Made by a program: the position numbers and the translations under genes. Below are positions 1 through 64,000 of a DNA stretch of 64,000 nucleotides, piece by piece. The first letter of the stretch is position 1. Each line of letters begins with the position of its first letter. A model generated the notes under the pieces. That model did no database searches. It saw only the letters and a list, made by a program, of their open reading frames with translations, and was not told the DNA's origin. Origin of the DNA: Pelolinea sp. (GTDB lineage Bacteria > Chloroflexota > Anaerolineae > Anaerolineales > Anaerolineaceae); contig JAUYCC010000026.1 in the NCBI GenBank assembly GCA_030692365.1, positions 1 to 64,000 of the forward strand, given 5' to 3'.

Positions 1-4
1 ATCT

Positions 5-40
5 GTGGAGACTCGGCATGCCGAGTCTCCACATTTTTTT
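5..40 (+). terminator. Rho-independent terminator: perfect 28-bp palindrome followed by T-tract
   Basis: gtggagactcggcatgccgagtctccac (5-32) is fully self-complementary and is followed by attttttt. Confidence 0.8.
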
Positions 41-257
41 ATTGACTGGTTAAAATTACCATCTTGGAATAAATTACCCACATCAAGGGTAGAATCCTAC
101 CACAAGCGAGGACCTCGGCGGAATCGGATATCAGGCGGCGCTTCAACAAGCCCAGTGGCAGCTCGCAAAAAAATAGGTAGTTTCGAAGCATCCCATACTA
201 AGCTCTGGATAATAAAGCTTCAAAACTACCTATGCAACCATAAATTTTGAATATTTC

Positions 258-1109
258 CTAATATTCTGTCGTGTGCACGGCGATGCCCAGCGTTCCCGGG
301 CCGGTGTGTGTGCCGATGGCCGGACTGAGTTCATAAATCTCAATTTCAGCCAGGTCCATGCGTTTTTCCAGTTCTGCCTTGATCGCTTGCGCACCTTCCA
401 TGGCGTTGGCCTGCATGATACCTACTCTCGCCTTTTTGCCACCCGCTTTTTCCACGGCAAGGTCAATCAGGCGGCTGACGGCTTTCTTCTTCGTACGCAC
501 TTTTTCAAGCGCTTCGACCTTGCCTTCAGGGCTCAGATATAGGATGGGTTTGAGGTCTAAAGCGGAACCCAGGAAAGCTGACGCGCCGCCGATGCGGCCG
601 CCCTTATGCAGGTATTTCAGGGTATCCACCACAAAATAAACACCCATCGAATCAAATACGCGATTCCCCATTTTTACGACATCATCCACCGAACCGCCCT
701 TTTCGGTTGCGGCTGCCATGGCTTTAACCATTAATGCCAAACCTGCAGCGGTAACTTTGGAATCCACCACCTCAAGTGGAACCTGGTTAAATTCCTTCTT
801 CGCCAATAATGCCGAATCCACTGTGCCGCTGATGCCTGAAGAGATCAAAACTGCCACCAACGCGTCTGCACCGTTGGCCGCTTCCTTGAAAGCGGTCAGG
901 AAATCACCGCTGGAAGGCTGTGAGGTGGTCGGGATGGTATTCGATTCTTCAAGCCGCTGGTAATACGCCTGGGCGGTAATATCCACATTATCCCTGAATG
1001 TGTCATTATCCCAGTTAAGCTTTAACGGAACCACTTTAATGCCGTGTTTCGCTACAAAATCGATTGGAAGATAAGCTGTGCTGTCGGTTACCAATTTGAT
1101 TTTCGTCAT
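258..1109 (-). CDS. DegV family protein (fatty-acid-binding fold)
   Basis: MTKIKLVTDSTAYLP start, TSQPSSGDFLTAF, LISSGISGTVDSA and KGGRIGG motifs; ORF track start at 1169 looks over-extended, ATG at 1109 preferred. Confidence 0.85.
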   Translation of the reverse strand: MTKIKLVTDSTAYLPIDFVAKHGIKVVPLKLNWDNDTFRDNVDITAQAYYQRLEESNTIPTTSQPSSGDFLTAFKEAANGADALVAVLISSGISGTVDSALLAKKEFNQVPLEVVDSKVTAAGLALMVKAMAAATEKGGSVDDVVKMGNRVFDSMGVYFVVDTLKYLHKGGRIGGASAFLGSALDLKPILYLSPEGKVEALEKVRTKKKAVSRLIDLAVEKAGGKKARVGIMQANAMEGAQAIKAELEKRMDLAEIEIYELSPAIGTHTGPGTLGIAVHTTEY

Positions 1110-1279
1110 GATTAAACAATCCTTTTTATTTCGATCAAGTTTAATTATCTTAATATTTAACCACCACAAACGCTAATAGTTACTGTAAATAATTGTAACC
1201 AATTAATCCTAACAATAATTAATTAAAGTTAATTCTGGTGACCTTTTGATTATTTTTCAATTTAATAAATTTTTCTATA

Positions 1280-1307
1280 TTGACAAACCAAAGATATCCT
1301 CTATAAT
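1280..1307 (+). promoter_or_regulatory. Sigma70-type promoter for the Ubl operon (TTGACA-N16-TATAAT)
   Basis: TTGACA 1280-1285, TATAAT 1302-1307, upstream of ATG 1349. Confidence 0.75.
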
Positions 1308-1336
1308 ATGGTATAGTGGTCTGACCAACATACCAT
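1308..1336. promoter_or_regulatory. Nested palindromic operator, GntR/FadR-type: ATGGTAT-ag-TGGTCtGACCA-ac-ATACCAT
   Basis: Two inverted repeats sharing one centre (1322); inner TGGTC-N-GACCA matches the FadR-subfamily GntR operator core; lies between -10 and the start codon. Confidence 0.75.
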
Positions 1337-1348
1337 TATGAGGTAATT

Positions 1349-3043
1349 ATGGACGAGATCTCACGCAAGTCATTATCCGAAATCGTTGCCGGCAAACTGG
1401 CCGCCCAGGTTCTGGACGGCACCTACAAACCCGGCTACCAGCTACCCGCCGAACGCGACCTGATCAAACAGTTCGGCATCAGCCGCTCAACTCTGCGTGA
1501 GGCATTAAAGGCGCTTGAAGAAAGCAACCTTATCGAATCTCGCCACGGTGTTGGTTGGTTCGCCTCAAAACTGGATGAGAACAACCTCGCGGCAGCCCAT
1601 ATCATCGCCCAGGCGGCGGAATCGTCCATCCCCGCCATCCGCTTGGCGCCCGGCGATTCACCCGAAGGGCCACGCCGCTTACCGGTTAACCCCGAAAAAC
1701 CGATCATTATTCCCAACCTGAAAAAAGACCGGCTGGGCACCTTTCAGTTCATATCCTGGTGGGAACGCGAAAAGGTTGAGAACGCTAAGATCATGGTGGT
1801 CGGCGCAGGCGCGCTGGGCAATGAAGTGATTAAAAACCTGGTGCTGATGGGCATCGGCAATATTTTTATCGTGGATTTTGACGAGATTGAACTCGCCAAC
1901 CTTTCGCGCTCAGTGCTTTTCCGTGAATCTGATACCGGACGCAAAAAAGCCGAGGTGGCTGCAGCGCGCGCCAAGGAGATCAACCCCAATATACACGTCC
2001 AGTATTTTCACGGCGACGTGACCGCCGCCCTCGGGCTAGGTATCTTTCGCCGTATGGATGTAATCATTGGCTGCCTGGATAACCGCGAGGCGCGCCTGGC
2101 GGTCAACCGCTTCGCTTATTGGATCAACAAACCCTGGGTGGACGGCGCCATTCAAGAATTCCTCGGCCTGGCGCGCGTGTTTGTACCTGGCGAGGGCGCC
2201 TGTTTTGAATGCAGTCTTACCGAACAAGCCCGCCGCGACCTGGCGATCCGCTATTCCTGCCCTCTGCTAGCGCGCGAGAACGTGCTGCTGGGCAAGGTGC
2301 CTACCACCCCTACCATCGCCTCCATCATCGGCGGCATTCAGGCGCAGGAAGCGCTGAAGCTTATCCACAACAAACCGGTCAAACCCGGCAGCGTTATGCA
2401 CTTCAACGGCATGACTAACGAAATGCACGTAACTGCCTACACGCCGGTTGAGGATTGTGAAAGCCACTGGACCTACGGCGAAATTACCGAGCTGCCCCTA
2501 CGCGCCGACACCACCACGCTGCAGGATATGCTGCGCATCGCACATCGCGAGCTTGGACAAGAAGCTGTGTTGGAACTGGACCAGGAACTGGTGCTGGCAC
2601 TCACCTGCCCCATTTGCGGCACGCGAGAAGAAGTACTGCAGCCCATTTCCTCCGTTGGTTTCAACCGCGCCCACTGCCCGACCTGCGGCATCCTGCGCGA
2701 GACTGAACTTTCGCATGCTATTCACGGTGATGAAAACTTCCTGACGCGAACTATGGCCAGCGTGGGCGTTCCGGCGCTGCATATCATAAGGGCTTACAAC
2801 GCGCAGGAGTACCGCTTCTATGAACTGACCGGCGACCTGCCCGACACGCTGCATTTCAGCCATTTTGAACTGCCAGCATACGAAAAACCGCTCAAACTCA
2901 GCGGTCGTATCAAGCTGAAAGAAAAAGTAACCGTGAAAGTGCGGCCGAAGATCAAGCTCCACACCCCAAAGCTTACAACCGCTGGTAATCCGGAGGAGCC
3001 CGCAGAGAAAATCAAGATTAAGGTCAAGAGGGATGGGCTTTAA
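1349..3043 (+). CDS. GntR-type winged-HTH fused to ubiquitin-activating E1-like (ThiF/UBA fold) enzyme
   Basis: N-term GYQLPAERDLIKQFGISRSTLREALKALEESNLIESRHGVGWF (GntR); VVGAGALGNEVIKNLVLMGIGNIFIVDFDEIELANLSR nucleotide-binding fold; CFEC...CPIC/CPTC zinc ligands; candidate thioester Cys304 (YSC, codon 2258-2260); lysine-rich C-tail. Confidence 0.85.
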   Translation: MDEISRKSLSEIVAGKLAAQVLDGTYKPGYQLPAERDLIKQFGISRSTLREALKALEESNLIESRHGVGWFASKLDENNLAAAHIIAQAAESSIPAIRLAPGDSPEGPRRLPVNPEKPIIIPNLKKDRLGTFQFISWWEREKVENAKIMVVGAGALGNEVIKNLVLMGIGNIFIVDFDEIELANLSRSVLFRESDTGRKKAEVAAARAKEINPNIHVQYFHGDVTAALGLGIFRRMDVIIGCLDNREARLAVNRFAYWINKPWVDGAIQEFLGLARVFVPGEGACFECSLTEQARRDLAIRYSCPLLARENVLLGKVPTTPTIASIIGGIQAQEALKLIHNKPVKPGSVMHFNGMTNEMHVTAYTPVEDCESHWTYGEITELPLRADTTTLQDMLRIAHRELGQEAVLELDQELVLALTCPICGTREEVLQPISSVGFNRAHCPTCGILRETELSHAIHGDENFLTRTMASVGVPALHIIRAYNAQEYRFYELTGDLPDTLHFSHFELPAYEKPLKLSGRIKLKEKVTVKVRPKIKLHTPKLTTAGNPEEPAEKIKIKVKRDGL

Positions 3044-3912
3044 TGAAACTGATTAACGGTCTAATAAAATGGATCATCGTGTTGGCGCTGGCGTTATCCA
3101 CCGGATTATTGGTAATCATTTTTTTGTCATCCAAACCTGAGCTCGGCACTTATCTGTTGCGCCTCATCCTGTTGGCTGCGGTCGGGTTCATCGGCGGTCT
3201 GGCTTCCAGAGTTTTTTTTGGAGGATTATCGGCTGTTGTGACCATTTTTATAACCATGCTTGCTAACCTGCTGGCTGTACTGGCGATCGACCATTTCTAC
3301 GCTACTGCTTATCAATTCCAATTTTTGGGCAATGATTTTCGTCTCCAGGCTCCAACAGTCACCGACGGAAGCCAGTTTTTATTAATGACCCTGGTATCTC
3401 TGCTGCCGCTGTTGCTCTTCAGGAAAACGACTAAGACGAACGCCAGCCTGCGTAAAGCACCCAAGCCTAAAAAAACTCGCAAGTTCTTTTCTCAAACCAT
3501 TCAGCCGGTTCTGACCAAGGCAGACCCCCGAAATTGGAAGCTTTGGAAAAAACCTAAACCTATGGCTGTAAAACACACACCGGTAAAAACAACCAGGGTT
3601 GAAAAACCGGTTCTGTCTGTTGCGCGCCCAAGCGCTTCAATCACCGCAAGCCAGCCGGTGACCATCCGGAAAAGCGCGGCTGTTAAGCCTGCTGTGAAAA
3701 AGCTTAAGCTGCCCGGCAAACTTTTTAAGGGCAGCCAGGCGGATGTCAAGCTGGTGGGTGAAGAAGAACATGTTTGCCCCTATTGCCTGGAAGAAGTGGT
3801 GAAAGGTGATAGCCGCGGCGTAACGGTCTGCCCTGAATGCGGAACCTGGCACCACCAGGATTGCTGGAGTCTAACCGGTTCATGCGGTGTCGCCCACCGC
3901 AATGAACTTTGA
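3043..3912 (+). CDS. Multi-TM membrane protein with C-terminal RING-like treble-clef zinc finger (candidate E3)
   Basis: About 4 hydrophobic helices, Lys/Pro-rich linker, then CPYC-x14-CPECGTWHHQDCWSLTGSC; TAATG overlap with the E1 gene. Confidence 0.75.
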   Translation: MKLINGLIKWIIVLALALSTGLLVIIFLSSKPELGTYLLRLILLAAVGFIGGLASRVFFGGLSAVVTIFITMLANLLAVLAIDHFYATAYQFQFLGNDFRLQAPTVTDGSQFLLMTLVSLLPLLLFRKTTKTNASLRKAPKPKKTRKFFSQTIQPVLTKADPRNWKLWKKPKPMAVKHTPVKTTRVEKPVLSVARPSASITASQPVTIRKSAAVKPAVKKLKLPGKLFKGSQADVKLVGEEEHVCPYCLEEVVKGDSRGVTVCPECGTWHHQDCWSLTGSCGVAHRNEL

Positions 3913-3944
3913 AATTATCTTTAATATTTGGAGGAGTAGAGTAG

Positions 3945-4793
3945 ATGGCTGACATCGCAACCACAATCGTTTTACCCAATGGAGGCGCCCGCCGGGCGGA
4001 TATGCCAAATGATATTCCGATCCGCGACCTGCTGGAAGAGTTGACCTCCCTTCTGGAACTGCCCACCGTGGGTCCGGACGGCCGCCCGATGGGTTATCGC
4101 GTGGACAGCAAGGCACTTGGGCGCGAACTGCGCGAAGATGAAACCCTGGCCAGTGCGGGCATTCCTTCTGATGACCGCCTGATGATAACCACCGACATCA
4201 CTGCCGGTGCCATTTCGCTTGATTCCAACCCGCGCACGCGCCGCCTGCGCAAGGATTATGAGTTGATCCAGGAGTTAAATGCCCGCAGCGACCTGATCCA
4301 GGTGCAGGCCAAACAAGAAAAAGCTGGTATGCCACCTGAAAGATACATCATTACCTATAAATGCAAGGGTATTATCGGCATTGATGGTAAGGGCAACCCT
4401 AAAATCAGCGAGAAACACCAGGTGGAGATCTATCTTCACAGCCAGTATCCCCAGCGCTGGCCGGGGATGAAATGGCTGACGCCCATCTGGCATCCTAATA
4501 TTAATCACGCCAACGGCAGCGTGTGCATTGATGCCGCCTGGTGGTCTGCCAGCCGCTCGCTGGATCGGTTGGTGATCATGCTGGGCGAGATGGTGCAGTT
4601 CAAGAATTTCCACGACGACCCCACCAAAGCGCCCTACCCTTGGGATATGGAAGCCGCAACATGGTGCCGCAAATTCCGAAAAACCCATCCCAGATATTTT
4701 CCGCTGGATACACGTGAACTTCTGCGCCCCGAACGGGTCAAAATCAGCAAACCCAAGGTGCAGTCGGTCAAACCCAAAATTAAGCTCAAATAA
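3945..4793 (+). CDS. Ubiquitin-like domain fused to E2 (UBC-fold) conjugating enzyme
   Basis: N-term 88 aa align without gaps to the next ORF (Ubl); C-term PIWHPNINHANGSVCIDAAWWSASRSLDRLVIMLGEM = E2 HPN...Cys motif (Cys194, codon 4524-4526). Confidence 0.87.
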   Translation: MADIATTIVLPNGGARRADMPNDIPIRDLLEELTSLLELPTVGPDGRPMGYRVDSKALGRELREDETLASAGIPSDDRLMITTDITAGAISLDSNPRTRRLRKDYELIQELNARSDLIQVQAKQEKAGMPPERYIITYKCKGIIGIDGKGNPKISEKHQVEIYLHSQYPQRWPGMKWLTPIWHPNINHANGSVCIDAAWWSASRSLDRLVIMLGEMVQFKNFHDDPTKAPYPWDMEAATWCRKFRKTHPRYFPLDTRELLRPERVKISKPKVQSVKPKIKLK

Positions 4794-4811
4794 GAAGAAA
4801 GGAGAACAACA

Positions 4812-5078
4812 ATGTCTGATAAATCTGTAACCTTGGTACTGCCTTCCGGAGGAACCCGCAGCGCAGAAGTTCCCGATGATGTACCCGTGAAGGAACTGGT
4901 GCCCGAACTGGCTACCACCCTGGAACTGCCCACCGTAGGCCCTGACGGCCGACCGGTGAGTTACCGGCTGGATAGCAAGGCGCTTGGCCGCGAACTGAAA
5001 GATGACGAAACGCTTGCAGGCGCAGCAGTGCCCGACGACGACCGCCTGATGATCACAGCTGACATCACCGCCGGATAG
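4812..5078 (+). CDS. Stand-alone ubiquitin-like protein (YukD/beta-grasp-like), C-terminus ...DITAG
   Basis: 88 aa; 58/88 identical (hand count) to the N-terminus of the adjacent E2; ends exactly at Gly. Confidence 0.8.
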   Translation: MSDKSVTLVLPSGGTRSAEVPDDVPVKELVPELATTLELPTVGPDGRPVSYRLDSKALGRELKDDETLAGAAVPDDDRLMITADITAG

Positions 5079-5108
5079 TCCTTATCATTGTAAAACGGAG
5101 CAGCCGCC

Positions 5109-5780
5109 TTGAACATCACTCCGCGTGTGAAGCTTGCGACCCAGAAAAAATTTCTGCCGCACCTCACACGCATCCCCCTGCACAGGGCGATGCGCTGGGT
5201 GCCAAAGGATGAGGATATGAACAGCGTTGAACCGCCCCTGGATATTTTTTTGACTCAAAACGCCTTTGTGCGCATGTGCGCGCACGCAGGCAGCGACCTC
5301 GACAACGAGGTCGGTGGGTGGATGGCCGGTAAATACTGCCGTGACTCCCTAGACGGTACGCCATTTATCGTGATCGATACTATCCTGCCTGCCATCCATA
5401 CTGAACAGGGCGCGGCACACCTCACCTTTACCGGTGACACTCAAATCGCGCTGCACAGCCATCTGGAAGAACATTTTCCGGACAAGGTCTTTCTGGGCTG
5501 GTACCACACACATCCGCGCATGGGGGTGTTCTTTTCCCATTGGGACACCTGGCTGCACCAAAACTTTTTTCCTGAAGCGTGGCAGGTTGCGCTGGTGATA
5601 GAGCCGCACCGCTCGGTGGGCGGGTTTTTCATCCGTCAGGCGGACGGCAGCCTGGACCAGCACGCATACTTTGGCTTCTATGAGCTGACCAAAAGTAGCC
5701 AGAGAAGCGTGGTCTTTTGGCGGAACCTGCAACCTGCCCCGCAATTCAATGACGAGACTGAGGAGGTCTTATCTAAATGA
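5109..5780 (+). CDS. JAMM/MPN+ (JAB1) metalloprotease, candidate deconjugase
   Basis: NEVGGWMAGKY upstream Glu and WYHTHPRMGVFFSHWD = H-x-HP-x6-S-x2-D JAMM motif (H133/H135/S143/D146); TTG start. Confidence 0.87.
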   Translation: MNITPRVKLATQKKFLPHLTRIPLHRAMRWVPKDEDMNSVEPPLDIFLTQNAFVRMCAHAGSDLDNEVGGWMAGKYCRDSLDGTPFIVIDTILPAIHTEQGAAHLTFTGDTQIALHSHLEEHFPDKVFLGWYHTHPRMGVFFSHWDTWLHQNFFPEAWQVALVIEPHRSVGGFFIRQADGSLDQHAYFGFYELTKSSQRSVVFWRNLQPAPQFNDETEEVLSK

Positions 5781-6634
5781 GTCGTTTAATGCGTTTTTAT
5801 ACCTACGGGCTGCTCGGAGCTATCGGCGGGCTGATCGGATGGCAGATCAGCAACATCCTCGGGCTGTCCTTTACGGATAATCTATTCCTGAGCGAGGTAA
5901 CCATCGGCGCCCTGCTGGGCGGTGTGATTGGCCTCTTCATCGGTTTCGGTGAAGGTTTCGCCGCGCAGAACTTTCTATTTGGGCTGCGCAAAGCCCTGCT
6001 CAGCGCCCTGTTGGGCGCACTGGGCGGCGCCATCGCTCTGCCCATTGCTGAAGGCGTGTTTCTGTCCATTGGCGGCCCGGCATGGAGCCGGCCGATCGGT
6101 TGGGCAATATTTGGCCTGCTGACCGGGCTGTCAGCCGGTTTCACCGGCGGCGCGCAGCTCTGGAAAGGTGGGCTGGGCGGCCTGATCGGCGGAGCGTTGG
6201 GCGGCACCCTGCTGGAAGGTTCGCGGCAGATGTTCTCTGACCCTCTGATGGGAAAAGCCGCTGGCCTGATGCTCTTGGGTTTGGCTGTGGGTGTTTTCAT
6301 CGCGCTAATCGTGTTCATGCTCTCGCGTGCCTGGCTGGAAGTGGTCGGCGGCAAGATGAAAGGCATGGAATTCATTCTGGATAAATTCCTGGCCAAAGGC
6401 GGTCCTTCCGCGGCCATCGGCAGCAGCCCGTTGAAATCGGATATTGTTATTGCAGACCCGGACATCGCGCCGCAACATGCCATCCTGACCGGTGAAGGGA
6501 CTTACTTCACGCTCAAAGACATCAGCATGACCGGCACCTATCTGGATGGGAAGAAGATTGAAATTTCCCGCCTGCGCGCCAACCAGCGCATCCGCATGGG
6601 CAAATCTGAAATGGTCTATCACGAAAAGAGGTAA
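5777..6634 (+). CDS. Gly-rich multi-TM protein with C-terminal FHA domain
   Basis: GxxxG-rich hydrophobic N-terminal region; SDIVIADPDIAPQHAILTGEGTYFTLKDISMTGTYLDGKKI FHA-like; ATGA overlap with the JAMM gene. Confidence 0.75.
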   Translation: MSRLMRFYTYGLLGAIGGLIGWQISNILGLSFTDNLFLSEVTIGALLGGVIGLFIGFGEGFAAQNFLFGLRKALLSALLGALGGAIALPIAEGVFLSIGGPAWSRPIGWAIFGLLTGLSAGFTGGAQLWKGGLGGLIGGALGGTLLEGSRQMFSDPLMGKAAGLMLLGLAVGVFIALIVFMLSRAWLEVVGGKMKGMEFILDKFLAKGGPSAAIGSSPLKSDIVIADPDIAPQHAILTGEGTYFTLKDISMTGTYLDGKKIEISRLRANQRIRMGKSEMVYHEKR

Positions 6635-6636
6635 TC

Positions 6637-7758
6637 ATGAAGAAATCATTGCGATCATTTCTTGTCCTGCCACTGTTGGCGGCTCTGCTCCTGCTGCCTG
6701 CCTGCCAGACGGCACCCAAGGTTGAATCCACCGGCGAGTACGTCCTGCAGATTACGCAGATCGACACCACCCAATTTCCGCTGGTGAATGTTTATATCTC
6801 GGTGCGGGACGCGGCAGGCGAACCGCAAATGATCAACACCGGCAAGCTACAACTGCTGGAAAACGGCCAGCCGGTAAGCAACCAGAGCATCCAGGGCGAG
6901 GGCGAAGTAGGCCCACTGACCACAATGCTGCTGATTGACAACTCCGGCAGCATGAATTTTGTGGGTAAGCTCGAAAGCGCCAAAGCGGTAGCCAAAGAGT
7001 ACCTGGACCAGATGCGCCCCGACGACCAGGCGGGCGTGATTGCCTTTAATACCAAAGTAAGCGTGATGCAGGACGTCACCGCTGACCGCGAAGCGCTGGT
7101 GAAAGCCATCGACAGCATTACGGCGCGAGATGACACCGCGGTTTACGACGCGCTTTCCACCGCCATCGGCATTCTCAATCCGTTACCCGGCCGCAAGGCG
7201 ATCATCGTCCTGACAGATGGCATGGATAACTCCAGCAAGGCCACACCAGAGGAAGCGCTGGGCAGCATCGGTTTTGGCGGCCTGTCTATCTCTACCGTCG
7301 GTTTCGGGCAAATGCCCGAGGGTGAAGAGCAAACTGATAAATATAAGGGCATCGACGAAGCCACCCTGCGCATGATTGCTAAAAGCACCGGCGGGCAGTA
7401 TGGCTACACCGAGGACAAAGCCCAGCTTTCTGCGTTATATGACCAGATGCGACGCGCTTTACAAAGTGAAGCGGTGATCAGTTACATCACCCCGCTTTCC
7501 CTGCGAGACGGCGTACAGCGCGCGCTGACTGTGACGCTTTCCGACCGGTTTATTGGTGTGGGCGGCGAATCGCAAACCAGCTTCAATCCCGGCGGCCTAG
7601 TGCCCGAAGTGGCGCAGCCGGCATCATGGATTACCTTTGGAATAATCCTTACAGTCTTGGTCCTGCTGCTGTTCATTCCGGTTGTAGTTATCGCTTTTAC
7701 AAATAAAGAACCGAAGAAAAAGAAGAAGAATAAAATTAAAATTACACTTAAAGATTAA
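6637..7758 (+). CDS. VWA-domain lipoprotein with C-terminal TM helix and basic cytoplasmic tail
   Basis: LLLLPAC lipobox; LLIDNSGSM MIDAS; IIVLTDGMDN; C-terminal TM then KKKKKNKIKITLKD. Confidence 0.85.
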   Translation: MKKSLRSFLVLPLLAALLLLPACQTAPKVESTGEYVLQITQIDTTQFPLVNVYISVRDAAGEPQMINTGKLQLLENGQPVSNQSIQGEGEVGPLTTMLLIDNSGSMNFVGKLESAKAVAKEYLDQMRPDDQAGVIAFNTKVSVMQDVTADREALVKAIDSITARDDTAVYDALSTAIGILNPLPGRKAIIVLTDGMDNSSKATPEEALGSIGFGGLSISTVGFGQMPEGEEQTDKYKGIDEATLRMIAKSTGGQYGYTEDKAQLSALYDQMRRALQSEAVISYITPLSLRDGVQRALTVTLSDRFIGVGGESQTSFNPGGLVPEVAQPASWITFGIILTVLVLLLFIPVVVIAFTNKEPKKKKKNKIKITLKD

Positions 7759-7783
7759 ATAATTCCTAACCTCCTACTCCCCA

Positions 7784-7825
7784 GAGAATGGCCTGTGAAT
7801 AACGGGCCATTCTCAAATATTTTTT
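7784..7825 (+). terminator. Rho-independent terminator of the Ubl operon
   Basis: gagaatggcc (7784-7793) / ggccattctc (7805-7814) stem followed by aaatatttttta. Confidence 0.85.
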
Positions 7826-8075
7826 ATGCGTAGGGCGGATTTCAAAATCCGCCATTCTAATTCTCCGAAATTCAATTTTTCGCCGCATATGCTCGAAGAG
7901 CGCCTACGGCGATGTGCGCCCTATGGTAGGGCAGGATTCCAATTCTGTCATTTGTATTTTTCGAAAATTTCTCATTCGGCGCATATAGTTACGCGCCCTA
8001 CGAAACTTGGGCTTATAGACAAGTATATTTTTGGCACAAATTCTCAATGAGCCCCTGCGGCGATATGCGCCCGAT
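7824..8075. repeat. Diverged direct-repeat / hairpin-rich intergenic element (MITE-like remnant?)
   Basis: Two related units starting gtagggc(g/a)gga..., each with ...cattcggcgcatat-like core, and gagcgcctacggcgatgtgcgccctatg vs gagcccctgcggcgatatgcgcccgatg; internal ggcggattt-ca-aaatccgcc hairpin. Confidence 0.5.
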
Positions 8076-8141
8076 GATTTGAACACCGTCTTTTTACGGT
8101 AAAATGGCAGGGTTAATTTAAAGAAATAAGGAAAATAATAA

Positions 8142-9560
8142 TTGGATCAATCGCATTTTTGCGTTCACGGTCATTTTTACCAGCCCCCGCGGGTTGATCC
8201 CTTCACAGGTCTGATCCCCAAAGAGTACGGCGCGGATCCTTATGGCAACTGGACTGAAAAGATTTACCACGAGTGTTACCAGCCCAATGCGACCGTGGGG
8301 AATTTTCAGAAGATCAGCTTCAACATCGGCGCGACCCTGTTTGAATGGCTGGACCAAAACCATCCCGAAACCGTGCGCGCCATCGTTGAACAGGAAGCCA
8401 TGGTCTTTCAACGAACCGGCGTCAGCAACGCCATGGCGCAGCCCTATTTTCATTTCATCATGCCCCTTGCTTCCGCGCGTGATAAAACCACCATGGTACG
8501 CTGGGGCATCCGCGATTACGTAGCGCATTTCGGCCGCCACCCGCAGGGCATGTGGCTGCCGGAAACCGCAGTGGATATGGCTTCGCTTGAAGCGCTGGCG
8601 GACCACGGCATAGCCTTTACCATCCTGGCGCCCTGGCAAGCCAAAGATCCGGCGCAGGATACTACCAAACCGTGGCGCATTAAATTATCAAACGGCAAGG
8701 ACATGGTTGTTTTCTTTTATAACGCCTTCCTTTCCGGGGAGATCAGTTTCAATCCTGGTGCCAGCGAAAACGCGGACGGCTTTGTGCACGACTGGCTGAT
8801 CCCCCAATCTCAAACCCTCAACCGTCCCGGAGATCAGCTCATCGTGGCAGCTTCAGACGGCGAACTTTACGGCCATCATCAACCTTTCCGCGAAAAATTT
8901 CTCAGCTATTTGCTGGACGGCGCAGTGGAAAAACAAGGCATTCAACGGCAGTACCCTGCCTTGTGGCTGCGCGACCACCCGGCTGAGGGCTATGCGGAAA
9001 TCATTGAAAATACTTCCTGGTCTTGCCATCACGGCATTGAACGCTGGCGGGATGTATGCGGAGATGCTCCCACTGCCATCTGGAAAAAACCGCTGCGCCA
9101 ATTTCAGGACAGGCTGGCGGATTCTATTGACACCATCTATGAAACTCGCCTGAAAAACCTCATCCGCGATCCCTGGGCGCTGCGCGATGATTACGCGGTT
9201 GTGCTGCTGGGTTCCGATAAAATAGACACGCTTATCCAGAGGCATACTTCCCAATCTTTGACGCCCGGACAGGCATCCATGGTTAAGCTGCTGGTGGAAG
9301 CGCAGTTTGAACGGCTGCGCATGTTCTCATCAGATGCCTGGTTCTTCTTTGACCTGGATCGCATTGAGCCCCTGAACGCGCTTAAATATGCCGCGCACGC
9401 GGCTAACCTGGTGGAACAAGCCACCGGGCAGGATCCTTCGGATGGGCTTATTTCTTTAATTAGCGAAGCGCGCAGCGAACTTTCCGGCCTTACCGGCGAC
9501 ATGGTCTTTTTGGGATACCTGAAAAAATTCGAAAAGTTATTACGCCTGGATCAAGTCTGA
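8142..9560 (+). CDS. Glycoside hydrolase family 57-type protein
   Basis: CVHGHFYQPPRVDPFTG N-terminus, GMWLPETAVD, SDGELYGHHQP motifs; TTG start. Confidence 0.8.
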   Translation: MDQSHFCVHGHFYQPPRVDPFTGLIPKEYGADPYGNWTEKIYHECYQPNATVGNFQKISFNIGATLFEWLDQNHPETVRAIVEQEAMVFQRTGVSNAMAQPYFHFIMPLASARDKTTMVRWGIRDYVAHFGRHPQGMWLPETAVDMASLEALADHGIAFTILAPWQAKDPAQDTTKPWRIKLSNGKDMVVFFYNAFLSGEISFNPGASENADGFVHDWLIPQSQTLNRPGDQLIVAASDGELYGHHQPFREKFLSYLLDGAVEKQGIQRQYPALWLRDHPAEGYAEIIENTSWSCHHGIERWRDVCGDAPTAIWKKPLRQFQDRLADSIDTIYETRLKNLIRDPWALRDDYAVVLLGSDKIDTLIQRHTSQSLTPGQASMVKLLVEAQFERLRMFSSDAWFFFDLDRIEPLNALKYAAHAANLVEQATGQDPSDGLISLISEARSELSGLTGDMVFLGYLKKFEKLLRLDQV

Positions 9561-10054
9561 TTCAGAATCTCCAGGAAGCGGTTGAAGTCATAACCAGAGC
9601 TTTCCGCCACGTCTTTGAAGGTGAGAATCTGTCCGGCTAACTTCTCCATGCGAACCAGTTTTCTCTTCTGTGTTTGCTTTTCCTCTGTTAGGATTTCCAT
9701 CATCCCAACTATCTCCATCAGGAAGAAGGCAGTTTCAGCGCTTTCCTTGCCAAACCAGGTCTTGCCCCCATAGTTGTTGACCTTTAAGAAATCGCGAATA
9801 AACCCTTCCGATAGCAATTCACGCATAATCCTGCCCTTTCTTCGCCGGTCGGTTGTGGCTAGCCATCCGTTGACGCGCAGTAGCAGGGCAATTGAACGCG
9901 CCAGGTCGCCGGGCGAGCTGACCTGCGTTCCCATATCCCACAATGCGGATTCAATAATGCCGAAGAAACGCCACTTCGCAGTTTGCTCAATAAATTGGCC
10001 GTTTGACATTCCTAAAGAACCGCGCAGACAATTGAGATAAACCCAGCAGAACAT
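9551..10054 (-). CDS. Conserved hypothetical protein between GH57 and GH13 genes
   Basis: 167 aa uninterrupted ORF on the same strand as GH13; no recognised domain. Confidence 0.5.
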   Translation of the reverse strand: MFCWVYLNCLRGSLGMSNGQFIEQTAKWRFFGIIESALWDMGTQVSSPGDLARSIALLLRVNGWLATTDRRRKGRIMRELLSEGFIRDFLKVNNYGGKTWFGKESAETAFFLMEIVGMMEILTEEKQTQKRKLVRMEKLAGQILTFKDVAESSGYDFNRFLEILNQT

Positions 10055-10060
10055 CGCCAG

Positions 10061-12991
10061 TCACATATCACCGGAGGTTTTTTCCCTCAGCCAGGGGATC
10101 AGTTTCTTTAACGACGGGGGCAGTTTATCACCCAGAATATTATCCAGCCACTCCAGTTGATAAATCATTGCTACTTTTCTACGGAAATCTCCGTGGGACG
10201 CTTTGGCATCCAATGGTGTTTGAAGCAAGCCCGCGGCGCCATTGATCAATTTGTCCAATTTATGGTCGGCTTCATTCAGCAGAAAATCTGGCACCTCGCT
10301 GCCTACGGCTTTTGGGTGTTGCGCCAATAGAAAACTAAAATAGCCCAAGTTAGCGATCTCGCGCAGGGGTTGCAGAACAGGGCGCAGCGGCAATTCCCAG
10401 CGCAGTTCCTGGATATCGGCGGTGCCGCGTCCGTTCAGATGGTCGTTCAATTGACCCCACATTCCAGATTCATCATCTTTTTCAATGCGGAAATCAGTGA
10501 ATACATGTGCACGGTAAGCATCAAGCTGCACAAACATCCCCTTTCTGGCAATCTCAGCGCAATTGCGGATATATTCCAGCCCGGAAAGCTGGTCTCGGAA
10601 GAGGACATACTGGTGCCTGCTTTCCGGCAGGTTCAAACCGGTGTGCAGCTCCACCTGGCACAAAACTCCGGTAGTTTTATCCATGAATACCGTGGAAGTT
10701 CTCATCCAGCCGGAGGTATCGCCAAAGCGGTTATGGTAAACCACCAGCGAGCGCTCCTCACCGCTGCAATTGGAATAGGCAAAGACGTTCTCATCCACCT
10801 GCCCTTCAGGAGTGTAGAAATCATATAAGTAAAAGTGATCCACGTCTGAGAACAAATAGCGGCGTTTCAACAGCGGAAAAATCTGCCAGGCATGTCGTTC
10901 GATTAACTGTTGGTCAGGCTGCTCGTCTAAGTACGCGCGTTTGTATTCCATGCCGTACTTTTCGGTAAACCCTTCAATCTGTCCGTGGCCGAACATGGGC
11001 AGCCCCGGCATAGTTGCCATCAGGGTGCAGATGCCAAAATACTTGTCGCCCTTGCCAAACTGGTTGGCGGCAGAGTACTCATCCGGGTTGTTCATGAAGT
11101 TGACAAACCGTTTCAGGATCTCGGGGTCAAACTCTAGTGTGTTTTTCATCACCTGGCGATATTTGGCGTTGTCCTCATTCCGCAGCAGATTCATAAAGGC
11201 AGAATTGTAGACGCGATGCATGCCCAGTGTGCGCACGAAATAGCCTTCCATCAGCCAGAAAGCTTCCGCCAGCAGCAGCGTGTCCGGTGCTTCTGTCACC
11301 ACGCGATCCACCACTTCGCGCCAGAATTCTTCCGGCATCAGCTGGTTGAACAGCTTCTGCGTCATGCCGAACTCGCTGCGCGAGGGGATGGCACACCCGC
11401 CGCCGGGCAGCGGGTACCACAGGCGCTGGTAGTGGCGCTTGGCCAGTGTCATGGCCGCGTCAAAGCGGATGATTGGGAAACGCCGGGCGACATCCAGAAT
11501 GGTCTGGATGACCGCTTCGCGCACCTGCGGGTTCAGGTAATTAAGCTGCGCGGTATCGTTCCACGGCATACTGGTTCCGTCATTCCCATGGTACATGTAA
11601 TACGTTCTTTCATCGCGATGGTCATGATATTTAAACACCACCGCCGCGTCGGTACGGTCATAATAATGATCCTCAATGTGAATCGCGCCGCGCCCATCTT
11701 CGCTCAGGTTTGGTCCATTATAGGAATAAGACGGGAAGGGGGAATAGGGCAAAGAGATAAACCAATCCGGATGGTCAAGCACCCAGTTAGAGTCAATGGC
11801 CATGTGATTGGGCACCATATCGCTGGACAGGCGGATGCCCCTGCGCAAGGCACGTTCTCGCAGCGATTGAAGCGCGCCTTCCCCACCCAGGTCATCAGCA
11901 ATTCTATATTCCTTAAGCGAATACGCCGAGGCGATCGCTTCAGGGTTGCCGCACAGCTGCTTGATGCGCGCGGATGCACGGCTGCGCTCCCATAGGCCGA
12001 TCAACCAAAGGCCGCTGAAACCCCACGCCGCCAGCTGATCCAGTTCTTCATCCGGGATCTGGGCCAGTTGAGTGATGGGTCTCTGGTATTTTTTGCTAAG
12101 CTGGTCAAGCCATACGTAAGTATTCTTGGCCATCATCACCAGGCGCGGCATCCAGTCCGCGTCCGGACTGAATCGCTCGCTCTCCAGTTCAACGTCCGAG
12201 GTGTAAACAGGTATCCGAACCGGATCTGGACCGAACCCATGGAGATGCTCTTCTTCAGAGATCATATTCAGGCTGCCAAGCAGTTTGAGCAGGTAATGGC
12301 CCAGCAGATCCCCCCAGCGGCTGCGGATGTAATCCAGCTGGCCTTTGAACGAATCAGGGACCGCGATAGCCGGGCTGCGCAGCATTTCCATCAGGTTTTG
12401 GTTATCCGGGCCATAGAACGGCTGATTGTCAAAGAATCCGTGCAGCGCGTCAATAACATCAAGGTAAACTGAGGATTCTTTTAGGCGAGTATCGTCATTT
12501 AATTCGCTGAAAGGTAGACAAGCCGGGTTGCAGTTTGACAGCCAAAGCAATAGCAATTCTTCGAGGGCTGCCGCGCTGTTGGGAATGCCGTCCAATTCAC
12601 CTGCCAGGTAATCATCAACACTGAGTGTTTCCTGGTAAACCAGCAGCGGAGGAAATTCCCGGATAAACGCGCGAAGAGCGGTATTTAGTTTACGTTTGCC
12701 AACCTTTTCTTCCAAATTCGCCAGCAAATCTTCATAAAGCGAAGGCGCTTTTTGGGAGCGGTAAAGAGCAACCACCGCATGCAGGATCTCATCAATCAGC
12801 CCCATGGCATTGACCTGATCAGCCTGCACCGCCAATTCGGGGTGCGTCTTCAAGTCGCGCTTTTCATTCATGCGCTGCGCGAACACGCGTGCAGCATGGA
12901 AGTTGGCAAAGATGGCATTGCCTTTAAATGAAAACAGGGAGCCATCAAATTTGTAGCGGATGCGCGCCTGGCGGGAAATGTGAAAGTCCAT
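10061..12991 (-). CDS. GH13 alpha-amylase-family enzyme with long N-terminal extension
   Basis: DMVPNHM, IRFDAAMTL (nucleophile Asp), LLAEAF (acid Glu), FMNNPDE (third Asp). Confidence 0.8.
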   Translation of the reverse strand: MDFHISRQARIRYKFDGSLFSFKGNAIFANFHAARVFAQRMNEKRDLKTHPELAVQADQVNAMGLIDEILHAVVALYRSQKAPSLYEDLLANLEEKVGKRKLNTALRAFIREFPPLLVYQETLSVDDYLAGELDGIPNSAAALEELLLLWLSNCNPACLPFSELNDDTRLKESSVYLDVIDALHGFFDNQPFYGPDNQNLMEMLRSPAIAVPDSFKGQLDYIRSRWGDLLGHYLLKLLGSLNMISEEEHLHGFGPDPVRIPVYTSDVELESERFSPDADWMPRLVMMAKNTYVWLDQLSKKYQRPITQLAQIPDEELDQLAAWGFSGLWLIGLWERSRASARIKQLCGNPEAIASAYSLKEYRIADDLGGEGALQSLRERALRRGIRLSSDMVPNHMAIDSNWVLDHPDWFISLPYSPFPSYSYNGPNLSEDGRGAIHIEDHYYDRTDAAVVFKYHDHRDERTYYMYHGNDGTSMPWNDTAQLNYLNPQVREAVIQTILDVARRFPIIRFDAAMTLAKRHYQRLWYPLPGGGCAIPSRSEFGMTQKLFNQLMPEEFWREVVDRVVTEAPDTLLLAEAFWLMEGYFVRTLGMHRVYNSAFMNLLRNEDNAKYRQVMKNTLEFDPEILKRFVNFMNNPDEYSAANQFGKGDKYFGICTLMATMPGLPMFGHGQIEGFTEKYGMEYKRAYLDEQPDQQLIERHAWQIFPLLKRRYLFSDVDHFYLYDFYTPEGQVDENVFAYSNCSGEERSLVVYHNRFGDTSGWMRTSTVFMDKTTGVLCQVELHTGLNLPESRHQYVLFRDQLSGLEYIRNCAEIARKGMFVQLDAYRAHVFTDFRIEKDDESGMWGQLNDHLNGRGTADIQELRWELPLRPVLQPLREIANLGYFSFLLAQHPKAVGSEVPDFLLNEADHKLDKLINGAAGLLQTPLDAKASHGDFRRKVAMIYQLEWLDNILGDKLPPSLKKLIPWLREKTSGDM

Positions 12992-13051
12992 AATCCTGAA
13001 ATTATAAATGAGTCGGTGGTAAATAATTCAAGGATTATTAGAAAAATAATA

Positions 13052-13078
13052 AAGGATGGCGGAATTACTGCCATCCTT
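13052..13078 (-). terminator. Terminator of the aco-like operon
   Basis: aaggatggc/gccatcctt stem, T-rich downstream on minus strand. Confidence 0.7.
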
Positions 13079-13097
13079 ATGATTATTATTGAATTGG

Positions 13098-14294
13098 TTA
13101 TTTAAATTCCGAGATTGACTCACTCAACCGTTGAAGGAATCGTGCGGCCGGCGCACCGTCAATGACGCGGTGGTCAAATGTCAGGCTGAAGGTTGCAAAG
13201 AATCCTCGCAGGACTTTTTCTTCCTTAAATATTTCTTTTTCCACGAATCGGCCAATACCCAGGATACCCGCTTCCGGCGGATTGATAATGGGATTGAAAG
13301 AATCCACACCCACCATGCCTAAATTGGTGATGGTAAAGGTGCTGTCGCCCAGATCCTGCGGCGCGCTCTTATGGCTCAGCGCCCGTTCGGCCAATGAATT
13401 AAGTTCGGAGTTTATTTCTCCGTGGCCTTTTTTATCCGCGTCCCTGGCCACCACAACCAGCAACCCTTCGGGGGTATCCACCGCAACACCGATATTAACC
13501 ATATCCAACAGCCGGATGCCGTTTTCTGTAAATGAAGCATTCAGGTATGGAAATTCCTTGAGCGCTTTCGCAACTAAAAAACAGATAAGCGCGTTATAGC
13601 CTGGAATCTCGCTCTTATCTTTGTCTGCCTGTTTTAAACCTTCACGGAATTTCACTAATGAGGTGACATCTATTTCAGAATTGAGAGTGACCATAGGAAT
13701 GGTACTGGCTGATAGTGCCATGCGTTCCGCCACTACCTTACGTACTCCCATTAGCGGAACCAATCGTCCGGGTAGCTCGCCCGCAGGGATGCCCGCGCCC
13801 TTTTCGGCAATCGCTTTTTCCACATCTTCAGTATTAATGCGCCCACCGGGTCCGCTTCCCTTGACAGACGTCAGATTAATGCCGTGTTCAGCCGCCAGAC
13901 GTTTGGCCAGCGGTGAAGCCAGCACCTGCCCGGTCATAGAAGCTGCTACCATGGTTATTGGGGCATTTCCAGCTGTGGCTGGCCGGGATTGGGGCTGTAT
14001 TACTTCCGCCCCTGGCACGGTTTCAGCCATAAGAGCATTAATATCCACCTGTTCGCCTTCACCAGCCATTATTCCCACCACCTGGCGCACTGGCACAACC
14101 TCGCCATCCTTGACCAGAATTTTCACAAGTTTGCCGCTTTCGGGGGCTTCCACCTCATTGGTCACCTTGTCGGTTTCCACAATGTAAATCACTTCGCCCT
14201 TCTTAACTGTGTCACCTTCCTTTTTTATCCATTCAGTGACCTGGCCTTCCACCATATTTAATCCCAGCTTGGGCATCAATAATTTGACTGCCAT
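13098..14294 (-). CDS. acoC: 2-oxoacid/acetoin dehydrogenase E2 (dihydrolipoamide acyltransferase), AcoC-like
   Basis: Lipoyl domain VETDKVTNEVEAP, E3/E1-binding ASPLAKRLAAEHGINLTSVKGSGPGGRI, catalytic TFDHRVIDGAPAARFL. Confidence 0.8.
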   Translation of the reverse strand: MAVKLLMPKLGLNMVEGQVTEWIKKEGDTVKKGEVIYIVETDKVTNEVEAPESGKLVKILVKDGEVVPVRQVVGIMAGEGEQVDINALMAETVPGAEVIQPQSRPATAGNAPITMVAASMTGQVLASPLAKRLAAEHGINLTSVKGSGPGGRINTEDVEKAIAEKGAGIPAGELPGRLVPLMGVRKVVAERMALSASTIPMVTLNSEIDVTSLVKFREGLKQADKDKSEIPGYNALICFLVAKALKEFPYLNASFTENGIRLLDMVNIGVAVDTPEGLLVVVARDADKKGHGEINSELNSLAERALSHKSAPQDLGDSTFTITNLGMVGVDSFNPIINPPEAGILGIGRFVEKEIFKEEKVLRGFFATFSLTFDHRVIDGAPAARFLQRLSESISEFK

Positions 14295-14336
14295 TCACGC
14301 CTGCCTTTCATTATTAATTAATAATTTCTGTCATAA

Positions 14337-15334
14337 TCATGAAGCGGTTTGGGTATTCTCCAGCACTCGCTTAATATTGATAAAGTTAGGTCCCTCCAAA
14401 CTCAATAAAACCTCGGCTGAATCCTTTTCACTTAATACAATCTCACGTTCACCATCCAAGGCCAGCACTGCTGGCCGGTGTGGGACAACCAAAATTGGCT
14501 TGCCTGGCTGCAGCTTTTGATATCCATCAATGCAGACATCATAAATCAGCCCCGGCCCAATGGCTGCCTGAACCTGATAACATTTTCCTTTTTCTTTAAT
14601 AATAACCATCGCACCAAACGGAGAATCGCTCTCAATTGTCTTATATTTACCAATAATGGAGGTAAAGCCGATATTCGTGGGGGCGGCGCGCGTCACTGCC
14701 ACTTGTAGCAGCCGGTCCGGTTCCCACACCGCGCGCGAGCCCACATGCTGGTCAGCAATGACCGCGATGTCCACAAGAGCAGTGTCCACCACCTTACCAT
14801 TGACAAGCACATCTAACTTCTTTTGCCGGCCGAGCAGTGCCTTCCTTTTTTCGTCAGGTGTGATCGAAAAATGTCCAGCCGCCAGACCGGCGATGGTGCC
14901 TTCGATAAATTCGGGGATGACATTGTTAGTGCCTGTAGAAATAGGCAGAAGCGGCACCTCACCGGCGCCCTTGGAAGCTACCCGCACGGTACCATCTCCA
15001 CCCAATGTGATGATGCAATCCGCGCCCCACTTGTGCATCAATTTCGCTGCGCGGGTTGAATCCGCGCCGGAATCGTCCAGCAGCATATCCAGTATGGATA
15101 CCCCCGCCACCACCTCGGGGAAGCGGTGCTTCAAGTCGTGGACACTCTGGTTTCCGATCCCGTAGCGGTCTCCGGCATGATCATCACCTCGCGAGCGCCA
15201 GCCGCGTGCGCACCGATCAGGACGCGTTTGACAATATTGACCTTCTCGCGGTTGCCGACCACCAGTGCCTGGCCAACCAATCTCCGGATATCCTTGCCGG
15301 AGGTTGGATTTGCAATGATACTGATTTTTCTCAT
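14337..15334 (-). pseudogene. acoX: AcoX-like ATP-NAD kinase family protein split by a frameshift
   Basis: 15131-15334 encodes N-term MRKISIIANPTSGKDIRRLVGQA...; 14337-15134 encodes the rest (CIITLGGDGTVR); removing one GA from GAGACC (15167-15172, minus strand) gives ...MPDRYGIGNQSVHDLKHRFPEVV... Confidence 0.7.
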
Positions 15335-15366
15335 CCGTTTGCCAGTACCTTGAAACCCAACATTGA

Positions 15367-16353
15367 TTACGCGTGTTCGCGTTCCATTACGCGGTTGACA
15401 GCGTCAATAATCTTTTCAACCGATGGCAGCACGCGCTGCTCCAACACCGGGCTGAAGGGCATGGGTACGTCTTCTGAAGTCACACGGATAACCGGCGCGT
15501 CCAGGTAATAAAGCGCTTTCTCAGCCGCAATGGCCGCGATTTCGGAGCTCACGCTGCACTCGCGCCAGGTTTCCTGCACCACCACCAGGCGGTGTGTCTT
15601 CTGGATGGACGCAAGGATTTTCTTTTCATCCAGCGGATCCACCGTGCGCAGGTCAATAATTTCCACATTCACACCCTGCGCAGCCAGTTTTTCGGCCGCT
15701 TTCAGGCAGAATGACACCATATACGCGTAGGTTACGATGGTCACATCTGCGCCTTCACGCACTACCGCCGCTTCACCCAGCGGGATTGTATATTCTTCTT
15801 CCGGAACAGGCCCTTTGACGCCGTAAAGTTTTTTATGCTCAAAGAACAGCACCGTGTTATTGTCGCGGATGGCGCTCTTTAACAGCCCTTTTGCGTCATA
15901 GGGAGTGGCCGGTGTGACCACTTTGATCCCCGGTACAAAGGAAAACAACGATTCAAAGCTGTTGCTGTGCTGCGCGCCGGCCGAAAGGTAAGCGCCAATT
16001 GGAGCGCGGATGACCAGCGGCATTTCCAGAACACCGCCGAACATATAACGCATTTTGGCAGCCTGGTTGATTATCATTTCCGAAGGTAGGGTAATCCAGT
16101 CCGAGAACTGCAATTCGATCACCGGCCGGATGCCAGTCGCCGCGGCACCGACACCCATGCCGACATAGCCCAGTTCTGCGATGGGCATATCAATAATGCG
16201 TTCCGCGCCAAATTCATCGAACAGACCTTTGGTGACGCCGTTCGCCCCGCCGTAGTGGCCAATGTCAATACCCCACAGAACCACATTTTTATCACGGCGC
16301 ATTTCTTCGGCTAGCGCTTCACCCAATGCCTGGTTATAAAAGATTTCTCTCAT
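15367..16353 (-). CDS. acoB: Acetoin/2-oxoacid dehydrogenase E1 beta subunit
   Basis: MREIFYNQALGEALAEEMRRDKNVVLWGIDIG; QLQFSDWITLPSEMIINQAAKMRYM; transketolase-C domain. Confidence 0.8.
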   Translation of the reverse strand: MREIFYNQALGEALAEEMRRDKNVVLWGIDIGHYGGANGVTKGLFDEFGAERIIDMPIAELGYVGMGVGAAATGIRPVIELQFSDWITLPSEMIINQAAKMRYMFGGVLEMPLVIRAPIGAYLSAGAQHSNSFESLFSFVPGIKVVTPATPYDAKGLLKSAIRDNNTVLFFEHKKLYGVKGPVPEEEYTIPLGEAAVVREGADVTIVTYAYMVSFCLKAAEKLAAQGVNVEIIDLRTVDPLDEKKILASIQKTHRLVVVQETWRECSVSSEIAAIAAEKALYYLDAPVIRVTSEDVPMPFSPVLEQRVLPSVEKIIDAVNRVMEREHA

Positions 16354-16387
16354 GGTTATCTCCTGAGTCTATTTTCCATAAATGTCG

Positions 16388-17398
16388 TTACGCCCAAAGG
16401 CCTTCCAAAGCGGTTTCGGGATCGGGCAGCGGGCTGGTACGTGCGAATTCAACCGCTTCCTCCAGTTCCTTCTTAACCGCTTCTTCCACTTCAGTTGCCT
16501 CCCCATTTGTTAATACGCCCTGTTCAACCAGTTTCTTGCGGAAAGGGGCGATGGGTTCGCGTTTCAGCCATTCCTTCACTTCTTCCGGCGGCCGGTAGGT
16601 ATCCTGTTCGCCTTCAAAGTGCGCGCGCCAGCGGTAGGTCTTGCACTCAATCAGTGTGGGACCATCTCCCCGGCGGGCACGTTCCACAGCTTCTCTAACT
16701 GCTTCAAATACTGCGACCACGTCATTGCCATCCACCACCAGCCCGGGCATGCCATATGCCGCCGCTCTGTCAGCAATATCCTCAATATTGCGCACATTGG
16801 TCTGTCGCGTGCTGACACCGTAAAGATTGTTCTCACAAACATATACAACTGGCAAGTCAAAAGCGCTGGCAATATTGACCGATTCATGGAAGGTGCCTTC
16901 ACTGGCAGCGCCATCTCCGAAGAAACAGGCAGCCACCTGCCCGGATTTGCGGTATTTGGCACTGAGTCCCGCGCCGGTGGCGATGGGGATGCCTCCGCCG
17001 ACAATGCCATTGGCGCCCAGGATGCCCAGCTTTGGCCAGGCAATGTGCATTGAACCGCCTTTGCCCTTGTTATATCCAGTCGCTTTGCCAAAAAGTTCTG
17101 CCATCATAAATTTCATCTCGCCGCCCTTGGCCAGGATGTGTCCGTGGCCGCGGTGGGTGCTGGTGATGTAATCGTCATCATTGAGCGCGGCGCATACCCC
17201 GGCAGCGATGGCTTCTTCGCCGAGATAGAGGTGTACAAATCCCGGCAGTTCGCCTGCCGCAAAAAGCTCTTTTACTTGGTTCTCAAAATACCGGATGCGC
17301 AGCATGGTGCGGTACATGTGAATCAGTCTTTCATTTGAAATCTCCATTGTTGCTCCTTTTTTCTTTAATTTGAGACTCAAATTGATTCTTAAAATCAA
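16388..17398 (-). CDS. acoA: Acetoin/2-oxoacid dehydrogenase E1 alpha subunit
   Basis: THRGHGHILAKGG, GDGAASEGTFHESVNIASAFDLPVVYVCENN TPP-binding motif. Confidence 0.8.
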   Translation of the reverse strand: MILRINLSLKLKKKGATMEISNERLIHMYRTMLRIRYFENQVKELFAAGELPGFVHLYLGEEAIAAGVCAALNDDDYITSTHRGHGHILAKGGEMKFMMAELFGKATGYNKGKGGSMHIAWPKLGILGANGIVGGGIPIATGAGLSAKYRKSGQVAACFFGDGAASEGTFHESVNIASAFDLPVVYVCENNLYGVSTRQTNVRNIEDIADRAAAYGMPGLVVDGNDVVAVFEAVREAVERARRGDGPTLIECKTYRWRAHFEGEQDTYRPPEEVKEWLKREPIAPFRKKLVEQGVLTNGEATEVEEAVKKELEEAVEFARTSPLPDPETALEGLWA

Positions 17399-17414
17399 TT
17401 ATTTTTATCAATTA

Positions 17415-18191
17415 CTAAGTGTCCATAAACTCGCCGCCGGATACCACCAGCTGCTCACCAGTGATATGCGAAGCCAGGTCAGACGCTAAAAACACCGCCG
17501 CGTTAGCCTGATCTTCCGGCAGCGCCATCTTGCCCAGCGGGGTTCGCTCTTCGAGGATTTTCTTAAGCCCCGGTTCCGCTTCTAACACGCCGCGCAGCAT
17601 TTCGGTATCAGTCGCACCGGGCAGGATGCAGTTGACTCGGATGCCGTACTTGCCGAGTTCCAGAGCCATCACCCGTGTCAGGCCGATTACTGCGGATTTG
17701 GAGGAATTATAGGCAGTTCCACCTGGGTCGGCTTTTTTGCCCGATGCAGAGGACATACTGATAATACAGCCGCCCTGCCCCTGGCTAATCATCTGCCTAG
17801 CAGCAGCCTGAGAACAGAGGAAATTGCCGCGCACATTGACATCGTAGACTAGTTCAAAATCCGCCAGCGGGAATTCGATAAAGGGGTGCGAACGGTGTAT
17901 GCCGGCATTATTGATTAAAATGTCCAGCTTTCCAAATTTACCCACCACGGTTTTAATCGCCATCTCAACACTCTCAGGGCTAGATACGTCCAAAAGAACC
18001 GCTGCGGCTGAACCAGGCGATTTGGCATTGATCTGGTCAGCGGTCTCCCTGATCCATTCTTCCTTGATGTCACCAACCACCACCTTGGAGCCTTGATTGA
18101 CGAAAACTTGAGCCATGGCTTTGCCAATACCACGACCTGCGCCGGTAACCAGCGCTACTTTTCCTTCGAGTAATTTCATCATTGCACCCAA
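17415..18191 (-). CDS. SDR family oxidoreductase
   Basis: VTGAGRGIGKAMA, LINNAGI, YNSSKSAV (YxxxK). Confidence 0.85.
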   Translation of the reverse strand: MGAMMKLLEGKVALVTGAGRGIGKAMAQVFVNQGSKVVVGDIKEEWIRETADQINAKSPGSAAAVLLDVSSPESVEMAIKTVVGKFGKLDILINNAGIHRSHPFIEFPLADFELVYDVNVRGNFLCSQAAARQMISQGQGGCIISMSSASGKKADPGGTAYNSSKSAVIGLTRVMALELGKYGIRVNCILPGATDTEMLRGVLEAEPGLKKILEERTPLGKMALPEDQANAAVFLASDLASHITGEQLVVSGGEFMDT

Positions 18192-18198
18192 TTTACTT

Positions 18199-18987
18199 TC
18201 ATCCCTTGATCAATTTCAAGGCTGCGGCGGCTGCTTCCTTGGAAGGACCGACAGGTTCAAATTCCAGGCCGACGTAATGCTTGTAGCCTGCGTCGCGCAG
18301 TTTAGCGAGCACTACCGGAAAATTGATCTCTCCGGTGCCTGGCTGGTGTCGGCCGGGCACATCAGCTACATGCACATGGCCGATCGCATCCAGGTTCCTG
18401 GTTAGGCGTTCGATCAGGTTTCCTTCAGTGATTTGCTGATGGTAGATATCAAACAACAGGCGGATATTGGGGCTGTTGACTTTGCGCACCAATTCAAAGC
18501 CAACCTCCGAGTTTTTTAGCCAGTAACCAGCATGGTCCACCAAGTTATTAAGTGGTTCGAGAACTATTGTGATACCGGCGTTTTCTGCCAGCGGCGCGAT
18601 AAGCTTCATGCCCTCGAGGACACTCTGGTATTTCTCCTTTTCACTTAATTCAGGGAACTGGAATTTAACGCTGCGATCATCACCCAGTTCGTCGGTCAGG
18701 AGGAACATTTCCTTCGTCTTCATTTCCACGCCCATAGCCAGTGACTCCTTAATACCAGCCACGAAGCTCTCGCGGTGGGCGGGATTGATGAGCGTACCGC
18801 CGCGGTTGGACTGGAAGGTAGCGATAGCGATTCCTACATCATTAGCTGTTTTCTTAATGGCTGGCATATCTTTGTTATCCCAGTTCCAGAATTCCACCGC
18901 GTCAAACCCCTGTTCCTTGGCAATTTTTATACGATCAAGGAAGGGATACTCGGTGTAAATCATCTCGATACAAACTGATGCTTTCAT
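18199..18987 (-). CDS. Hydroxypyruvate isomerase-like / xylose isomerase-like TIM barrel
   Basis: IVLEPLNNLVDHAGYWL, LLFDIYHQQITEGNL, HVADVPGRHQPGTGEINF. Confidence 0.8.
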   Translation of the reverse strand: MKASVCIEMIYTEYPFLDRIKIAKEQGFDAVEFWNWDNKDMPAIKKTANDVGIAIATFQSNRGGTLINPAHRESFVAGIKESLAMGVEMKTKEMFLLTDELGDDRSVKFQFPELSEKEKYQSVLEGMKLIAPLAENAGITIVLEPLNNLVDHAGYWLKNSEVGFELVRKVNSPNIRLLFDIYHQQITEGNLIERLTRNLDAIGHVHVADVPGRHQPGTGEINFPVVLAKLRDAGYKHYVGLEFEPVGPSKEAAAAALKLIKG

Positions 18988-19009
18988 TTTCTATCCTTAT
19001 AAAAAAGAT

Positions 19010-20044
19010 TTAATTATTTGTCAAAACCGCACATGATTCTCGTTCAATTAATTGGGCTTTAAGAACTACACGTTTATAAACAGGTTCAGTGTCATGATTG
19101 CGCTTGAGATGCTGCTTAATTTGGATGCGCTCAATCAACAGGTCCACTGCCATTTTAGCCATTTCCCCTATGGGTTGTGCCATGGTTGTCAGAGCGGGAT
19201 AGACCGTCCGGGATAAGGGGATATTATCAAATCCCACCAGCGAGATATGCTCCGGGATCCTTTTTCCACTAACTTGAATTGCGCGGATTGCGCCCAGCGC
19301 CATCATATCATTGCATACAAATACAGCGGTTGGAGGGTCAGGGTTTTTCAGCAGCTCCCTCATACAAGTTTCCCCGCTCTCATACCGGAAATCACCCTGA
19401 TGGATAAGGGCTTCATCAATTGGAATGCCTGCATCTTCCAGAGCACGTTTATATCCTTCCACGCGTAATGCGCTGGGAGTCGCCAGTGATGGACCCGCAA
19501 TACAGGCAATGCGTTTATGGTTGAGGGAGATCAGATAGCGAGTAGCGTCATACCCTCCCTTGTGGTTGTCAATCAGGACAATATCGGAAGTTAGACTGGG
19601 AATATCACGGTCCGCGACCACGATGGGAATATCCACATCCATCGGTTTAAAAATGTTTTCCTTCGCGGCGCCTGCGGAAATAAATATGATTCCGTCAACC
19701 TGTTTCTCAAGGAGAACATCAATATATCTTTTTTCCTTCTCACGGTCATCGTCGGTGTTGCACAGGATGACGCTGTAACCGTATTCAAAACCTTTGTCCT
19801 CAATTTTCCGGGAAATTTCAGCAAAAAAGAGGTTTGAAATATCAGGGATAACAAGTCCGATGGTTCGGGTGCGCCCGCTGCGCAAGCTGCGCGCCAGCGT
19901 ATTGGGTCGGTAATTAAGCGCTTCCATCGCGCCATAAACGCGTGCCTTCAGGTCATCGCTGACATAACGGGTCTCATTGATCACGTGTGATACGGTTGTG
20001 ATCGAAACTCCCGCTTTTTCTGCGACATCTTTAATATTAGCCAT
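19010..20044 (-). CDS. LacI family transcriptional regulator
   Basis: MANIKDVAEKAGVSITTVSHVINETRYVSDDLKARVYGAMEALNYRPNTLARSL. Confidence 0.92.
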   Translation of the reverse strand: MANIKDVAEKAGVSITTVSHVINETRYVSDDLKARVYGAMEALNYRPNTLARSLRSGRTRTIGLVIPDISNLFFAEISRKIEDKGFEYGYSVILCNTDDDREKEKRYIDVLLEKQVDGIIFISAGAAKENIFKPMDVDIPIVVADRDIPSLTSDIVLIDNHKGGYDATRYLISLNHKRIACIAGPSLATPSALRVEGYKRALEDAGIPIDEALIHQGDFRYESGETCMRELLKNPDPPTAVFVCNDMMALGAIRAIQVSGKRIPEHISLVGFDNIPLSRTVYPALTTMAQPIGEMAKMAVDLLIERIQIKQHLKRNHDTEPVYKRVVLKAQLIERESCAVLTNN

Positions 20045-20050
20045 TATTAT

Positions 20051-21052
20051 CTAACAGGAACCTGTCAAAATGATTTTTCCGCAGTTTTCTGAAAGAAAAA
20101 CCTCAAAGGCTTTTTCCGCGTCCTTTAATGGGTACCGGTGAGTCACCACTTTTTCCGCCCACAAACCTTTGCGGATCATGGACACCATTTCGTTAAACTC
20201 ATGCGTGTTGAAATTGCGCGACGCATAAATGGTCAGTTCGCGCTGGATCATCTCCCAGGGATCTACAGTCAGACTGTGACTGACGCCGATAATGGCCAGT
20301 ATGCCTCGCTTCTTTATCATCTTTAACGCCTGATGAGCGGCTTTTTCGTTCCCCACACACTCAAAACCCACTTCAATTCCCCGTCCGCTGGTCCAGTCCA
20401 GAATTTTCGCTTCTGTGTCTTTATCTGTGGGATCCAGAATGAGTTCGGGATGGTTATATTTTGCGGCCATTTCCTGGCGATAGGGGTTCATATCAAATAC
20501 AGCCACCCGGGCACCCAAAAAAGTCGCCACCGCGGCCGCTTCAAACCCGATCGGGCCAGCCCCCCACACCGCCACCTGATCACCAGGTTTCAATCCGGCG
20601 CGTTTGACAGCGCGGAAAGCAGTGCCGAGCACATCCACAATGAGCGCGCCGGTTTCATAAGAAATATCATCCAGCAGCGGGTGGCAGTTATCCTCGGGTA
20701 TCAGCAGGTATTCCGCGAAACCACCATCCCATTCATACCCCGGCACCTGCAGTTGGTTACAAAAATACAGATCGCCGTTCAGGCAGTGCTCGCAGGCACG
20801 GCAGGTGATGTGGCAGTTGATCGCCACCCGGTCGCCCACCCGCGCCCAGGATGGTTTATCTACCTCAACAATCTTCCCGGCAATCTCATGCCCGGGGATG
20901 GTTTTCTGCCCTTCTTCAAGCAAGGGGTGGCGGTCTGTTCCGCAAATGCCGGCTGCGGTAACTTTTACAACTACATTTTTTCCATTTGGTTTTGGCGTTG
21001 GAATTTCATCAATTGATATTTTTCCGTCTCCTAAAAAATGAACACCGAACAT
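20051..21052 (-). CDS. Zn-dependent alcohol/polyol dehydrogenase (MDR)
   Basis: GICGTDRHPL, GHEIAGKIVEVD, C-rich CRACEHCLNGDLYFC structural Zn site. Confidence 0.85.
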   Translation of the reverse strand: MFGVHFLGDGKISIDEIPTPKPNGKNVVVKVTAAGICGTDRHPLLEEGQKTIPGHEIAGKIVEVDKPSWARVGDRVAINCHITCRACEHCLNGDLYFCNQLQVPGYEWDGGFAEYLLIPEDNCHPLLDDISYETGALIVDVLGTAFRAVKRAGLKPGDQVAVWGAGPIGFEAAAVATFLGARVAVFDMNPYRQEMAAKYNHPELILDPTDKDTEAKILDWTSGRGIEVGFECVGNEKAAHQALKMIKKRGILAIIGVSHSLTVDPWEMIQRELTIYASRNFNTHEFNEMVSMIRKGLWAEKVVTHRYPLKDAEKAFEVFLSENCGKIILTGSC

Positions 21053-21070
21053 AAATCTCTCCTTTAAGTA

Positions 21071-22231
21071 TCATAATTTTTCATTCAGGACTTCTTCATA
21101 AATAGCTAACACATTTTCTATAGGAGTATCAGGTTGAAAATCATGTGACGGTGAAATTATGTAACCGTTATATTTTCCAAGCGTTCTAATTCTTTGTCTC
21201 ACTTCCTCCTTAACATCTTCTACCGTCCCATGGGGTAGAGTTTCTTGTTCGTCTATCCCACCAAAAAATACAATTTCTTTTCCAAACTCATTTCCTAATT
21301 CAAATGGATCCATTCCAGTAGCTCGCGGCTGGATAGGATTTAGAATATCCACGCCAATCTCGATTAGGTCCGGAATAATTGGACGAATTCCTCCACATGA
21401 ATGATGACAATACTTCAGCCCAAAGCTATGCACTACAGATACTGTTTTTTCATAACGTGGTTTTATAAATTTTCTCCACATCTTTGGACTCATCATCATT
21501 CCTTTTTGTGATCCAAAATCATCTCCGCAGAAAACACCATCAACTTTTCCTTTTACTTTTTCCATGCATCTTTTAAGGTATGTAATATTAAAATCACATA
21601 CTTTATCTAGTAAGGTTTCAGCGGAATTTGGAGATATTACTAAATCTATAAATAATTTTTCTGTTCCCCTAATAAACCTGGAAATATCGTGGAATCCATT
21701 CATCATGAGGAAAATGAAAAAACCATCAAATCTCGGTACTAAATCTGATAATGAGGCATAATCATACAAATCTAAATCTGGAGAGGGATAAGAAACTATT
21801 GTCTTATAATCGTCTATTTTTGAAAGAGGTGGATCATACATTTCAATATATGTTCCATAAGGGTACTCGAATTCTTTAAATTTAATTCCCCACGCTCCTT
21901 CAATCGTGTTGTCTTTTAAGCGCTTAATCAAAGGAAAACCATACCAATTACCAATTGTTTTATCTTTCGAAGTTGGGCAACCAAGAATTACCAAATCTAC
22001 ACCCAATTTTTTTCGAAGAGCTATTTCATGATCAGTCCCAAATTCTCTTGGTCCAACTTTTGTTGAATACGTGCTTGTACTGGACGGATTAGGGGGTATT
22101 TCTTTATCAATCCCTAAATATTTCACTAAACGTTCAATTACCTCATATGTTGCATCAAATGCTAGCGGTAAGCGATCAGCAGGTTTATGTTCAATTGCTT
22201 TGTAAACTCTCTCTCTGCTCAGCATATTCAT
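21071..22231 (-). CDS. Uroporphyrinogen decarboxylase-family (URO-D) protein, methyltransferase-like
   Basis: MLSRERVYKAIEHKPADRLP; HHSCGGIRPIIPDLIEIGVDILNPIQ. Confidence 0.75.
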   Translation of the reverse strand: MNMLSRERVYKAIEHKPADRLPLAFDATYEVIERLVKYLGIDKEIPPNPSSTSTYSTKVGPREFGTDHEIALRKKLGVDLVILGCPTSKDKTIGNWYGFPLIKRLKDNTIEGAWGIKFKEFEYPYGTYIEMYDPPLSKIDDYKTIVSYPSPDLDLYDYASLSDLVPRFDGFFIFLMMNGFHDISRFIRGTEKLFIDLVISPNSAETLLDKVCDFNITYLKRCMEKVKGKVDGVFCGDDFGSQKGMMMSPKMWRKFIKPRYEKTVSVVHSFGLKYCHHSCGGIRPIIPDLIEIGVDILNPIQPRATGMDPFELGNEFGKEIVFFGGIDEQETLPHGTVEDVKEEVRQRIRTLGKYNGYIISPSHDFQPDTPIENVLAIYEEVLNEKL

Positions 22232-23196
22232 TTAGCTCTTGTTTTTACAGTTTGATATATTTTTTCCGATGTAAAACCACAACGCTCAAGTAGAGTCGGG
22301 TAAGTAGCAATATGAACAAATTCATCCTGCGTGCCAATTCGAACCAGCCTGGCAGCTGAGCCTTCTTCGGCCAATACTTCTGCAACTGCAGAACCCAGTC
22401 CGCCAATAATGTTGTGTTCTTCTGCGGTAAAAATCATGTCTGTTTCTCTGGCTGCCTTTTTTACAGCTTCCACATCAAGGGGTTTCAATGTGTGCATATC
22501 CAGTACGCGAGTAGAAATGCCCTCTTTCTCAAGGAGAGCAGCTGCATCCAACGCTGCTGCGACCAGAGAGCCAGTCCCAATTAACGTGACATCCTTGCCA
22601 TCTTTCAAGGTGATAGCTTTCCCTATTTCAAAATCAAACTCTTCTTTATACACGATTGGATGATTTTCTCCACCCGTAAACCGCAGGTACACAGGTCCCT
22701 TATATTCCGCTGCGGCCCAGGTAGCTTTCATTACTTCCGCTCCATCCGCGGGGGAAAGAATAACCATATTCGGAATTGAACGCATAATTGCAATATCTTC
22801 GATAGCGTAATGGGTTGTACCCAATGTACCCATCACATAACCACCGTGTGACCCAATTACTTTTACATTAAGTTTAGGATAGGCTACATCTGTACGCACT
22901 TGCTCACAGGCGCGCATGGAAGAAAAGCAAGCGAAACTGGTAGCGAAAACAGTCTTGCCATACAAGGCCATCCCTGCCGCCACACCGATCATATTCTGCT
23001 CAGCAATGCCTACTTGGAAGAAACGGTCAGGAAAAGTTTTGGAAAATTCCCTCACTTTGGTGGCATCTGCCAGATCAGCAGTGACCACCACCACCTCCGG
23101 TTTTTCCTTCGCGATTTCAAGAATGGTTTTACCGAAAGTTCCCCTTTCACCCAACTCTGACCATCTTTTAGCGTTGGTTTCGTTAACAGTTAGCAT
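22228..23196 (-). CDS. Transketolase C-terminal subunit
   Basis: DLADATKVREFSKTFPDRFFQVGIAEQNMIGVAAGMA. Confidence 0.85.
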   Translation of the reverse strand: MLTVNETNAKRWSELGERGTFGKTILEIAKEKPEVVVVTADLADATKVREFSKTFPDRFFQVGIAEQNMIGVAAGMALYGKTVFATSFACFSSMRACEQVRTDVAYPKLNVKVIGSHGGYVMGTLGTTHYAIEDIAIMRSIPNMVILSPADGAEVMKATWAAAEYKGPVYLRFTGGENHPIVYKEEFDFEIGKAITLKDGKDVTLIGTGSLVAAALDAAALLEKEGISTRVLDMHTLKPLDVEAVKKAARETDMIFTAEEHNIIGGLGSAVAEVLAEEGSAARLVRIGTQDEFVHIATYPTLLERCGFTSEKIYQTVKTRAK

Positions 23197-24065
23197 CTTG
23201 TAGTCTCCTTTCCATCGGTGGAAAATCCCAGTTCCATATAAGCCTGTCGAGCCTGCTCACTGGTTAAACGGCCATAATGCCATGCGTTATCATCTTCAAA
23301 GAAGGATACACCCTTGCCTTTAATAGTGTGCGCAATAACCACATAAGGACGTCCCACCGGTCTGCTTTTAATATGTAGAGCGTCTAAAATTTCTCCGACA
23401 TTGTGCCCGTCAATTTCTCGCACCAACCAGCCAAATGAACGCCATTTTTCTGCCATATCATCCATTTGGATAATTTCACGGCTGAGTCCATCGCTTTGCA
23501 TACGGTTGCGGTCCACAATTGCCACAAGGTTATCCAGACGGTACTGGTTGGCAGTCATAATTGCCTCCCAGACCGATCCTTCATCACATTCACCATCACC
23601 CAGCAGGCAGTACACGGTGAAATTCTTTTTGTCCAGCTTGGCGCCCAAGGCATACCCGACCGCGATGGGCAGCCCATGCCCCAGCGAACCGGTGGAGGCT
23701 TCAATCCCATAGCGCAGATTCATGCAGGGATGTCCAACCAGGTCACTTTCATCTGTATCGAAGGTTAATAATTGCTCAACGGGAAAATAACCTGCCAATG
23801 CAAGCGCCGGATAATATCCCAAAACGCCATGACCCTTGCTAAGAATAAATCTGTCACGTTCTTCCCAAATGGGATTTTTAGGGTCATGCTTCATGATGTG
23901 AAAATACAATGAGGCTGTAATATCGGTCATAGAATAACCAGGACCCAAATGCGCACCGGCGCCCGCTTTGACCGCGACCAAACCCATATCCACAGAAAGT
24001 TTGCGCATCATGCGGGCTTTCTCTTCGATACCGGTAATTACCTCACATCTTGTTTTTTCGTTCAT
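23190..24065 (-). CDS. Transketolase N-terminal subunit
   Basis: RDRFILSKGHGVLGYYPALA; LGDGECDEGSVWEAIMTANQYRLDNLVAIVDRN. Confidence 0.85.
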   Translation of the reverse strand: MNEKTRCEVITGIEEKARMMRKLSVDMGLVAVKAGAGAHLGPGYSMTDITASLYFHIMKHDPKNPIWEERDRFILSKGHGVLGYYPALALAGYFPVEQLLTFDTDESDLVGHPCMNLRYGIEASTGSLGHGLPIAVGYALGAKLDKKNFTVYCLLGDGECDEGSVWEAIMTANQYRLDNLVAIVDRNRMQSDGLSREIIQMDDMAEKWRSFGWLVREIDGHNVGEILDALHIKSRPVGRPYVVIAHTIKGKGVSFFEDDNAWHYGRLTSEQARQAYMELGFSTDGKETTRC

Positions 24066-24073
24066 TATGTCTC

Positions 24074-25096
24074 CTATGGATATACAACTATCTTCATCGC
24101 TTTGCGCTGCGCGAGCAGGTCCAGCCCTTGATGCAGCTCTTTCAGCGGCATTTTATGCGAGATTAGCCCATCCAAATCGAGCGAGCGGCTTTCCAGCACT
24201 TTCACCGCCGCGGGGAATGTCGCATTCGCCAGCCATGCGCCAAAAACAGTGATTTCCTTAAAAGTGACCTGGCTTTGGGGGAAGGTTGCCACTGCCTGGG
24301 TGTTGACACCGAAAGCGACCACCTTGCCGCCTTTGCGTACCGCTTTGATGGCATCAGCCAACCCTGAACCTGCAGCGTCCACCACCACATCCGCGCCAAT
24401 GCCGGTGTGCTTTAAAACGAATTTCTCAAAATCTTCTTTGGAAGGGTCAATAACCAAATCAAAACCCATCTTGCGGCTGTAGTCCAGCCGGTAATCGGAC
24501 ATATCCGCGATGATGATCTTGCCGGCGCCTGCGGCTTTAAACATTTGGGCGTATAGCTGGCCGATCGGGCCTGCCCCGATCACTACTACCGATTCACCTG
24601 GCTGCAGGCGTACTTTATTTGTACCGTTAACCACATCCGCCAGCATCTCGGCAAACGCTCCGTGTTCCACCTGAACGCTGTCATCCATTTTAAAAGCCAA
24701 TTTACTGGCTACCACGTTGTATTCCGCGTAAGCGCCATTCACATGAATGCCAATCGCGCCAATATTCTCGCACAAATTGGGCAAGTGGATCTGACAATAA
24801 GTGCATGTGCCGCAATAATCGTTGGGCAGCACCACCACCCGGTCGTCGACCTTGACATTGGTAACCTCGGCGCCCACCTCAACAATCCGGCCCACATACT
24901 CATGGCCCAGGATGGTTCCGGGTGTGGCAATATACCCGGGCGGAACCGCGACGATATGCACATCCGTACCACAAATGCCTACCGCTTCGACCTTCAGTTT
25001 CACCTGATCCGGTTTGGTAATTTGCGGGACTGGCACATCTTTAAGAGTCAGTTTTCCTTCGCCTTCAAAAATCGCGGCTAACATTTTTTCTGACAT
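24074..25096 (-). CDS. Zn-dependent alcohol dehydrogenase (threonine/sorbitol dehydrogenase-like)
   Basis: GICGTDVHI, GHEYVGRIVEVG, CGTCTYCQIHLPNLC. Confidence 0.85.
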   Translation of the reverse strand: MSEKMLAAIFEGEGKLTLKDVPVPQITKPDQVKLKVEAVGICGTDVHIVAVPPGYIATPGTILGHEYVGRIVEVGAEVTNVKVDDRVVVLPNDYCGTCTYCQIHLPNLCENIGAIGIHVNGAYAEYNVVASKLAFKMDDSVQVEHGAFAEMLADVVNGTNKVRLQPGESVVVIGAGPIGQLYAQMFKAAGAGKIIIADMSDYRLDYSRKMGFDLVIDPSKEDFEKFVLKHTGIGADVVVDAAGSGLADAIKAVRKGGKVVAFGVNTQAVATFPQSQVTFKEITVFGAWLANATFPAAVKVLESRSLDLDGLISHKMPLKELHQGLDLLAQRKAMKIVVYP

Positions 25097-25112
25097 TGCT
25101 GCTCCTTGTAAG

Positions 25113-25508
25113 TTAGAAAATTACCCCGGAAACCAGAATGACATTGGCAAAGGGGGTACATTCGCCTGTACGGATGATGGCGCGTGATTCGGTGCTCAGT
25201 TTTTTAAATTTATCATGAGGTACATAAACCACATCAGCATCCTTGAAAATATCCTTGATAGCTTGGGCAAGTTTAGGATTCTTGTCCCTCAATTCTTCAG
25301 CCAGAATAATCTGCTGGACTTTTAATTCGCTGGCCACAGCTTTGGTAACATCTATAAAGCCCGGAAGCCCAGGGGTTACAGCGATGTCGATTCGCCACAG
25401 GTAATCCGGGATGGATAATCCCGCGTCACAAATTGTCAGTTTATCCATATGCCCCATGCTGGCAACGAGTTGTGAAATATCTTGGTTTAACACTCCTTTT
25501 ATTTTCAT
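25113..25508 (-). CDS. rbsD: RbsD/FucU-type sugar pyranase/mutarotase
   Basis: MKIKGVLNQDISQLVASMGHMDKLTICDAGLSIP; start at MKIKG preferred. Confidence 0.85.
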   Translation of the reverse strand: MKIKGVLNQDISQLVASMGHMDKLTICDAGLSIPDYLWRIDIAVTPGLPGFIDVTKAVASELKVQQIILAEELRDKNPKLAQAIKDIFKDADVVYVPHDKFKKLSTESRAIIRTGECTPFANVILVSGVIF

Positions 25509-25669
25509 AAATCTACTCCTCAACGTTTGTTAATCCTTTGCGCATAATTATATTTTTTTGCGGAAATTTTATTTTCTGCAAAAATTTTATTGGGAAATGC
25601 ATAATACTTCTCATCATTATGCAATTCTTTTAATAAGTAAGCTGTTTTCTTCAATCAATGTGAATCTTT

Positions 25670-26677
25670 TTATACGGCTTTGACTTCTTCCTTTCTCATT
25701 GTTGGTGCAATATAGCGTACCTTTTGGGCTTCAATCAGCATAGCAATAATGATTACGAACCCACGAATTGTCTCAACCCAGAACACATTAACCGCCATCA
25801 TGTTTAGTCCGGCGCTGATGACAGTTAGAAGAAGAACACCGCCCAATCCATTGATCACCTTTCCCTGGCCGCCTTTTAGACTAATACCACCAATCACTGA
25901 AGCAGCCATCACCTCAAATATCATGCCGTCCCCTAACGAGCTCATTGCATTGGTCAATCTCGCTGCAAGTACCCAGCCAGCAAAGGCGGCCATAAATCCG
26001 CTTATCATATACACTTGGATTATTCTTCGCTCGGGTTTGACACCAGAAGCCAATGCAGCTTTACGGTTTGCACCCACGGCATAAAGTTCCCGCCCAAATG
26101 GCGTATGTGTAGTTATCACATATGCGATAGCAAACATGACAATTAAAACAATTACGGGCAGGGGAACAGGGCCTACTTTATGAAGACCAATTTCATTAAA
26201 TGCGGGAATTTTATTATAAGCGGTTTGCCCTCCATTAACCACTAACATGACACCCCGCAACGCAATTAACATGGCCAATGTTTCAACAAAATTGTTCATG
26301 CGAAATTTGGTAATCATCACACCATTAAAAAGACCAATCAATATTCCCATCAACAGAATGATTGGGATGGCAACATAAATTGGCAGCATTAAACCGCTGC
26401 CATAAACAGGCCAACCGGACCCGTTCATAAGCCAGATTCCGATTAATCCGGCCAATCCCAAAACAGATGATGCGGAAAGGTCAAAATTTCCTGTAATAAG
26501 CGTAAAGCTCTGGCCAATGACAAGCAACCCCAAGACTGAGGCATTTAAGAGAATATTCAGGAAATTTACAGCACTAAAAAAGTTTTTTGCCAAGTTCCCA
26601 AAGAAAATCATCACAATGGCCAATAAAAACCAAATCAGATTATCCATTAAAAATGGGATAAATTTTTTCGAATTCAT
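25670..26677 (-). CDS. Ribose-type ABC transporter permease
   Basis: ILLNASVLGLLVIGQSFTLITGNFDLSASSVLGL; VMAASVIGGISLKGGQG. Confidence 0.85.
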   Translation of the reverse strand: MNSKKFIPFLMDNLIWFLLAIVMIFFGNLAKNFFSAVNFLNILLNASVLGLLVIGQSFTLITGNFDLSASSVLGLAGLIGIWLMNGSGWPVYGSGLMLPIYVAIPIILLMGILIGLFNGVMITKFRMNNFVETLAMLIALRGVMLVVNGGQTAYNKIPAFNEIGLHKVGPVPLPVIVLIVMFAIAYVITTHTPFGRELYAVGANRKAALASGVKPERRIIQVYMISGFMAAFAGWVLAARLTNAMSSLGDGMIFEVMAASVIGGISLKGGQGKVINGLGGVLLLTVISAGLNMMAVNVFWVETIRGFVIIIAMLIEAQKVRYIAPTMRKEEVKAV

Positions 26678-26711
26678 CTAGATTAATTCTCCTTTATATT
26701 GATGTTTTTTC

Positions 26712-27743
26712 CTATGCTTCTTTTACCTTTTCAACAGTTGATACTGATTTTCCATCAGAATCTGTACTTTTAAATCGCACTTTTTGTGCATCGATCAGCA
26801 TAGCAAACAGTATAACTACACCTCTAACTGCATCAATCATGAATCCAGAAACCCTCATCAGGTTTAGTCCTGAGTTAATGGATGCCAGCAGCAAAACGCC
26901 GCCAAGCGCACCGATCATTTTGCCGCGGCCGCCGAAGAGGGATATACCGCCTATCACAGCCGCGGCTTGAATTTCGAAAATCATTCCTTTACCCAACTGT
27001 TCCATTGCAACACCGATACGCCCTAACTGCATCCATGCGGCAAAAGCAGCCATAAATCCGCTAATCAGATATACCTGGCGGATAAGTTTTTCAGGGTTAA
27101 TTCCCGAAGCTAAAGCGGCATCTCTGTTCCCGCCCACAGCGTACATATTTCGCCCAAATCGCGTGTAATTGGTAATAAAAAAAGCGATTATGAAAAGAAT
27201 TACCATGACAAGTACACTAATTGGAAATAGTCCGATATTTCCTCCTCCTAGTACCAGAAATGATTTTGGCATGCCGGTAATAGACTCGCCTTCATTCCAT
27301 ACTAAAACCATACCTCTCAAGATGATCAACATTGCCAATGTGACGATGAAGTTATTCATCTTAAGTTTTGTAATGAGAATGCCATTTATCCACCCGATCA
27401 ACAGTCCAACTGCAAACATAGCTGTAAGGCCGATAGCCGGGGAAAGCATCCAGCCACTTCCAAAGTAAGGAGCTTCAGCCGGAGTTATTAACCATGCGCC
27501 AATTATTGCAGTTAATCCAAGGGTCGATTCAGCACTTAGATCAAAATTACCTGTAATGAGGGTGAAACTCTGTCCGACAACCATGACACCCAATACGGCA
27601 GAATGAACAAGAATATTGGTAAAGTTCTGTTGAGTAAAATAATGTGGTGATGATGATGAAAAAAGCGATATTGAGATTAGCAACAGAATCCAAATGAGGT
27701 TATCGAGTAAGGCAACTATTATTTTGTTTTTGTTGATTTTCAT
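26712..27743 (-). CDS. Ribose-type ABC transporter permease (second)
   Basis: VMVVGQSFTLITGNFDLSAESTLGL; AAAVIGGISLFGGRGKM. Confidence 0.85.
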   Translation of the reverse strand: MKINKNKIIVALLDNLIWILLLISISLFSSSSPHYFTQQNFTNILVHSAVLGVMVVGQSFTLITGNFDLSAESTLGLTAIIGAWLITPAEAPYFGSGWMLSPAIGLTAMFAVGLLIGWINGILITKLKMNNFIVTLAMLIILRGMVLVWNEGESITGMPKSFLVLGGGNIGLFPISVLVMVILFIIAFFITNYTRFGRNMYAVGGNRDAALASGINPEKLIRQVYLISGFMAAFAAWMQLGRIGVAMEQLGKGMIFEIQAAAVIGGISLFGGRGKMIGALGGVLLLASINSGLNLMRVSGFMIDAVRGVVILFAMLIDAQKVRFKSTDSDGKSVSTVEKVKEA

Positions 27744-27746
27744 GGG

Positions 27747-29258
27747 TTAATTGCTTCCTTCTACTGCCCGAAGAATGTTTTCAACGGATGTATTTTTATC
27801 ATGGGTTAAAAATTCTTTTATAATTTTTCCCTGATACATCACTAAAATCCGGTCACACATATCCAGCAGTTCATGAATTTCTTCAGAGATAACCACAACC
27901 GCAGCACCTTCCTGCGCAAGTTGGTCAATAATACGCATGATTTCCACTTTAGCTTGAACGTCAACACCCTGAGTAGGTTCATCAAGCAGTAAGACCTTGG
28001 GTTTAATACTTACAAGTTTTGCGAAGACTGTCTTCTGTTGGTTGCCGCCGCTAAGGAATTGAACCTGCTGGTTTACAGAGCTTGCCTTTATATTAAGCTT
28101 GCCAACCATTTGGTTGACCAGTTGATTCTCTTTGGGATGATTAATTAGACCCACCTTGTTGATCAATTCACGAAGAATTGGAAGGGAAATATTTTCATAA
28201 ATCGGCCTGAGACCAAAAATACCATATCCATGTCTATCTCTCGGCAAATAAGCAACCCCTTGATCAAGTGCGTCTCTTGGGTCTTTCGCTTTAAAATTCT
28301 TTCCCTCAATCTTCACTGAACCTGTTCCTAAATGCTCGAGACCAAACAGACCACGGGCGAATGTATCCTTTCCGCAGCCTTCCAGCCCTGTCAAACCGAT
28401 AATCTCACCCTTTTTTAAGGTTAAATTAAGATTTGAGTATTCACCCGCTCTTGATAATCCCGAAACCTCCAGAACTACTTTTCCGTCAAGATTCCTGCCG
28501 GTATGCTTGAAACGTTCAACTGCTGCGCCACTAATCAGGCGGATTAACTCGGGCTGATCGAGCTCCTTGATATCATAATCACCAATTTTTTCGCCATCAC
28601 GTAAAATGGTAACCGTATCGCACAATTCAAATACTTCTTCCAGGTAGTGAGAAATGTAAATGAAAGCAACGCCTGTATCACGCTGTTTGCGAACAAAATC
28701 AAATAACATCTCAACTTCATTTTTCGGTAAAGGAGCGGTAGCCTCATCCAGGACAATGACTTTCGCATTAGCAAACATCGCTTTAGCAATTTCCAGGATT
28801 TGGCTTTCCGCCACACTTAATCCTTCCACTTTTCGGGTTACATCGATATTCAAACCTAATTCTCTAAGGTGTGTTTCTGCCAGTTGGTTAACTTTTCTCC
28901 AATCAATAATCCCCAATTTATTAACAGGCATATCGCCACAGAAGACATTTTCAGCAATACTTAATGGAGCGATCAGCTGCGAATGCTGGTGGACACAAGT
29001 GATCCCTAATTGGCGCGCGATGGTTGAAGTCATTGCATCAATTTCTTCGTTATTAAAAAAGATTAGCCCACCATCCTTCGGATAAATTCCCGTAAGGATA
29101 TTAACCAATGTTGATTTTCCTGCGCCATTTTTTCCTACAAGTCCCCGTATTTCACCAGGTTTTAAAAGAAAATCAACATTTCTAAGTGCTTTGACGCCCG
29201 GGAAAATTTTTACAATCCCCCGCATTTCGATAATATAACCATTGTTTTGATTATTCAT
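27747..29258 (-). CDS. Ribose-type ABC transporter ATPase (two NBDs)
   Basis: GLVGKNGAGKSTLVNILTG; LDEPTQGVDVQAK. Confidence 0.9.
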   Translation of the reverse strand: MNNQNNGYIIEMRGIVKIFPGVKALRNVDFLLKPGEIRGLVGKNGAGKSTLVNILTGIYPKDGGLIFFNNEEIDAMTSTIARQLGITCVHQHSQLIAPLSIAENVFCGDMPVNKLGIIDWRKVNQLAETHLRELGLNIDVTRKVEGLSVAESQILEIAKAMFANAKVIVLDEATAPLPKNEVEMLFDFVRKQRDTGVAFIYISHYLEEVFELCDTVTILRDGEKIGDYDIKELDQPELIRLISGAAVERFKHTGRNLDGKVVLEVSGLSRAGEYSNLNLTLKKGEIIGLTGLEGCGKDTFARGLFGLEHLGTGSVKIEGKNFKAKDPRDALDQGVAYLPRDRHGYGIFGLRPIYENISLPILRELINKVGLINHPKENQLVNQMVGKLNIKASSVNQQVQFLSGGNQQKTVFAKLVSIKPKVLLLDEPTQGVDVQAKVEIMRIIDQLAQEGAAVVVISEEIHELLDMCDRILVMYQGKIIKEFLTHDKNTSVENILRAVEGSN

Positions 29259-29313
29259 TCCGCGTCCCTATCTTGAATGTAATTAAAGATAATATAAAAA
29301 TAATTCCAAAATG

Positions 29314-29358
29314 ATGTCCTGCGGGCAGGACTTAAAACATTTACTACCCGCAGGACAT
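29314..29358 (-). promoter_or_regulatory. Intergenic stem-loop between SBP and ABC ATPase
   Basis: atgtcctgcggg ... cccgcaggacat 12-bp inverted repeat. Confidence 0.65.
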
Positions 29359-29369
29359 TGAGATTTTTT

Positions 29370-30503
29370 TTACTTTGAAACGTAGGCTGTGCCTTCCGGC
29401 TTGGTCCCACTCTTATCCATCAGAGTCCAGGGGATGTCGGTGCTAATATTGGATTCATCCACCAACACAGTAGCAAGGAACAATTCCATAGTGCCATCGG
29501 CATTTGCTTTTATTTTCGCAGGTGACCAGATAGCGCCTTCTTGTACGAATTCGCCCTCTTCAATGGGTTCACCTTTAAGAGCTTTATCTATATAGGCAGT
29601 CACAACAGGGAAGTCAGAAACTGGCTGTCCACCGCATCCGTCATGAGTACCATTCCAAATACCCTCAAGCGCCGTTGGGCCGCAGTCAACAGATGTCATG
29701 ATCATGTGGTCTTTTTCGCCGCGCAGCGGTACAGACCCGCGCACCTGCTCGAGTGCAGCCAATGTTCCAGGAACATATACGTTATCTGAGTGCATGTAAA
29801 TACCACGCAGGTCAGGGTTAGCGGTTAAAACATCGATCGCGATCTGTTGGCCTTTTGCGGCATCCCAGTCTCCAACCTTCTGGATAACTTCAATGTCGGG
29901 ATATTTGTCAACAATATCGTGGAAGCCATCTCGCCGTAGTTGGCCTACATTCTGGCCGAGGTTACCGGTGATTTCCAATACTTTGCCTTCTGGTTTGCCA
30001 TAAACCTTAGTGAGCATATCTACCATCTTCTGTCCAGCCTGCTGACCAGCCAGGAAATTATCTGACAGGACAGTCATTGCAATTTTGCATCCCGCGGGTG
30101 AGCGGTCAATGGTAAAGAAGGGAACACCAGCCGCATTCGCTTTTTCAACAGCGGCGCAAATGCCAGCGCTGTCTTCCGGGACGGTCACGATGGCATCAAC
30201 ACCCAGAGAGAGCATGTAGTCAATATCGTCATTTTGCTTCTGAGGATCCGCATTGGCATTCGTGGTAATGATTGACCAGCCCATTTTATTGACTGCCTGC
30301 GCGAACGCATCTTCGATCATTTTTTGGCCGCCATATAACGCCGGAGCCGCATAACCAATTTGAACCGTTGTATCTTTAGCTGCAACCTCGACCTCAACAA
30401 TCTGAGTTTGAATCTCTGTCTTGGTTACAACTTCGGGTTGGCAGGCGGTCAGCGCGAAAGCTGCGACCATAACCAAACCCAACAAGAATTTTAGTGATTT
30501 CAT
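29370..30503 (-). CDS. Sugar ABC transporter substrate-binding lipoprotein
   Basis: LGLVMVAAFALTACQ lipobox; periplasmic binding protein type 1 fold (IGYAAPALYGGQ...). Confidence 0.85.
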   Translation of the reverse strand: MKSLKFLLGLVMVAAFALTACQPEVVTKTEIQTQIVEVEVAAKDTTVQIGYAAPALYGGQKMIEDAFAQAVNKMGWSIITTNANADPQKQNDDIDYMLSLGVDAIVTVPEDSAGICAAVEKANAAGVPFFTIDRSPAGCKIAMTVLSDNFLAGQQAGQKMVDMLTKVYGKPEGKVLEITGNLGQNVGQLRRDGFHDIVDKYPDIEVIQKVGDWDAAKGQQIAIDVLTANPDLRGIYMHSDNVYVPGTLAALEQVRGSVPLRGEKDHMIMTSVDCGPTALEGIWNGTHDGCGGQPVSDFPVVTAYIDKALKGEPIEEGEFVQEGAIWSPAKIKANADGTMELFLATVLVDESNISTDIPWTLMDKSGTKPEGTAYVSK

Positions 30504-30663
30504 CTTTCTCTTACTCCTTTTTTTTATTTTTTGATAGTCTCAAATAACAGATGTGTTCGTAAATTTCTTCTTATAATCCACCTCCTTCAAGAATATATAA
30601 GCCCTGTCAAATAGAATGATGATTCATAACACAACAAGAATGCCGATCTCATCTTATAAAATC

Positions 30664-30731
30664 GCGTAAAGGTTTGCGTAAAGGTTTGCGCAAACATTTT
30701 ACATTATAGCAATATTTCACATCAGTGTCAA
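30664..30731 (-). promoter_or_regulatory. Promoter (TTGACA-N17-TATAAT on minus strand) with LacI-type operator GTTTGCGCAAAC and 12-bp tandem repeat
   Basis: TGTCAA 30726-30731, ATTATA 30703-30708 (plus-strand view); palindrome 30684-30695; gcgtaaaggttt x2 at 30664-30687. Confidence 0.8.
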
Positions 30732-30804
30732 GAATTTTTAAGGAATACGTCTGAATTTTCAATTCATTTGATAACAAACCACATTTCGCCATTCAATAAA
30801 AAAG

Positions 30805-30850
30805 AAAGACCTGCGTATTTTAGGAATCACGCAGGTCTTTGATTAATAAT
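30805..30850 (-). terminator. Terminator downstream of SDR gene
   Basis: aaagacctgcgt/acgcaggtcttt 12-bp stem; T-rich tract on minus strand. Confidence 0.75.
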
Positions 30851-30875
30851 TCCAATTATTAATCTGAGCTTTTTT

Positions 30876-31640
30876 TTAATCAGCAAATGGAGAGCTCTTA
30901 CCCTCAAAAGGATTTCTGAAATTGTAAACCGGTACATCCGGGATATGCACCTGATCCGGCTGCTGGATCACCCAGGCAACCGCATCGGCAATCGTTTCCG
31001 GCGGCACAAACCTCGCCAGGATTTCGGGTGTCAGTTTCGCGCCTGAATCAGGCCAGAATGGTGTATTCGTGGCTGCGGGTGAAATGAGATGGACATGGAT
31101 ATTATCGCGCGTCAGTTCTTCGCGCAGAGCCGCACTTAACCCTTCCAGACCCCATTTGGCCGCGCAGTAAGCAGTACGGTTATCCTCGCCCACCTTTCCT
31201 GCCAGAGAACCAATATTGACGATCCTACCGCCCCCCTGCTTTCTCATATAAGGCACTACCGCCCGCGTGCACAGAAATGGCGCCTTTAAAGTGGTATCCA
31301 GGGTATGATCCCAAAATTCTTCGGTGGTCTGTTCCAGGCTGCCTGGAGGTCCCCAGAAAGCGCTGTTGACCAGGATATCTACCCGGCCGTATTTTTCAAC
31401 AACTTTCTTTACCATCTCTTCAACATCCCCGTTGTCCGTCACATCTGCCGGGATGCTTACAGCTTCAGCGCCCAGATTCAGCACTTCCAGTTTTATTTTT
31501 TCCAGCTTCTCTTCAGTCCGCGCGACCAGTGCTAGTTTAGCACCTGACGCCGCCAATTTAAGACTGGTAGCTTTGCCTATGCCGCTGCTCGCGCCAGTGA
31601 CTATAGCGACTTTGCCCTTAATTTCCATAATTGCCTCCAA
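30876..31640 (-). CDS. SDR family oxidoreductase
   Basis: VTGASSGIGKATS, YCAAKWGLEGLS. Confidence 0.85.
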   Translation of the reverse strand: MEAIMEIKGKVAIVTGASSGIGKATSLKLAASGAKLALVARTEEKLEKIKLEVLNLGAEAVSIPADVTDNGDVEEMVKKVVEKYGRVDILVNSAFWGPPGSLEQTTEEFWDHTLDTTLKAPFLCTRAVVPYMRKQGGGRIVNIGSLAGKVGEDNRTAYCAAKWGLEGLSAALREELTRDNIHVHLISPAATNTPFWPDSGAKLTPEILARFVPPETIADAVAWVIQQPDQVHIPDVPVYNFRNPFEGKSSPFAD

Positions 31641-31735
31641 AGTAAATGATTTTTATATGGGGTATTCCAACCGATGACATGAAAAATCCCACTGCTTCTT
31701 TTTTTGAAATTTCTAATACTATAATTATAGTCGCC

Positions 31736-32680
31736 ATGAATTCAGCCAGAAAATGGGATGTCATCGGTTTTGGCGCTATCGCTGTGGACGATTTGCTGTA
31801 TGTCCATTCATTCCCCCAGCCTAATTCAAAAATTGAGGTTGTCAAACGCGACCGGCAGGGCGGTGGTCTAACCGGAACCGCTTTGGTGGCTGCCTCTCGT
31901 TTGGGAGCGCGTTCGGCATACTTTGGCTTGCTGGGGCATAATGATCTTTCAGACTTCACCATCCGGGAATTTGCCCGGGAAGGTGTTGACACGTCGCTTT
32001 GCCCGAGAAATGAAAAAGCTCAACCAATATACTCTTCTATCATCGTTGACCAGTCAAACAGTGAAAGAACCATACTTTATTCTCTTGAGAATTTCTCACC
32101 TCCAGAACCCACTCTCATTCCTCGAGACCTGCCAAAGGCTTGCAGGCTGGTGTTCATAGATACCTACTTCCTTCCTTTGACAAGATATTTGGTGGAGATT
32201 TCCCACTCATGCGATACTCCTGTAATCGCGGATATTGAGTCCCTTAGGATTATGGATTTCCCGGAGACGCTGGACGCGATTGATTATTTGATCCTGAGCC
32301 AGGAGTTTGCCGCTCAAATCACCGCAGCCAGTTCCCCTGCAAACATCCTTCAAAAATTGAATACCCCTCAACGGAACTGTGCAGTCATCACTGAAGGAAA
32401 ACAGGGCTGCTGGTTTCAGGAGAAAGGTGGCGCTGTCTATCATATGCCTGCCTTCAAAGTAGATGCAGTGGATACCACCGGATGTGGAGATGTCTTTCAC
32501 GGCGCCTACGCCGCAGCACTGGTTAGGGGCGAGGTTAACACCACGGCTGTAATCCAGGCGTCCGCAGCAGCCGCTATGAAAGCCACAAAGCCGGGCGGCA
32601 GGGCAGGTATACCCAGCCTTAACGCATTGCAAGAATTCATCAAGGCAAATCCTGAAGTTGTTCCTCATAAGGTCGAATAA
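31736..32680 (+). CDS. PfkB/ribokinase family carbohydrate kinase
   Basis: DVIGFGAIAVDDLLYV; DTTGCGDVFHGAYAAAL; ATG 31736 preferred to 31646. Confidence 0.85.
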   Translation: MNSARKWDVIGFGAIAVDDLLYVHSFPQPNSKIEVVKRDRQGGGLTGTALVAASRLGARSAYFGLLGHNDLSDFTIREFAREGVDTSLCPRNEKAQPIYSSIIVDQSNSERTILYSLENFSPPEPTLIPRDLPKACRLVFIDTYFLPLTRYLVEISHSCDTPVIADIESLRIMDFPETLDAIDYLILSQEFAAQITAASSPANILQKLNTPQRNCAVITEGKQGCWFQEKGGAVYHMPAFKVDAVDTTGCGDVFHGAYAAALVRGEVNTTAVIQASAAAAMKATKPGGRAGIPSLNALQEFIKANPEVVPHKVE

Positions 32681-34179
32681 TGCCCAATTTTCTGGGTTTG
32701 GATATCGGCACCACCAGCATCAAAGCCATCCTTTTGGATAGCGATCAAGGCAAAATTATATCTACGGCACACCTGCCAACTCCCGTTAAACATTCCGGAC
32801 CCAACCAGGATGAACATGACCCGCAGGTTCTATATGCAACAATTGCGGAGTGCATTAAAAAAGCGACGAGTAACCTCCCGGTTCATGCCCTGGGGATCAG
32901 CAGCCTGGCAGAGGCGGGTTTACCGCTGGATCGATCTGGAAATCCCTTATTTCCGATCATCGCCTGGTACGATTCCCGCTCGCAGCCACAGGCTGACCGG
33001 ATTTTAGGTTCTTTTTCTGAAGAGCGCCTTTTTGAGATTACAGGCCAGAAGGTCAGTTATTCCTTTGGGCTCTTCAAGTACCTGTGGATCAAAGAGAACC
33101 ACCCGGATCGAATCCGGGATATAGCTTGTTGGCTGTCAGTGCCGGATTACATCCTTTTTCGCCTGTCCGGGAATAAAGCCACTGAGTACACCCAGGCCTC
33201 ACGCACCCTGCTATTTGACCAGAATAAAAAAGACTGGTCTGAGGAGTTGCTGGCTTATGCCGGGCTTGATCGCAGTAAGCTGCCATCCTTGATGCCATCC
33301 GGTTCGGTGATGGGCTCCATCACAAAAGAAGCCAGCGACATTACCGGGCTGCCAGTTGGCTTGCCGTGCGTGCTCGGTGGGCATGACCATTTATGCGGTG
33401 CTTTCGCCAGCGGAGGTACGCGCGCGGAGAAGATCATTGACTCCAGCGGTACTGCCTGCGCTATTATGGCACTTACCAGCAAATTTAATTCGGACAAGCA
33501 GATTGTAGAATCCGGTTTTGTAAATTACATCCACGTGGTACCGGATTTATATGTAATAAAGGGCGGCTTGAAAGCCGCGGGTAAAGCAGTGGATTGGCTG
33601 GCATCACAGTTCGGCCAAGATAACCATTTTGATAATGACCAACTGATCAAGCATTATGAAGCAAACAAAAATGACAGGCCGCTGTGGCTGCCATTTTTTC
33701 ATGGCTCGGGTACACCCGGGATGGAGCCATTTAACCGCGCCAGTCTCATCGGTCTAACGCTGGAACATTCACGTGAAGATATCGCGATTGCCTTGTATGA
33801 GGGGCTGGGATTCTGGTTGCGTGAAAATATTGAGACCATTCAAAAGATAACCGGGACCCAGCCAAAAGATATCATCACAATTGGCGGGACGAACCAGAAC
33901 CCGCTTATGCGTATGGTCAAAGCCAGTATTACAAATTACCCAGTCACTTCACCGACAGTTCCTGAGTCTTCCGCGGTGGGTGCCGCGCTTTTGGCAGCGG
34001 TCGGGATAGGTGCTGTCGCTTCATTTCAAAAAGCGCCCGAGATTCTGAATTATCCTGCGTATGTTATTGAACCTGATCCCGACTGGGTTAACCGTTACAA
34101 TTCAATGTACGAAAAAGTTTATCTGCCTGCCAAAATAAGGCTTACAGAAATCATTAAGGTCATGCGTGACATAAACTAA
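32680..34179 (+). CDS. FGGY family carbohydrate kinase
   Basis: FLGLDIGTTSIKAILLD; GGHDHLCGAFASG; TIGGTNQNPLMRMVKA. Confidence 0.88.
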   Translation: MPNFLGLDIGTTSIKAILLDSDQGKIISTAHLPTPVKHSGPNQDEHDPQVLYATIAECIKKATSNLPVHALGISSLAEAGLPLDRSGNPLFPIIAWYDSRSQPQADRILGSFSEERLFEITGQKVSYSFGLFKYLWIKENHPDRIRDIACWLSVPDYILFRLSGNKATEYTQASRTLLFDQNKKDWSEELLAYAGLDRSKLPSLMPSGSVMGSITKEASDITGLPVGLPCVLGGHDHLCGAFASGGTRAEKIIDSSGTACAIMALTSKFNSDKQIVESGFVNYIHVVPDLYVIKGGLKAAGKAVDWLASQFGQDNHFDNDQLIKHYEANKNDRPLWLPFFHGSGTPGMEPFNRASLIGLTLEHSREDIAIALYEGLGFWLRENIETIQKITGTQPKDIITIGGTNQNPLMRMVKASITNYPVTSPTVPESSAVGAALLAAVGIGAVASFQKAPEILNYPAYVIEPDPDWVNRYNSMYEKVYLPAKIRLTEIIKVMRDIN

Positions 34180-34201
34180 TTATTCGGAGGTAATTGACAT
34201 A

Positions 34202-35188
34202 ATGAATATCGGAAAATTAAGAGGATTGCAGGAAATTTCAACCCCTGAAGGATTTATCACAGTCCTCGCACTGGATCAGCGCGGTTCGCTTTTTAAGGCG
34301 CTGGGAATGAGCGAGGGTGATCCCGCCCTATATCAGGCAGTCCGCGAGTTCAAGAAAGCGACCACCAGTGAACTGATGCCCGCTTGCAGCGCAGTGCTGC
34401 TGGATCCCGAGTTTGCCGCCGCGGAAGCCATCAGCGAAGGATGGATCTCCGGCCAGAAGGGCTTGATTGTCACCCTGGAAGAAACCGGGTATGTGGACTC
34501 CCCAGACGGGCGGCTCAACCCCTTTATTCCAAACTGGTCATTGGGAAAAGCCAAGAGAATGGGCGCTTCTGCAGCTAAACTTCTGGCATATTATGACCCC
34601 CGCATCAAAAAGCTGGCGGACTACCAGGAACGGTTCATCAGTGATATTGTTGAAGGATCGGTTGAACTGGATTTCCCGCTGCTTCTGGAACCAATGAGCT
34701 ATTCAGCTGATCCTTCCGTACTGAAAAAATCACCCGAGTTTGCCAAATTTCGCCCACAAATTGTGCGCGAAACCGCTGAGCGGCTGGGCGCCTTGGGTGT
34801 TGACCTGTTGAAGCTGGAATTTCCTTGCGATACCGAATTTGAAAAAGACAAATCCATCTGGCTCAAAGCCTGCAAAGGGATCACTGAAGTCTCACCCGTT
34901 CCTTGGGTGCTGCTATCCGCCGGTGTTGATTTTGGTGTGTTTAAAGAACAGCTGGAGGTCGCCTGCAAAGCCGGCGCCAGCGGCTTTGTGGCCGGTAGGG
35001 CTATTTGGAAAGAAGCAGCTCCATTGAAAGGACAGGATCGGATTAATTTCCTTTCGAAAACCGGCAAGGACAGGATGAACCAGTTAGTCGAGATTGTCAA
35101 CCAATCCGCCCGCCCCTGGAAAAACGCAGTTCGCGGTGAGATAAGCCATGTCGAACAAGGCTGGATCAATAATTATCAGGATTTCTAG
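34202..35188 (+). CDS. Tagatose-bisphosphate aldolase-like (LacD-like) class I aldolase
   Basis: FITVLALDQRGSLFKALG; LLKLEFPC; WVLLSAGVDFGVFKEQ. Confidence 0.75.
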   Translation: MNIGKLRGLQEISTPEGFITVLALDQRGSLFKALGMSEGDPALYQAVREFKKATTSELMPACSAVLLDPEFAAAEAISEGWISGQKGLIVTLEETGYVDSPDGRLNPFIPNWSLGKAKRMGASAAKLLAYYDPRIKKLADYQERFISDIVEGSVELDFPLLLEPMSYSADPSVLKKSPEFAKFRPQIVRETAERLGALGVDLLKLEFPCDTEFEKDKSIWLKACKGITEVSPVPWVLLSAGVDFGVFKEQLEVACKAGASGFVAGRAIWKEAAPLKGQDRINFLSKTGKDRMNQLVEIVNQSARPWKNAVRGEISHVEQGWINNYQDF

Positions 35189-35191
35189 AAA

Positions 35192-36421
35192 ATGGAGAAA
35201 GTAATGCAATACGATAAAAAAGATTACTTTGTTGCGACCTATTATGTGGAATCGCCGCAGCCTTTAATAAAAGTGGCTGAAACCATTGCGGATATTGAGA
35301 GCACCGGCCCCTGGCTGGGGACAGGGCAGCCCACCGAGTTATATCTCAATTGCCGGGCGATAGTCGGCGATGTGCGCGAAGCCTCCCCCGGTAAAGGCGA
35401 ATTTGATATCCTTTTCCCGGTGGCGAACCTAAACATGGAGACCGCTGCTTTCCCCTCCCTGTGGCTGACCATGATCGGCGGCGGAACGCACGCTCTGGCA
35501 GCCTATGAAAAATCCCGCCTTCTGGATTTTCAGCTGCCGGATTCAGTACTCGATAAAATGCCCGGTCCGGGTTATGGCCCGGAAGGGATCAGAAAATTGT
35601 TGGGCGCAGCGCCGGATGAGCTGTTGATAGGGACGATTGTCAAACCGACCGCCGGCCTGACGCCCGTTGAAGTGGCGGATATCTGTACCAAAGCCGCCAT
35701 GGGAGGCGTGCGCTTCATCAAGGATGACGAAAAGATGATGAACACACCCTATTGTCCTTTGGCTGAAAGGGTGAAACTGGTTTGCAAAGGTCTGAAACAG
35801 GCGGAGGACGCTACCGGCAAGAAAGTGCTTTATACGCCCCATATCACAGCGCAACCTGAGTACCTGCTAAAGAACGCTGAAATTGCTCTCAAAAACGGCG
35901 CTACCGGTTTAATGGTGAACTTTTTCGCTGCGGGTTTTAACAGCCTGCAAACGCTGCGCACCCAGGTGAACCCGAATGTTCCCATCTATGCCCACTGCGG
36001 CGGGAAAGAAGCGTTGGGGCGTGCGCCCGGGCAGGGCGTTGACCCCGTCGCAATTGTTCGATTCGTGCGCTTGTTGGGCGGTGATATTTTCCGCCAGAGT
36101 ACCATCGGCGGTTATCTGGTGGGTGCAACGCCGGAAGAAGGGCGGACTCTATTCAAGGTAATGTCAGAACCGATGGGTAAGATCAAACCGATGATCCCCG
36201 CTGTTTCCGGCGGGCTGAGCCCAAAAACACTCGCTCCTAATCTGGAAGTATTTGGCACCGCCGCGCTGATGCTGGCCGGCACAGGCATCACCCTGCATCC
36301 CATGGGCGTCAGGGCTGGCACCACCGCGCTTTACCAAGCAGCGGACGCGTTTAAAGCAGGTATCGCTCTCGAAGAATACGCCAGAACGCACGAAGAACTG
36401 CGCCTGGCGATTACTAAATAA
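35192..36421 (+). CDS. RuBisCO-like protein (form IV)
   Basis: GTIVKPTAGLTP, GGVRFIKDDEKMMNTP, PIYAHCGG, PAVSGGLSP motifs of the RuBisCO superfamily. Confidence 0.88.
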   Translation: MEKVMQYDKKDYFVATYYVESPQPLIKVAETIADIESTGPWLGTGQPTELYLNCRAIVGDVREASPGKGEFDILFPVANLNMETAAFPSLWLTMIGGGTHALAAYEKSRLLDFQLPDSVLDKMPGPGYGPEGIRKLLGAAPDELLIGTIVKPTAGLTPVEVADICTKAAMGGVRFIKDDEKMMNTPYCPLAERVKLVCKGLKQAEDATGKKVLYTPHITAQPEYLLKNAEIALKNGATGLMVNFFAAGFNSLQTLRTQVNPNVPIYAHCGGKEALGRAPGQGVDPVAIVRFVRLLGGDIFRQSTIGGYLVGATPEEGRTLFKVMSEPMGKIKPMIPAVSGGLSPKTLAPNLEVFGTAALMLAGTGITLHPMGVRAGTTALYQAADAFKAGIALEEYARTHEELRLAITK

Positions 36422-36440
36422 ACCCGTTTGTATTAAAAAG

Positions 36441-36476
36441 AAAAGCAGGTTTGGAAATTATCCACACCTGCTTTTT
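36441..36476. terminator. Bidirectional terminator between convergent genes
   Basis: aaagcaggtttgg / ccacacctgcttt with flanking A/T tracts. Confidence 0.7.
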
Positions 36477-36494
36477 AGTTAACTAAGAATCGAT

Positions 36495-37505
36495 TTATTT
36501 CCTGAAAAGAAGTTTACGGAAGAGTGCCATATTTTCCACCGCGTTGCCGTTCTTGATCAAAGTCCCGAGCTTATCCATACCGACTTCATCGATCAGATCG
36601 TCAAACGCCATCATCCAGCGCACACCTTCACCGATAGTATCTGCCGGGTTGGTGCGGTAGGGGAAGAGGTCGAGTGACTTCCATCCGGAGTAATTGGTCT
36701 TGCGCAGCCAGTAAAACATTTCCAGATAAGCCAGGAAATGGACTGAAGCGAACATCATGTCTCCGTCCGCGTCCGCGTAATTGTCATTGAGATGCAGGTG
36801 GAAAAGCTTGTCACCTTCTCTCTGGCACAAGACGACCGATTCTGCCAGATTTTCATGCGCATAAAGTGAATGACCAACATCAATATTGATGCCAACGTTT
36901 TTTCGGTCTATATCCCGAACAAGCATGAGTGATTTGGAGACCGTGCTGATAAAAGAATAAGAGCGCGGTTCACTGGGCTTGGGTTCCAATCCGCTCTTTA
37001 TGGCAGGGTTGTGGTCAGCGGCTGCGCGCATGCCCTCCACCCACCAATCGTACATCGCTTGGTAATCCGCTTCAAAATAATAATCATAGCCGTCCTGACC
37101 GGGCCAGATGTTGATATAAGGGCTGCCAGCTTCCGAAGCCAGGTCAATCGCCCGTTTAATCACATCCAAAGCCAACTTGCGGACTTTTGGATCCGCGGCG
37201 CCCAAGGTGCCTTTTGTAAAATCAATCCCGCCCCAAAGTTGGGGGGCGATTCCGATCAGTGCAATTCCGTTATCATCCAGCACGGAGCACACCGTTTTCC
37301 AGTTGCGGGTATTGATGCCCACACAACTGGCATCATCAGTTTCATCCATATTCATTTCAACGCCCTGGACCAGGCCTTGCTTGCCGGCGATTTTAATCAG
37401 TTCCAGGATCAGTTGGTTTTCACCTGGTTTGGCGTAATCCGGATTAAACCGGTCAGATGGGTAATTGTAGTTATGGATAATCGCAGCATATTTCATTTCA
37501 TTCAT
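36495..37505 (-). CDS. Xylose isomerase-like TIM barrel sugar isomerase/epimerase
   Basis: NIWPGQDGYDYYFEADYQAMYDWWVEGMR; GLEPKPSEPR; NIDVGHSLYAHENLAES. Confidence 0.75.
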   Translation of the reverse strand: MNEMKYAAIIHNYNYPSDRFNPDYAKPGENQLILELIKIAGKQGLVQGVEMNMDETDDASCVGINTRNWKTVCSVLDDNGIALIGIAPQLWGGIDFTKGTLGAADPKVRKLALDVIKRAIDLASEAGSPYINIWPGQDGYDYYFEADYQAMYDWWVEGMRAAADHNPAIKSGLEPKPSEPRSYSFISTVSKSLMLVRDIDRKNVGINIDVGHSLYAHENLAESVVLCQREGDKLFHLHLNDNYADADGDMMFASVHFLAYLEMFYWLRKTNYSGWKSLDLFPYRTNPADTIGEGVRWMMAFDDLIDEVGMDKLGTLIKNGNAVENMALFRKLLFRK

Positions 37506-37609
37506 TTTTTCACCTCATTGATCAGGTATTTTCAAATGATAAAAATCCGCCTCTGGTGTATTGGTCTGTCCAATTTTCCAGAGGCGTAATAGCTCATTTG
37601 GTTATTAAG

Positions 37610-38653
37610 TTATGCCTTGACTTTTTCTGACGGCTTGTCATCATTTTCATGGATGACTTTCGGTTTGTAGCGGAACTTTTGCGCTTCAATCAGCAAAGCC
37701 AGCAAAATGATCATCCCACGGATTCCCTGCACCCAGAATGGATCTACTGTCATCAAATTCAAACCATTATCAATAACTGAAAGCAACATTACACCGGCAA
37801 AAGCGCCGCCCACGCTTCCCAAACCGCCTTTCAGGCTTACACCCCCAATCACAGAGGCCGCTACGGTTTCAAGGGTCATACCCTGACCAAGTGTGGAAAT
37901 TGAGGTTTCAAGCCTTCCCAGCAGCATCCAGCCCGCGAAAGCGGCCATGAAACCGCTGATCATGTATGCGAACGTAATAATTTTCTTGGGGTCAAAACCG
38001 GATGCCTGTGCCGCATCCCGGTTAGCGCCTACAGCTCTTAATTCACGCCCAAATTTTGATTGGTTTAGCAAATAGTTCACTACTAAATACATAGTCAATG
38101 TGACTATGACTGAAACAGGAAAGCCTTTGATACGCTCGCCACCTAACCAATTGAATAATGTAGGTGAACCCGTCATAATTTGTCCGTTACTGATAATCAA
38201 GGCAATTCCGCGAAGCACGAGCTGCATTGCCAGCGTTACAATGAAGTTGTTCATCCTCAGGCGCGTAATCAAAGATCCAATTATCAACCCTGACAAGATA
38301 CCTATCATAAGCATAATTGGTATAACGATGAGTGGGTGGAGCATCCACCCTGATGCTTGAGCGCCACCTGCATCTGTGCGAGGTTCCAACATCAGCCACA
38401 TCGCGAAAATAGTAGTTAGGGAAAGGACTCCTTCAGCTGAAAGGTCGAAATTACCTGTCAGCAATACTATTGCCTGGCCAATTACAAGAATACCCAAAAC
38501 GCTTGCGTGCGACAGGATATTAACCTGATTGGATAAAGTGGTAAATTTTCCTCCTACATTACTTAAAAAGTAAAGGTAAACAACCGCGACAATCAACCAG
38601 ATGAAATTGTCCAGCAGCAGTTTCATCCAGTCGATCTTTTTAAGATTATTCAT
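37610..38653 (-). CDS. Ribose-type ABC transporter permease
   Basis: VLGILVIGQAIVLLTGNFDLSAEGVLSL; ASVIGGVSLKGGLG; start at MNNLKK. Confidence 0.85.
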   Translation of the reverse strand: MNNLKKIDWMKLLLDNFIWLIVAVVYLYFLSNVGGKFTTLSNQVNILSHASVLGILVIGQAIVLLTGNFDLSAEGVLSLTTIFAMWLMLEPRTDAGGAQASGWMLHPLIVIPIMLMIGILSGLIIGSLITRLRMNNFIVTLAMQLVLRGIALIISNGQIMTGSPTLFNWLGGERIKGFPVSVIVTLTMYLVVNYLLNQSKFGRELRAVGANRDAAQASGFDPKKIITFAYMISGFMAAFAGWMLLGRLETSISTLGQGMTLETVAASVIGGVSLKGGLGSVGGAFAGVMLLSVIDNGLNLMTVDPFWVQGIRGMIILLALLIEAQKFRYKPKVIHENDDKPSEKVKA

Positions 38654-40178
38654 GGTTCTTCTTTCCTCCTTCAATGGCGTTGAGGATGTTCTCTGGAGTT
38701 GTGTCTTTGGCGCCCTTCTTGTATTCATGCGTCAGTCTGCCGCTGTTCATTACAAGGATGCGGTCGCAGATGCCGATCAGCTCGCGTATTTCAGTTGAGA
38801 TAACAATAGTTGCCACGCCTTGTTTTGCCAATTCATCAATGATCCTGAAGATATCCATCTTCGCGCGCACATCCACGCCCTGAGTGGGTTCATGCAGGAT
38901 CAATACCGTCGGTTTGGTGGAGGCAAGCTTGGCAAACACAACCTTTTGCTGGTTACCGCCGCTCAAAAGGCGTACTGGTTGTTCCTGGTTGGGGGTCATG
39001 ATATCCAGGCCTTTGATGTATTCAGTTACGATTTTCTTTTCTTCATTGCGGTTGATTAGATTGATCAACCGTACAAGGCGGTTCAGGATAGGGTATGTAA
39101 CATTTTCCCGCACCGGGCGAACACCCACCAACCCATAACGATAGCGGTCTTGAGGCAGATATGCCAGCCCCTGGTTGAAGGAATCAATCGGGCGCATGGC
39201 GGTAAATTCCTCTCCGTGAATTTTGACATCGCCAACGCCACGGTATTCAAGTCCAAAAAGCCCCTTTCCCAGCTGCTCGGAACCGCAGCCCTGCAGACCT
39301 GTGACACCGACAACTTCACCTTTTTTTAGCTGCAGGTTGATATCCTCATAATACCCGCGGCGAGTCAGATTGTTCAGGACAAAAACCACTTCATCAGTGC
39401 ATGAAGATTCCCTGGTGTATTCTTCTACACCCTCTCCGACCATCATTATAATCAGCTGAGGGACATCGATATCTTTTACATTTTTAGTATCTACCACCCT
39501 GCCGTCGCGCATCACGGTAACCCGGTCGCAGATTTCAAACACTTCTTCCAGATGATGGGAAATGTACACAAAAGAAACGCCTTGATCGCGCAGTGATTTT
39601 ACAAAGTTGAACAAACGATTGATATCTGATCTGGAAAGTGAAGCGGTCGGTTCATCCAGAATGATCAGTTTGGCATTACCGAACAGCGCTTTAGAAATGG
39701 CCAGCATGGTTTGCTCAGCTACGCTTAACCCTTCAACTTTCTTGGTTATATCCAGGTGCAGATTTAGACGCTTTAAGCGTTCTTCGGCTTCTTTGTTGAC
39801 CTTTTTCCAATCCACAAATCCCAGTTTATTCTTGGGCAGCTCGCCTGCCAAAACATTCTCGGCAACCGTCAGGCTGTCCATCATGGCTACATGCTGGGGT
39901 ACATAAGCAATGCCCGCATTAATGGCTTCCTTCGGATTCATGGATTTAAAAACTTGTCCACCAATTTCGATGGTGCCTTCATTGGGTTCTGTAATTCCCA
40001 TCAGCACAGCCATCAAGGTTGATTTTCCCGCGCCATTTTTTCCCACCAGTCCGTGAATTTCGCCTTCAAATACACTCAAATCCACACGGCGTAAAGCCTG
40101 CACACCGGGGAAGGCTTTGCTGACATCATTCATTACCAGAATAGATGGGCGGGCCGTTTTTGTTTCTTCAGTATTCAT
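38646..40178 (-). CDS. Ribose-type ABC transporter ATPase
   Basis: GLVGKNGAGKSTLMAVLMG; RLLSGGNQQKVVFAK. Confidence 0.9.
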   Translation of the reverse strand: MNTEETKTARPSILVMNDVSKAFPGVQALRRVDLSVFEGEIHGLVGKNGAGKSTLMAVLMGITEPNEGTIEIGGQVFKSMNPKEAINAGIAYVPQHVAMMDSLTVAENVLAGELPKNKLGFVDWKKVNKEAEERLKRLNLHLDITKKVEGLSVAEQTMLAISKALFGNAKLIILDEPTASLSRSDINRLFNFVKSLRDQGVSFVYISHHLEEVFEICDRVTVMRDGRVVDTKNVKDIDVPQLIIMMVGEGVEEYTRESSCTDEVVFVLNNLTRRGYYEDINLQLKKGEVVGVTGLQGCGSEQLGKGLFGLEYRGVGDVKIHGEEFTAMRPIDSFNQGLAYLPQDRYRYGLVGVRPVRENVTYPILNRLVRLINLINRNEEKKIVTEYIKGLDIMTPNQEQPVRLLSGGNQQKVVFAKLASTKPTVLILHEPTQGVDVRAKMDIFRIIDELAKQGVATIVISTEIRELIGICDRILVMNSGRLTHEYKKGAKDTTPENILNAIEGGKKNHE

Positions 40179-40192
40179 GCTCTCACCATTTC

Positions 40193-41263
40193 TTAATCGG
40201 TTACGACTTTGTCGTCTTTAAGGCCAATGTGCGTGGATGCCAGAGATTCTTCCAAAGCGCGCCGGTGCATACCTTTGACCTTGATCGCGTCAAGTCCGAC
40301 TGCAAAGAGCAGCAGCAACCCACGGCTGGCTTCAATCCAGAAGGGTGAGACTTTCAATATACTTAACCCCGCATCAAGTATTGACCATAGGGCAAACCCG
40401 CCAAATGCGCCAATCATTGTGCCCCGACCACCAAACAAACTTACACCACCTACAACCGCAGCTGCCTGAACTGGAAAGATTAATCCTTCTCCTGTCCGTG
40501 GTGTTGCAGAGTCAAGGCGTCCAGCGGCTAACAATCCCGCGATCGCCATGCAAAAACCACTAATCAGATATACCTGCCGAATAATTTTATCCGTTTCAAT
40601 TCCAGCGTCTTTTGCCGCTACGGGGTTTGAACCAACCGCAAACATATTGCGGCCAAATTGAGTATAACGCGTGATAATATGCGCAATAATAAAAGCAAGA
40701 ATTATAAAGACCGTAGGTACTGGTATTGCCAAAAAACCTTTTGTTAGAGGTATTTTAAATAAGGCTCCAGCTCCAAGCCAATCAAAGCCTTCAGGGAAAA
40801 AGCTTGCAGTTGCACCTGGTGAAATAATATATACCAGACCTCGCAGAATCATCAGCATTGCAATCGTTACGATTAGATTATTCATTCTTAATCTTGTTAT
40901 TAAGAAACCGTTTATCAACCCTATAGTAAGACCCACAACAATCATCAGAAGAATTGCAACGATTGGAGAAACTTCAACACCTAATCCGCCATTTGTTACC
41001 GATGCAAGAAATAAACCTGCCACCATGGCGGTTAGTCCTAAGCCTGATTCAGATGACAGATCAAAATTGCCAGACATCATAGCAAATGCTTGACCTATTA
41101 CAAGCATTCCTAGTGCTGCTGTCCTGTTCAATATATTTACCAAGTTATAAGGTGTCCGAAAACTAGGCGATAGCGAAGAAAATATTATGAGGGCAAAAGC
41201 AACAAGCAACCAGATCAAGTTATCTAAAATAGTCGAAATAAAACGGGTTGTTTTAGGCTTCAC
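40193..41263 (-). CDS. Ribose-type ABC transporter permease
   Basis: LGMLVIGQAFAMMSGNFDLSSESGLGL; AAAVVGGVSLFGGRGTM. Confidence 0.85.
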   Translation of the reverse strand: MKPKTTRFISTILDNLIWLLVAFALIIFSSLSPSFRTPYNLVNILNRTAALGMLVIGQAFAMMSGNFDLSSESGLGLTAMVAGLFLASVTNGGLGVEVSPIVAILLMIVVGLTIGLINGFLITRLRMNNLIVTIAMLMILRGLVYIISPGATASFFPEGFDWLGAGALFKIPLTKGFLAIPVPTVFIILAFIIAHIITRYTQFGRNMFAVGSNPVAAKDAGIETDKIIRQVYLISGFCMAIAGLLAAGRLDSATPRTGEGLIFPVQAAAVVGGVSLFGGRGTMIGAFGGFALWSILDAGLSILKVSPFWIEASRGLLLLFAVGLDAIKVKGMHRRALEESLASTHIGLKDDKVVTD

Positions 41264-41299
41264 AAATACACCTCGCTGAAAATAATAAGGGTTTGTATT

Positions 41300-41330
41300 G
41301 AATGAGCCGTAGTTAAATACGGCTCATTCT
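41300..41330 (-). promoter_or_regulatory. Intergenic stem-loop between SBP and permease
   Basis: gaatgagccgta / tacggctcattc inverted repeat. Confidence 0.65.
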
Positions 41331-41357
41331 TTTACGTTATTTTATGCTTGAAAAAGA

Positions 41358-42383
41358 TTAGTTGTTGCCCCAGAGCGCTTTGTTATCAGCATTCGCGGAG
41401 GTAACCTTGGTTGTGCTCAGGTTCAGCATGTAACCAACATCGGATTTCACGATCATGGCAGGTGACCACAGAGCGCCTTCCTGTACAACTTCGCCTTCTG
41501 CAGGATCCTTGCCGTCGAATTTATCCTGAATCCAGTTCACAATGATGCCGAAGTCCGGAATCGGTTGGCTGGAGGCTTCATCGGAATAACCATCGCGGAT
41601 GGCTGCCAGAGCTTCTGCGCAGCCGTCAACACCGGTTACGAAGATGTGTCCTTCTTCGCCGCTTTTGAATTTCTTGCCAAGCTGCTCAAGCGCGGCCAAT
41701 ACAACAGTGGTGCCTACGCAGTCTGAGTGCATGTAGATGCCATCCACAGCAGTCGATCCAACTACATCCAGTGTGTTGGCGGAGAATTTATCAGCCTTCC
41801 ATTCGGTGGGTTTGGAAATGACGGTGATGTTGGGATATGCCTTCATTACATCATTGAAGCCGCCACCGCGCAGTTGCGCCACGTTCTGGCCGAGGTCACC
41901 CTGCAGTTCAAGCACAGTACCCTTGGGTTCGCCGTACTTGCCGGTCAGCAGTTCAACCATGGCTTCGCCAGCTTGTTTACCGGCAAGGTAGTTGTCGGAC
42001 TGCACAACCATGTTGACTTCGCAGCCAATGGGAGCGCGGTCAATGGTATAGAACGGGATGCCCGCATCTTTGGCTTTCTTCACTGAAGCGCAGATAGCCT
42101 TGCTGTCAACCGGGACGGTGACGATCGCATTGACGCCCAGGGAAATGAAATATTCCATCTGGCTGGCCTGTGTTTCTGCATTTTGGTTAGCATTTGTTGT
42201 CACAACAGCCCAGACCTTCTTCTCGGCATGTGAAACCAGGCCGTTCATAATCTGGCCCTGGCCGCCGGACAATTCAGGGGCGCCGTAACCGATGGTTACA
42301 TTTCCCTTTACGACCTTGGGCGCGCAAGCAGCAATAAGCATGGCAACCACCGCGATAACTGAAAAGATAATGCTTTTTTTCAT
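41358..42383 (-). CDS. Sugar ABC transporter substrate-binding lipoprotein
   Basis: VIAVVAMLIAACAPK lipobox; VTIGYGAPELSGGQ. Confidence 0.85.
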   Translation of the reverse strand: MKKSIIFSVIAVVAMLIAACAPKVVKGNVTIGYGAPELSGGQGQIMNGLVSHAEKKVWAVVTTNANQNAETQASQMEYFISLGVNAIVTVPVDSKAICASVKKAKDAGIPFYTIDRAPIGCEVNMVVQSDNYLAGKQAGEAMVELLTGKYGEPKGTVLELQGDLGQNVAQLRGGGFNDVMKAYPNITVISKPTEWKADKFSANTLDVVGSTAVDGIYMHSDCVGTTVVLAALEQLGKKFKSGEEGHIFVTGVDGCAEALAAIRDGYSDEASSQPIPDFGIIVNWIQDKFDGKDPAEGEVVQEGALWSPAMIVKSDVGYMLNLSTTKVTSANADNKALWGNN

Positions 42384-42686
42384 GGTTCTCTTCTCCTTTT
42401 AGAGATTTTTAATTTTTTGTTGTTAATTTACTTTCAAAAACGCCATTCCAATTTTTCTTTCGATAAACCCTCCTTTCAAAACAATTTTTTCATGAGTCTC
42501 AATCGCATATTCGTCCGCAATTCAGGTTAGTTAAATGGTGGTTTAGGTAATTAAATAAAGGGGTGGCTTTTATCCTTGGCCAACTTTCCCGACAATGAAA
42601 TGAAATTCATTATGTGTATCATAATCAGTATTATCGCATATGTCAATAACAATTGCCATTGAGTGTGGATTTTTATTTAGTGACCT

Positions 42687-42752
42687 CAATAGTGAAATAT
42701 TGTTCACTATTGTACTTTTGCTCATTCTTATAATAGTGCATTCCCGAATCAT
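42687..42752 (-). promoter_or_regulatory. Promoter (TTGACA-N17-TATTAT, minus strand) with CAATAGTGAA-N6-TTCACTATTG operator
   Basis: Palindrome 42687-42712; promoter hexamers just upstream on minus strand; precedes second ABC operon. Confidence 0.75.
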
Positions 42753-42798
42753 TGTCAAGTGCCTCCCCTGCTATTTTGTATAATAGTTAATCATGTTT

Positions 42799-43776
42799 CT
42801 AACTGCCGGATTTCCTGAGTTCATAAAGTAAATTTTCAGCCAGCATTTCGTCAATGAACAAAACTGAAAACAATTTGGTTTTCATCGCGGCGATCACAGC
42901 GCGCGATTTTTCAATTCCACCGGCGACCGCGATCACCCGATTGATTTTTCGGATCTGGTCGAGACTGATACTGAGCATGCGGTTATAAAACTCAGCCTCA
43001 ATCAAATTTCCATCTTTGTCAAAATGCCTTCCGCAAATATCTCCAACCGCCCCTTGCTCCTGCATCTGGCGCATATATTTAGTACCGACATAGACAATGC
43101 TGCCTGGCTGCGGGGGAACGGCTCCAATGCCAATCACAGCAGTGGTCAATTTGTTCCAGCGTTCAACCACCATACTCACTGCGGGGTCTTGGAGTAAATC
43201 GTCACGAAGGTGTTTTGAGCCAACAAACATGGGAGCCAGCAAAAAATAGGGATGCCCGCTGAAGCTCTTGGCTGCTTGCAGGACGATCTGGTTGATCTGC
43301 GAATATGTGCCAGTGTAGCCACGCTCTCCCATTAGCGGTACGACATCAATATCCCTCGGTACCGAGGGCGCGAGCAATTGTACAATGCGCGTTATGGTTC
43401 TGCCCCAGGCGATGCCTAAAATATCGGAGTCAACCAGAGTTTTTTCAAGATAGGTGGATGCGGCACCCGCTATTGCCCGCATCGTCAGATCGTGATATTT
43501 ATGCATGCTTGGAACAACAAACACCCGATCCAAATTGGTGCGATCCTGGATCTCAAGCGCCAAACTTTCGCTGTTATTCGTCGGGTTGACTACTTCAATT
43601 CGGACGATGCCGCGATCGCGCGCTTGTTGCAGATATTGCGCTATTGAAGACCGGGAAACAGCTAATCTGTCAGCGATTTCCTGTTGGGATAAGTTTTCAT
43701 CATAGTAGAGGTGCGCGACCTGCACTAATGTGGCAACTAAATCTTCTTTTTTATCAAGCTTGTTTTTAGTTATCAT
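42799..43776 (-). CDS. SorC/DeoR-type sugar-binding transcriptional regulator
   Basis: VAHLYYDENLSQQEIADRLAVSRSSIAQYLQQARDRGIVRIEV. Confidence 0.88.
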   Translation of the reverse strand: MITKNKLDKKEDLVATLVQVAHLYYDENLSQQEIADRLAVSRSSIAQYLQQARDRGIVRIEVVNPTNNSESLALEIQDRTNLDRVFVVPSMHKYHDLTMRAIAGAASTYLEKTLVDSDILGIAWGRTITRIVQLLAPSVPRDIDVVPLMGERGYTGTYSQINQIVLQAAKSFSGHPYFLLAPMFVGSKHLRDDLLQDPAVSMVVERWNKLTTAVIGIGAVPPQPGSIVYVGTKYMRQMQEQGAVGDICGRHFDKDGNLIEAEFYNRMLSISLDQIRKINRVIAVAGGIEKSRAVIAAMKTKLFSVLFIDEMLAENLLYELRKSGS

Positions 43777-43801
43777 ATCCTTATTTCACTATCACCTTTA
43801 T

Positions 43802-44794
43802 TTAGAGCTTGAGTAAACCGGTGTGCAGGAATACATCCGCCGCTGCTCCCACCAGGGCTGAATTCGGAAAGGATTCAGTTGCAATTTTTAGGTCGCGTTT
43901 GGCTTCCTCGGTCATCAGAAAATCTCTAACTCTCCTGTCAACACACTGAATAAATTCCGGTGAACCTTTCCAGACGCTGCCGCCCAGAACGATCATTTCC
44001 AGATCAAGCAAGTTAACCATTGAAGATAGTGAGATGCCAAGCTTTCTAACCACTTCCTCAATAATTTCTATGGAAGCCTGATCTCCCAGTGATTCGGCTT
44101 GAAACACCATTTTGGTTGTCACCAGCAGGCGGTCATTTTCGCTTAAGTGTTTAAGGATTTTACTTTCCCCCTGCTCGACTGCAAGCTGCCCCTGGCTGGC
44201 AATAGCTGGACCAGCCACAAAGCTTTCAAAGCAGCCTTTCTGTCCGCATCCGCATAGCTCGCCTGTTCTTTCGTCATAGATATTATGGCCGAGGTTACCC
44301 GCGAATCCATGCGCGCCGTCATAGAGTTTGCCATCCAGGAAAAGATATCCCCCATAGCCTGTTCCCAGCGTCATCCAGGCAACATTCTTTAAACCTTTTG
44401 CTTTACCCCAAAGTACTTCCGCCATAAGCGCCATACGGACATCTGTGGCTGGATAATTCGGTACACCAAACCTTTCCCATGTCATTCGTCCGAAAGGCAC
44501 ATTGCGCCAATAAAGGTTGGCAACCAGCACCGCGTCGCCTGTTTCTGTGTCAATATTGCCGCAAATACTCAGGCCAATTCCCGGGAAACTACCGAATTCT
44601 TTCTTTGCCCGGTTTACATACGGCTCGAGCAAATCGAGGATGGCATCAGGTTTCGCGACACCCTGCTCATCAAAAGGCACCAAAAGCCGTTGTGCGGGTT
44701 CCAGCAAGTTCCCGTACTGGTTGATAAAGGCGATATCCATTTTGGTACCACCGATATCTACCGCCAGTACATATTTGGGGGATTCTTCTTTCAA
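43802..44794 (-). CDS. ROK family sugar kinase
   Basis: VLAVDIGGTKMDIAFIN; CGCGQKGCFESFVAG zinc motif. Confidence 0.88.
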   Translation of the reverse strand: MKEESPKYVLAVDIGGTKMDIAFINQYGNLLEPAQRLLVPFDEQGVAKPDAILDLLEPYVNRAKKEFGSFPGIGLSICGNIDTETGDAVLVANLYWRNVPFGRMTWERFGVPNYPATDVRMALMAEVLWGKAKGLKNVAWMTLGTGYGGYLFLDGKLYDGAHGFAGNLGHNIYDERTGELCGCGQKGCFESFVAGPAIASQGQLAVEQGESKILKHLSENDRLLVTTKMVFQAESLGDQASIEIIEEVVRKLGISLSSMVNLLDLEMIVLGGSVWKGSPEFIQCVDRRVRDFLMTEEAKRDLKIATESFPNSALVGAAADVFLHTGLLKL

Positions 44795-44850
44795 AGTTTC
44801 AGCTCCGGGTATTTCGTAGATATCTTATTTATCTCTTGACTTGAGAGAAA

Positions 44851-45465
44851 TTATTTCCATTGCTCGTTCAATACAAACTCCGGTTTCCCATTGCGTTCAA
44901 CCAGCAATTTCCGAAATCCTTTTTCTTCAATCGGACCGTAATTATGACCAGCGGATAGATGGTAAGAAGCGACGAAAACCAGGGGTTCGTTTCCTGTGTT
45001 GACCACCCGATGCGCCCACATGGGCGGAATATGGCTGATAGTTCCAACCTTCCATCTTTCAGCCAGGAATTCACCTTCAATTGTTTGCATTAATAAATTG
45101 CCTTGCCCTTTAACGCAGAAATAAATCTCTGGCTGGTTTTCGGCTGCGTGGAAATGGCCCTTGGTCATGTAATATTCATCGCCTACTTTTCCGGGCTGAA
45201 TGCGGGTTGTGCCTAATGCCATATCAGAAAGTGACGTCTTAAAACCATAATAGAAGATTTCATAGACCAACGGATCGCCTTGTTTAATCAACGCTTCAGT
45301 GGCAGCTTTATCATGGAACATCGGGGAAAGATCGCTAACTTTTCGCGCAACTGATCTCTCTTTGGGTGAGAATTCTCCCAAGTCAAAATCATATAAGACA
45401 GTGACGGGGTAATCTTCTTTTTTTAAGTTCATTTTAAATTCTCCTGGTAATTTATAGTGCTTCAA
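44851..45465 (-). CDS. Cupin-type (archaeal-type) glucose-6-phosphate isomerase-like protein
   Basis: YMTKGHFHAAENQPEIYFCVKGQGNLLMQ; IPPMWAHRVVNTG. Confidence 0.75.
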   Translation of the reverse strand: MKHYKLPGEFKMNLKKEDYPVTVLYDFDLGEFSPKERSVARKVSDLSPMFHDKAATEALIKQGDPLVYEIFYYGFKTSLSDMALGTTRIQPGKVGDEYYMTKGHFHAAENQPEIYFCVKGQGNLLMQTIEGEFLAERWKVGTISHIPPMWAHRVVNTGNEPLVFVASYHLSAGHNYGPIEEKGFRKLLVERNGKPEFVLNEQWK

Positions 45466-46621
45466 TTAACTGCTTTAAAGTTGCCAAAAAGTCAGTAACT
45501 TCCGCGCCGCCCACCGCACGGTGGTCAGCGGCCAAAGTCAGAGTGAAAACCTGTGTACGATGTAACGTTGAGTTGTCATCCCATAATATGCCATCCCTCA
45601 GCGCTCCAACTCCTAAAATTGCCGCCTGGGCAGGGTCAACCAACGGTATAAAACTGGTGATTCCTTTCATCCCAAGATTGCTAATCGTAAATGTAGCTTC
45701 CTGGGTGTCTTTAATTTCCAGCTGTTTATTTTTCGCCCGATAAGTCACCTGGTCCAACTTTTCAGCGATTTCTTCAACGGATAATTGATGCGCTTGATGA
45801 ATAACCGGAACAAATAGCCCTTCGGGAGCAGCTACGGCCACTGCGATATTGACTTCTTGAAATTGGAGTACAGTATCCTTGTCAAACCGTGAATTTAATC
45901 GAGGATGATTCAGCAGGGCTTCGGCAGCCTTCCAGGTCAAAATTGCGGTGATCGTTACTTTCGTATTCCTGGATGACTTTCGGGCACTAATAAAGTTAAT
46001 CAACCTTTCTGCGTTTACCTCAATAGAAACCGAAAATTGCGGAATAGTTTGCGCGCTTTGTTCCATTCGATGGGCGGTAATAGATTGGATTTGATTGAGG
46101 GGAATTCTTGTAAAAGGAATGGTCTCAGAGCTTGAAATATTTGAAGCTGGATTTAACGTTTCAACATCGTGTGCGGTAATACGTCCTTCTTTTACAATTA
46201 AGCTAAGCTTTTCAAGACCTATTCCCAGTTCCTTCGCCCGCCTTTTCGCGTTAGGTGAAATCCGTAGGCGGGACTCGGTATCACTCATTAGAGCCGATTT
46301 GAGTTCTTTTTTCTGTTCCGGTTTAGATGATTCATCGTTAACCTTAACTGCGAGGGGTTTCTCTGAGGATTCCCAATCTTCTCCCGGCGCGCCAACAACA
46401 GCCAGCAATTCCTCCAGATGGACAGTATCGCCTGTCTTAGGAAATATTGCCAGAAGCGTTCCCTTGGCTGGACTTTCTAGTTCCATCATCGCCTTGGCTG
46501 TCTCCAATTCAGCAATGACCTCACCTCGCGCGACAGGATCGCCGGGCTGCTTTAACCACCGGCCAAGCACAGCTTCGGTGATTGATTCACCCAGGCGGGG
46601 CAGGTAAATTTTGGTCGCCAT
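45452..46621 (-). CDS. 2-oxoacid dehydrogenase E2 acyltransferase
   Basis: Lipoyl ELETAKAMMELESPAKG; LAADHRAVGGAEVTDFL. Confidence 0.82.
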   Translation of the reverse strand: MATKIYLPRLGESITEAVLGRWLKQPGDPVARGEVIAELETAKAMMELESPAKGTLLAIFPKTGDTVHLEELLAVVGAPGEDWESSEKPLAVKVNDESSKPEQKKELKSALMSDTESRLRISPNAKRRAKELGIGLEKLSLIVKEGRITAHDVETLNPASNISSSETIPFTRIPLNQIQSITAHRMEQSAQTIPQFSVSIEVNAERLINFISARKSSRNTKVTITAILTWKAAEALLNHPRLNSRFDKDTVLQFQEVNIAVAVAAPEGLFVPVIHQAHQLSVEEIAEKLDQVTYRAKNKQLEIKDTQEATFTISNLGMKGITSFIPLVDPAQAAILGVGALRDGILWDDNSTLHRTQVFTLTLAADHRAVGGAEVTDFLATLKQLIEAL

Positions 46622-46624
46622 AGC

Positions 46625-47650
46625 TTAGTCTTTCAGGACTTCATAAACAGCTTTTTTGATATCCTCAAGCTGAGGAATAACCCGCTTTTCAGCAGCCGGT
46701 CCAAACGGGATGGGAGTGTTATCGGCAGCAACCCTCGCCACTGGTGCATCTAGGTAATCGAAGGCTTTATCCATGATCAGCGCACTCAATTCAGCGGTTA
46801 CGCCACCCCTGCTAATATCTTCTGAAACAACGACAACACGATTGGTCTTTCTAACTGAAGTAAGCAGAGTATCTTCATCGAGCGGCACCAGGGTGCGCGG
46901 GTCAATGACTTCGCAAGAGATACCCTCTTTCTCAAGTTCCGCAGCTACCGCCAGCGAACGGTGCACCATCATCAAAGTCGCGATAATAGTCACATCTTTC
47001 CCCGCGCGTTTGATATCCGCTTTTCCGAAGGGAATTTCATATTGTTCTTCAGGGACATCCGAACCAATATCACTGATCGTTGAATCAGAAAGCGCCTTAC
47101 CGCCACCTGGCGATGCTGATCCATAAAGCAACTTGTGTTCCAGAATGAGTACTGGGTCGTTCATGCGAATGGCCCTGGTAAGCAAGCCTTTGGCGTCATA
47201 AGGTGTGGATGGCATTGCAATATAGAGCCCGGGCGTATGCATAAAAAAGGCTTCCACGCTTTGCGAATGCTGCGCCGCACGCCCTGTCGCACCCTGTGGC
47301 GCACGCATCACAATTGGCACATTAGCCTGACCGCCGGACATCAGACGTAATTTCGCAGCTTCATTCACAATCTGGTCCATGGCGCAGAATATAAAATCCG
47401 CGTACTGGAATTCAATGATTGGCCGTAATCCTGTCAGCGCCGCGCCGATGCCCATACCCATAAATCCTGCTTCGGAAATGGGTGTATCCCAAACCCGTTT
47501 TGGTCCGAATTCATTCAGCATCCCATTGGAGACATTGAAAGCGCCGTTGAACCGGCCGACGTCTTCACCCATTAAAATTACATTGGGGTCTCGGCGCATC
47601 TCCTGGACCATGGCTTCACGCAGGGCTTCGGAAAGAGAGAGTTTTCTCAT
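46625..47650 (-). CDS. 2-oxoacid dehydrogenase E1 beta subunit
   Basis: LSLSEALREAMVQEMRRDPNVILMGEDVG. Confidence 0.85.
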   Translation of the reverse strand: MRKLSLSEALREAMVQEMRRDPNVILMGEDVGRFNGAFNVSNGMLNEFGPKRVWDTPISEAGFMGMGIGAALTGLRPIIEFQYADFIFCAMDQIVNEAAKLRLMSGGQANVPIVMRAPQGATGRAAQHSQSVEAFFMHTPGLYIAMPSTPYDAKGLLTRAIRMNDPVLILEHKLLYGSASPGGGKALSDSTISDIGSDVPEEQYEIPFGKADIKRAGKDVTIIATLMMVHRSLAVAAELEKEGISCEVIDPRTLVPLDEDTLLTSVRKTNRVVVVSEDISRGGVTAELSALIMDKAFDYLDAPVARVAADNTPIPFGPAAEKRVIPQLEDIKKAVYEVLKD

Positions 47651-48678
47651 TGGCCACCTTCGCTTTCTGACGGTGTTTTAAAAATATATTGAAGGTAATC
47701 CTCTGCCCCTACCTCTTCTCCTGCGTTAGCAAAAGCCACCGCGGCAGTAATTTCTTCTTCAACCTGTTTTTCAATGCTTTCAAGCTCCTGCGCTGAAAAG
47801 ACTCCACCGGAAAGCGCTGCATCTTTAAACCGCTTGATTGGATCGAATTTCTCCCACTGTTCAACTTCCGCTTTATTGCGATACTCCGCCGGTTCAAAGC
47901 GGGCATGGCCGCGGATGCGGTAAGTAATGCATTCCAAAAGGGTGGGTCCGCCTCCGCTGCGGGCTTTTTCAACAGCTTGTTTGGCAGCGGCATAAACCGC
48001 AATCACATTGTTACCGTCCGCTTTTTCTCCAGGAATGCCATAACCACAACCGCGAGAGGAAAGGTCAGTAACCGCTGAAACCAGATCATTAGGCATGGAT
48101 AGCGCATACTGATTGTTCTCGATTACATAAACAACTGGAAGCTTCCAAAGGGCAGCCATATTCAGCGATTCGTGAAAAACACCTTCGTTGATCGCTCCAT
48201 CGCCAAAAAAACTAACAGCCACCTGTGTGGTGCCTTTCACTACTGATGTCAATGCCGCGCCAGTAGCGATGGGAATGCCCGCGCCTACAATTCCGAAAGC
48301 GCCAAGCATTCCGCGGCTGAAATCGCACAGGTGCATGGAACCGCCCATGCCTTTGCAGACGCCGTTGCGTCTGGCATACATTTCCGCCATCATCACATCC
48401 AGCGGCACATCCTTTGCGATGCAGTGGGCGTGACCGCGGTGGGTGCTGGTGACATAATCATCCACGTTCAAGGCGCTGGCCACCCCGACCGCCACGGCTT
48501 CCTGCCCGGTCGCCTGGTGCATGGTGCCTGGCATTTTAGTGGTCAGGAAGAGATAATAAAGCTTTTCTTCAAATTCACGCGCCCGTACCATGCGCAAAAA
48601 GAGTTTTTCCAGAAATGGTTTCTCATACCCGGTTAGAACAATTGGGGTAGCAACTTCTTCAGGTTTTTTAAAGCTCAT
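47647..48678 (-). CDS. 2-oxoacid dehydrogenase E1 alpha subunit
   Basis: THRGHAHCIAKD; GDGAINEGVFHESLNMAALWKLPVVYVIENN. Confidence 0.85.
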   Translation of the reverse strand: MSFKKPEEVATPIVLTGYEKPFLEKLFLRMVRAREFEEKLYYLFLTTKMPGTMHQATGQEAVAVGVASALNVDDYVTSTHRGHAHCIAKDVPLDVMMAEMYARRNGVCKGMGGSMHLCDFSRGMLGAFGIVGAGIPIATGAALTSVVKGTTQVAVSFFGDGAINEGVFHESLNMAALWKLPVVYVIENNQYALSMPNDLVSAVTDLSSRGCGYGIPGEKADGNNVIAVYAAAKQAVEKARSGGGPTLLECITYRIRGHARFEPAEYRNKAEVEQWEKFDPIKRFKDAALSGGVFSAQELESIEKQVEEEITAAVAFANAGEEVGAEDYLQYIFKTPSESEGGQ

Positions 48679-49385
48679 GCGTCCTCCCAATCCACGCCGA
48701 TCACACTCACCGGACAAGATTCCAGACCTATTATTTTCACCGGCAGCGTAAAAGTCCAGGTGCGCTTGCCAAGCAGGGGTTTGAGATTGGTCAGATATTC
48801 GATCAAAGGTATCCCCGCGCCCAAAAGCAATTCATGGTTGGGCTGGCCGATCACTGGTGTGCTGTCTTTCTCCCGCACCTCATGACCGGAAGTATCCACA
48901 CCCATCAGTTTGATCTTCGTTTCATACGCCAGCCATCGAATTGCATCCGTCGCGAAGTACGGCCGCTCATGTTGTTTGGGGGTGTAGTAATTTTTATCCA
49001 ATCCAGTATAGAAAAAGACGATATCGCCTGGTTGAATGCGATCCTCCGCGATCTCCTTCAGGTCATCCAACGGTATCTCTTCATTATTTCCGTATTTTGA
49101 AATGTCCAACACTACCGTCTCGCCCACCAGTTTGTCCACCGGAAAATCCGCTGCGTCCAGGCCGTGTTTGTCATGGTGCAGAGGCAGTTCCACATGCGTG
49201 CCGATATGGGTGCAAAAAGTGACCTCGGAAATCAGGTATTGGTCTTCCGGGCGGCGCGGGTATTTTGTGAATTGCGGCCAACCTTCCACCTGCCGGCTGT
49301 CTACTTCCAACCGGTATTCTTCTTTGTTTGGATCCACCCGATGCGAGAGTTCGTATATTTTCTTTATTTTCATGTACTGCTCCAA
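48675..49385 (-). CDS. Cyclase/kynurenine formamidase family protein
   Basis: CTHIGTHVELPLHHDKHG metal-binding motif. Confidence 0.75.
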   Translation of the reverse strand: MEQYMKIKKIYELSHRVDPNKEEYRLEVDSRQVEGWPQFTKYPRRPEDQYLISEVTFCTHIGTHVELPLHHDKHGLDAADFPVDKLVGETVVLDISKYGNNEEIPLDDLKEIAEDRIQPGDIVFFYTGLDKNYYTPKQHERPYFATDAIRWLAYETKIKLMGVDTSGHEVREKDSTPVIGQPNHELLLGAGIPLIEYLTNLKPLLGKRTWTFTLPVKIIGLESCPVSVIGVDWEDA

Positions 49386-49400
49386 TTTGAAAATTTCAAT

Positions 49401-50348
49401 TTATTCGCTGGGTTTAATCAATTTCTTTACTTCAACTTCTTTATAAATGCGTTCCACATCCGTCATGTCAACATCACCCGTTCTTTCGGTAAGGACGGTG
49501 GCAGCGCTGACAGCGCTGGACCATCTCAACGCAGACTCCCAAGAATCCCCCCTGGATAATCGATAGGCAAGCGTGGATGAGACCGCGTCACCAGCCCCGG
49601 CGGCGTTCACGGGTTTCTGGAAGGGCGCCTTAGCAAGGTAATTTCCTTCGGTAGTCAGCGCCAGCATGCCGTGTTTGCCCAGGGTCATCACCAGGTTTTT
49701 TATACCCTCATCCGAATAGATTTTTTTTGCCTGCGGGATCAATGACTTCAGCGTTTCCGCCTTCTTGTTAAACGTCCATTCAAACTCTTCCCAGTTCAAT
49801 TTCACAATGTCAGGTTTAGCTTTGATAGCTTCAATAATGTATTGTTTTTGGGAATCGATCAGTGAAGGGACATTGGCTTCTTTGGCGATGGTGATTAGCT
49901 CTGAATAAAAATCAACATTCAGAGATGGCGGCAGCGAGCCCGCGAAAATAACCCATTCCGCTTCTTTCACGCGCTTTTTAAATTTATCAATAAATTCCTG
50001 CTTCTGCTCCGCAGAAACAACCACTTCGCCTGCAATTACATGGCTGTGGATGTTGGTTTTTTCTTCCGCGATGACATGTGCGATGCGGTTGGTGCCGCCC
50101 ACCCAGATCGGTTCCGGAACGATGCCATACTCTTCCAGCAGCTCTACCAATTCTTCGCCAATTTTTCCCGCGAAAAAACCCATTCCCACCGTTTCGGCGC
50201 CCAAATGGCGCAGGACGACCGCGGAATTTAGTCCTTTACCACCCACGCAGGTGACCATATGGTTGGTACGCATGGGCGTACCCGGGATCCATTCCTTGAT
50301 AAAGATGATCTTGTCAATCGCAGTATTCGGGCAGACTGTAAGGATCAT
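49401..50348 (-). CDS. PfkB family kinase (1-phosphofructokinase/tagatose-6-P kinase-like)
   Basis: MILTVCPNTAIDKIIFI; GGKGLNSAVVLRHLG; NAAGAGDAVSSTLAY. Confidence 0.85.
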   Translation of the reverse strand: MILTVCPNTAIDKIIFIKEWIPGTPMRTNHMVTCVGGKGLNSAVVLRHLGAETVGMGFFAGKIGEELVELLEEYGIVPEPIWVGGTNRIAHVIAEEKTNIHSHVIAGEVVVSAEQKQEFIDKFKKRVKEAEWVIFAGSLPPSLNVDFYSELITIAKEANVPSLIDSQKQYIIEAIKAKPDIVKLNWEEFEWTFNKKAETLKSLIPQAKKIYSDEGIKNLVMTLGKHGMLALTTEGNYLAKAPFQKPVNAAGAGDAVSSTLAYRLSRGDSWESALRWSSAVSAATVLTERTGDVDMTDVERIYKEVEVKKLIKPSE

Positions 50349-50365
50349 TTCAGGTACTCTTTACA

Positions 50366-51040
50366 CTATTCAAGCCATTTTTGAGCGAGTACAGTGAACG
50401 CATTGGTGTTCATGCGCTGGACGCAATCCAGGGCAGTCATCAGATTAGCGCTCGCCACAATGATGCCATGTCTCGGCATCAGCACAGCGGCGGCTTTCTT
50501 TTTCATACGATCTTCCTGGCTTCTGAGCATGTCAACAATTTTATCCGCCTGATCCTGGGAATACTGCTCAGCTTCCGCATGGTACTGTAATTCCCCAAAG
50601 CTTTTAGATGCGCTCAGCATTGGCGGGATGGGTTTGGATTGGGCTACAAAAGGATTGATATATTTGGGATGTGCATGGATTACAGCGCCCACAAAGGGAA
50701 ATGCTTTATAAATGGCAAGGTGAGATAAACCCTCTCTGGTAAAGCGCGGGTGCTGCTTCAGGTCATCGATTTTCGCAACCGAACCTTCCACGATGTCACC
50801 TGTGTCAATGATCCAGTGCCATTGATTGCCGGCCAGCGTAGGCGTCATGTATAATACATCTCCATCCCTCGCGCTGATGTTGCCACCCGCGATATCGGTC
50901 AGATCATTCTCAAACATAAACTTGGACACATACACGATTAATTGGGATATGGTCATTCTTTCAGCAATGGATTTCATGATTACTCCCGAGAAAAAAAGAT
51001 GTGACCATTGTAACAAAATGTTGACATTTGTCAATAACAT
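50366..51040 (-). CDS. Class II aldolase/adducin family protein
   Basis: DLTDIAGGNISARDGDVLYMTPT; HAHPKYINPF; MPRHGIIVA. Confidence 0.82.
   Translation of the reverse strand: MLLTNVNILLQWSHLFFSGVIMKSIAERMTISQLIVYVSKFMFENDLTDIAGGNISARDGDVLYMTPTLAGNQWHWIIDTGDIVEGSVAKIDDLKQHPRFTREGLSHLAIYKAFPFVGAVIHAHPKYINPFVAQSKPIPPMLSASKSFGELQYHAEAEQYSQDQADKIVDMLRSQEDRMKKKAAAVLMPRHGIIVASANLMTALDCVQRMNTNAFTVLAQKWLE
51021..51034. promoter_or_regulatory. TTGACATTTGTCAA palindrome upstream of the divergent 51123 gene (at the extended 5' end of 51040 ORF)
   Basis: Perfect inverted repeat containing -35-like hexamers in both directions. Confidence 0.45.
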
Positions 51041-51122
51041 TTGTAATTTTCATTATTTATGGGGATCTGAGGAAAAATATTATTCTATAATCAATAGAAT
51101 ACGACATCTTGAGGAGTAAAAA

Positions 51123-51968
51123 ATGGCAAAATTTGGCGCGCATTCTTTCCTGTGGATCGATCAGTGGACAACCGAAAAGGGCAATTATGCTATCAATGCC
51201 GCGGCGGAAATGGGGTTTGATTACGTTGAACTCCCCCTGCTGCGGCCTGATGAATTTGAAGGGGAAATTCATAAAAAGGTGCTGCGCGACGCTGGAATAG
51301 AAGCAGTTGCCTCGCTCGGATTGCCCGAAGAACTGCACATGCCCGAAAACCCTGAGGGTGCCAAACAATTTCTTTACAAGGCTCTTCAGAAATTGCAGGA
51401 CGCGGGCGGCACTTATCTGTGCGGTTGCATTGCCTATACCATCGGCAAATTCACCGGCCAACCGCCCACAAAAGAGGAACGGCAGATCGTCATGGATACA
51501 CTCGGTGAGGTGGCAGCCAAAGCCAAAACCATGGGCATGACCCTTGGCCTTGAAGTGGTTAACCGTAACGAAGGTTACCTGTATAACACCCTGGGCGACG
51601 CGCGCGAAGCCATTTTGGCGATCGGAGCGGATAACCTGAACCTGCACGCGGACACTTATCATATGAATATCGAGGAGGAGGGGTTCTATAATCCTTTGGT
51701 CGAAACCGCGGATGTCCTGGCTTACATTCACATGAGCGAAAGCCACCGCGGGCTGATTGGCACCGGCACGGTTAATTGGGATGAGGTCTTCCGCGGGTTA
51801 AAGGATGGCAATTACCAGGGTCCGTTGACATTGGAATCTTTCACTTCCATCAATCCTGATATCACTGCCGCCACCAAGCTATGGCGTGCCCCAAAATACA
51901 CACCCGAGGTCTTTGCCCGTAAAGGACTGGAATTCCTCAGATCCAACGCGGCCAAATATAACCTCTAA
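51123..51968 (+). CDS. Ketose 3-epimerase-like (psicose/tagatose epimerase) TIM barrel
   Basis: LGLEVVNRNEGYLYNTLGDAREAI; LHADTYHMNIEEEGF; HMSESHRGLIGTGTVNW. Confidence 0.85.
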   Translation: MAKFGAHSFLWIDQWTTEKGNYAINAAAEMGFDYVELPLLRPDEFEGEIHKKVLRDAGIEAVASLGLPEELHMPENPEGAKQFLYKALQKLQDAGGTYLCGCIAYTIGKFTGQPPTKEERQIVMDTLGEVAAKAKTMGMTLGLEVVNRNEGYLYNTLGDAREAILAIGADNLNLHADTYHMNIEEEGFYNPLVETADVLAYIHMSESHRGLIGTGTVNWDEVFRGLKDGNYQGPLTLESFTSINPDITAATKLWRAPKYTPEVFARKGLEFLRSNAAKYNL

Positions 51969-52022
51969 ACAACTTAATAAACTGCAAAGGATGAATATTA
52001 ATTTAACCTGCCGAGGAAAATC

Positions 52023-53552
52023 GTGGGTTGGCTGTTTTTAGGTATTGATATTGGCTCTTACAGTTCAAAGGGTGTTCTGTGCACAACTTATGGCGAAATT
52101 GTCGCGGAAGCCAGGATTCCCCATGAAATTTCAATCCCCAAGCCCGGTTATGCCGAGCATGACGCAGATAAGGTTTGGTGGGCTGATTTTGTAACTATCG
52201 CGAATGCTCTTACCGCAAAGGTACCGCCCGGTGAAAAAATTGCCGCGGTGGGGGTGAGCGGTGTTGGCGCCTGTGTTCTTCCAGTTGACAGGAACGGCAA
52301 GCCCTTGCGACCTGCTATTTTGTATGGCATTGACACGCGTACCACAAGTCAGATCGAGTATCTTGAAAATATTTATTCAAGGGAAGAATTGACAGTTTTT
52401 GGGGGTGCGCGCCTGACAAGCCAGTCAGCCGGTCCAAAGATTTTGTGGATCAAACAGAATGAACCGGGTATCTACCGCCTGGCGGAAAAATTTGTTACAT
52501 CTACAACATATATTATCCACATGTTAACAGGCCATTATGTTATCGACCGTCATGTTGCTTCCTATTTCAACCCATTGTTAAATATTCAATCTCTAGACTG
52601 GGATAAAAAGTTTGCTGATGAGATCGTGGAATTAGACAGATTGCCCGAATTAGGCTGGAGTGATGAAATCGCAGGGAATATCCACGCCGTTGCCGCGAAA
52701 GAAACAGGTATTCTGGAAGGTACCCCGGTCACTTTCGGCGCGCTTGATGGCCTGGCAGAAGGGATCAGTGCAGGCGTCGTTAATCCAGGTGAACTGATGA
52801 TCATGTACGGTAGCACGGCTGGTTTTTACCTTCCTATTGAAAAACCTCTGCCGACCAATGAATTATGGATAGTCGCGGGTGCTCTGAAGGGACAGTACGC
52901 CTATGCTGGCGGTTTGGCAACCAGCGGTACGGCGACCACCTGGTTCCGTGATCAATTTGGCCTTGATTTGCTGGGCAAAGAAGCTAAAAATGGACAGAAC
53001 GCTTATGCCGCCCTTGCAGCTTCAGCTGCATACTCCCCTCCTGGCGCAAAAGGATTACTGATGCTACCTTTTTTGAGCGGTGAACGCACGCCCCTCTTTG
53101 ATACCAAAGCGCGCGGCGTTTTTGCAGGCTTGACGCTCAGCCATACCCGCGGAGATATGTACCGCGCGTTGCTTGAAGGGACCGCTTATGCCATTCGCTC
53201 GAACCTGGATGCCATGCGAAAAGCCGGCGCGGAGATTGACCATGTCATCGCGGTTGGCGGCGGCGCCTCCAATGACCTCTGGCTGCAGATTGTCAGCGAT
53301 GTGTCGGGTATCCCGCAGATTGTGCCAGAAAAAACCATCGGTGCCTGCTATGGCGACGCATTTCTGGCCGGGTTGGCAGTTGGTACGGTCGGTGGGCTTG
53401 AAGCGTTGAAACGGGATTGGGTAAAGATTTCCAAAGAAATCATCCCGGATGCCGGAAAAAAGGCACGCTATGACCAGTTCTACCAGCTCTTCAGGGATTT
53501 GTATACGCAGTCAAAAGAGGTCATCCACCGGTTGGCAGATTTACAGGGATGA
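52023..53552 (+). CDS. FGGY carbohydrate kinase (xylulokinase-like)
   Basis: FLGIDIGSYSSKGVLC; IAVGGGASNDLWLQIVSDVSG; GTG start. Confidence 0.87.
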   Translation: MGWLFLGIDIGSYSSKGVLCTTYGEIVAEARIPHEISIPKPGYAEHDADKVWWADFVTIANALTAKVPPGEKIAAVGVSGVGACVLPVDRNGKPLRPAILYGIDTRTTSQIEYLENIYSREELTVFGGARLTSQSAGPKILWIKQNEPGIYRLAEKFVTSTTYIIHMLTGHYVIDRHVASYFNPLLNIQSLDWDKKFADEIVELDRLPELGWSDEIAGNIHAVAAKETGILEGTPVTFGALDGLAEGISAGVVNPGELMIMYGSTAGFYLPIEKPLPTNELWIVAGALKGQYAYAGGLATSGTATTWFRDQFGLDLLGKEAKNGQNAYAALAASAAYSPPGAKGLLMLPFLSGERTPLFDTKARGVFAGLTLSHTRGDMYRALLEGTAYAIRSNLDAMRKAGAEIDHVIAVGGGASNDLWLQIVSDVSGIPQIVPEKTIGACYGDAFLAGLAVGTVGGLEALKRDWVKISKEIIPDAGKKARYDQFYQLFRDLYTQSKEVIHRLADLQG

Positions 53553-53588
53553 CCTCGATCGAACATACTAATTTTTAATCCAGATAAT

Positions 53589-54707
53589 CTACAGAATTAG
53601 TAAGCCAGGCACAATGATCTCACCCATCGATGTGCGTACATTAATACCAGGCCATACTGAGTTCATATAGGATGAGATTTCCAGCCCCTTATCTGTTAAC
53701 ATCGCAAGCTCACCCATCTTGGTGCCTGTGACGGTAATGAACCATTCATAAGGCTGGTTAACCTGCACCACTTTGTCCGTCAAGCACCGCCCGGCATCTA
53801 CAATCACATACCCAGTCGGTCCTCCCTGAAAATGGTTGCGCCATTCTTCGGGGCAGCCCTGTTCCGCGTACCACTTCTTTTGCCAGGTAAGGATATCCGC
53901 GAACTTCACGCCAGGTTTGAGGGAGAGGAATACTCGCGCTTCCACATTTGCAGCCGCGTCATAGACCTTTCTTACCTTGTCAGGCGGTTGGCCAAAATGC
54001 ACAAAACGCGTCAGGTTGCAGTGCAGCCCCCAGCGTCTGGCAACGGTGTGCAGCATAAGGTAGTTTTCCAGCGGCTTCTCGGTCGGGATGGGATGACGGT
54101 ACTTAAAGCAGCGTTCATCGCTGCCCACAATAAGCACATCCACCTCCATGCCCGCTTTCAGGTGTTCGCAGTGCAGCCTGGCGGCAATACCTTTCTCGGT
54201 TTCGCCCGGTTTCACAGAATGCGCAAATGAAGTAAAAAGCTTGTCGGTTTCCGATGCCAGCCAGCGTGTGCGTGATATTTCCAAATCAGTCATCGGGTAA
54301 TGCAGGTCCACCAGGTCAGCGTAGACATTCTGAATACCTTCATAATCTGTATCCGACGCGACTTTCTTGCCCGCCAGTTCCCTGGCTTTTTCGCGCACAT
54401 CCCCGTCAAACCAGCGCAGGGTGACCAGTTCATACCCTTGCCCTGCTGCCTGTTCTTCAAACAACCGTGCTGCGTCCATCGATTGCGCCACCAGCCAAGC
54501 CTTGTCTTTGGTGATAACAATGGTGCCGAATCCCATATTGGAATTGCGTACCACATGGCTGTCACCGCCGCCGGTCACCCAGGCAAAATGTTCGCGCGTG
54601 GAGATGAGCAATCCGTCATAACCCTTGCGCGCTAGATACTCGCGCACCTGCGTTCGCTTTCCTTCCGCGTCTTTTAAAATCTCGTCCTTTGAACCGATTA
54701 TCATCAA
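53589..54707 (-). CDS. M24 (pita-bread fold) peptidase-family protein, metal ligands probably lost
   Basis: GLLISTREHFAWVTGG creatinase-like N domain; LMLHTVARRWGLHCNLTRFV aligns with the M24 D-x10-D region without the Asp ligands. Confidence 0.65.
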   Translation of the reverse strand: MMIIGSKDEILKDAEGKRTQVREYLARKGYDGLLISTREHFAWVTGGGDSHVVRNSNMGFGTIVITKDKAWLVAQSMDAARLFEEQAAGQGYELVTLRWFDGDVREKARELAGKKVASDTDYEGIQNVYADLVDLHYPMTDLEISRTRWLASETDKLFTSFAHSVKPGETEKGIAARLHCEHLKAGMEVDVLIVGSDERCFKYRHPIPTEKPLENYLMLHTVARRWGLHCNLTRFVHFGQPPDKVRKVYDAAANVEARVFLSLKPGVKFADILTWQKKWYAEQGCPEEWRNHFQGGPTGYVIVDAGRCLTDKVVQVNQPYEWFITVTGTKMGELAMLTDKGLEISSYMNSVWPGINVRTSMGEIIVPGLLIL

Positions 54708-54904
54708 TTATTCACCCAATTAAAGTAATCCTTTTTTTACCGTTATAGGCATGGACAACTTCAAGAATTCAATCTGGTTTTTGATTGCATAATAATCTTA
54801 GCCAATAATGAGAGGTGGTTGGATTAACCACCTTTGCTATTATTTTTGTGAATATTTATCTCCATCAAACTAAAAGCTTGAGAAAATCTGTTCAAGCAAA
54901 TCTT

Positions 54905-56314
54905 TTAGCCTTGATGGTAATAGACTTCCCAGCCCATGTAGTTGCCGAAGGCTTCATTGATTATCTCTGCCGAAACCGCGTTGGTGAAGGCCGCATGGTG
55001 CTCGAAGCCGTAAGTGCAAATGTGCTTGAGCAGTTTCTGCAGGCCGGGCACGTTCACCACGGCTCGGCTGCCGAAGGTATCCAGTTTGTCGTCTGTGACC
55101 TGTCCATCACCCATATAGGTGCGGATAAGGCCAGCGTTATCATCAGTGGTGATGCGCGCAAAGCTCATCGGTCCCGCGGGGACACGCCCATTAATGGCGC
55201 CGTAAGTGTTCTCTTCACCCAGGGTGGTTGCCAGAATTTCGGCGTTGCGCATGGTGAAATCAGGGTAGAAGGATTTAGCCCAGTTGCCACAGTGGAAGAA
55301 TACGCATTTGTCGCTTTCATCCGCGTAGTTGTTGTTCCAGTCCACAAGGGCGGCGGGTTTCCCAGTGGCCAGCGTCAGCGCGTACATCGAAACCGCGCCG
55401 GTGACATCAACCTCACAGGCGGAGGGCATCAGGTTGTTGCTCATCATGCTCATCAGCGTGCAGGGGTTGATGCCTAAGTTCATCTGGATGGAATCCCAGC
55501 ATTGCAGTGCGGTAGCAGTGATATCCTGGTACTTGATCCACTCATTCAACACGACCGCGAATTTGGACATGCGCAGCAGCGGTTCTTCCGGGATGCCTGT
55601 CGTCGGTATGTAATCCTTTATCTCCTGTAGTTTGGTTTTAACATCCTTGTGGTCGCTGGACATGCGCGTGGCTTTGCCGAACAGTTCAGACAGGTCAATG
55701 GTTTTGACACTGATGCCGTATTGCTGTAATAATTTTTCGCTGAAGCGCACAGTATTAAACGCGTTCGGACGCGCGCCAACAGCACCCACACGCAGGTTGC
55801 GCAAGCCCTTCACCACGCGGCATACGCCCAGGAATTTTGCGAAATCTTTCTTGAACTGGTCGCATTTTGGATCTGAAGTGTGGTCTGTGGTAAGGGTGTA
55901 TTTGTAGCCATATTGGCGCAGGTTGTTGCACACCGAGATCTTGCCGCAGAAGCCATCACGGCGCCGTTCGAGCGGCAGATTCACCGGGTCATCCGGGTAG
56001 GCCTGCACCAGGATGGGCACGTTTAAACCAGAGAGTTTAAGCGTATCAGCGATACCTTTTTCATCACTGAAGTTGGGCATGCACACCAGCACACCGTCAA
56101 TTTCTTCCCGATGTTTCTTGAAGAGCTCCGCGCATTCTTTGGAATGCGCCCATGTTTCCACCGAACCATTCTTGGTGGCTTCTTTGGGCAGCACCACCAT
56201 TTCGACATCGAATTCCTTGAACAGGTCTTCAATATCCTTGCGCGCTTCCAGCACCAGCGCGTCCGGGAAGAAATCCCGATTGCCATAAAGGACTGCCAGG
56301 GTTGTTTTTTTCAT
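54905..56314 (-). CDS. L-fucose/L-arabinose isomerase-family protein
   Basis: Fucose isomerase-like N domain; WDSIQMNLGINPCTLMSMMSNNLMPSACEVDVTGAVSMYALTLATG. Confidence 0.8.
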   Translation of the reverse strand: MKKTTLAVLYGNRDFFPDALVLEARKDIEDLFKEFDVEMVVLPKEATKNGSVETWAHSKECAELFKKHREEIDGVLVCMPNFSDEKGIADTLKLSGLNVPILVQAYPDDPVNLPLERRRDGFCGKISVCNNLRQYGYKYTLTTDHTSDPKCDQFKKDFAKFLGVCRVVKGLRNLRVGAVGARPNAFNTVRFSEKLLQQYGISVKTIDLSELFGKATRMSSDHKDVKTKLQEIKDYIPTTGIPEEPLLRMSKFAVVLNEWIKYQDITATALQCWDSIQMNLGINPCTLMSMMSNNLMPSACEVDVTGAVSMYALTLATGKPAALVDWNNNYADESDKCVFFHCGNWAKSFYPDFTMRNAEILATTLGEENTYGAINGRVPAGPMSFARITTDDNAGLIRTYMGDGQVTDDKLDTFGSRAVVNVPGLQKLLKHICTYGFEHHAAFTNAVSAEIINEAFGNYMGWEVYYHQG

Positions 56315-56329
56315 TTTTTCACCTCTCGT

Positions 56330-57838
56330 TTATAGGGTATGGTTAATTTCTTTCACAGCCGGGTAAAGCTTCTTGTAAAGTTCATAGCGATCGTCATACA
56401 GCGCTTTAATACCAGGGTTGGGGATATACACTTTCTTAATCTTCAAGTGCGAATCAATGGCCGACGCCGCGTCAGTGAATACGCCCACCGCTACGCCCGC
56501 CAGAATGGCCGCGCCCATACCGGCCGCTTCGGTTACTTCTGGCGCCGCGACCGGGATACCGGTCACATCCGCCTTCAATTGCAGCCACAGCTCAGATTTA
56601 GCCCCGCCGCCAATAGCGCGCAGTTCATTGATCGCGATTCCGCCTTCTTTTAATATTTCCAGGTTAAGACGTAGCTCCATGGTCAGGGCATCCAGGATGG
56701 CCTTGGCAAAATCGGTTTTCGTGGTCGCAAATGTCAGTCCTACCACTGCGCCCTTGGAAAGCGTGTCAAATGTTGGGGTACCGGAACCTGCCAAATGCGG
56801 CAGCATCAGCACCGGTGAAGGTTCAGGACCGGCGCCTTTCAGCACCATATCATATGCGTCACCGCCACGCGCCTTCGCAATTTCCTGCTCAGATTGGCAG
56901 AAAGTATCCCGGAACCAGCGCAGCACAAACCCACCGCTTTGGTTGAGGGTCATGACCACATATAAACCGGGGAAGGTGTGCAGGTAAACGGACATATTGC
57001 CATGATACAGGCTGTCATTCAGATGCGGGCTGTCCATTGATACTTCTACCACTTCTGCAGTTCCCGTAGAGACCATCGCCAGTCCGGCTTTGGTCAGGCC
57101 GGCGCCCAGCGCTCCGCAAGCCTGGTCGTGCCCACCTGTGGCCACAATTGGCAAGGTTTTAAATCCCAGCTCCTCAGCCAGATCCGCTTTCATTCTTCCC
57201 ACAGGAGCGCCAGAAGGATGAACTTCCGCGAGCCTGGATTTCTCCAGTTCAAGAAAATTCAGGATTTTTTCCGACCACTTTTCTTTTTCAAGGTCATAAA
57301 CTTGTGTCCGTGAAGCAAGGCACTTGCTGATTACAGGAATGCCAGTGAGTTTATTGATGATGAAATCTTCGTACAGCAAAAACCTGGCAGCGTTCTTCCA
57401 AATCTGCGGTTCATGCTCTTTCAGCCACATCAATTTTGGAAGTGTGTTGCTGGTATGAACTGGCATGCCCGTGAGGCTAAATAAAGCTTTTGTCTCGAAA
57501 GTATCACGCAGCTTCCGGTTTTGCTCATCCGTGCGGGTATCCATGCCCAGGATCATTGGGCGTAGCGCTTTTCCCGCCGCATCTACCGGCGCAATCGCTT
57601 CGCCCTGAACCGACAGGCTGATTGCTTTGACTGAACCTGCAACACCGCCTTTAGCCACGCTTTCACGCAAACACTCCTTAGCCAGAACCCACACCTTTTC
57701 CGCGTCCTGTTCAGCCCACTGTGGGTGGGGGATATCCACCGCGTATTCGCGGCTGGCGCTGGCAAGTAATTTCAAGTCTTCACTAAAGATATGCGCTTTA
57801 CAACCGGTGGTGCCGATATCCAGTCCGATCAGAGCCAT
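56330..57838 (-). CDS. FGGY carbohydrate kinase (xylulokinase-like)
   Basis: IGLDIGTTGCKAHIF; GGHDQACGALGAG; AIGGGAKSELWLQLKADVTG. Confidence 0.88.
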   Translation of the reverse strand: MALIGLDIGTTGCKAHIFSEDLKLLASASREYAVDIPHPQWAEQDAEKVWVLAKECLRESVAKGGVAGSVKAISLSVQGEAIAPVDAAGKALRPMILGMDTRTDEQNRKLRDTFETKALFSLTGMPVHTSNTLPKLMWLKEHEPQIWKNAARFLLYEDFIINKLTGIPVISKCLASRTQVYDLEKEKWSEKILNFLELEKSRLAEVHPSGAPVGRMKADLAEELGFKTLPIVATGGHDQACGALGAGLTKAGLAMVSTGTAEVVEVSMDSPHLNDSLYHGNMSVYLHTFPGLYVVMTLNQSGGFVLRWFRDTFCQSEQEIAKARGGDAYDMVLKGAGPEPSPVLMLPHLAGSGTPTFDTLSKGAVVGLTFATTKTDFAKAILDALTMELRLNLEILKEGGIAINELRAIGGGAKSELWLQLKADVTGIPVAAPEVTEAAGMGAAILAGVAVGVFTDAASAIDSHLKIKKVYIPNPGIKALYDDRYELYKKLYPAVKEINHTL

Positions 57839-57867
57839 AAGGTCAGTCTCTCCAGTTTTCTTTCAGA

Positions 57868-59211
57868 TTAATCCGCGACCATCTCCACTTTTGCGAGCAG
57901 TTCATCCTCTGTCAGTTTGCTAGCCATCCACTCATTCTGCAGATTCCAGAGCGTGAAGACTGTAGAAGGTTTGATCTCAACATTTTCCAGGGTGACAGGC
58001 TCATCCATGGGAATATCCCGAATCACTTTCGCGCCTTTGGCCAAACCAATGGGCAGCAAATTTTCCTTACGGGCGGCTTCGTAGGTATCAATCAGGCTGT
58101 AATAGGCAACGCCGCCGATCGCGTCCAGGACATCACCGGATTTCAGGTTCTTTTTAGATACCGCGAAAACTTCCGAAGTCAGCCGGTCAAGCGGCACCAT
58201 ATTGGCTTTTTTCCGAAGCACAAGCATGGCGCAGGTGAGTGGTACTTCGATACTGCACAGGTGGAAGGGTCGGAAAAGGGTGTAATACGGGCCATTGCCC
58301 ATATTGCGCAGGATCATGGCTTCGCGCAGGCGGGGATGGTCGGTGCGCACGATCAGGAAAACACCCGGGGCTACGCGCCCCACGCCAAAATCTACAACAC
58401 CCATTTTATTCAGCACGCCGCCATCTTCCTTTAAAGCAAAGGCGTGATGCAAATGGTCGCGGTCAGTTTCCACTCCATGCATACCGCGCACATCCGGCAC
58501 CAGACCTGTGGCGTTGGAAACTGCAGCCATCTCGATCATGGTCTTTGAGCCGTCCACAAACTCAATCAGCATATTGGGGCTCAAGCCGCGCCGCGCCGCT
58601 TCTTTTTGCACATCCGGGTCGTCCGGTGAAGCATGCCGATCAAGTGGGTTGTTCTTACCTTTACCGGCCGCCACAATAGTAAAGCCGATCGCGTCCGCAA
58701 AATCGTAAAGTTCTTTGCACGCCGCGGGTTCATCCCCGGCAGCCAGCGCGTAAAGCTGGCCTTTCTTTAAACAATACCAGTGAAGCAGCGGACCAACAGT
58801 GATATCTGTTTCTACGTTCATCATCGCCAGGTCGTGGCCGTGGCGCACGGTTCTCAAGGATGCGCGAGCGCCGATTTCCGGCACACCGGTAGACTCAATC
58901 ACTACATCTATGTTTTTTACATCAGTGAGAATACGATAGTCGTTAACCGCCACATATTTGCCGGCAGCAATGGCTATATCCGCATCTTTCGTATTTTCCA
59001 CTACAACGACTTCACCCTCAACACGAGCAATGGCATAAGCATCTTTGGCGCGCTGCAGATTGGCATCCGCAGTGATCACCACGTCTATGCCTTTCATCAT
59101 GCTGACTTCGGCTACGATGTCCGTGCCCATCTGGCCGGTTCCGATGAGCCCGATCCGTACAGGTTTGCCCTGGGCTTCCCTTTGTTTCAGTTCTTCATTT
59201 AACCCTATCAT
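57868..59211 (-). CDS. NAD(P)-binding homoserine-dehydrogenase-like oxidoreductase with SAF-like C-terminal region
   Basis: RIGLIGTGQMGTDIVAEVSMMKGIDVV; LTSEVFAVSKKNLKSGDVLD. Confidence 0.75.
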   Translation of the reverse strand: MIGLNEELKQREAQGKPVRIGLIGTGQMGTDIVAEVSMMKGIDVVITADANLQRAKDAYAIARVEGEVVVVENTKDADIAIAAGKYVAVNDYRILTDVKNIDVVIESTGVPEIGARASLRTVRHGHDLAMMNVETDITVGPLLHWYCLKKGQLYALAAGDEPAACKELYDFADAIGFTIVAAGKGKNNPLDRHASPDDPDVQKEAARRGLSPNMLIEFVDGSKTMIEMAAVSNATGLVPDVRGMHGVETDRDHLHHAFALKEDGGVLNKMGVVDFGVGRVAPGVFLIVRTDHPRLREAMILRNMGNGPYYTLFRPFHLCSIEVPLTCAMLVLRKKANMVPLDRLTSEVFAVSKKNLKSGDVLDAIGGVAYYSLIDTYEAARKENLLPIGLAKGAKVIRDIPMDEPVTLENVEIKPSTVFTLWNLQNEWMASKLTEDELLAKVEMVAD

Positions 59212-59223
59212 GATAATTACCTC

Positions 59224-60258
59224 TTAAGGCTTGATAAGTACTTTAAGCGCTTCGCCGCCGGCTGCGGCTTCAAATCCTTTAGCCAATTCATCCAACGGAT
59301 AGATGGCTGTGATCAGTTTTTCAGCCGGGATCAGTCCGCGCTGCAGTGCTTCCAGAGCCAGCGCGTGGTAAGTTGGGTGGTAAGAGAAAGACCCGATAAC
59401 CTCAATTTCGTTGTAATGAATGCGATTGCCATCCAGCGATGCCATGTGGTTATCTTTGGGCAGTCCACCAAACAGCATAACCTTGCCGCGTTTTTTGGCA
59501 ATTTCCACCGCCTGGGTTTGTGTGGCAGGCACCGGGTTGGCGCAAATGACCACATCCGCGCCCCGGCCTTTGGTAAATTCGCGAACGGCCTCACCGAGGT
59601 CTTGTTCAAAGGGATTGAGCATCAGTTCGGGCTCAAATTTTGCCGCAAGTTTGCGGCGAATGTCGCTGGGTTCTGATATGATCACCCGCGCGCCGCGCGC
59701 ATGTGCCACCGCGGTGTGGATGCAGCCGATCGGTCCGGCGCCCATCACCACCACCACATCATCAATACTGGTATGGATGCGGTCGTGACAAGCTAATACT
59801 GAACTGCAGGGCTCGGAAACAGCCGCGTGGTCGAAGGACAGGCCTTTGGGCATTTTGTGCACCACGCCCAGGGTTAGCACTTCTTCGGTCAGCAGAATTT
59901 TCTCAGCAAAGCCGCCCGGATAACCAGGGGTAATACCAAGGAAATGCAGGGAATCGCACAGGTTGTATTGCGCATGGCGGCAGTAATAGCATTTGCCGCA
60001 GTGAATATCCGGCGCGATGGCAATTTTATCGCCAACCGCAAAAATCTTTACTTCCGCACCAGCCGCGCTGACCGTTCCGGAAATCTCATGCCCTGATACC
60101 ACGGGTTCAATTGCCGGACCTTCCTTCCAGCGGCGCAGGTCAGAACCGCACACGCCGCAGGCGACAATATCCACCACCACATCCCGGAGTCCGGGTTTGA
60201 GTTCGGGAACGTCCCTCAGTTCAAATTGCTTGCTACCTACCAAAAATGCTGATTTCAT
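59224..60258 (-). CDS. Zn-dependent alcohol dehydrogenase (MDR)
   Basis: CGVCGSDLRRW, GHEISGTVSAAG, CGKCYYCRHAQYNLC. Confidence 0.87.
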   Translation of the reverse strand: MKSAFLVGSKQFELRDVPELKPGLRDVVVDIVACGVCGSDLRRWKEGPAIEPVVSGHEISGTVSAAGAEVKIFAVGDKIAIAPDIHCGKCYYCRHAQYNLCDSLHFLGITPGYPGGFAEKILLTEEVLTLGVVHKMPKGLSFDHAAVSEPCSSVLACHDRIHTSIDDVVVVMGAGPIGCIHTAVAHARGARVIISEPSDIRRKLAAKFEPELMLNPFEQDLGEAVREFTKGRGADVVICANPVPATQTQAVEIAKKRGKVMLFGGLPKDNHMASLDGNRIHYNEIEVIGSFSYHPTYHALALEALQRGLIPAEKLITAIYPLDELAKGFEAAAGGEALKVLIKP

Positions 60259-60267
60259 CGTACTATC

Positions 60268-60876
60268 CTATATTATTTTCAAGTCTTCCAGTTTTTTACC
60301 AACCGCCCCGCCCGGATGGGTTGCGCCAAATTGTTCCAGGGTGTATCCGCGTAGCTTGAGCAGCACCACGCACAACGCATCGCCGTACGCGGCGTTGATC
60401 AGTGAACTACCGGTAGCGATCATCCCAAAGGGGTCGCCTTCGGGCGGTGCAACGACTTTTAATACCACGTCCGAAAGTTTTCCCAATTCCGATTCAGGTT
60501 TTTCGGTAATTGAGATCACCGTTGCTCCGCGGGACTTGGCAACTCTGGCGAGGAATATTACATCGGAAGAACTGCCGCCTTTGGATAAGGTGATGAGCAC
60601 ATCATTAGCGGTTACCGCACCCGATAGCCCGTGCTGGCTGTCACCAGCATCGATTAATAATGATGGCGTTCCGCAAACACTCAACAGGTGCGCCAGCCGC
60701 CTGGCAACCGAGTGAGAGGTGCCGGAGCCGGAGACAAGCACATGACCCTTGCAGTTCAGCATCATCTGAGCGGCTTTGACAAAATTCTCGTCGATTTGGT
60801 CAACCAGGGTCATTACACCGCTTGCTTCTTGTTTAATGATTTGTTTTGCTAATAAAATAATTTCTTCCTGGTTCAT
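60268..60876 (-). CDS. SIS-domain sugar-phosphate isomerase (KpsF/hexuloisomerase-like)
   Basis: VLVSGSGTSHSVARRLAHLLSVCGTPS; SKGGSSSDVI. Confidence 0.82.
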   Translation of the reverse strand: MNQEEIILLAKQIIKQEASGVMTLVDQIDENFVKAAQMMLNCKGHVLVSGSGTSHSVARRLAHLLSVCGTPSLLIDAGDSQHGLSGAVTANDVLITLSKGGSSSDVIFLARVAKSRGATVISITEKPESELGKLSDVVLKVVAPPEGDPFGMIATGSSLINAAYGDALCVVLLKLRGYTLEQFGATHPGGAVGKKLEDLKII

Positions 60877-60882
60877 TCCAGC

Positions 60883-61839
60883 CTAATCCTCTAATAATTT
60901 TTTCGCGCTCTGTTGGTCGGTGATGAGCACATTAACTAGCTTACCGACCAGTGCAGCGCGGATAACCTTATCCTTATGCGGGCCGCCGGTTACCCCCACC
61001 ACGCGGTCAATCTTTTTCAATTCATCCAAAGTAATGCCTATCACTCGGTCATCTACTTCAGATTGAATGGCATTGCCTTTTTCGTCAAAATACCGCAGGC
61101 AAATGTCGCCGATCGCGCCTTTTTTCAGGAGCATCTTCATCTCTTCCTTTGTCAGAATGGTGCCGTCACGCATCACCACCGAATCCGGCGTGGGAACGCC
61201 GATGCCCACAAAGGCAATATCAATTTTAGCGAACATATCAAAGATTTCACGCACGTGCGAGTCGCTTAACACCGCTTTTTTCACCGCGGTATTATCTACA
61301 ATCCCAGGAACATTCAGGATGGATAATTTTGAACCGATTTGCGTGACCAGCCGTCGTAATATGTAAGTGGCGTGCGCTTCTGATTCCGGCATTCCCAAGC
61401 CACCGATGAGCTGCACCACCTGTGAATTCTGGCAATCCATCGCATGGAGTGCGTCAACCATTGCGCGCAGGGTAGTCCCCCACGAAATGCCGATGACGCA
61501 CGGATCGCTGACAGCCCGCGAAAAATAGTCCGCTGCCGCTACGCCAACCTCGCGCGATACCGCGATCTGCGATGAAGGTTCACTAACCTCCACCACAATC
61601 GCTTCCTTTAAACCGAACTTACTTTCCAGCGCATCTTCCAGATCGGTGTGAACACCCGGCTGCGGGATAATGTTGATCTTTACCACCCCTGCCTCTTCAG
61701 CCTGTTTGAGAAGACGCGAAACTTTTGGCCGCGACAGGATTAACCGTTTGCTGATTTCATTCTGAGTGAGGGCTTTCTCGTAATATAATTTACTGACCTT
61801 TAAAAGGAGTCGGTAGTCAATCGTTTTATTGCGCGGCAA
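60883..61839 (-). CDS. SorC/DeoR-type sugar-binding transcriptional regulator
   Basis: VSKLYYEKALTQNEISKRLILSRPKVSRLLKQAEEAG; TTG 61839 with GGAG upstream preferred over the 62091 start. Confidence 0.85.
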   Translation of the reverse strand: MPRNKTIDYRLLLKVSKLYYEKALTQNEISKRLILSRPKVSRLLKQAEEAGVVKINIIPQPGVHTDLEDALESKFGLKEAIVVEVSEPSSQIAVSREVGVAAADYFSRAVSDPCVIGISWGTTLRAMVDALHAMDCQNSQVVQLIGGLGMPESEAHATYILRRLVTQIGSKLSILNVPGIVDNTAVKKAVLSDSHVREIFDMFAKIDIAFVGIGVPTPDSVVMRDGTILTKEEMKMLLKKGAIGDICLRYFDEKGNAIQSEVDDRVIGITLDELKKIDRVVGVTGGPHKDKVIRAALVGKLVNVLITDQQSAKKLLED

Positions 61840-61864
61840 AGATTTTCTCCATATAGAATACCTG

Positions 61865-61931
61865 ATGCACAATTGTTCATCTTTGAATACTTGTGCATAA
61901 TTATTGTATAGGATATTAAAATGATTGTCAA
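61865..61931 (-). promoter_or_regulatory. Promoter (TTGACA-N17-TACAAT, minus strand) plus ATGCACAA...TTGTGCAT operator for the SorC gene
   Basis: TGTCAA 61926-61931, ATTGTA 61903-61908 (plus view); inverted repeat arms 61865-61872 and 61891-61898. Confidence 0.75.
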
Positions 61932-61967
61932 TACCAAAAAGGAATTTTCTTAATAGGATCTCAAAAA

Positions 61968-62881
61968 TGGAAAAAACACACAGGAAAATTTGGATATTTT
62001 TAGCATTTGCTTTTGGCATTTCATGGGCAGTCGGTCTGGTCATTTTTCTCACAGGCGGCCTGGCTAACAGCCCCGAGCTGGTCAAAGGCACCGGCCTGAC
62101 ATTGGCGCTGGTCCTTTTGGCAAGTGTTTACATGTGGGGACCTGCCATCGCGCATATCATCACGCGCCTGATTACCAAAATGGGTTGGAAAGATGCCAAT
62201 TTTAAACCCAATCTGAAAAAAGGCTGGCCTTACTGGCTGATGGGCTGGTTCGGGCCAGGGCTGTTAACATTACTAGGCGCAGCTGTATTCTTTCTGGTAT
62301 TTCCGGCTTCTTTTGATCCGCAAATGACATTGCTTTCCAGTCAATTAAAAGCCGCGGGGGTGGCTGAAGGGCAGATCAATCCTTTTCAATATGTGCTTGG
62401 CCAGAGTATTGTGGCGCTGCTCATAGCCCCCCTGCTCAACCTGGTGGCAACCTTCGGAGAAGAGTTTGGTTGGCGGGCTTACCTGGTGCCTGCCCTAGCC
62501 AAATTCGGCCGCAAAAAAGCCTTGGTTATTTCCGGGCTGATTTGGGGTGTCTGGCACTGGCCGGTGATAATGATGGGACACAACTATGGGCTGGATTATC
62601 CCGGCTTCCCCTGGCTCGGCTTGCTGGCTACACTGTGGTTCACCCTGTCAGTCGGAATCTTCTTCGGGTGGCTTTCCCTGAAAGCGGAAAGCGTCTGGCC
62701 GGCGGTATTCGCGCATGGTGCCCTGAATGGCATCGCCGCCATCGGACTGCTCTTCATTAAAGAACCTTTCTCAATGTTACTGGGTCCGTCACCGGCAGGT
62801 CTGATAGCATGCCTGCCCTTCACTATCCTGTCATTGGTTATTCTTCTTACAATGAATGAAGAACAGCCAGCAGTGGTTTAG
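61968..62881 (+). CDS. CPBP family intramembrane metalloprotease
   Basis: FGEEFGWRAYLVPAL (EExxxR), GLIWGVWHWP; ATG at MEKTHRK. Confidence 0.88.
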
Positions 62882-62882
62882 A

Positions 62883-63734
62883 TTAGGGCATTTGCATTAA
62901 TTTTTCAAGAAATTTCGCGGGGCCGTTCTGGTCGCAGGGTTCAATAACCAGATCGGCGCTCGCCTTGGCGGCTGCTGATCCATTCTCGACCGCCACACCC
63001 AAACCCGCGGCGGTCAACATTTCAATGTCATTATCATAATCGCCGAAAGCCATTATCTCGTTCATCTCCACCCCCAGGCTGTCTGCCAGCTTTTGAATTC
63101 CGGTAACCTTGGTGATCCCCTTGGGCAGCACCTCCAGTAATTTAGTGCTGGTGAAAATGATATCCGACTGAGCACCGAGTTCCCCCTTAAATCTTTTTTC
63201 AAGGTCAATCAGGTTTTGAGGGATATGCTGCTCAATTACCAGACACTTGTTCACTTCCGAAAGACGGTTTTCAATTGTATTCCACTGGCAAATTTCTACG
63301 ATGCCGTAAGTGACCTGGTTGTAAATCGGGAAGATATCCTCGTTCATTTCTTTCATGATGATGTCGTTGTCTATATATATCACCAGGTTCCGGTTACCTT
63401 CTTCACAGATATCGACTACCCGTTTGGTGATATCGAGAGGCAGAACTGATTTGGCAAGGATTTCTCCATGCCTGGTCTCAATCATGCTGCCGTTGGAAAG
63501 CACCAAAGGAAGTTCTATTTCCAGGTCATCTGCGATTTGCTGAGTTGCCGGCAGGTTCTTGCCGGTCGCGAGTGTATAGTAAATGCCATGATCACGCAAG
63601 CTCAGTAAAACATCCCGGGTATAAGAATCCAGAATATGGCTGGGACCTACCAAAGTGCCGTCAATATCAAAAACAATCAACTTAAAGTCGTGAAGGTTTA
63701 TTTGCGAGAGTGTTTTGGCTGGCTGAGATGTCAT
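62883..63734 (-). CDS. Cof-type HAD-IIB hydrolase
   Basis: LIVFDIDGTLVG; MAFGDYDNDIEML. Confidence 0.88.
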   Translation of the reverse strand: MTSQPAKTLSQINLHDFKLIVFDIDGTLVGPSHILDSYTRDVLLSLRDHGIYYTLATGKNLPATQQIADDLEIELPLVLSNGSMIETRHGEILAKSVLPLDITKRVVDICEEGNRNLVIYIDNDIIMKEMNEDIFPIYNQVTYGIVEICQWNTIENRLSEVNKCLVIEQHIPQNLIDLEKRFKGELGAQSDIIFTSTKLLEVLPKGITKVTGIQKLADSLGVEMNEIMAFGDYDNDIEMLTAAGLGVAVENGSAAAKASADLVIEPCDQNGPAKFLEKLMQMP

Positions 63735-63755
63735 TTATGAAATCCTTGAAAATGA

Positions 63756-64000
63756 TTATTTCTGTTGCTGCCGCTCTAATAGCTCATCTAAAAATTTTGC
63801 GGGTCCGTTTTCATCACTTGATGCGATGGTCAGATTGGCGCTTGCTTTTGCCAGATCCGAACCGTTTTCCATGGTAATGCCCAGCCCTGCACCCTCGAGC
63901 ATCTCAACATCGTTATTGCCGTCTCCAAAAGTCATCACTTCTTCCATGCTGATTCCCAGCATCTCGGATAATCTCCGGATGGCGCTGAGTTTTGATACTC
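63756..64000 (-). CDS. Cof-type HAD hydrolase, C-terminal part (runs off the window edge)
   Basis: VSKLSAIRRLSEMLGISMEEVMTFGDGNNDVEMLEGAGLGITMENGS; open upstream to the edge. Confidence 0.85.
   Translation of the reverse strand, partial: VSKLSAIRRLSEMLGISMEEVMTFGDGNNDVEMLEGAGLGITMENGSDLAKASANLTIASSDENGPAKFLDELLERQQQK

Follow-up and report, generated by a model that had tools for sequence, protein, structure and literature searches.

In eukaryotes, ubiquitin is produced as part of fusion proteins with unrelated partners, from which it can be cleaved; in UBA52 and RPS27A, ubiquitin is joined N-terminally to another protein and is cut after its tail. Among bacteria, the Bil operon, as described, is not known to include a RING protein, and its ubiquitin-like proteins (Ubls) are arranged as one ISG15-like protein. 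Bacterial operons for E1, E2, RING, JAB and Ubl proteins were reportedly described in 2011 by Burroughs, Iyer and Aravind. Such operons (PMC4197634) share with the locus analyzed here a Ubl, an E1, an E2, a RING protein and a JAB-type peptidase, as well as a sporadic distribution. In BilABCD, too, genes for a bacterial Ubl, an E1, an E2 and a JAB protein are grouped in a single operon (PMC11354881). The cluster of Caldiarchaeum subterraneum (CsUb, CsRpn11) is similar in its five-part composition and its Rpn11-type JAMM, an enzyme that both matures a ubiquitin precursor and cuts conjugates (PMC6043591). PolyUbl operons (row 6e in Iyer et al., 2006, PMC1779556) resemble the locus in that tandem Ubls share an operon with E1 and JAB genes; certain species have the polyUbl joined to an E2-like domain, which was described as inactive (PMC1779556).

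The window, the whole stretch of 64,000 nucleotides that was analyzed, comes from a Chloroflexota genome of the class Anaerolineae, with Pelolinea as its closest named relative. It contains seven genes in a row, all on the + strand, encoding an E1 with a GntR-type HTH, a membrane RING protein, a Ubl-E2 fusion, a Ubl, a JAMM, an FHA protein and a VWA protein. A sigma-70-type promoter (TTGACA-16-TATAAT, 1280–1307, + strand, 12/12 matches) precedes the row and is, among 15 promoter-like sites found (5.0 expected), the sole 12/12 site. Directly downstream of its −10 box lies an inverted repeat (1308–1336) with a putative FadR/GntR-type operator core, TGGTCTGACCA, at 1317–1327. On the 3′ side of the VWA gene, a terminator-like hairpin (7784–7814, + strand) consists of a 13-bp stem followed by AAATATTTTT. 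Judging by this promoter and this hairpin, the seven genes probably form one operon.

Domain and motif analysis assigned a candidate function to each of the conjugation proteins. The E1-like enzyme (1349–3043, + strand) combines an N-terminal GntR winged helix (Pfam GntR, 1.3e-18), a ThiF adenylation domain (5.6e-57) and a zinc ribbon. Its candidate catalytic Cys304 was conserved in at least 95% of 61 sequences and two C-x-x-C pairs were conserved as well; with a ThiF domain and a conserved candidate cysteine, activity as an E1-like activating enzyme is predicted. The membrane protein encoded at 3043–3912 (+ strand) ends in a RING-type domain (Prok-RING_1, 7e-9) whose binuclear C/H zinc ligands (C245, C248, C263, C266, H270/H271, C274, C281, H285) were conserved in 64 sequences, and is a candidate E3 ligase. 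In the 282-aa Ubl-E2 fusion (YukD + UQ_con; 3945–4793, + strand), the E2 domain (4209–4790, + strand), in which a 7-residue linker precedes helix 1, carries a catalytic Cys194 (codon 4524–4526) and an HPN motif (residues 183–185), both invariant in 61 sequences. It resembles eukaryotic E2s, with UBE2K and RAD6 among its matches in the PDB; its UBC fold, HPN motif and catalytic cysteine are those predicted of an active UBC enzyme. The Rpn11-like JAMM metallo-isopeptidase (5109–5780, + strand; Pfam JAB, 3.6e-9) has an intact motif (E, HxH-x7-S-x2-D) formed by E67, H133, H135, S143 and D146, all invariant across 42 orthologues; among solved structures, RPN11 enzymes are its nearest relatives (8e-8). 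The last two genes encode a membrane protein with an FHA domain (5777–6634, + strand; Pfam FHA, 5.4e-11) and a lipoprotein-like VWA protein (6637–7758, + strand; VWA_2, 1.7e-17), whose lipobox and C-terminal TM segment were read from the sequence. Similar basic tails occur at the C-termini of the E1 (KIKIKVKRDGL, 3043), the E2 (KPKIKLK, 4793) and the VWA protein (KIKITLKD, 7758). These tails are kept as a class in orthologues and could possibly constitute a shared docking peptide.

Two copies of the Ubl are encoded. The first comprises residues 1–88 of the fusion (3945–4208, + strand), which form a beta-grasp core in the structural model, and the second is a free 88-aa protein (4812–5078, + strand). 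A single BLASTP comparison gave 58/88 identities (66%), 76/88 positives and no gaps (E 1e-42); together with a check of the open reading frames, it proved the hand count and coordinates of the initial annotation to be exact. Also as first noticed there, the free frame ends in DITAG-stop, while the equivalent point in the fused protein reads DITAG-AISLDSN and the chain runs on into a UQ_con domain (PF00179, E 7.1e-11). The designation "tandem" was apt in that the genes are adjacent, but the second copy sits after the E2 domain and not head-to-tail with the first. Both copies scored above the 27-bit gathering score of Pfam YukD (PF08817; fused, 34.3 bits, E 4.2e-8; free, 45.4 bits, E 1.4e-11), which makes them YukD-type Ubls. 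Modeled alone, the Ubl reached a pLDDT of 94; ubiquitin and Caldiarchaeum ubiquitin are among the solved folds nearest to it. The neighbors that would place it with YukD/EsaB in type VII secretion (WXG100, FtsK/EssC-type) were found neither at the locus nor in approximately 60 related loci, in which the Ubl genes are accompanied by E1, RING, E2, JAMM, FHA and VWA genes.

A scan of GTDB genomes yielded 66 loci, with the same gene order in almost all. The free copy was present in 59 of the 62 loci with an intact fusion, and in the other three the contig ends just after the E2; one further locus (L068), with an apparently frameshifted E2, was excluded from the fused counts. Both copies thus occur in all 59 evaluable orthologous loci. 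Chance similarity is ruled out by this recurrence, and the lack of co-conservation that the initial annotation had named as grounds against its interpretation was not encountered. Among 400 genomes of the order of the window (Anaerolineales), 91 gave a Ubl match, eight of them weak hits only, and 81 of the 83 genomes with strong hits had both copies. The two exceptions (G408 and G467) were not counted as losses, since their matches sit, as far as the coordinates show, at contig ends. The system occurs in approximately one-fifth of the order (83 of 400 genomes) and is thus not universal there; it is carried by the complete genome of Pelolinea submarina MO-CFX1 (L005). The same species encodes a third, distant YukD-like open reading frame of 87 aa (G735, C1:1486601–1486834, E 2.3e-5).

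A sister order in the same class provided an outgroup. There, an E2 was found in 48 of 56 genomes, within an open frame of approximately 160–225 aa in 47 of the 48, and a single Ubl per genome was encoded by a separate gene ending in EVTAG-stop in every intact copy read. These loci (L067, L078, L086–L108), with a nearly invariant EVTAG Ubl and a separate E2 in most genomes, represent a simpler relative system. Because the sister order has a single standalone Ubl and a separate E2, the fusion and the duplication are, on this comparison, derived. Nearly all free copies terminate precisely in TAG, which is present in 60 of 60 and directly followed by a stop except in one that ends TAGA (L056), and so does every intact sister-order Ubl that was read; by the same comparison, TAG is the older, working tail. 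In other classes of Chloroflexota, weak Ubl hits lay mostly in long frames (often approximately 500 aa), stopped before the tail and resemble EccD-like YukD fusions.

Two loci depart from the fused arrangement. In L064, a single Ubl of the fused type has its own gene, ends in TAG-RQL and overlaps the start of the E2 gene by ATGA. That genome has no other Ubl, and a fused-type Ubl can thus act as its one modifier, although the grouping of this Ubl with the fused copies is weak. Two JAMM genes follow this split-off Ubl and E2 (L064, 6001–6860). The genome with locus L076 has an unfused E2 and one free Ubl, and the fused copy is therefore dispensable there. The standalone E2s begin with MKVGPGESPH in L064 and with MTVRVTDSPR in L076, where the start was placed by eye by matching the SPR motif; in both, this corresponds to residue 88 or 89 of the fusion.

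The junction between Ubl and E2 (D84-I85-T86-A87-G88/A89; 4194–4211, + strand) is the most constrained segment of the fused protein and a proposed processing site. DITAG is invariant at residues 84–88 in 63 of 63 fused proteins, so that the tail is preserved at the junction throughout, whereas its codons take most synonymous forms. By parsimony on a tree of the E2 part, the tail underwent approximately 101 synonymous and no nonsynonymous changes, as against 125 and 115 in the seven following codons (Fisher 4e-23) and 1568 and 567 in the core of the fused Ubl (Fisher 9e-14); the counts are approximate, given partial saturation of synonymous sites and a tree built on a single short domain, but they differ widely. 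At the position following G88, only A (41 proteins), G (12) and S (10) were observed, with 5–11 residues between G88 and the conserved P96, where helix 1 starts. In an AlphaFold model of the fusion, the Ubl and E2 folds were both confident, the last Ubl strand ended at residue 84 and residues 87–93 had a pLDDT below 50, which places the tail outside the folded core. In the model of the Ubl alone, the last strand reached residue 85 and the final block of residues was of lower confidence. A folding constraint as the cause of tail conservation is therefore unsupported.

These observations can be accommodated in a membrane-associated bacterial Ubl conjugation pathway in which the E2 would first be translated as a Ubl-E2 precursor. 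Cleavage after G88, by the Rpn11-like JAMM of the operon or by a different protease of the same specificity, would release a mature Ubl ending in -TAG and an E2 beginning at A89. The second gene would supply a paralogous Ubl that is already mature, so that the shared E1/E2/RING chain could use two related but distinct modifiers. Of the two roles that the initial annotation had offered for the fused Ubl, that of a precursor cleaved after TAG by the adjacent JAMM is favored over that of a scaffold because no segment is more constrained than the tail despite its position outside the fold, because only A, G or S follows it, and because standalone E2s start at the proposed cut. Furthermore, a JAMM that removes free Ubl from lysines must recognize TAG; a fusion that is to stay uncut would then be expected to lose this site, and the opposite was seen. 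The archaeal enzyme offers a precedent, in that bulky residues just after the cut block CsRpn11 and a small one speeds it, while a penultimate alanine is tolerated but slowly processed, Gly77Ala slowing cleavage (PMC6043591). Both the A/G/S after TAG and the AG tail fit these rules. Against a precursor, the Giardia Ub-S27a fusion shows that fusions of this type can lose cleavage, G75A at its junction letting it escape (PMC11354881), and Gly77Ala slows CsRpn11, although the free Ubl of the window operon itself ends in AG. A small residue after TAG would also be expected of a flexible linker, and the faster evolution of the fused core and the consistent differences between the copies might suit a docking domain. 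The limited occurrence of the system in the order and the dispensable fused copy in L076 likewise count against it. Taking these points together, we consider it fairly probable that a Ubl-E2 precursor is cut after TAG by the JAMM of the operon, where we infer the cleavage, the part of the JAMM in it and the use of both products.

The two copies are not interchangeable, in view of consistent sequence differences at positions 15, 27, 31, 35, 36, 42, 50, 81 and 85. Several of these positions lie in or near helix 1 (27 R/K, 31, 35 S/T, 36 L/S), and Lys27 occurs in 95% of the free copies and in 2% of the fused copies, a contrast that would matter if chains form through Lys27. In a phylogenetic tree, fused and free copies formed nearly separate groups (3 and 5 changes, vs. 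approximately 44 in shuffles), which, together with the consistent differences, rules out homogenization of the copies by recombination. The core of the fused Ubl evolves faster than that of the free Ubl (odds ratio 1.6) and its tail is invariant, indicating that the tail was kept while the rest was somewhat relaxed.

Given such differences, the fused copy could have a function in cis. It might stay attached and serve the E2, E1 or RING protein as a domain for docking or regulation, with the free Ubl alone being conjugated, and the systematic divergence of the fused copy around helix 1, its faster core evolution, the short linker of 5–11 residues and the near-perfect co-occurrence of one fused and one free copy would all be compatible with this. 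However, a free-type tail would be superfluous in a permanently attached domain, yet no segment is under stronger constraint than the disordered DITAG, and in the fusion a JAMM with TAG-Lys bonds to cut would encounter an identical TAG. A lineage with an E2 lacking the Ubl exists. AlphaFold, moreover, placed neither domain confidently relative to the other (pTM 0.59, with too few sequences for contacts), and the constitutive backside or scaffold Ubl that the initial annotation had offered as its other option thus lacks support from docking, besides being disfavored by the constraint on the tail. A permanently attached Ubl is possible but, in our assessment, unlikely. A fused tail that binds the JAMM or the E2 active site uncut, as a substrate mimic by which the protease is kept at the E2 or held in check, would account for both the invariant internal tail and the divergence of the rest; with no cleavage-stopping feature at the scissile position, where the next residue is always small, and no precedent found in the literature searched, we regard it as highly improbable. 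A neutral fusion by stop-codon loss, without consequence and with the similarity of the copies held by recombination, could have arisen easily from adjacent separate genes such as those of the sister order, but the codon counts show the fused tail and core to be under strong purifying selection, and this and the near separation of the copies in the tree reduce its probability to almost nothing.

Under the favored reading of a processed precursor, the helix 1 differences suggest that the two Ubls are probably distinct modifiers and not two sources of one tag. Expression of the system may be controlled by its own activating enzyme. Columns of the GntR winged helix of the E1 (1349–1560) were conserved at at least 90% across 61 sequences, and the outgroup E1 is without this domain. 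In 44 of 60 loci, a perfect palindrome, TGGTC-N-GACCA, precedes the E1 start by 32–45 nt; counting a looser form, the number is 49 of 60. Outside the window, 910 kb of fetched sequence contained 44 strict sites, 43 of which were these pre-E1 sites. The palindrome is one that we take to be a FadR/GntR-type operator. The simplest interpretation of such an operator upstream of an E1 with a GntR winged helix is possible repression of the operon by the E1 itself, a candidate autorepressor. A tentative and, we think, rather doubtful extension would have the E2 blocked by its own modifier until a JAMM cut frees it and supplies the second Ubl, while the GntR-E1 tunes the operon to the Ubl supply. If this were true, one enzyme would be both tag activator and pathway repressor, and one protease would both start and reverse the pathway.

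Compared with the described systems, the locus is distinct in several respects. Relative to Burroughs-type operons as described in PMC4197634, it has a second Ubl, fused to the E2 with its tail preserved, and adds a GntR winged helix on the E1 and the FHA and VWA membrane genes. A search with PADLOC gave no BilABCD-specific match, only generic E1 and JAB domains being matched. The Ubl model resembles CsUb, but CsUb loses nine residues on trimming, whereas the extension here would be a whole E2, and the tail is AG, not GG. In polyUbl systems the Ubl repeats are in one chain; in the window operon, as in the related loci, each chain has one Ubl, one of the two being encoded by a separate gene, and the E2 has its cysteine and HPN motif. 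The partner in UBA52 and RPS27A is a ribosomal protein, whereas here it is the E2 of the pathway itself, joined to a YukD-type Ubl that ends in AG. No description of a comparable Ubl-E2 fusion in Chloroflexota was found in the literature searched. The type of operon is thus known, while a Ubl-E2 fusion under selection at its tail and an E1 with its own operator appear to be new variants of it. A bacterial pathway with the tag fused to its own conjugating enzyme and selection visible at the cut site would allow tests, in a seven-gene system, of how ubiquitin precursor processing originated. It also points to bacterial signaling with two modifiers and to a possible second function of the E1 as repressor of the operon.
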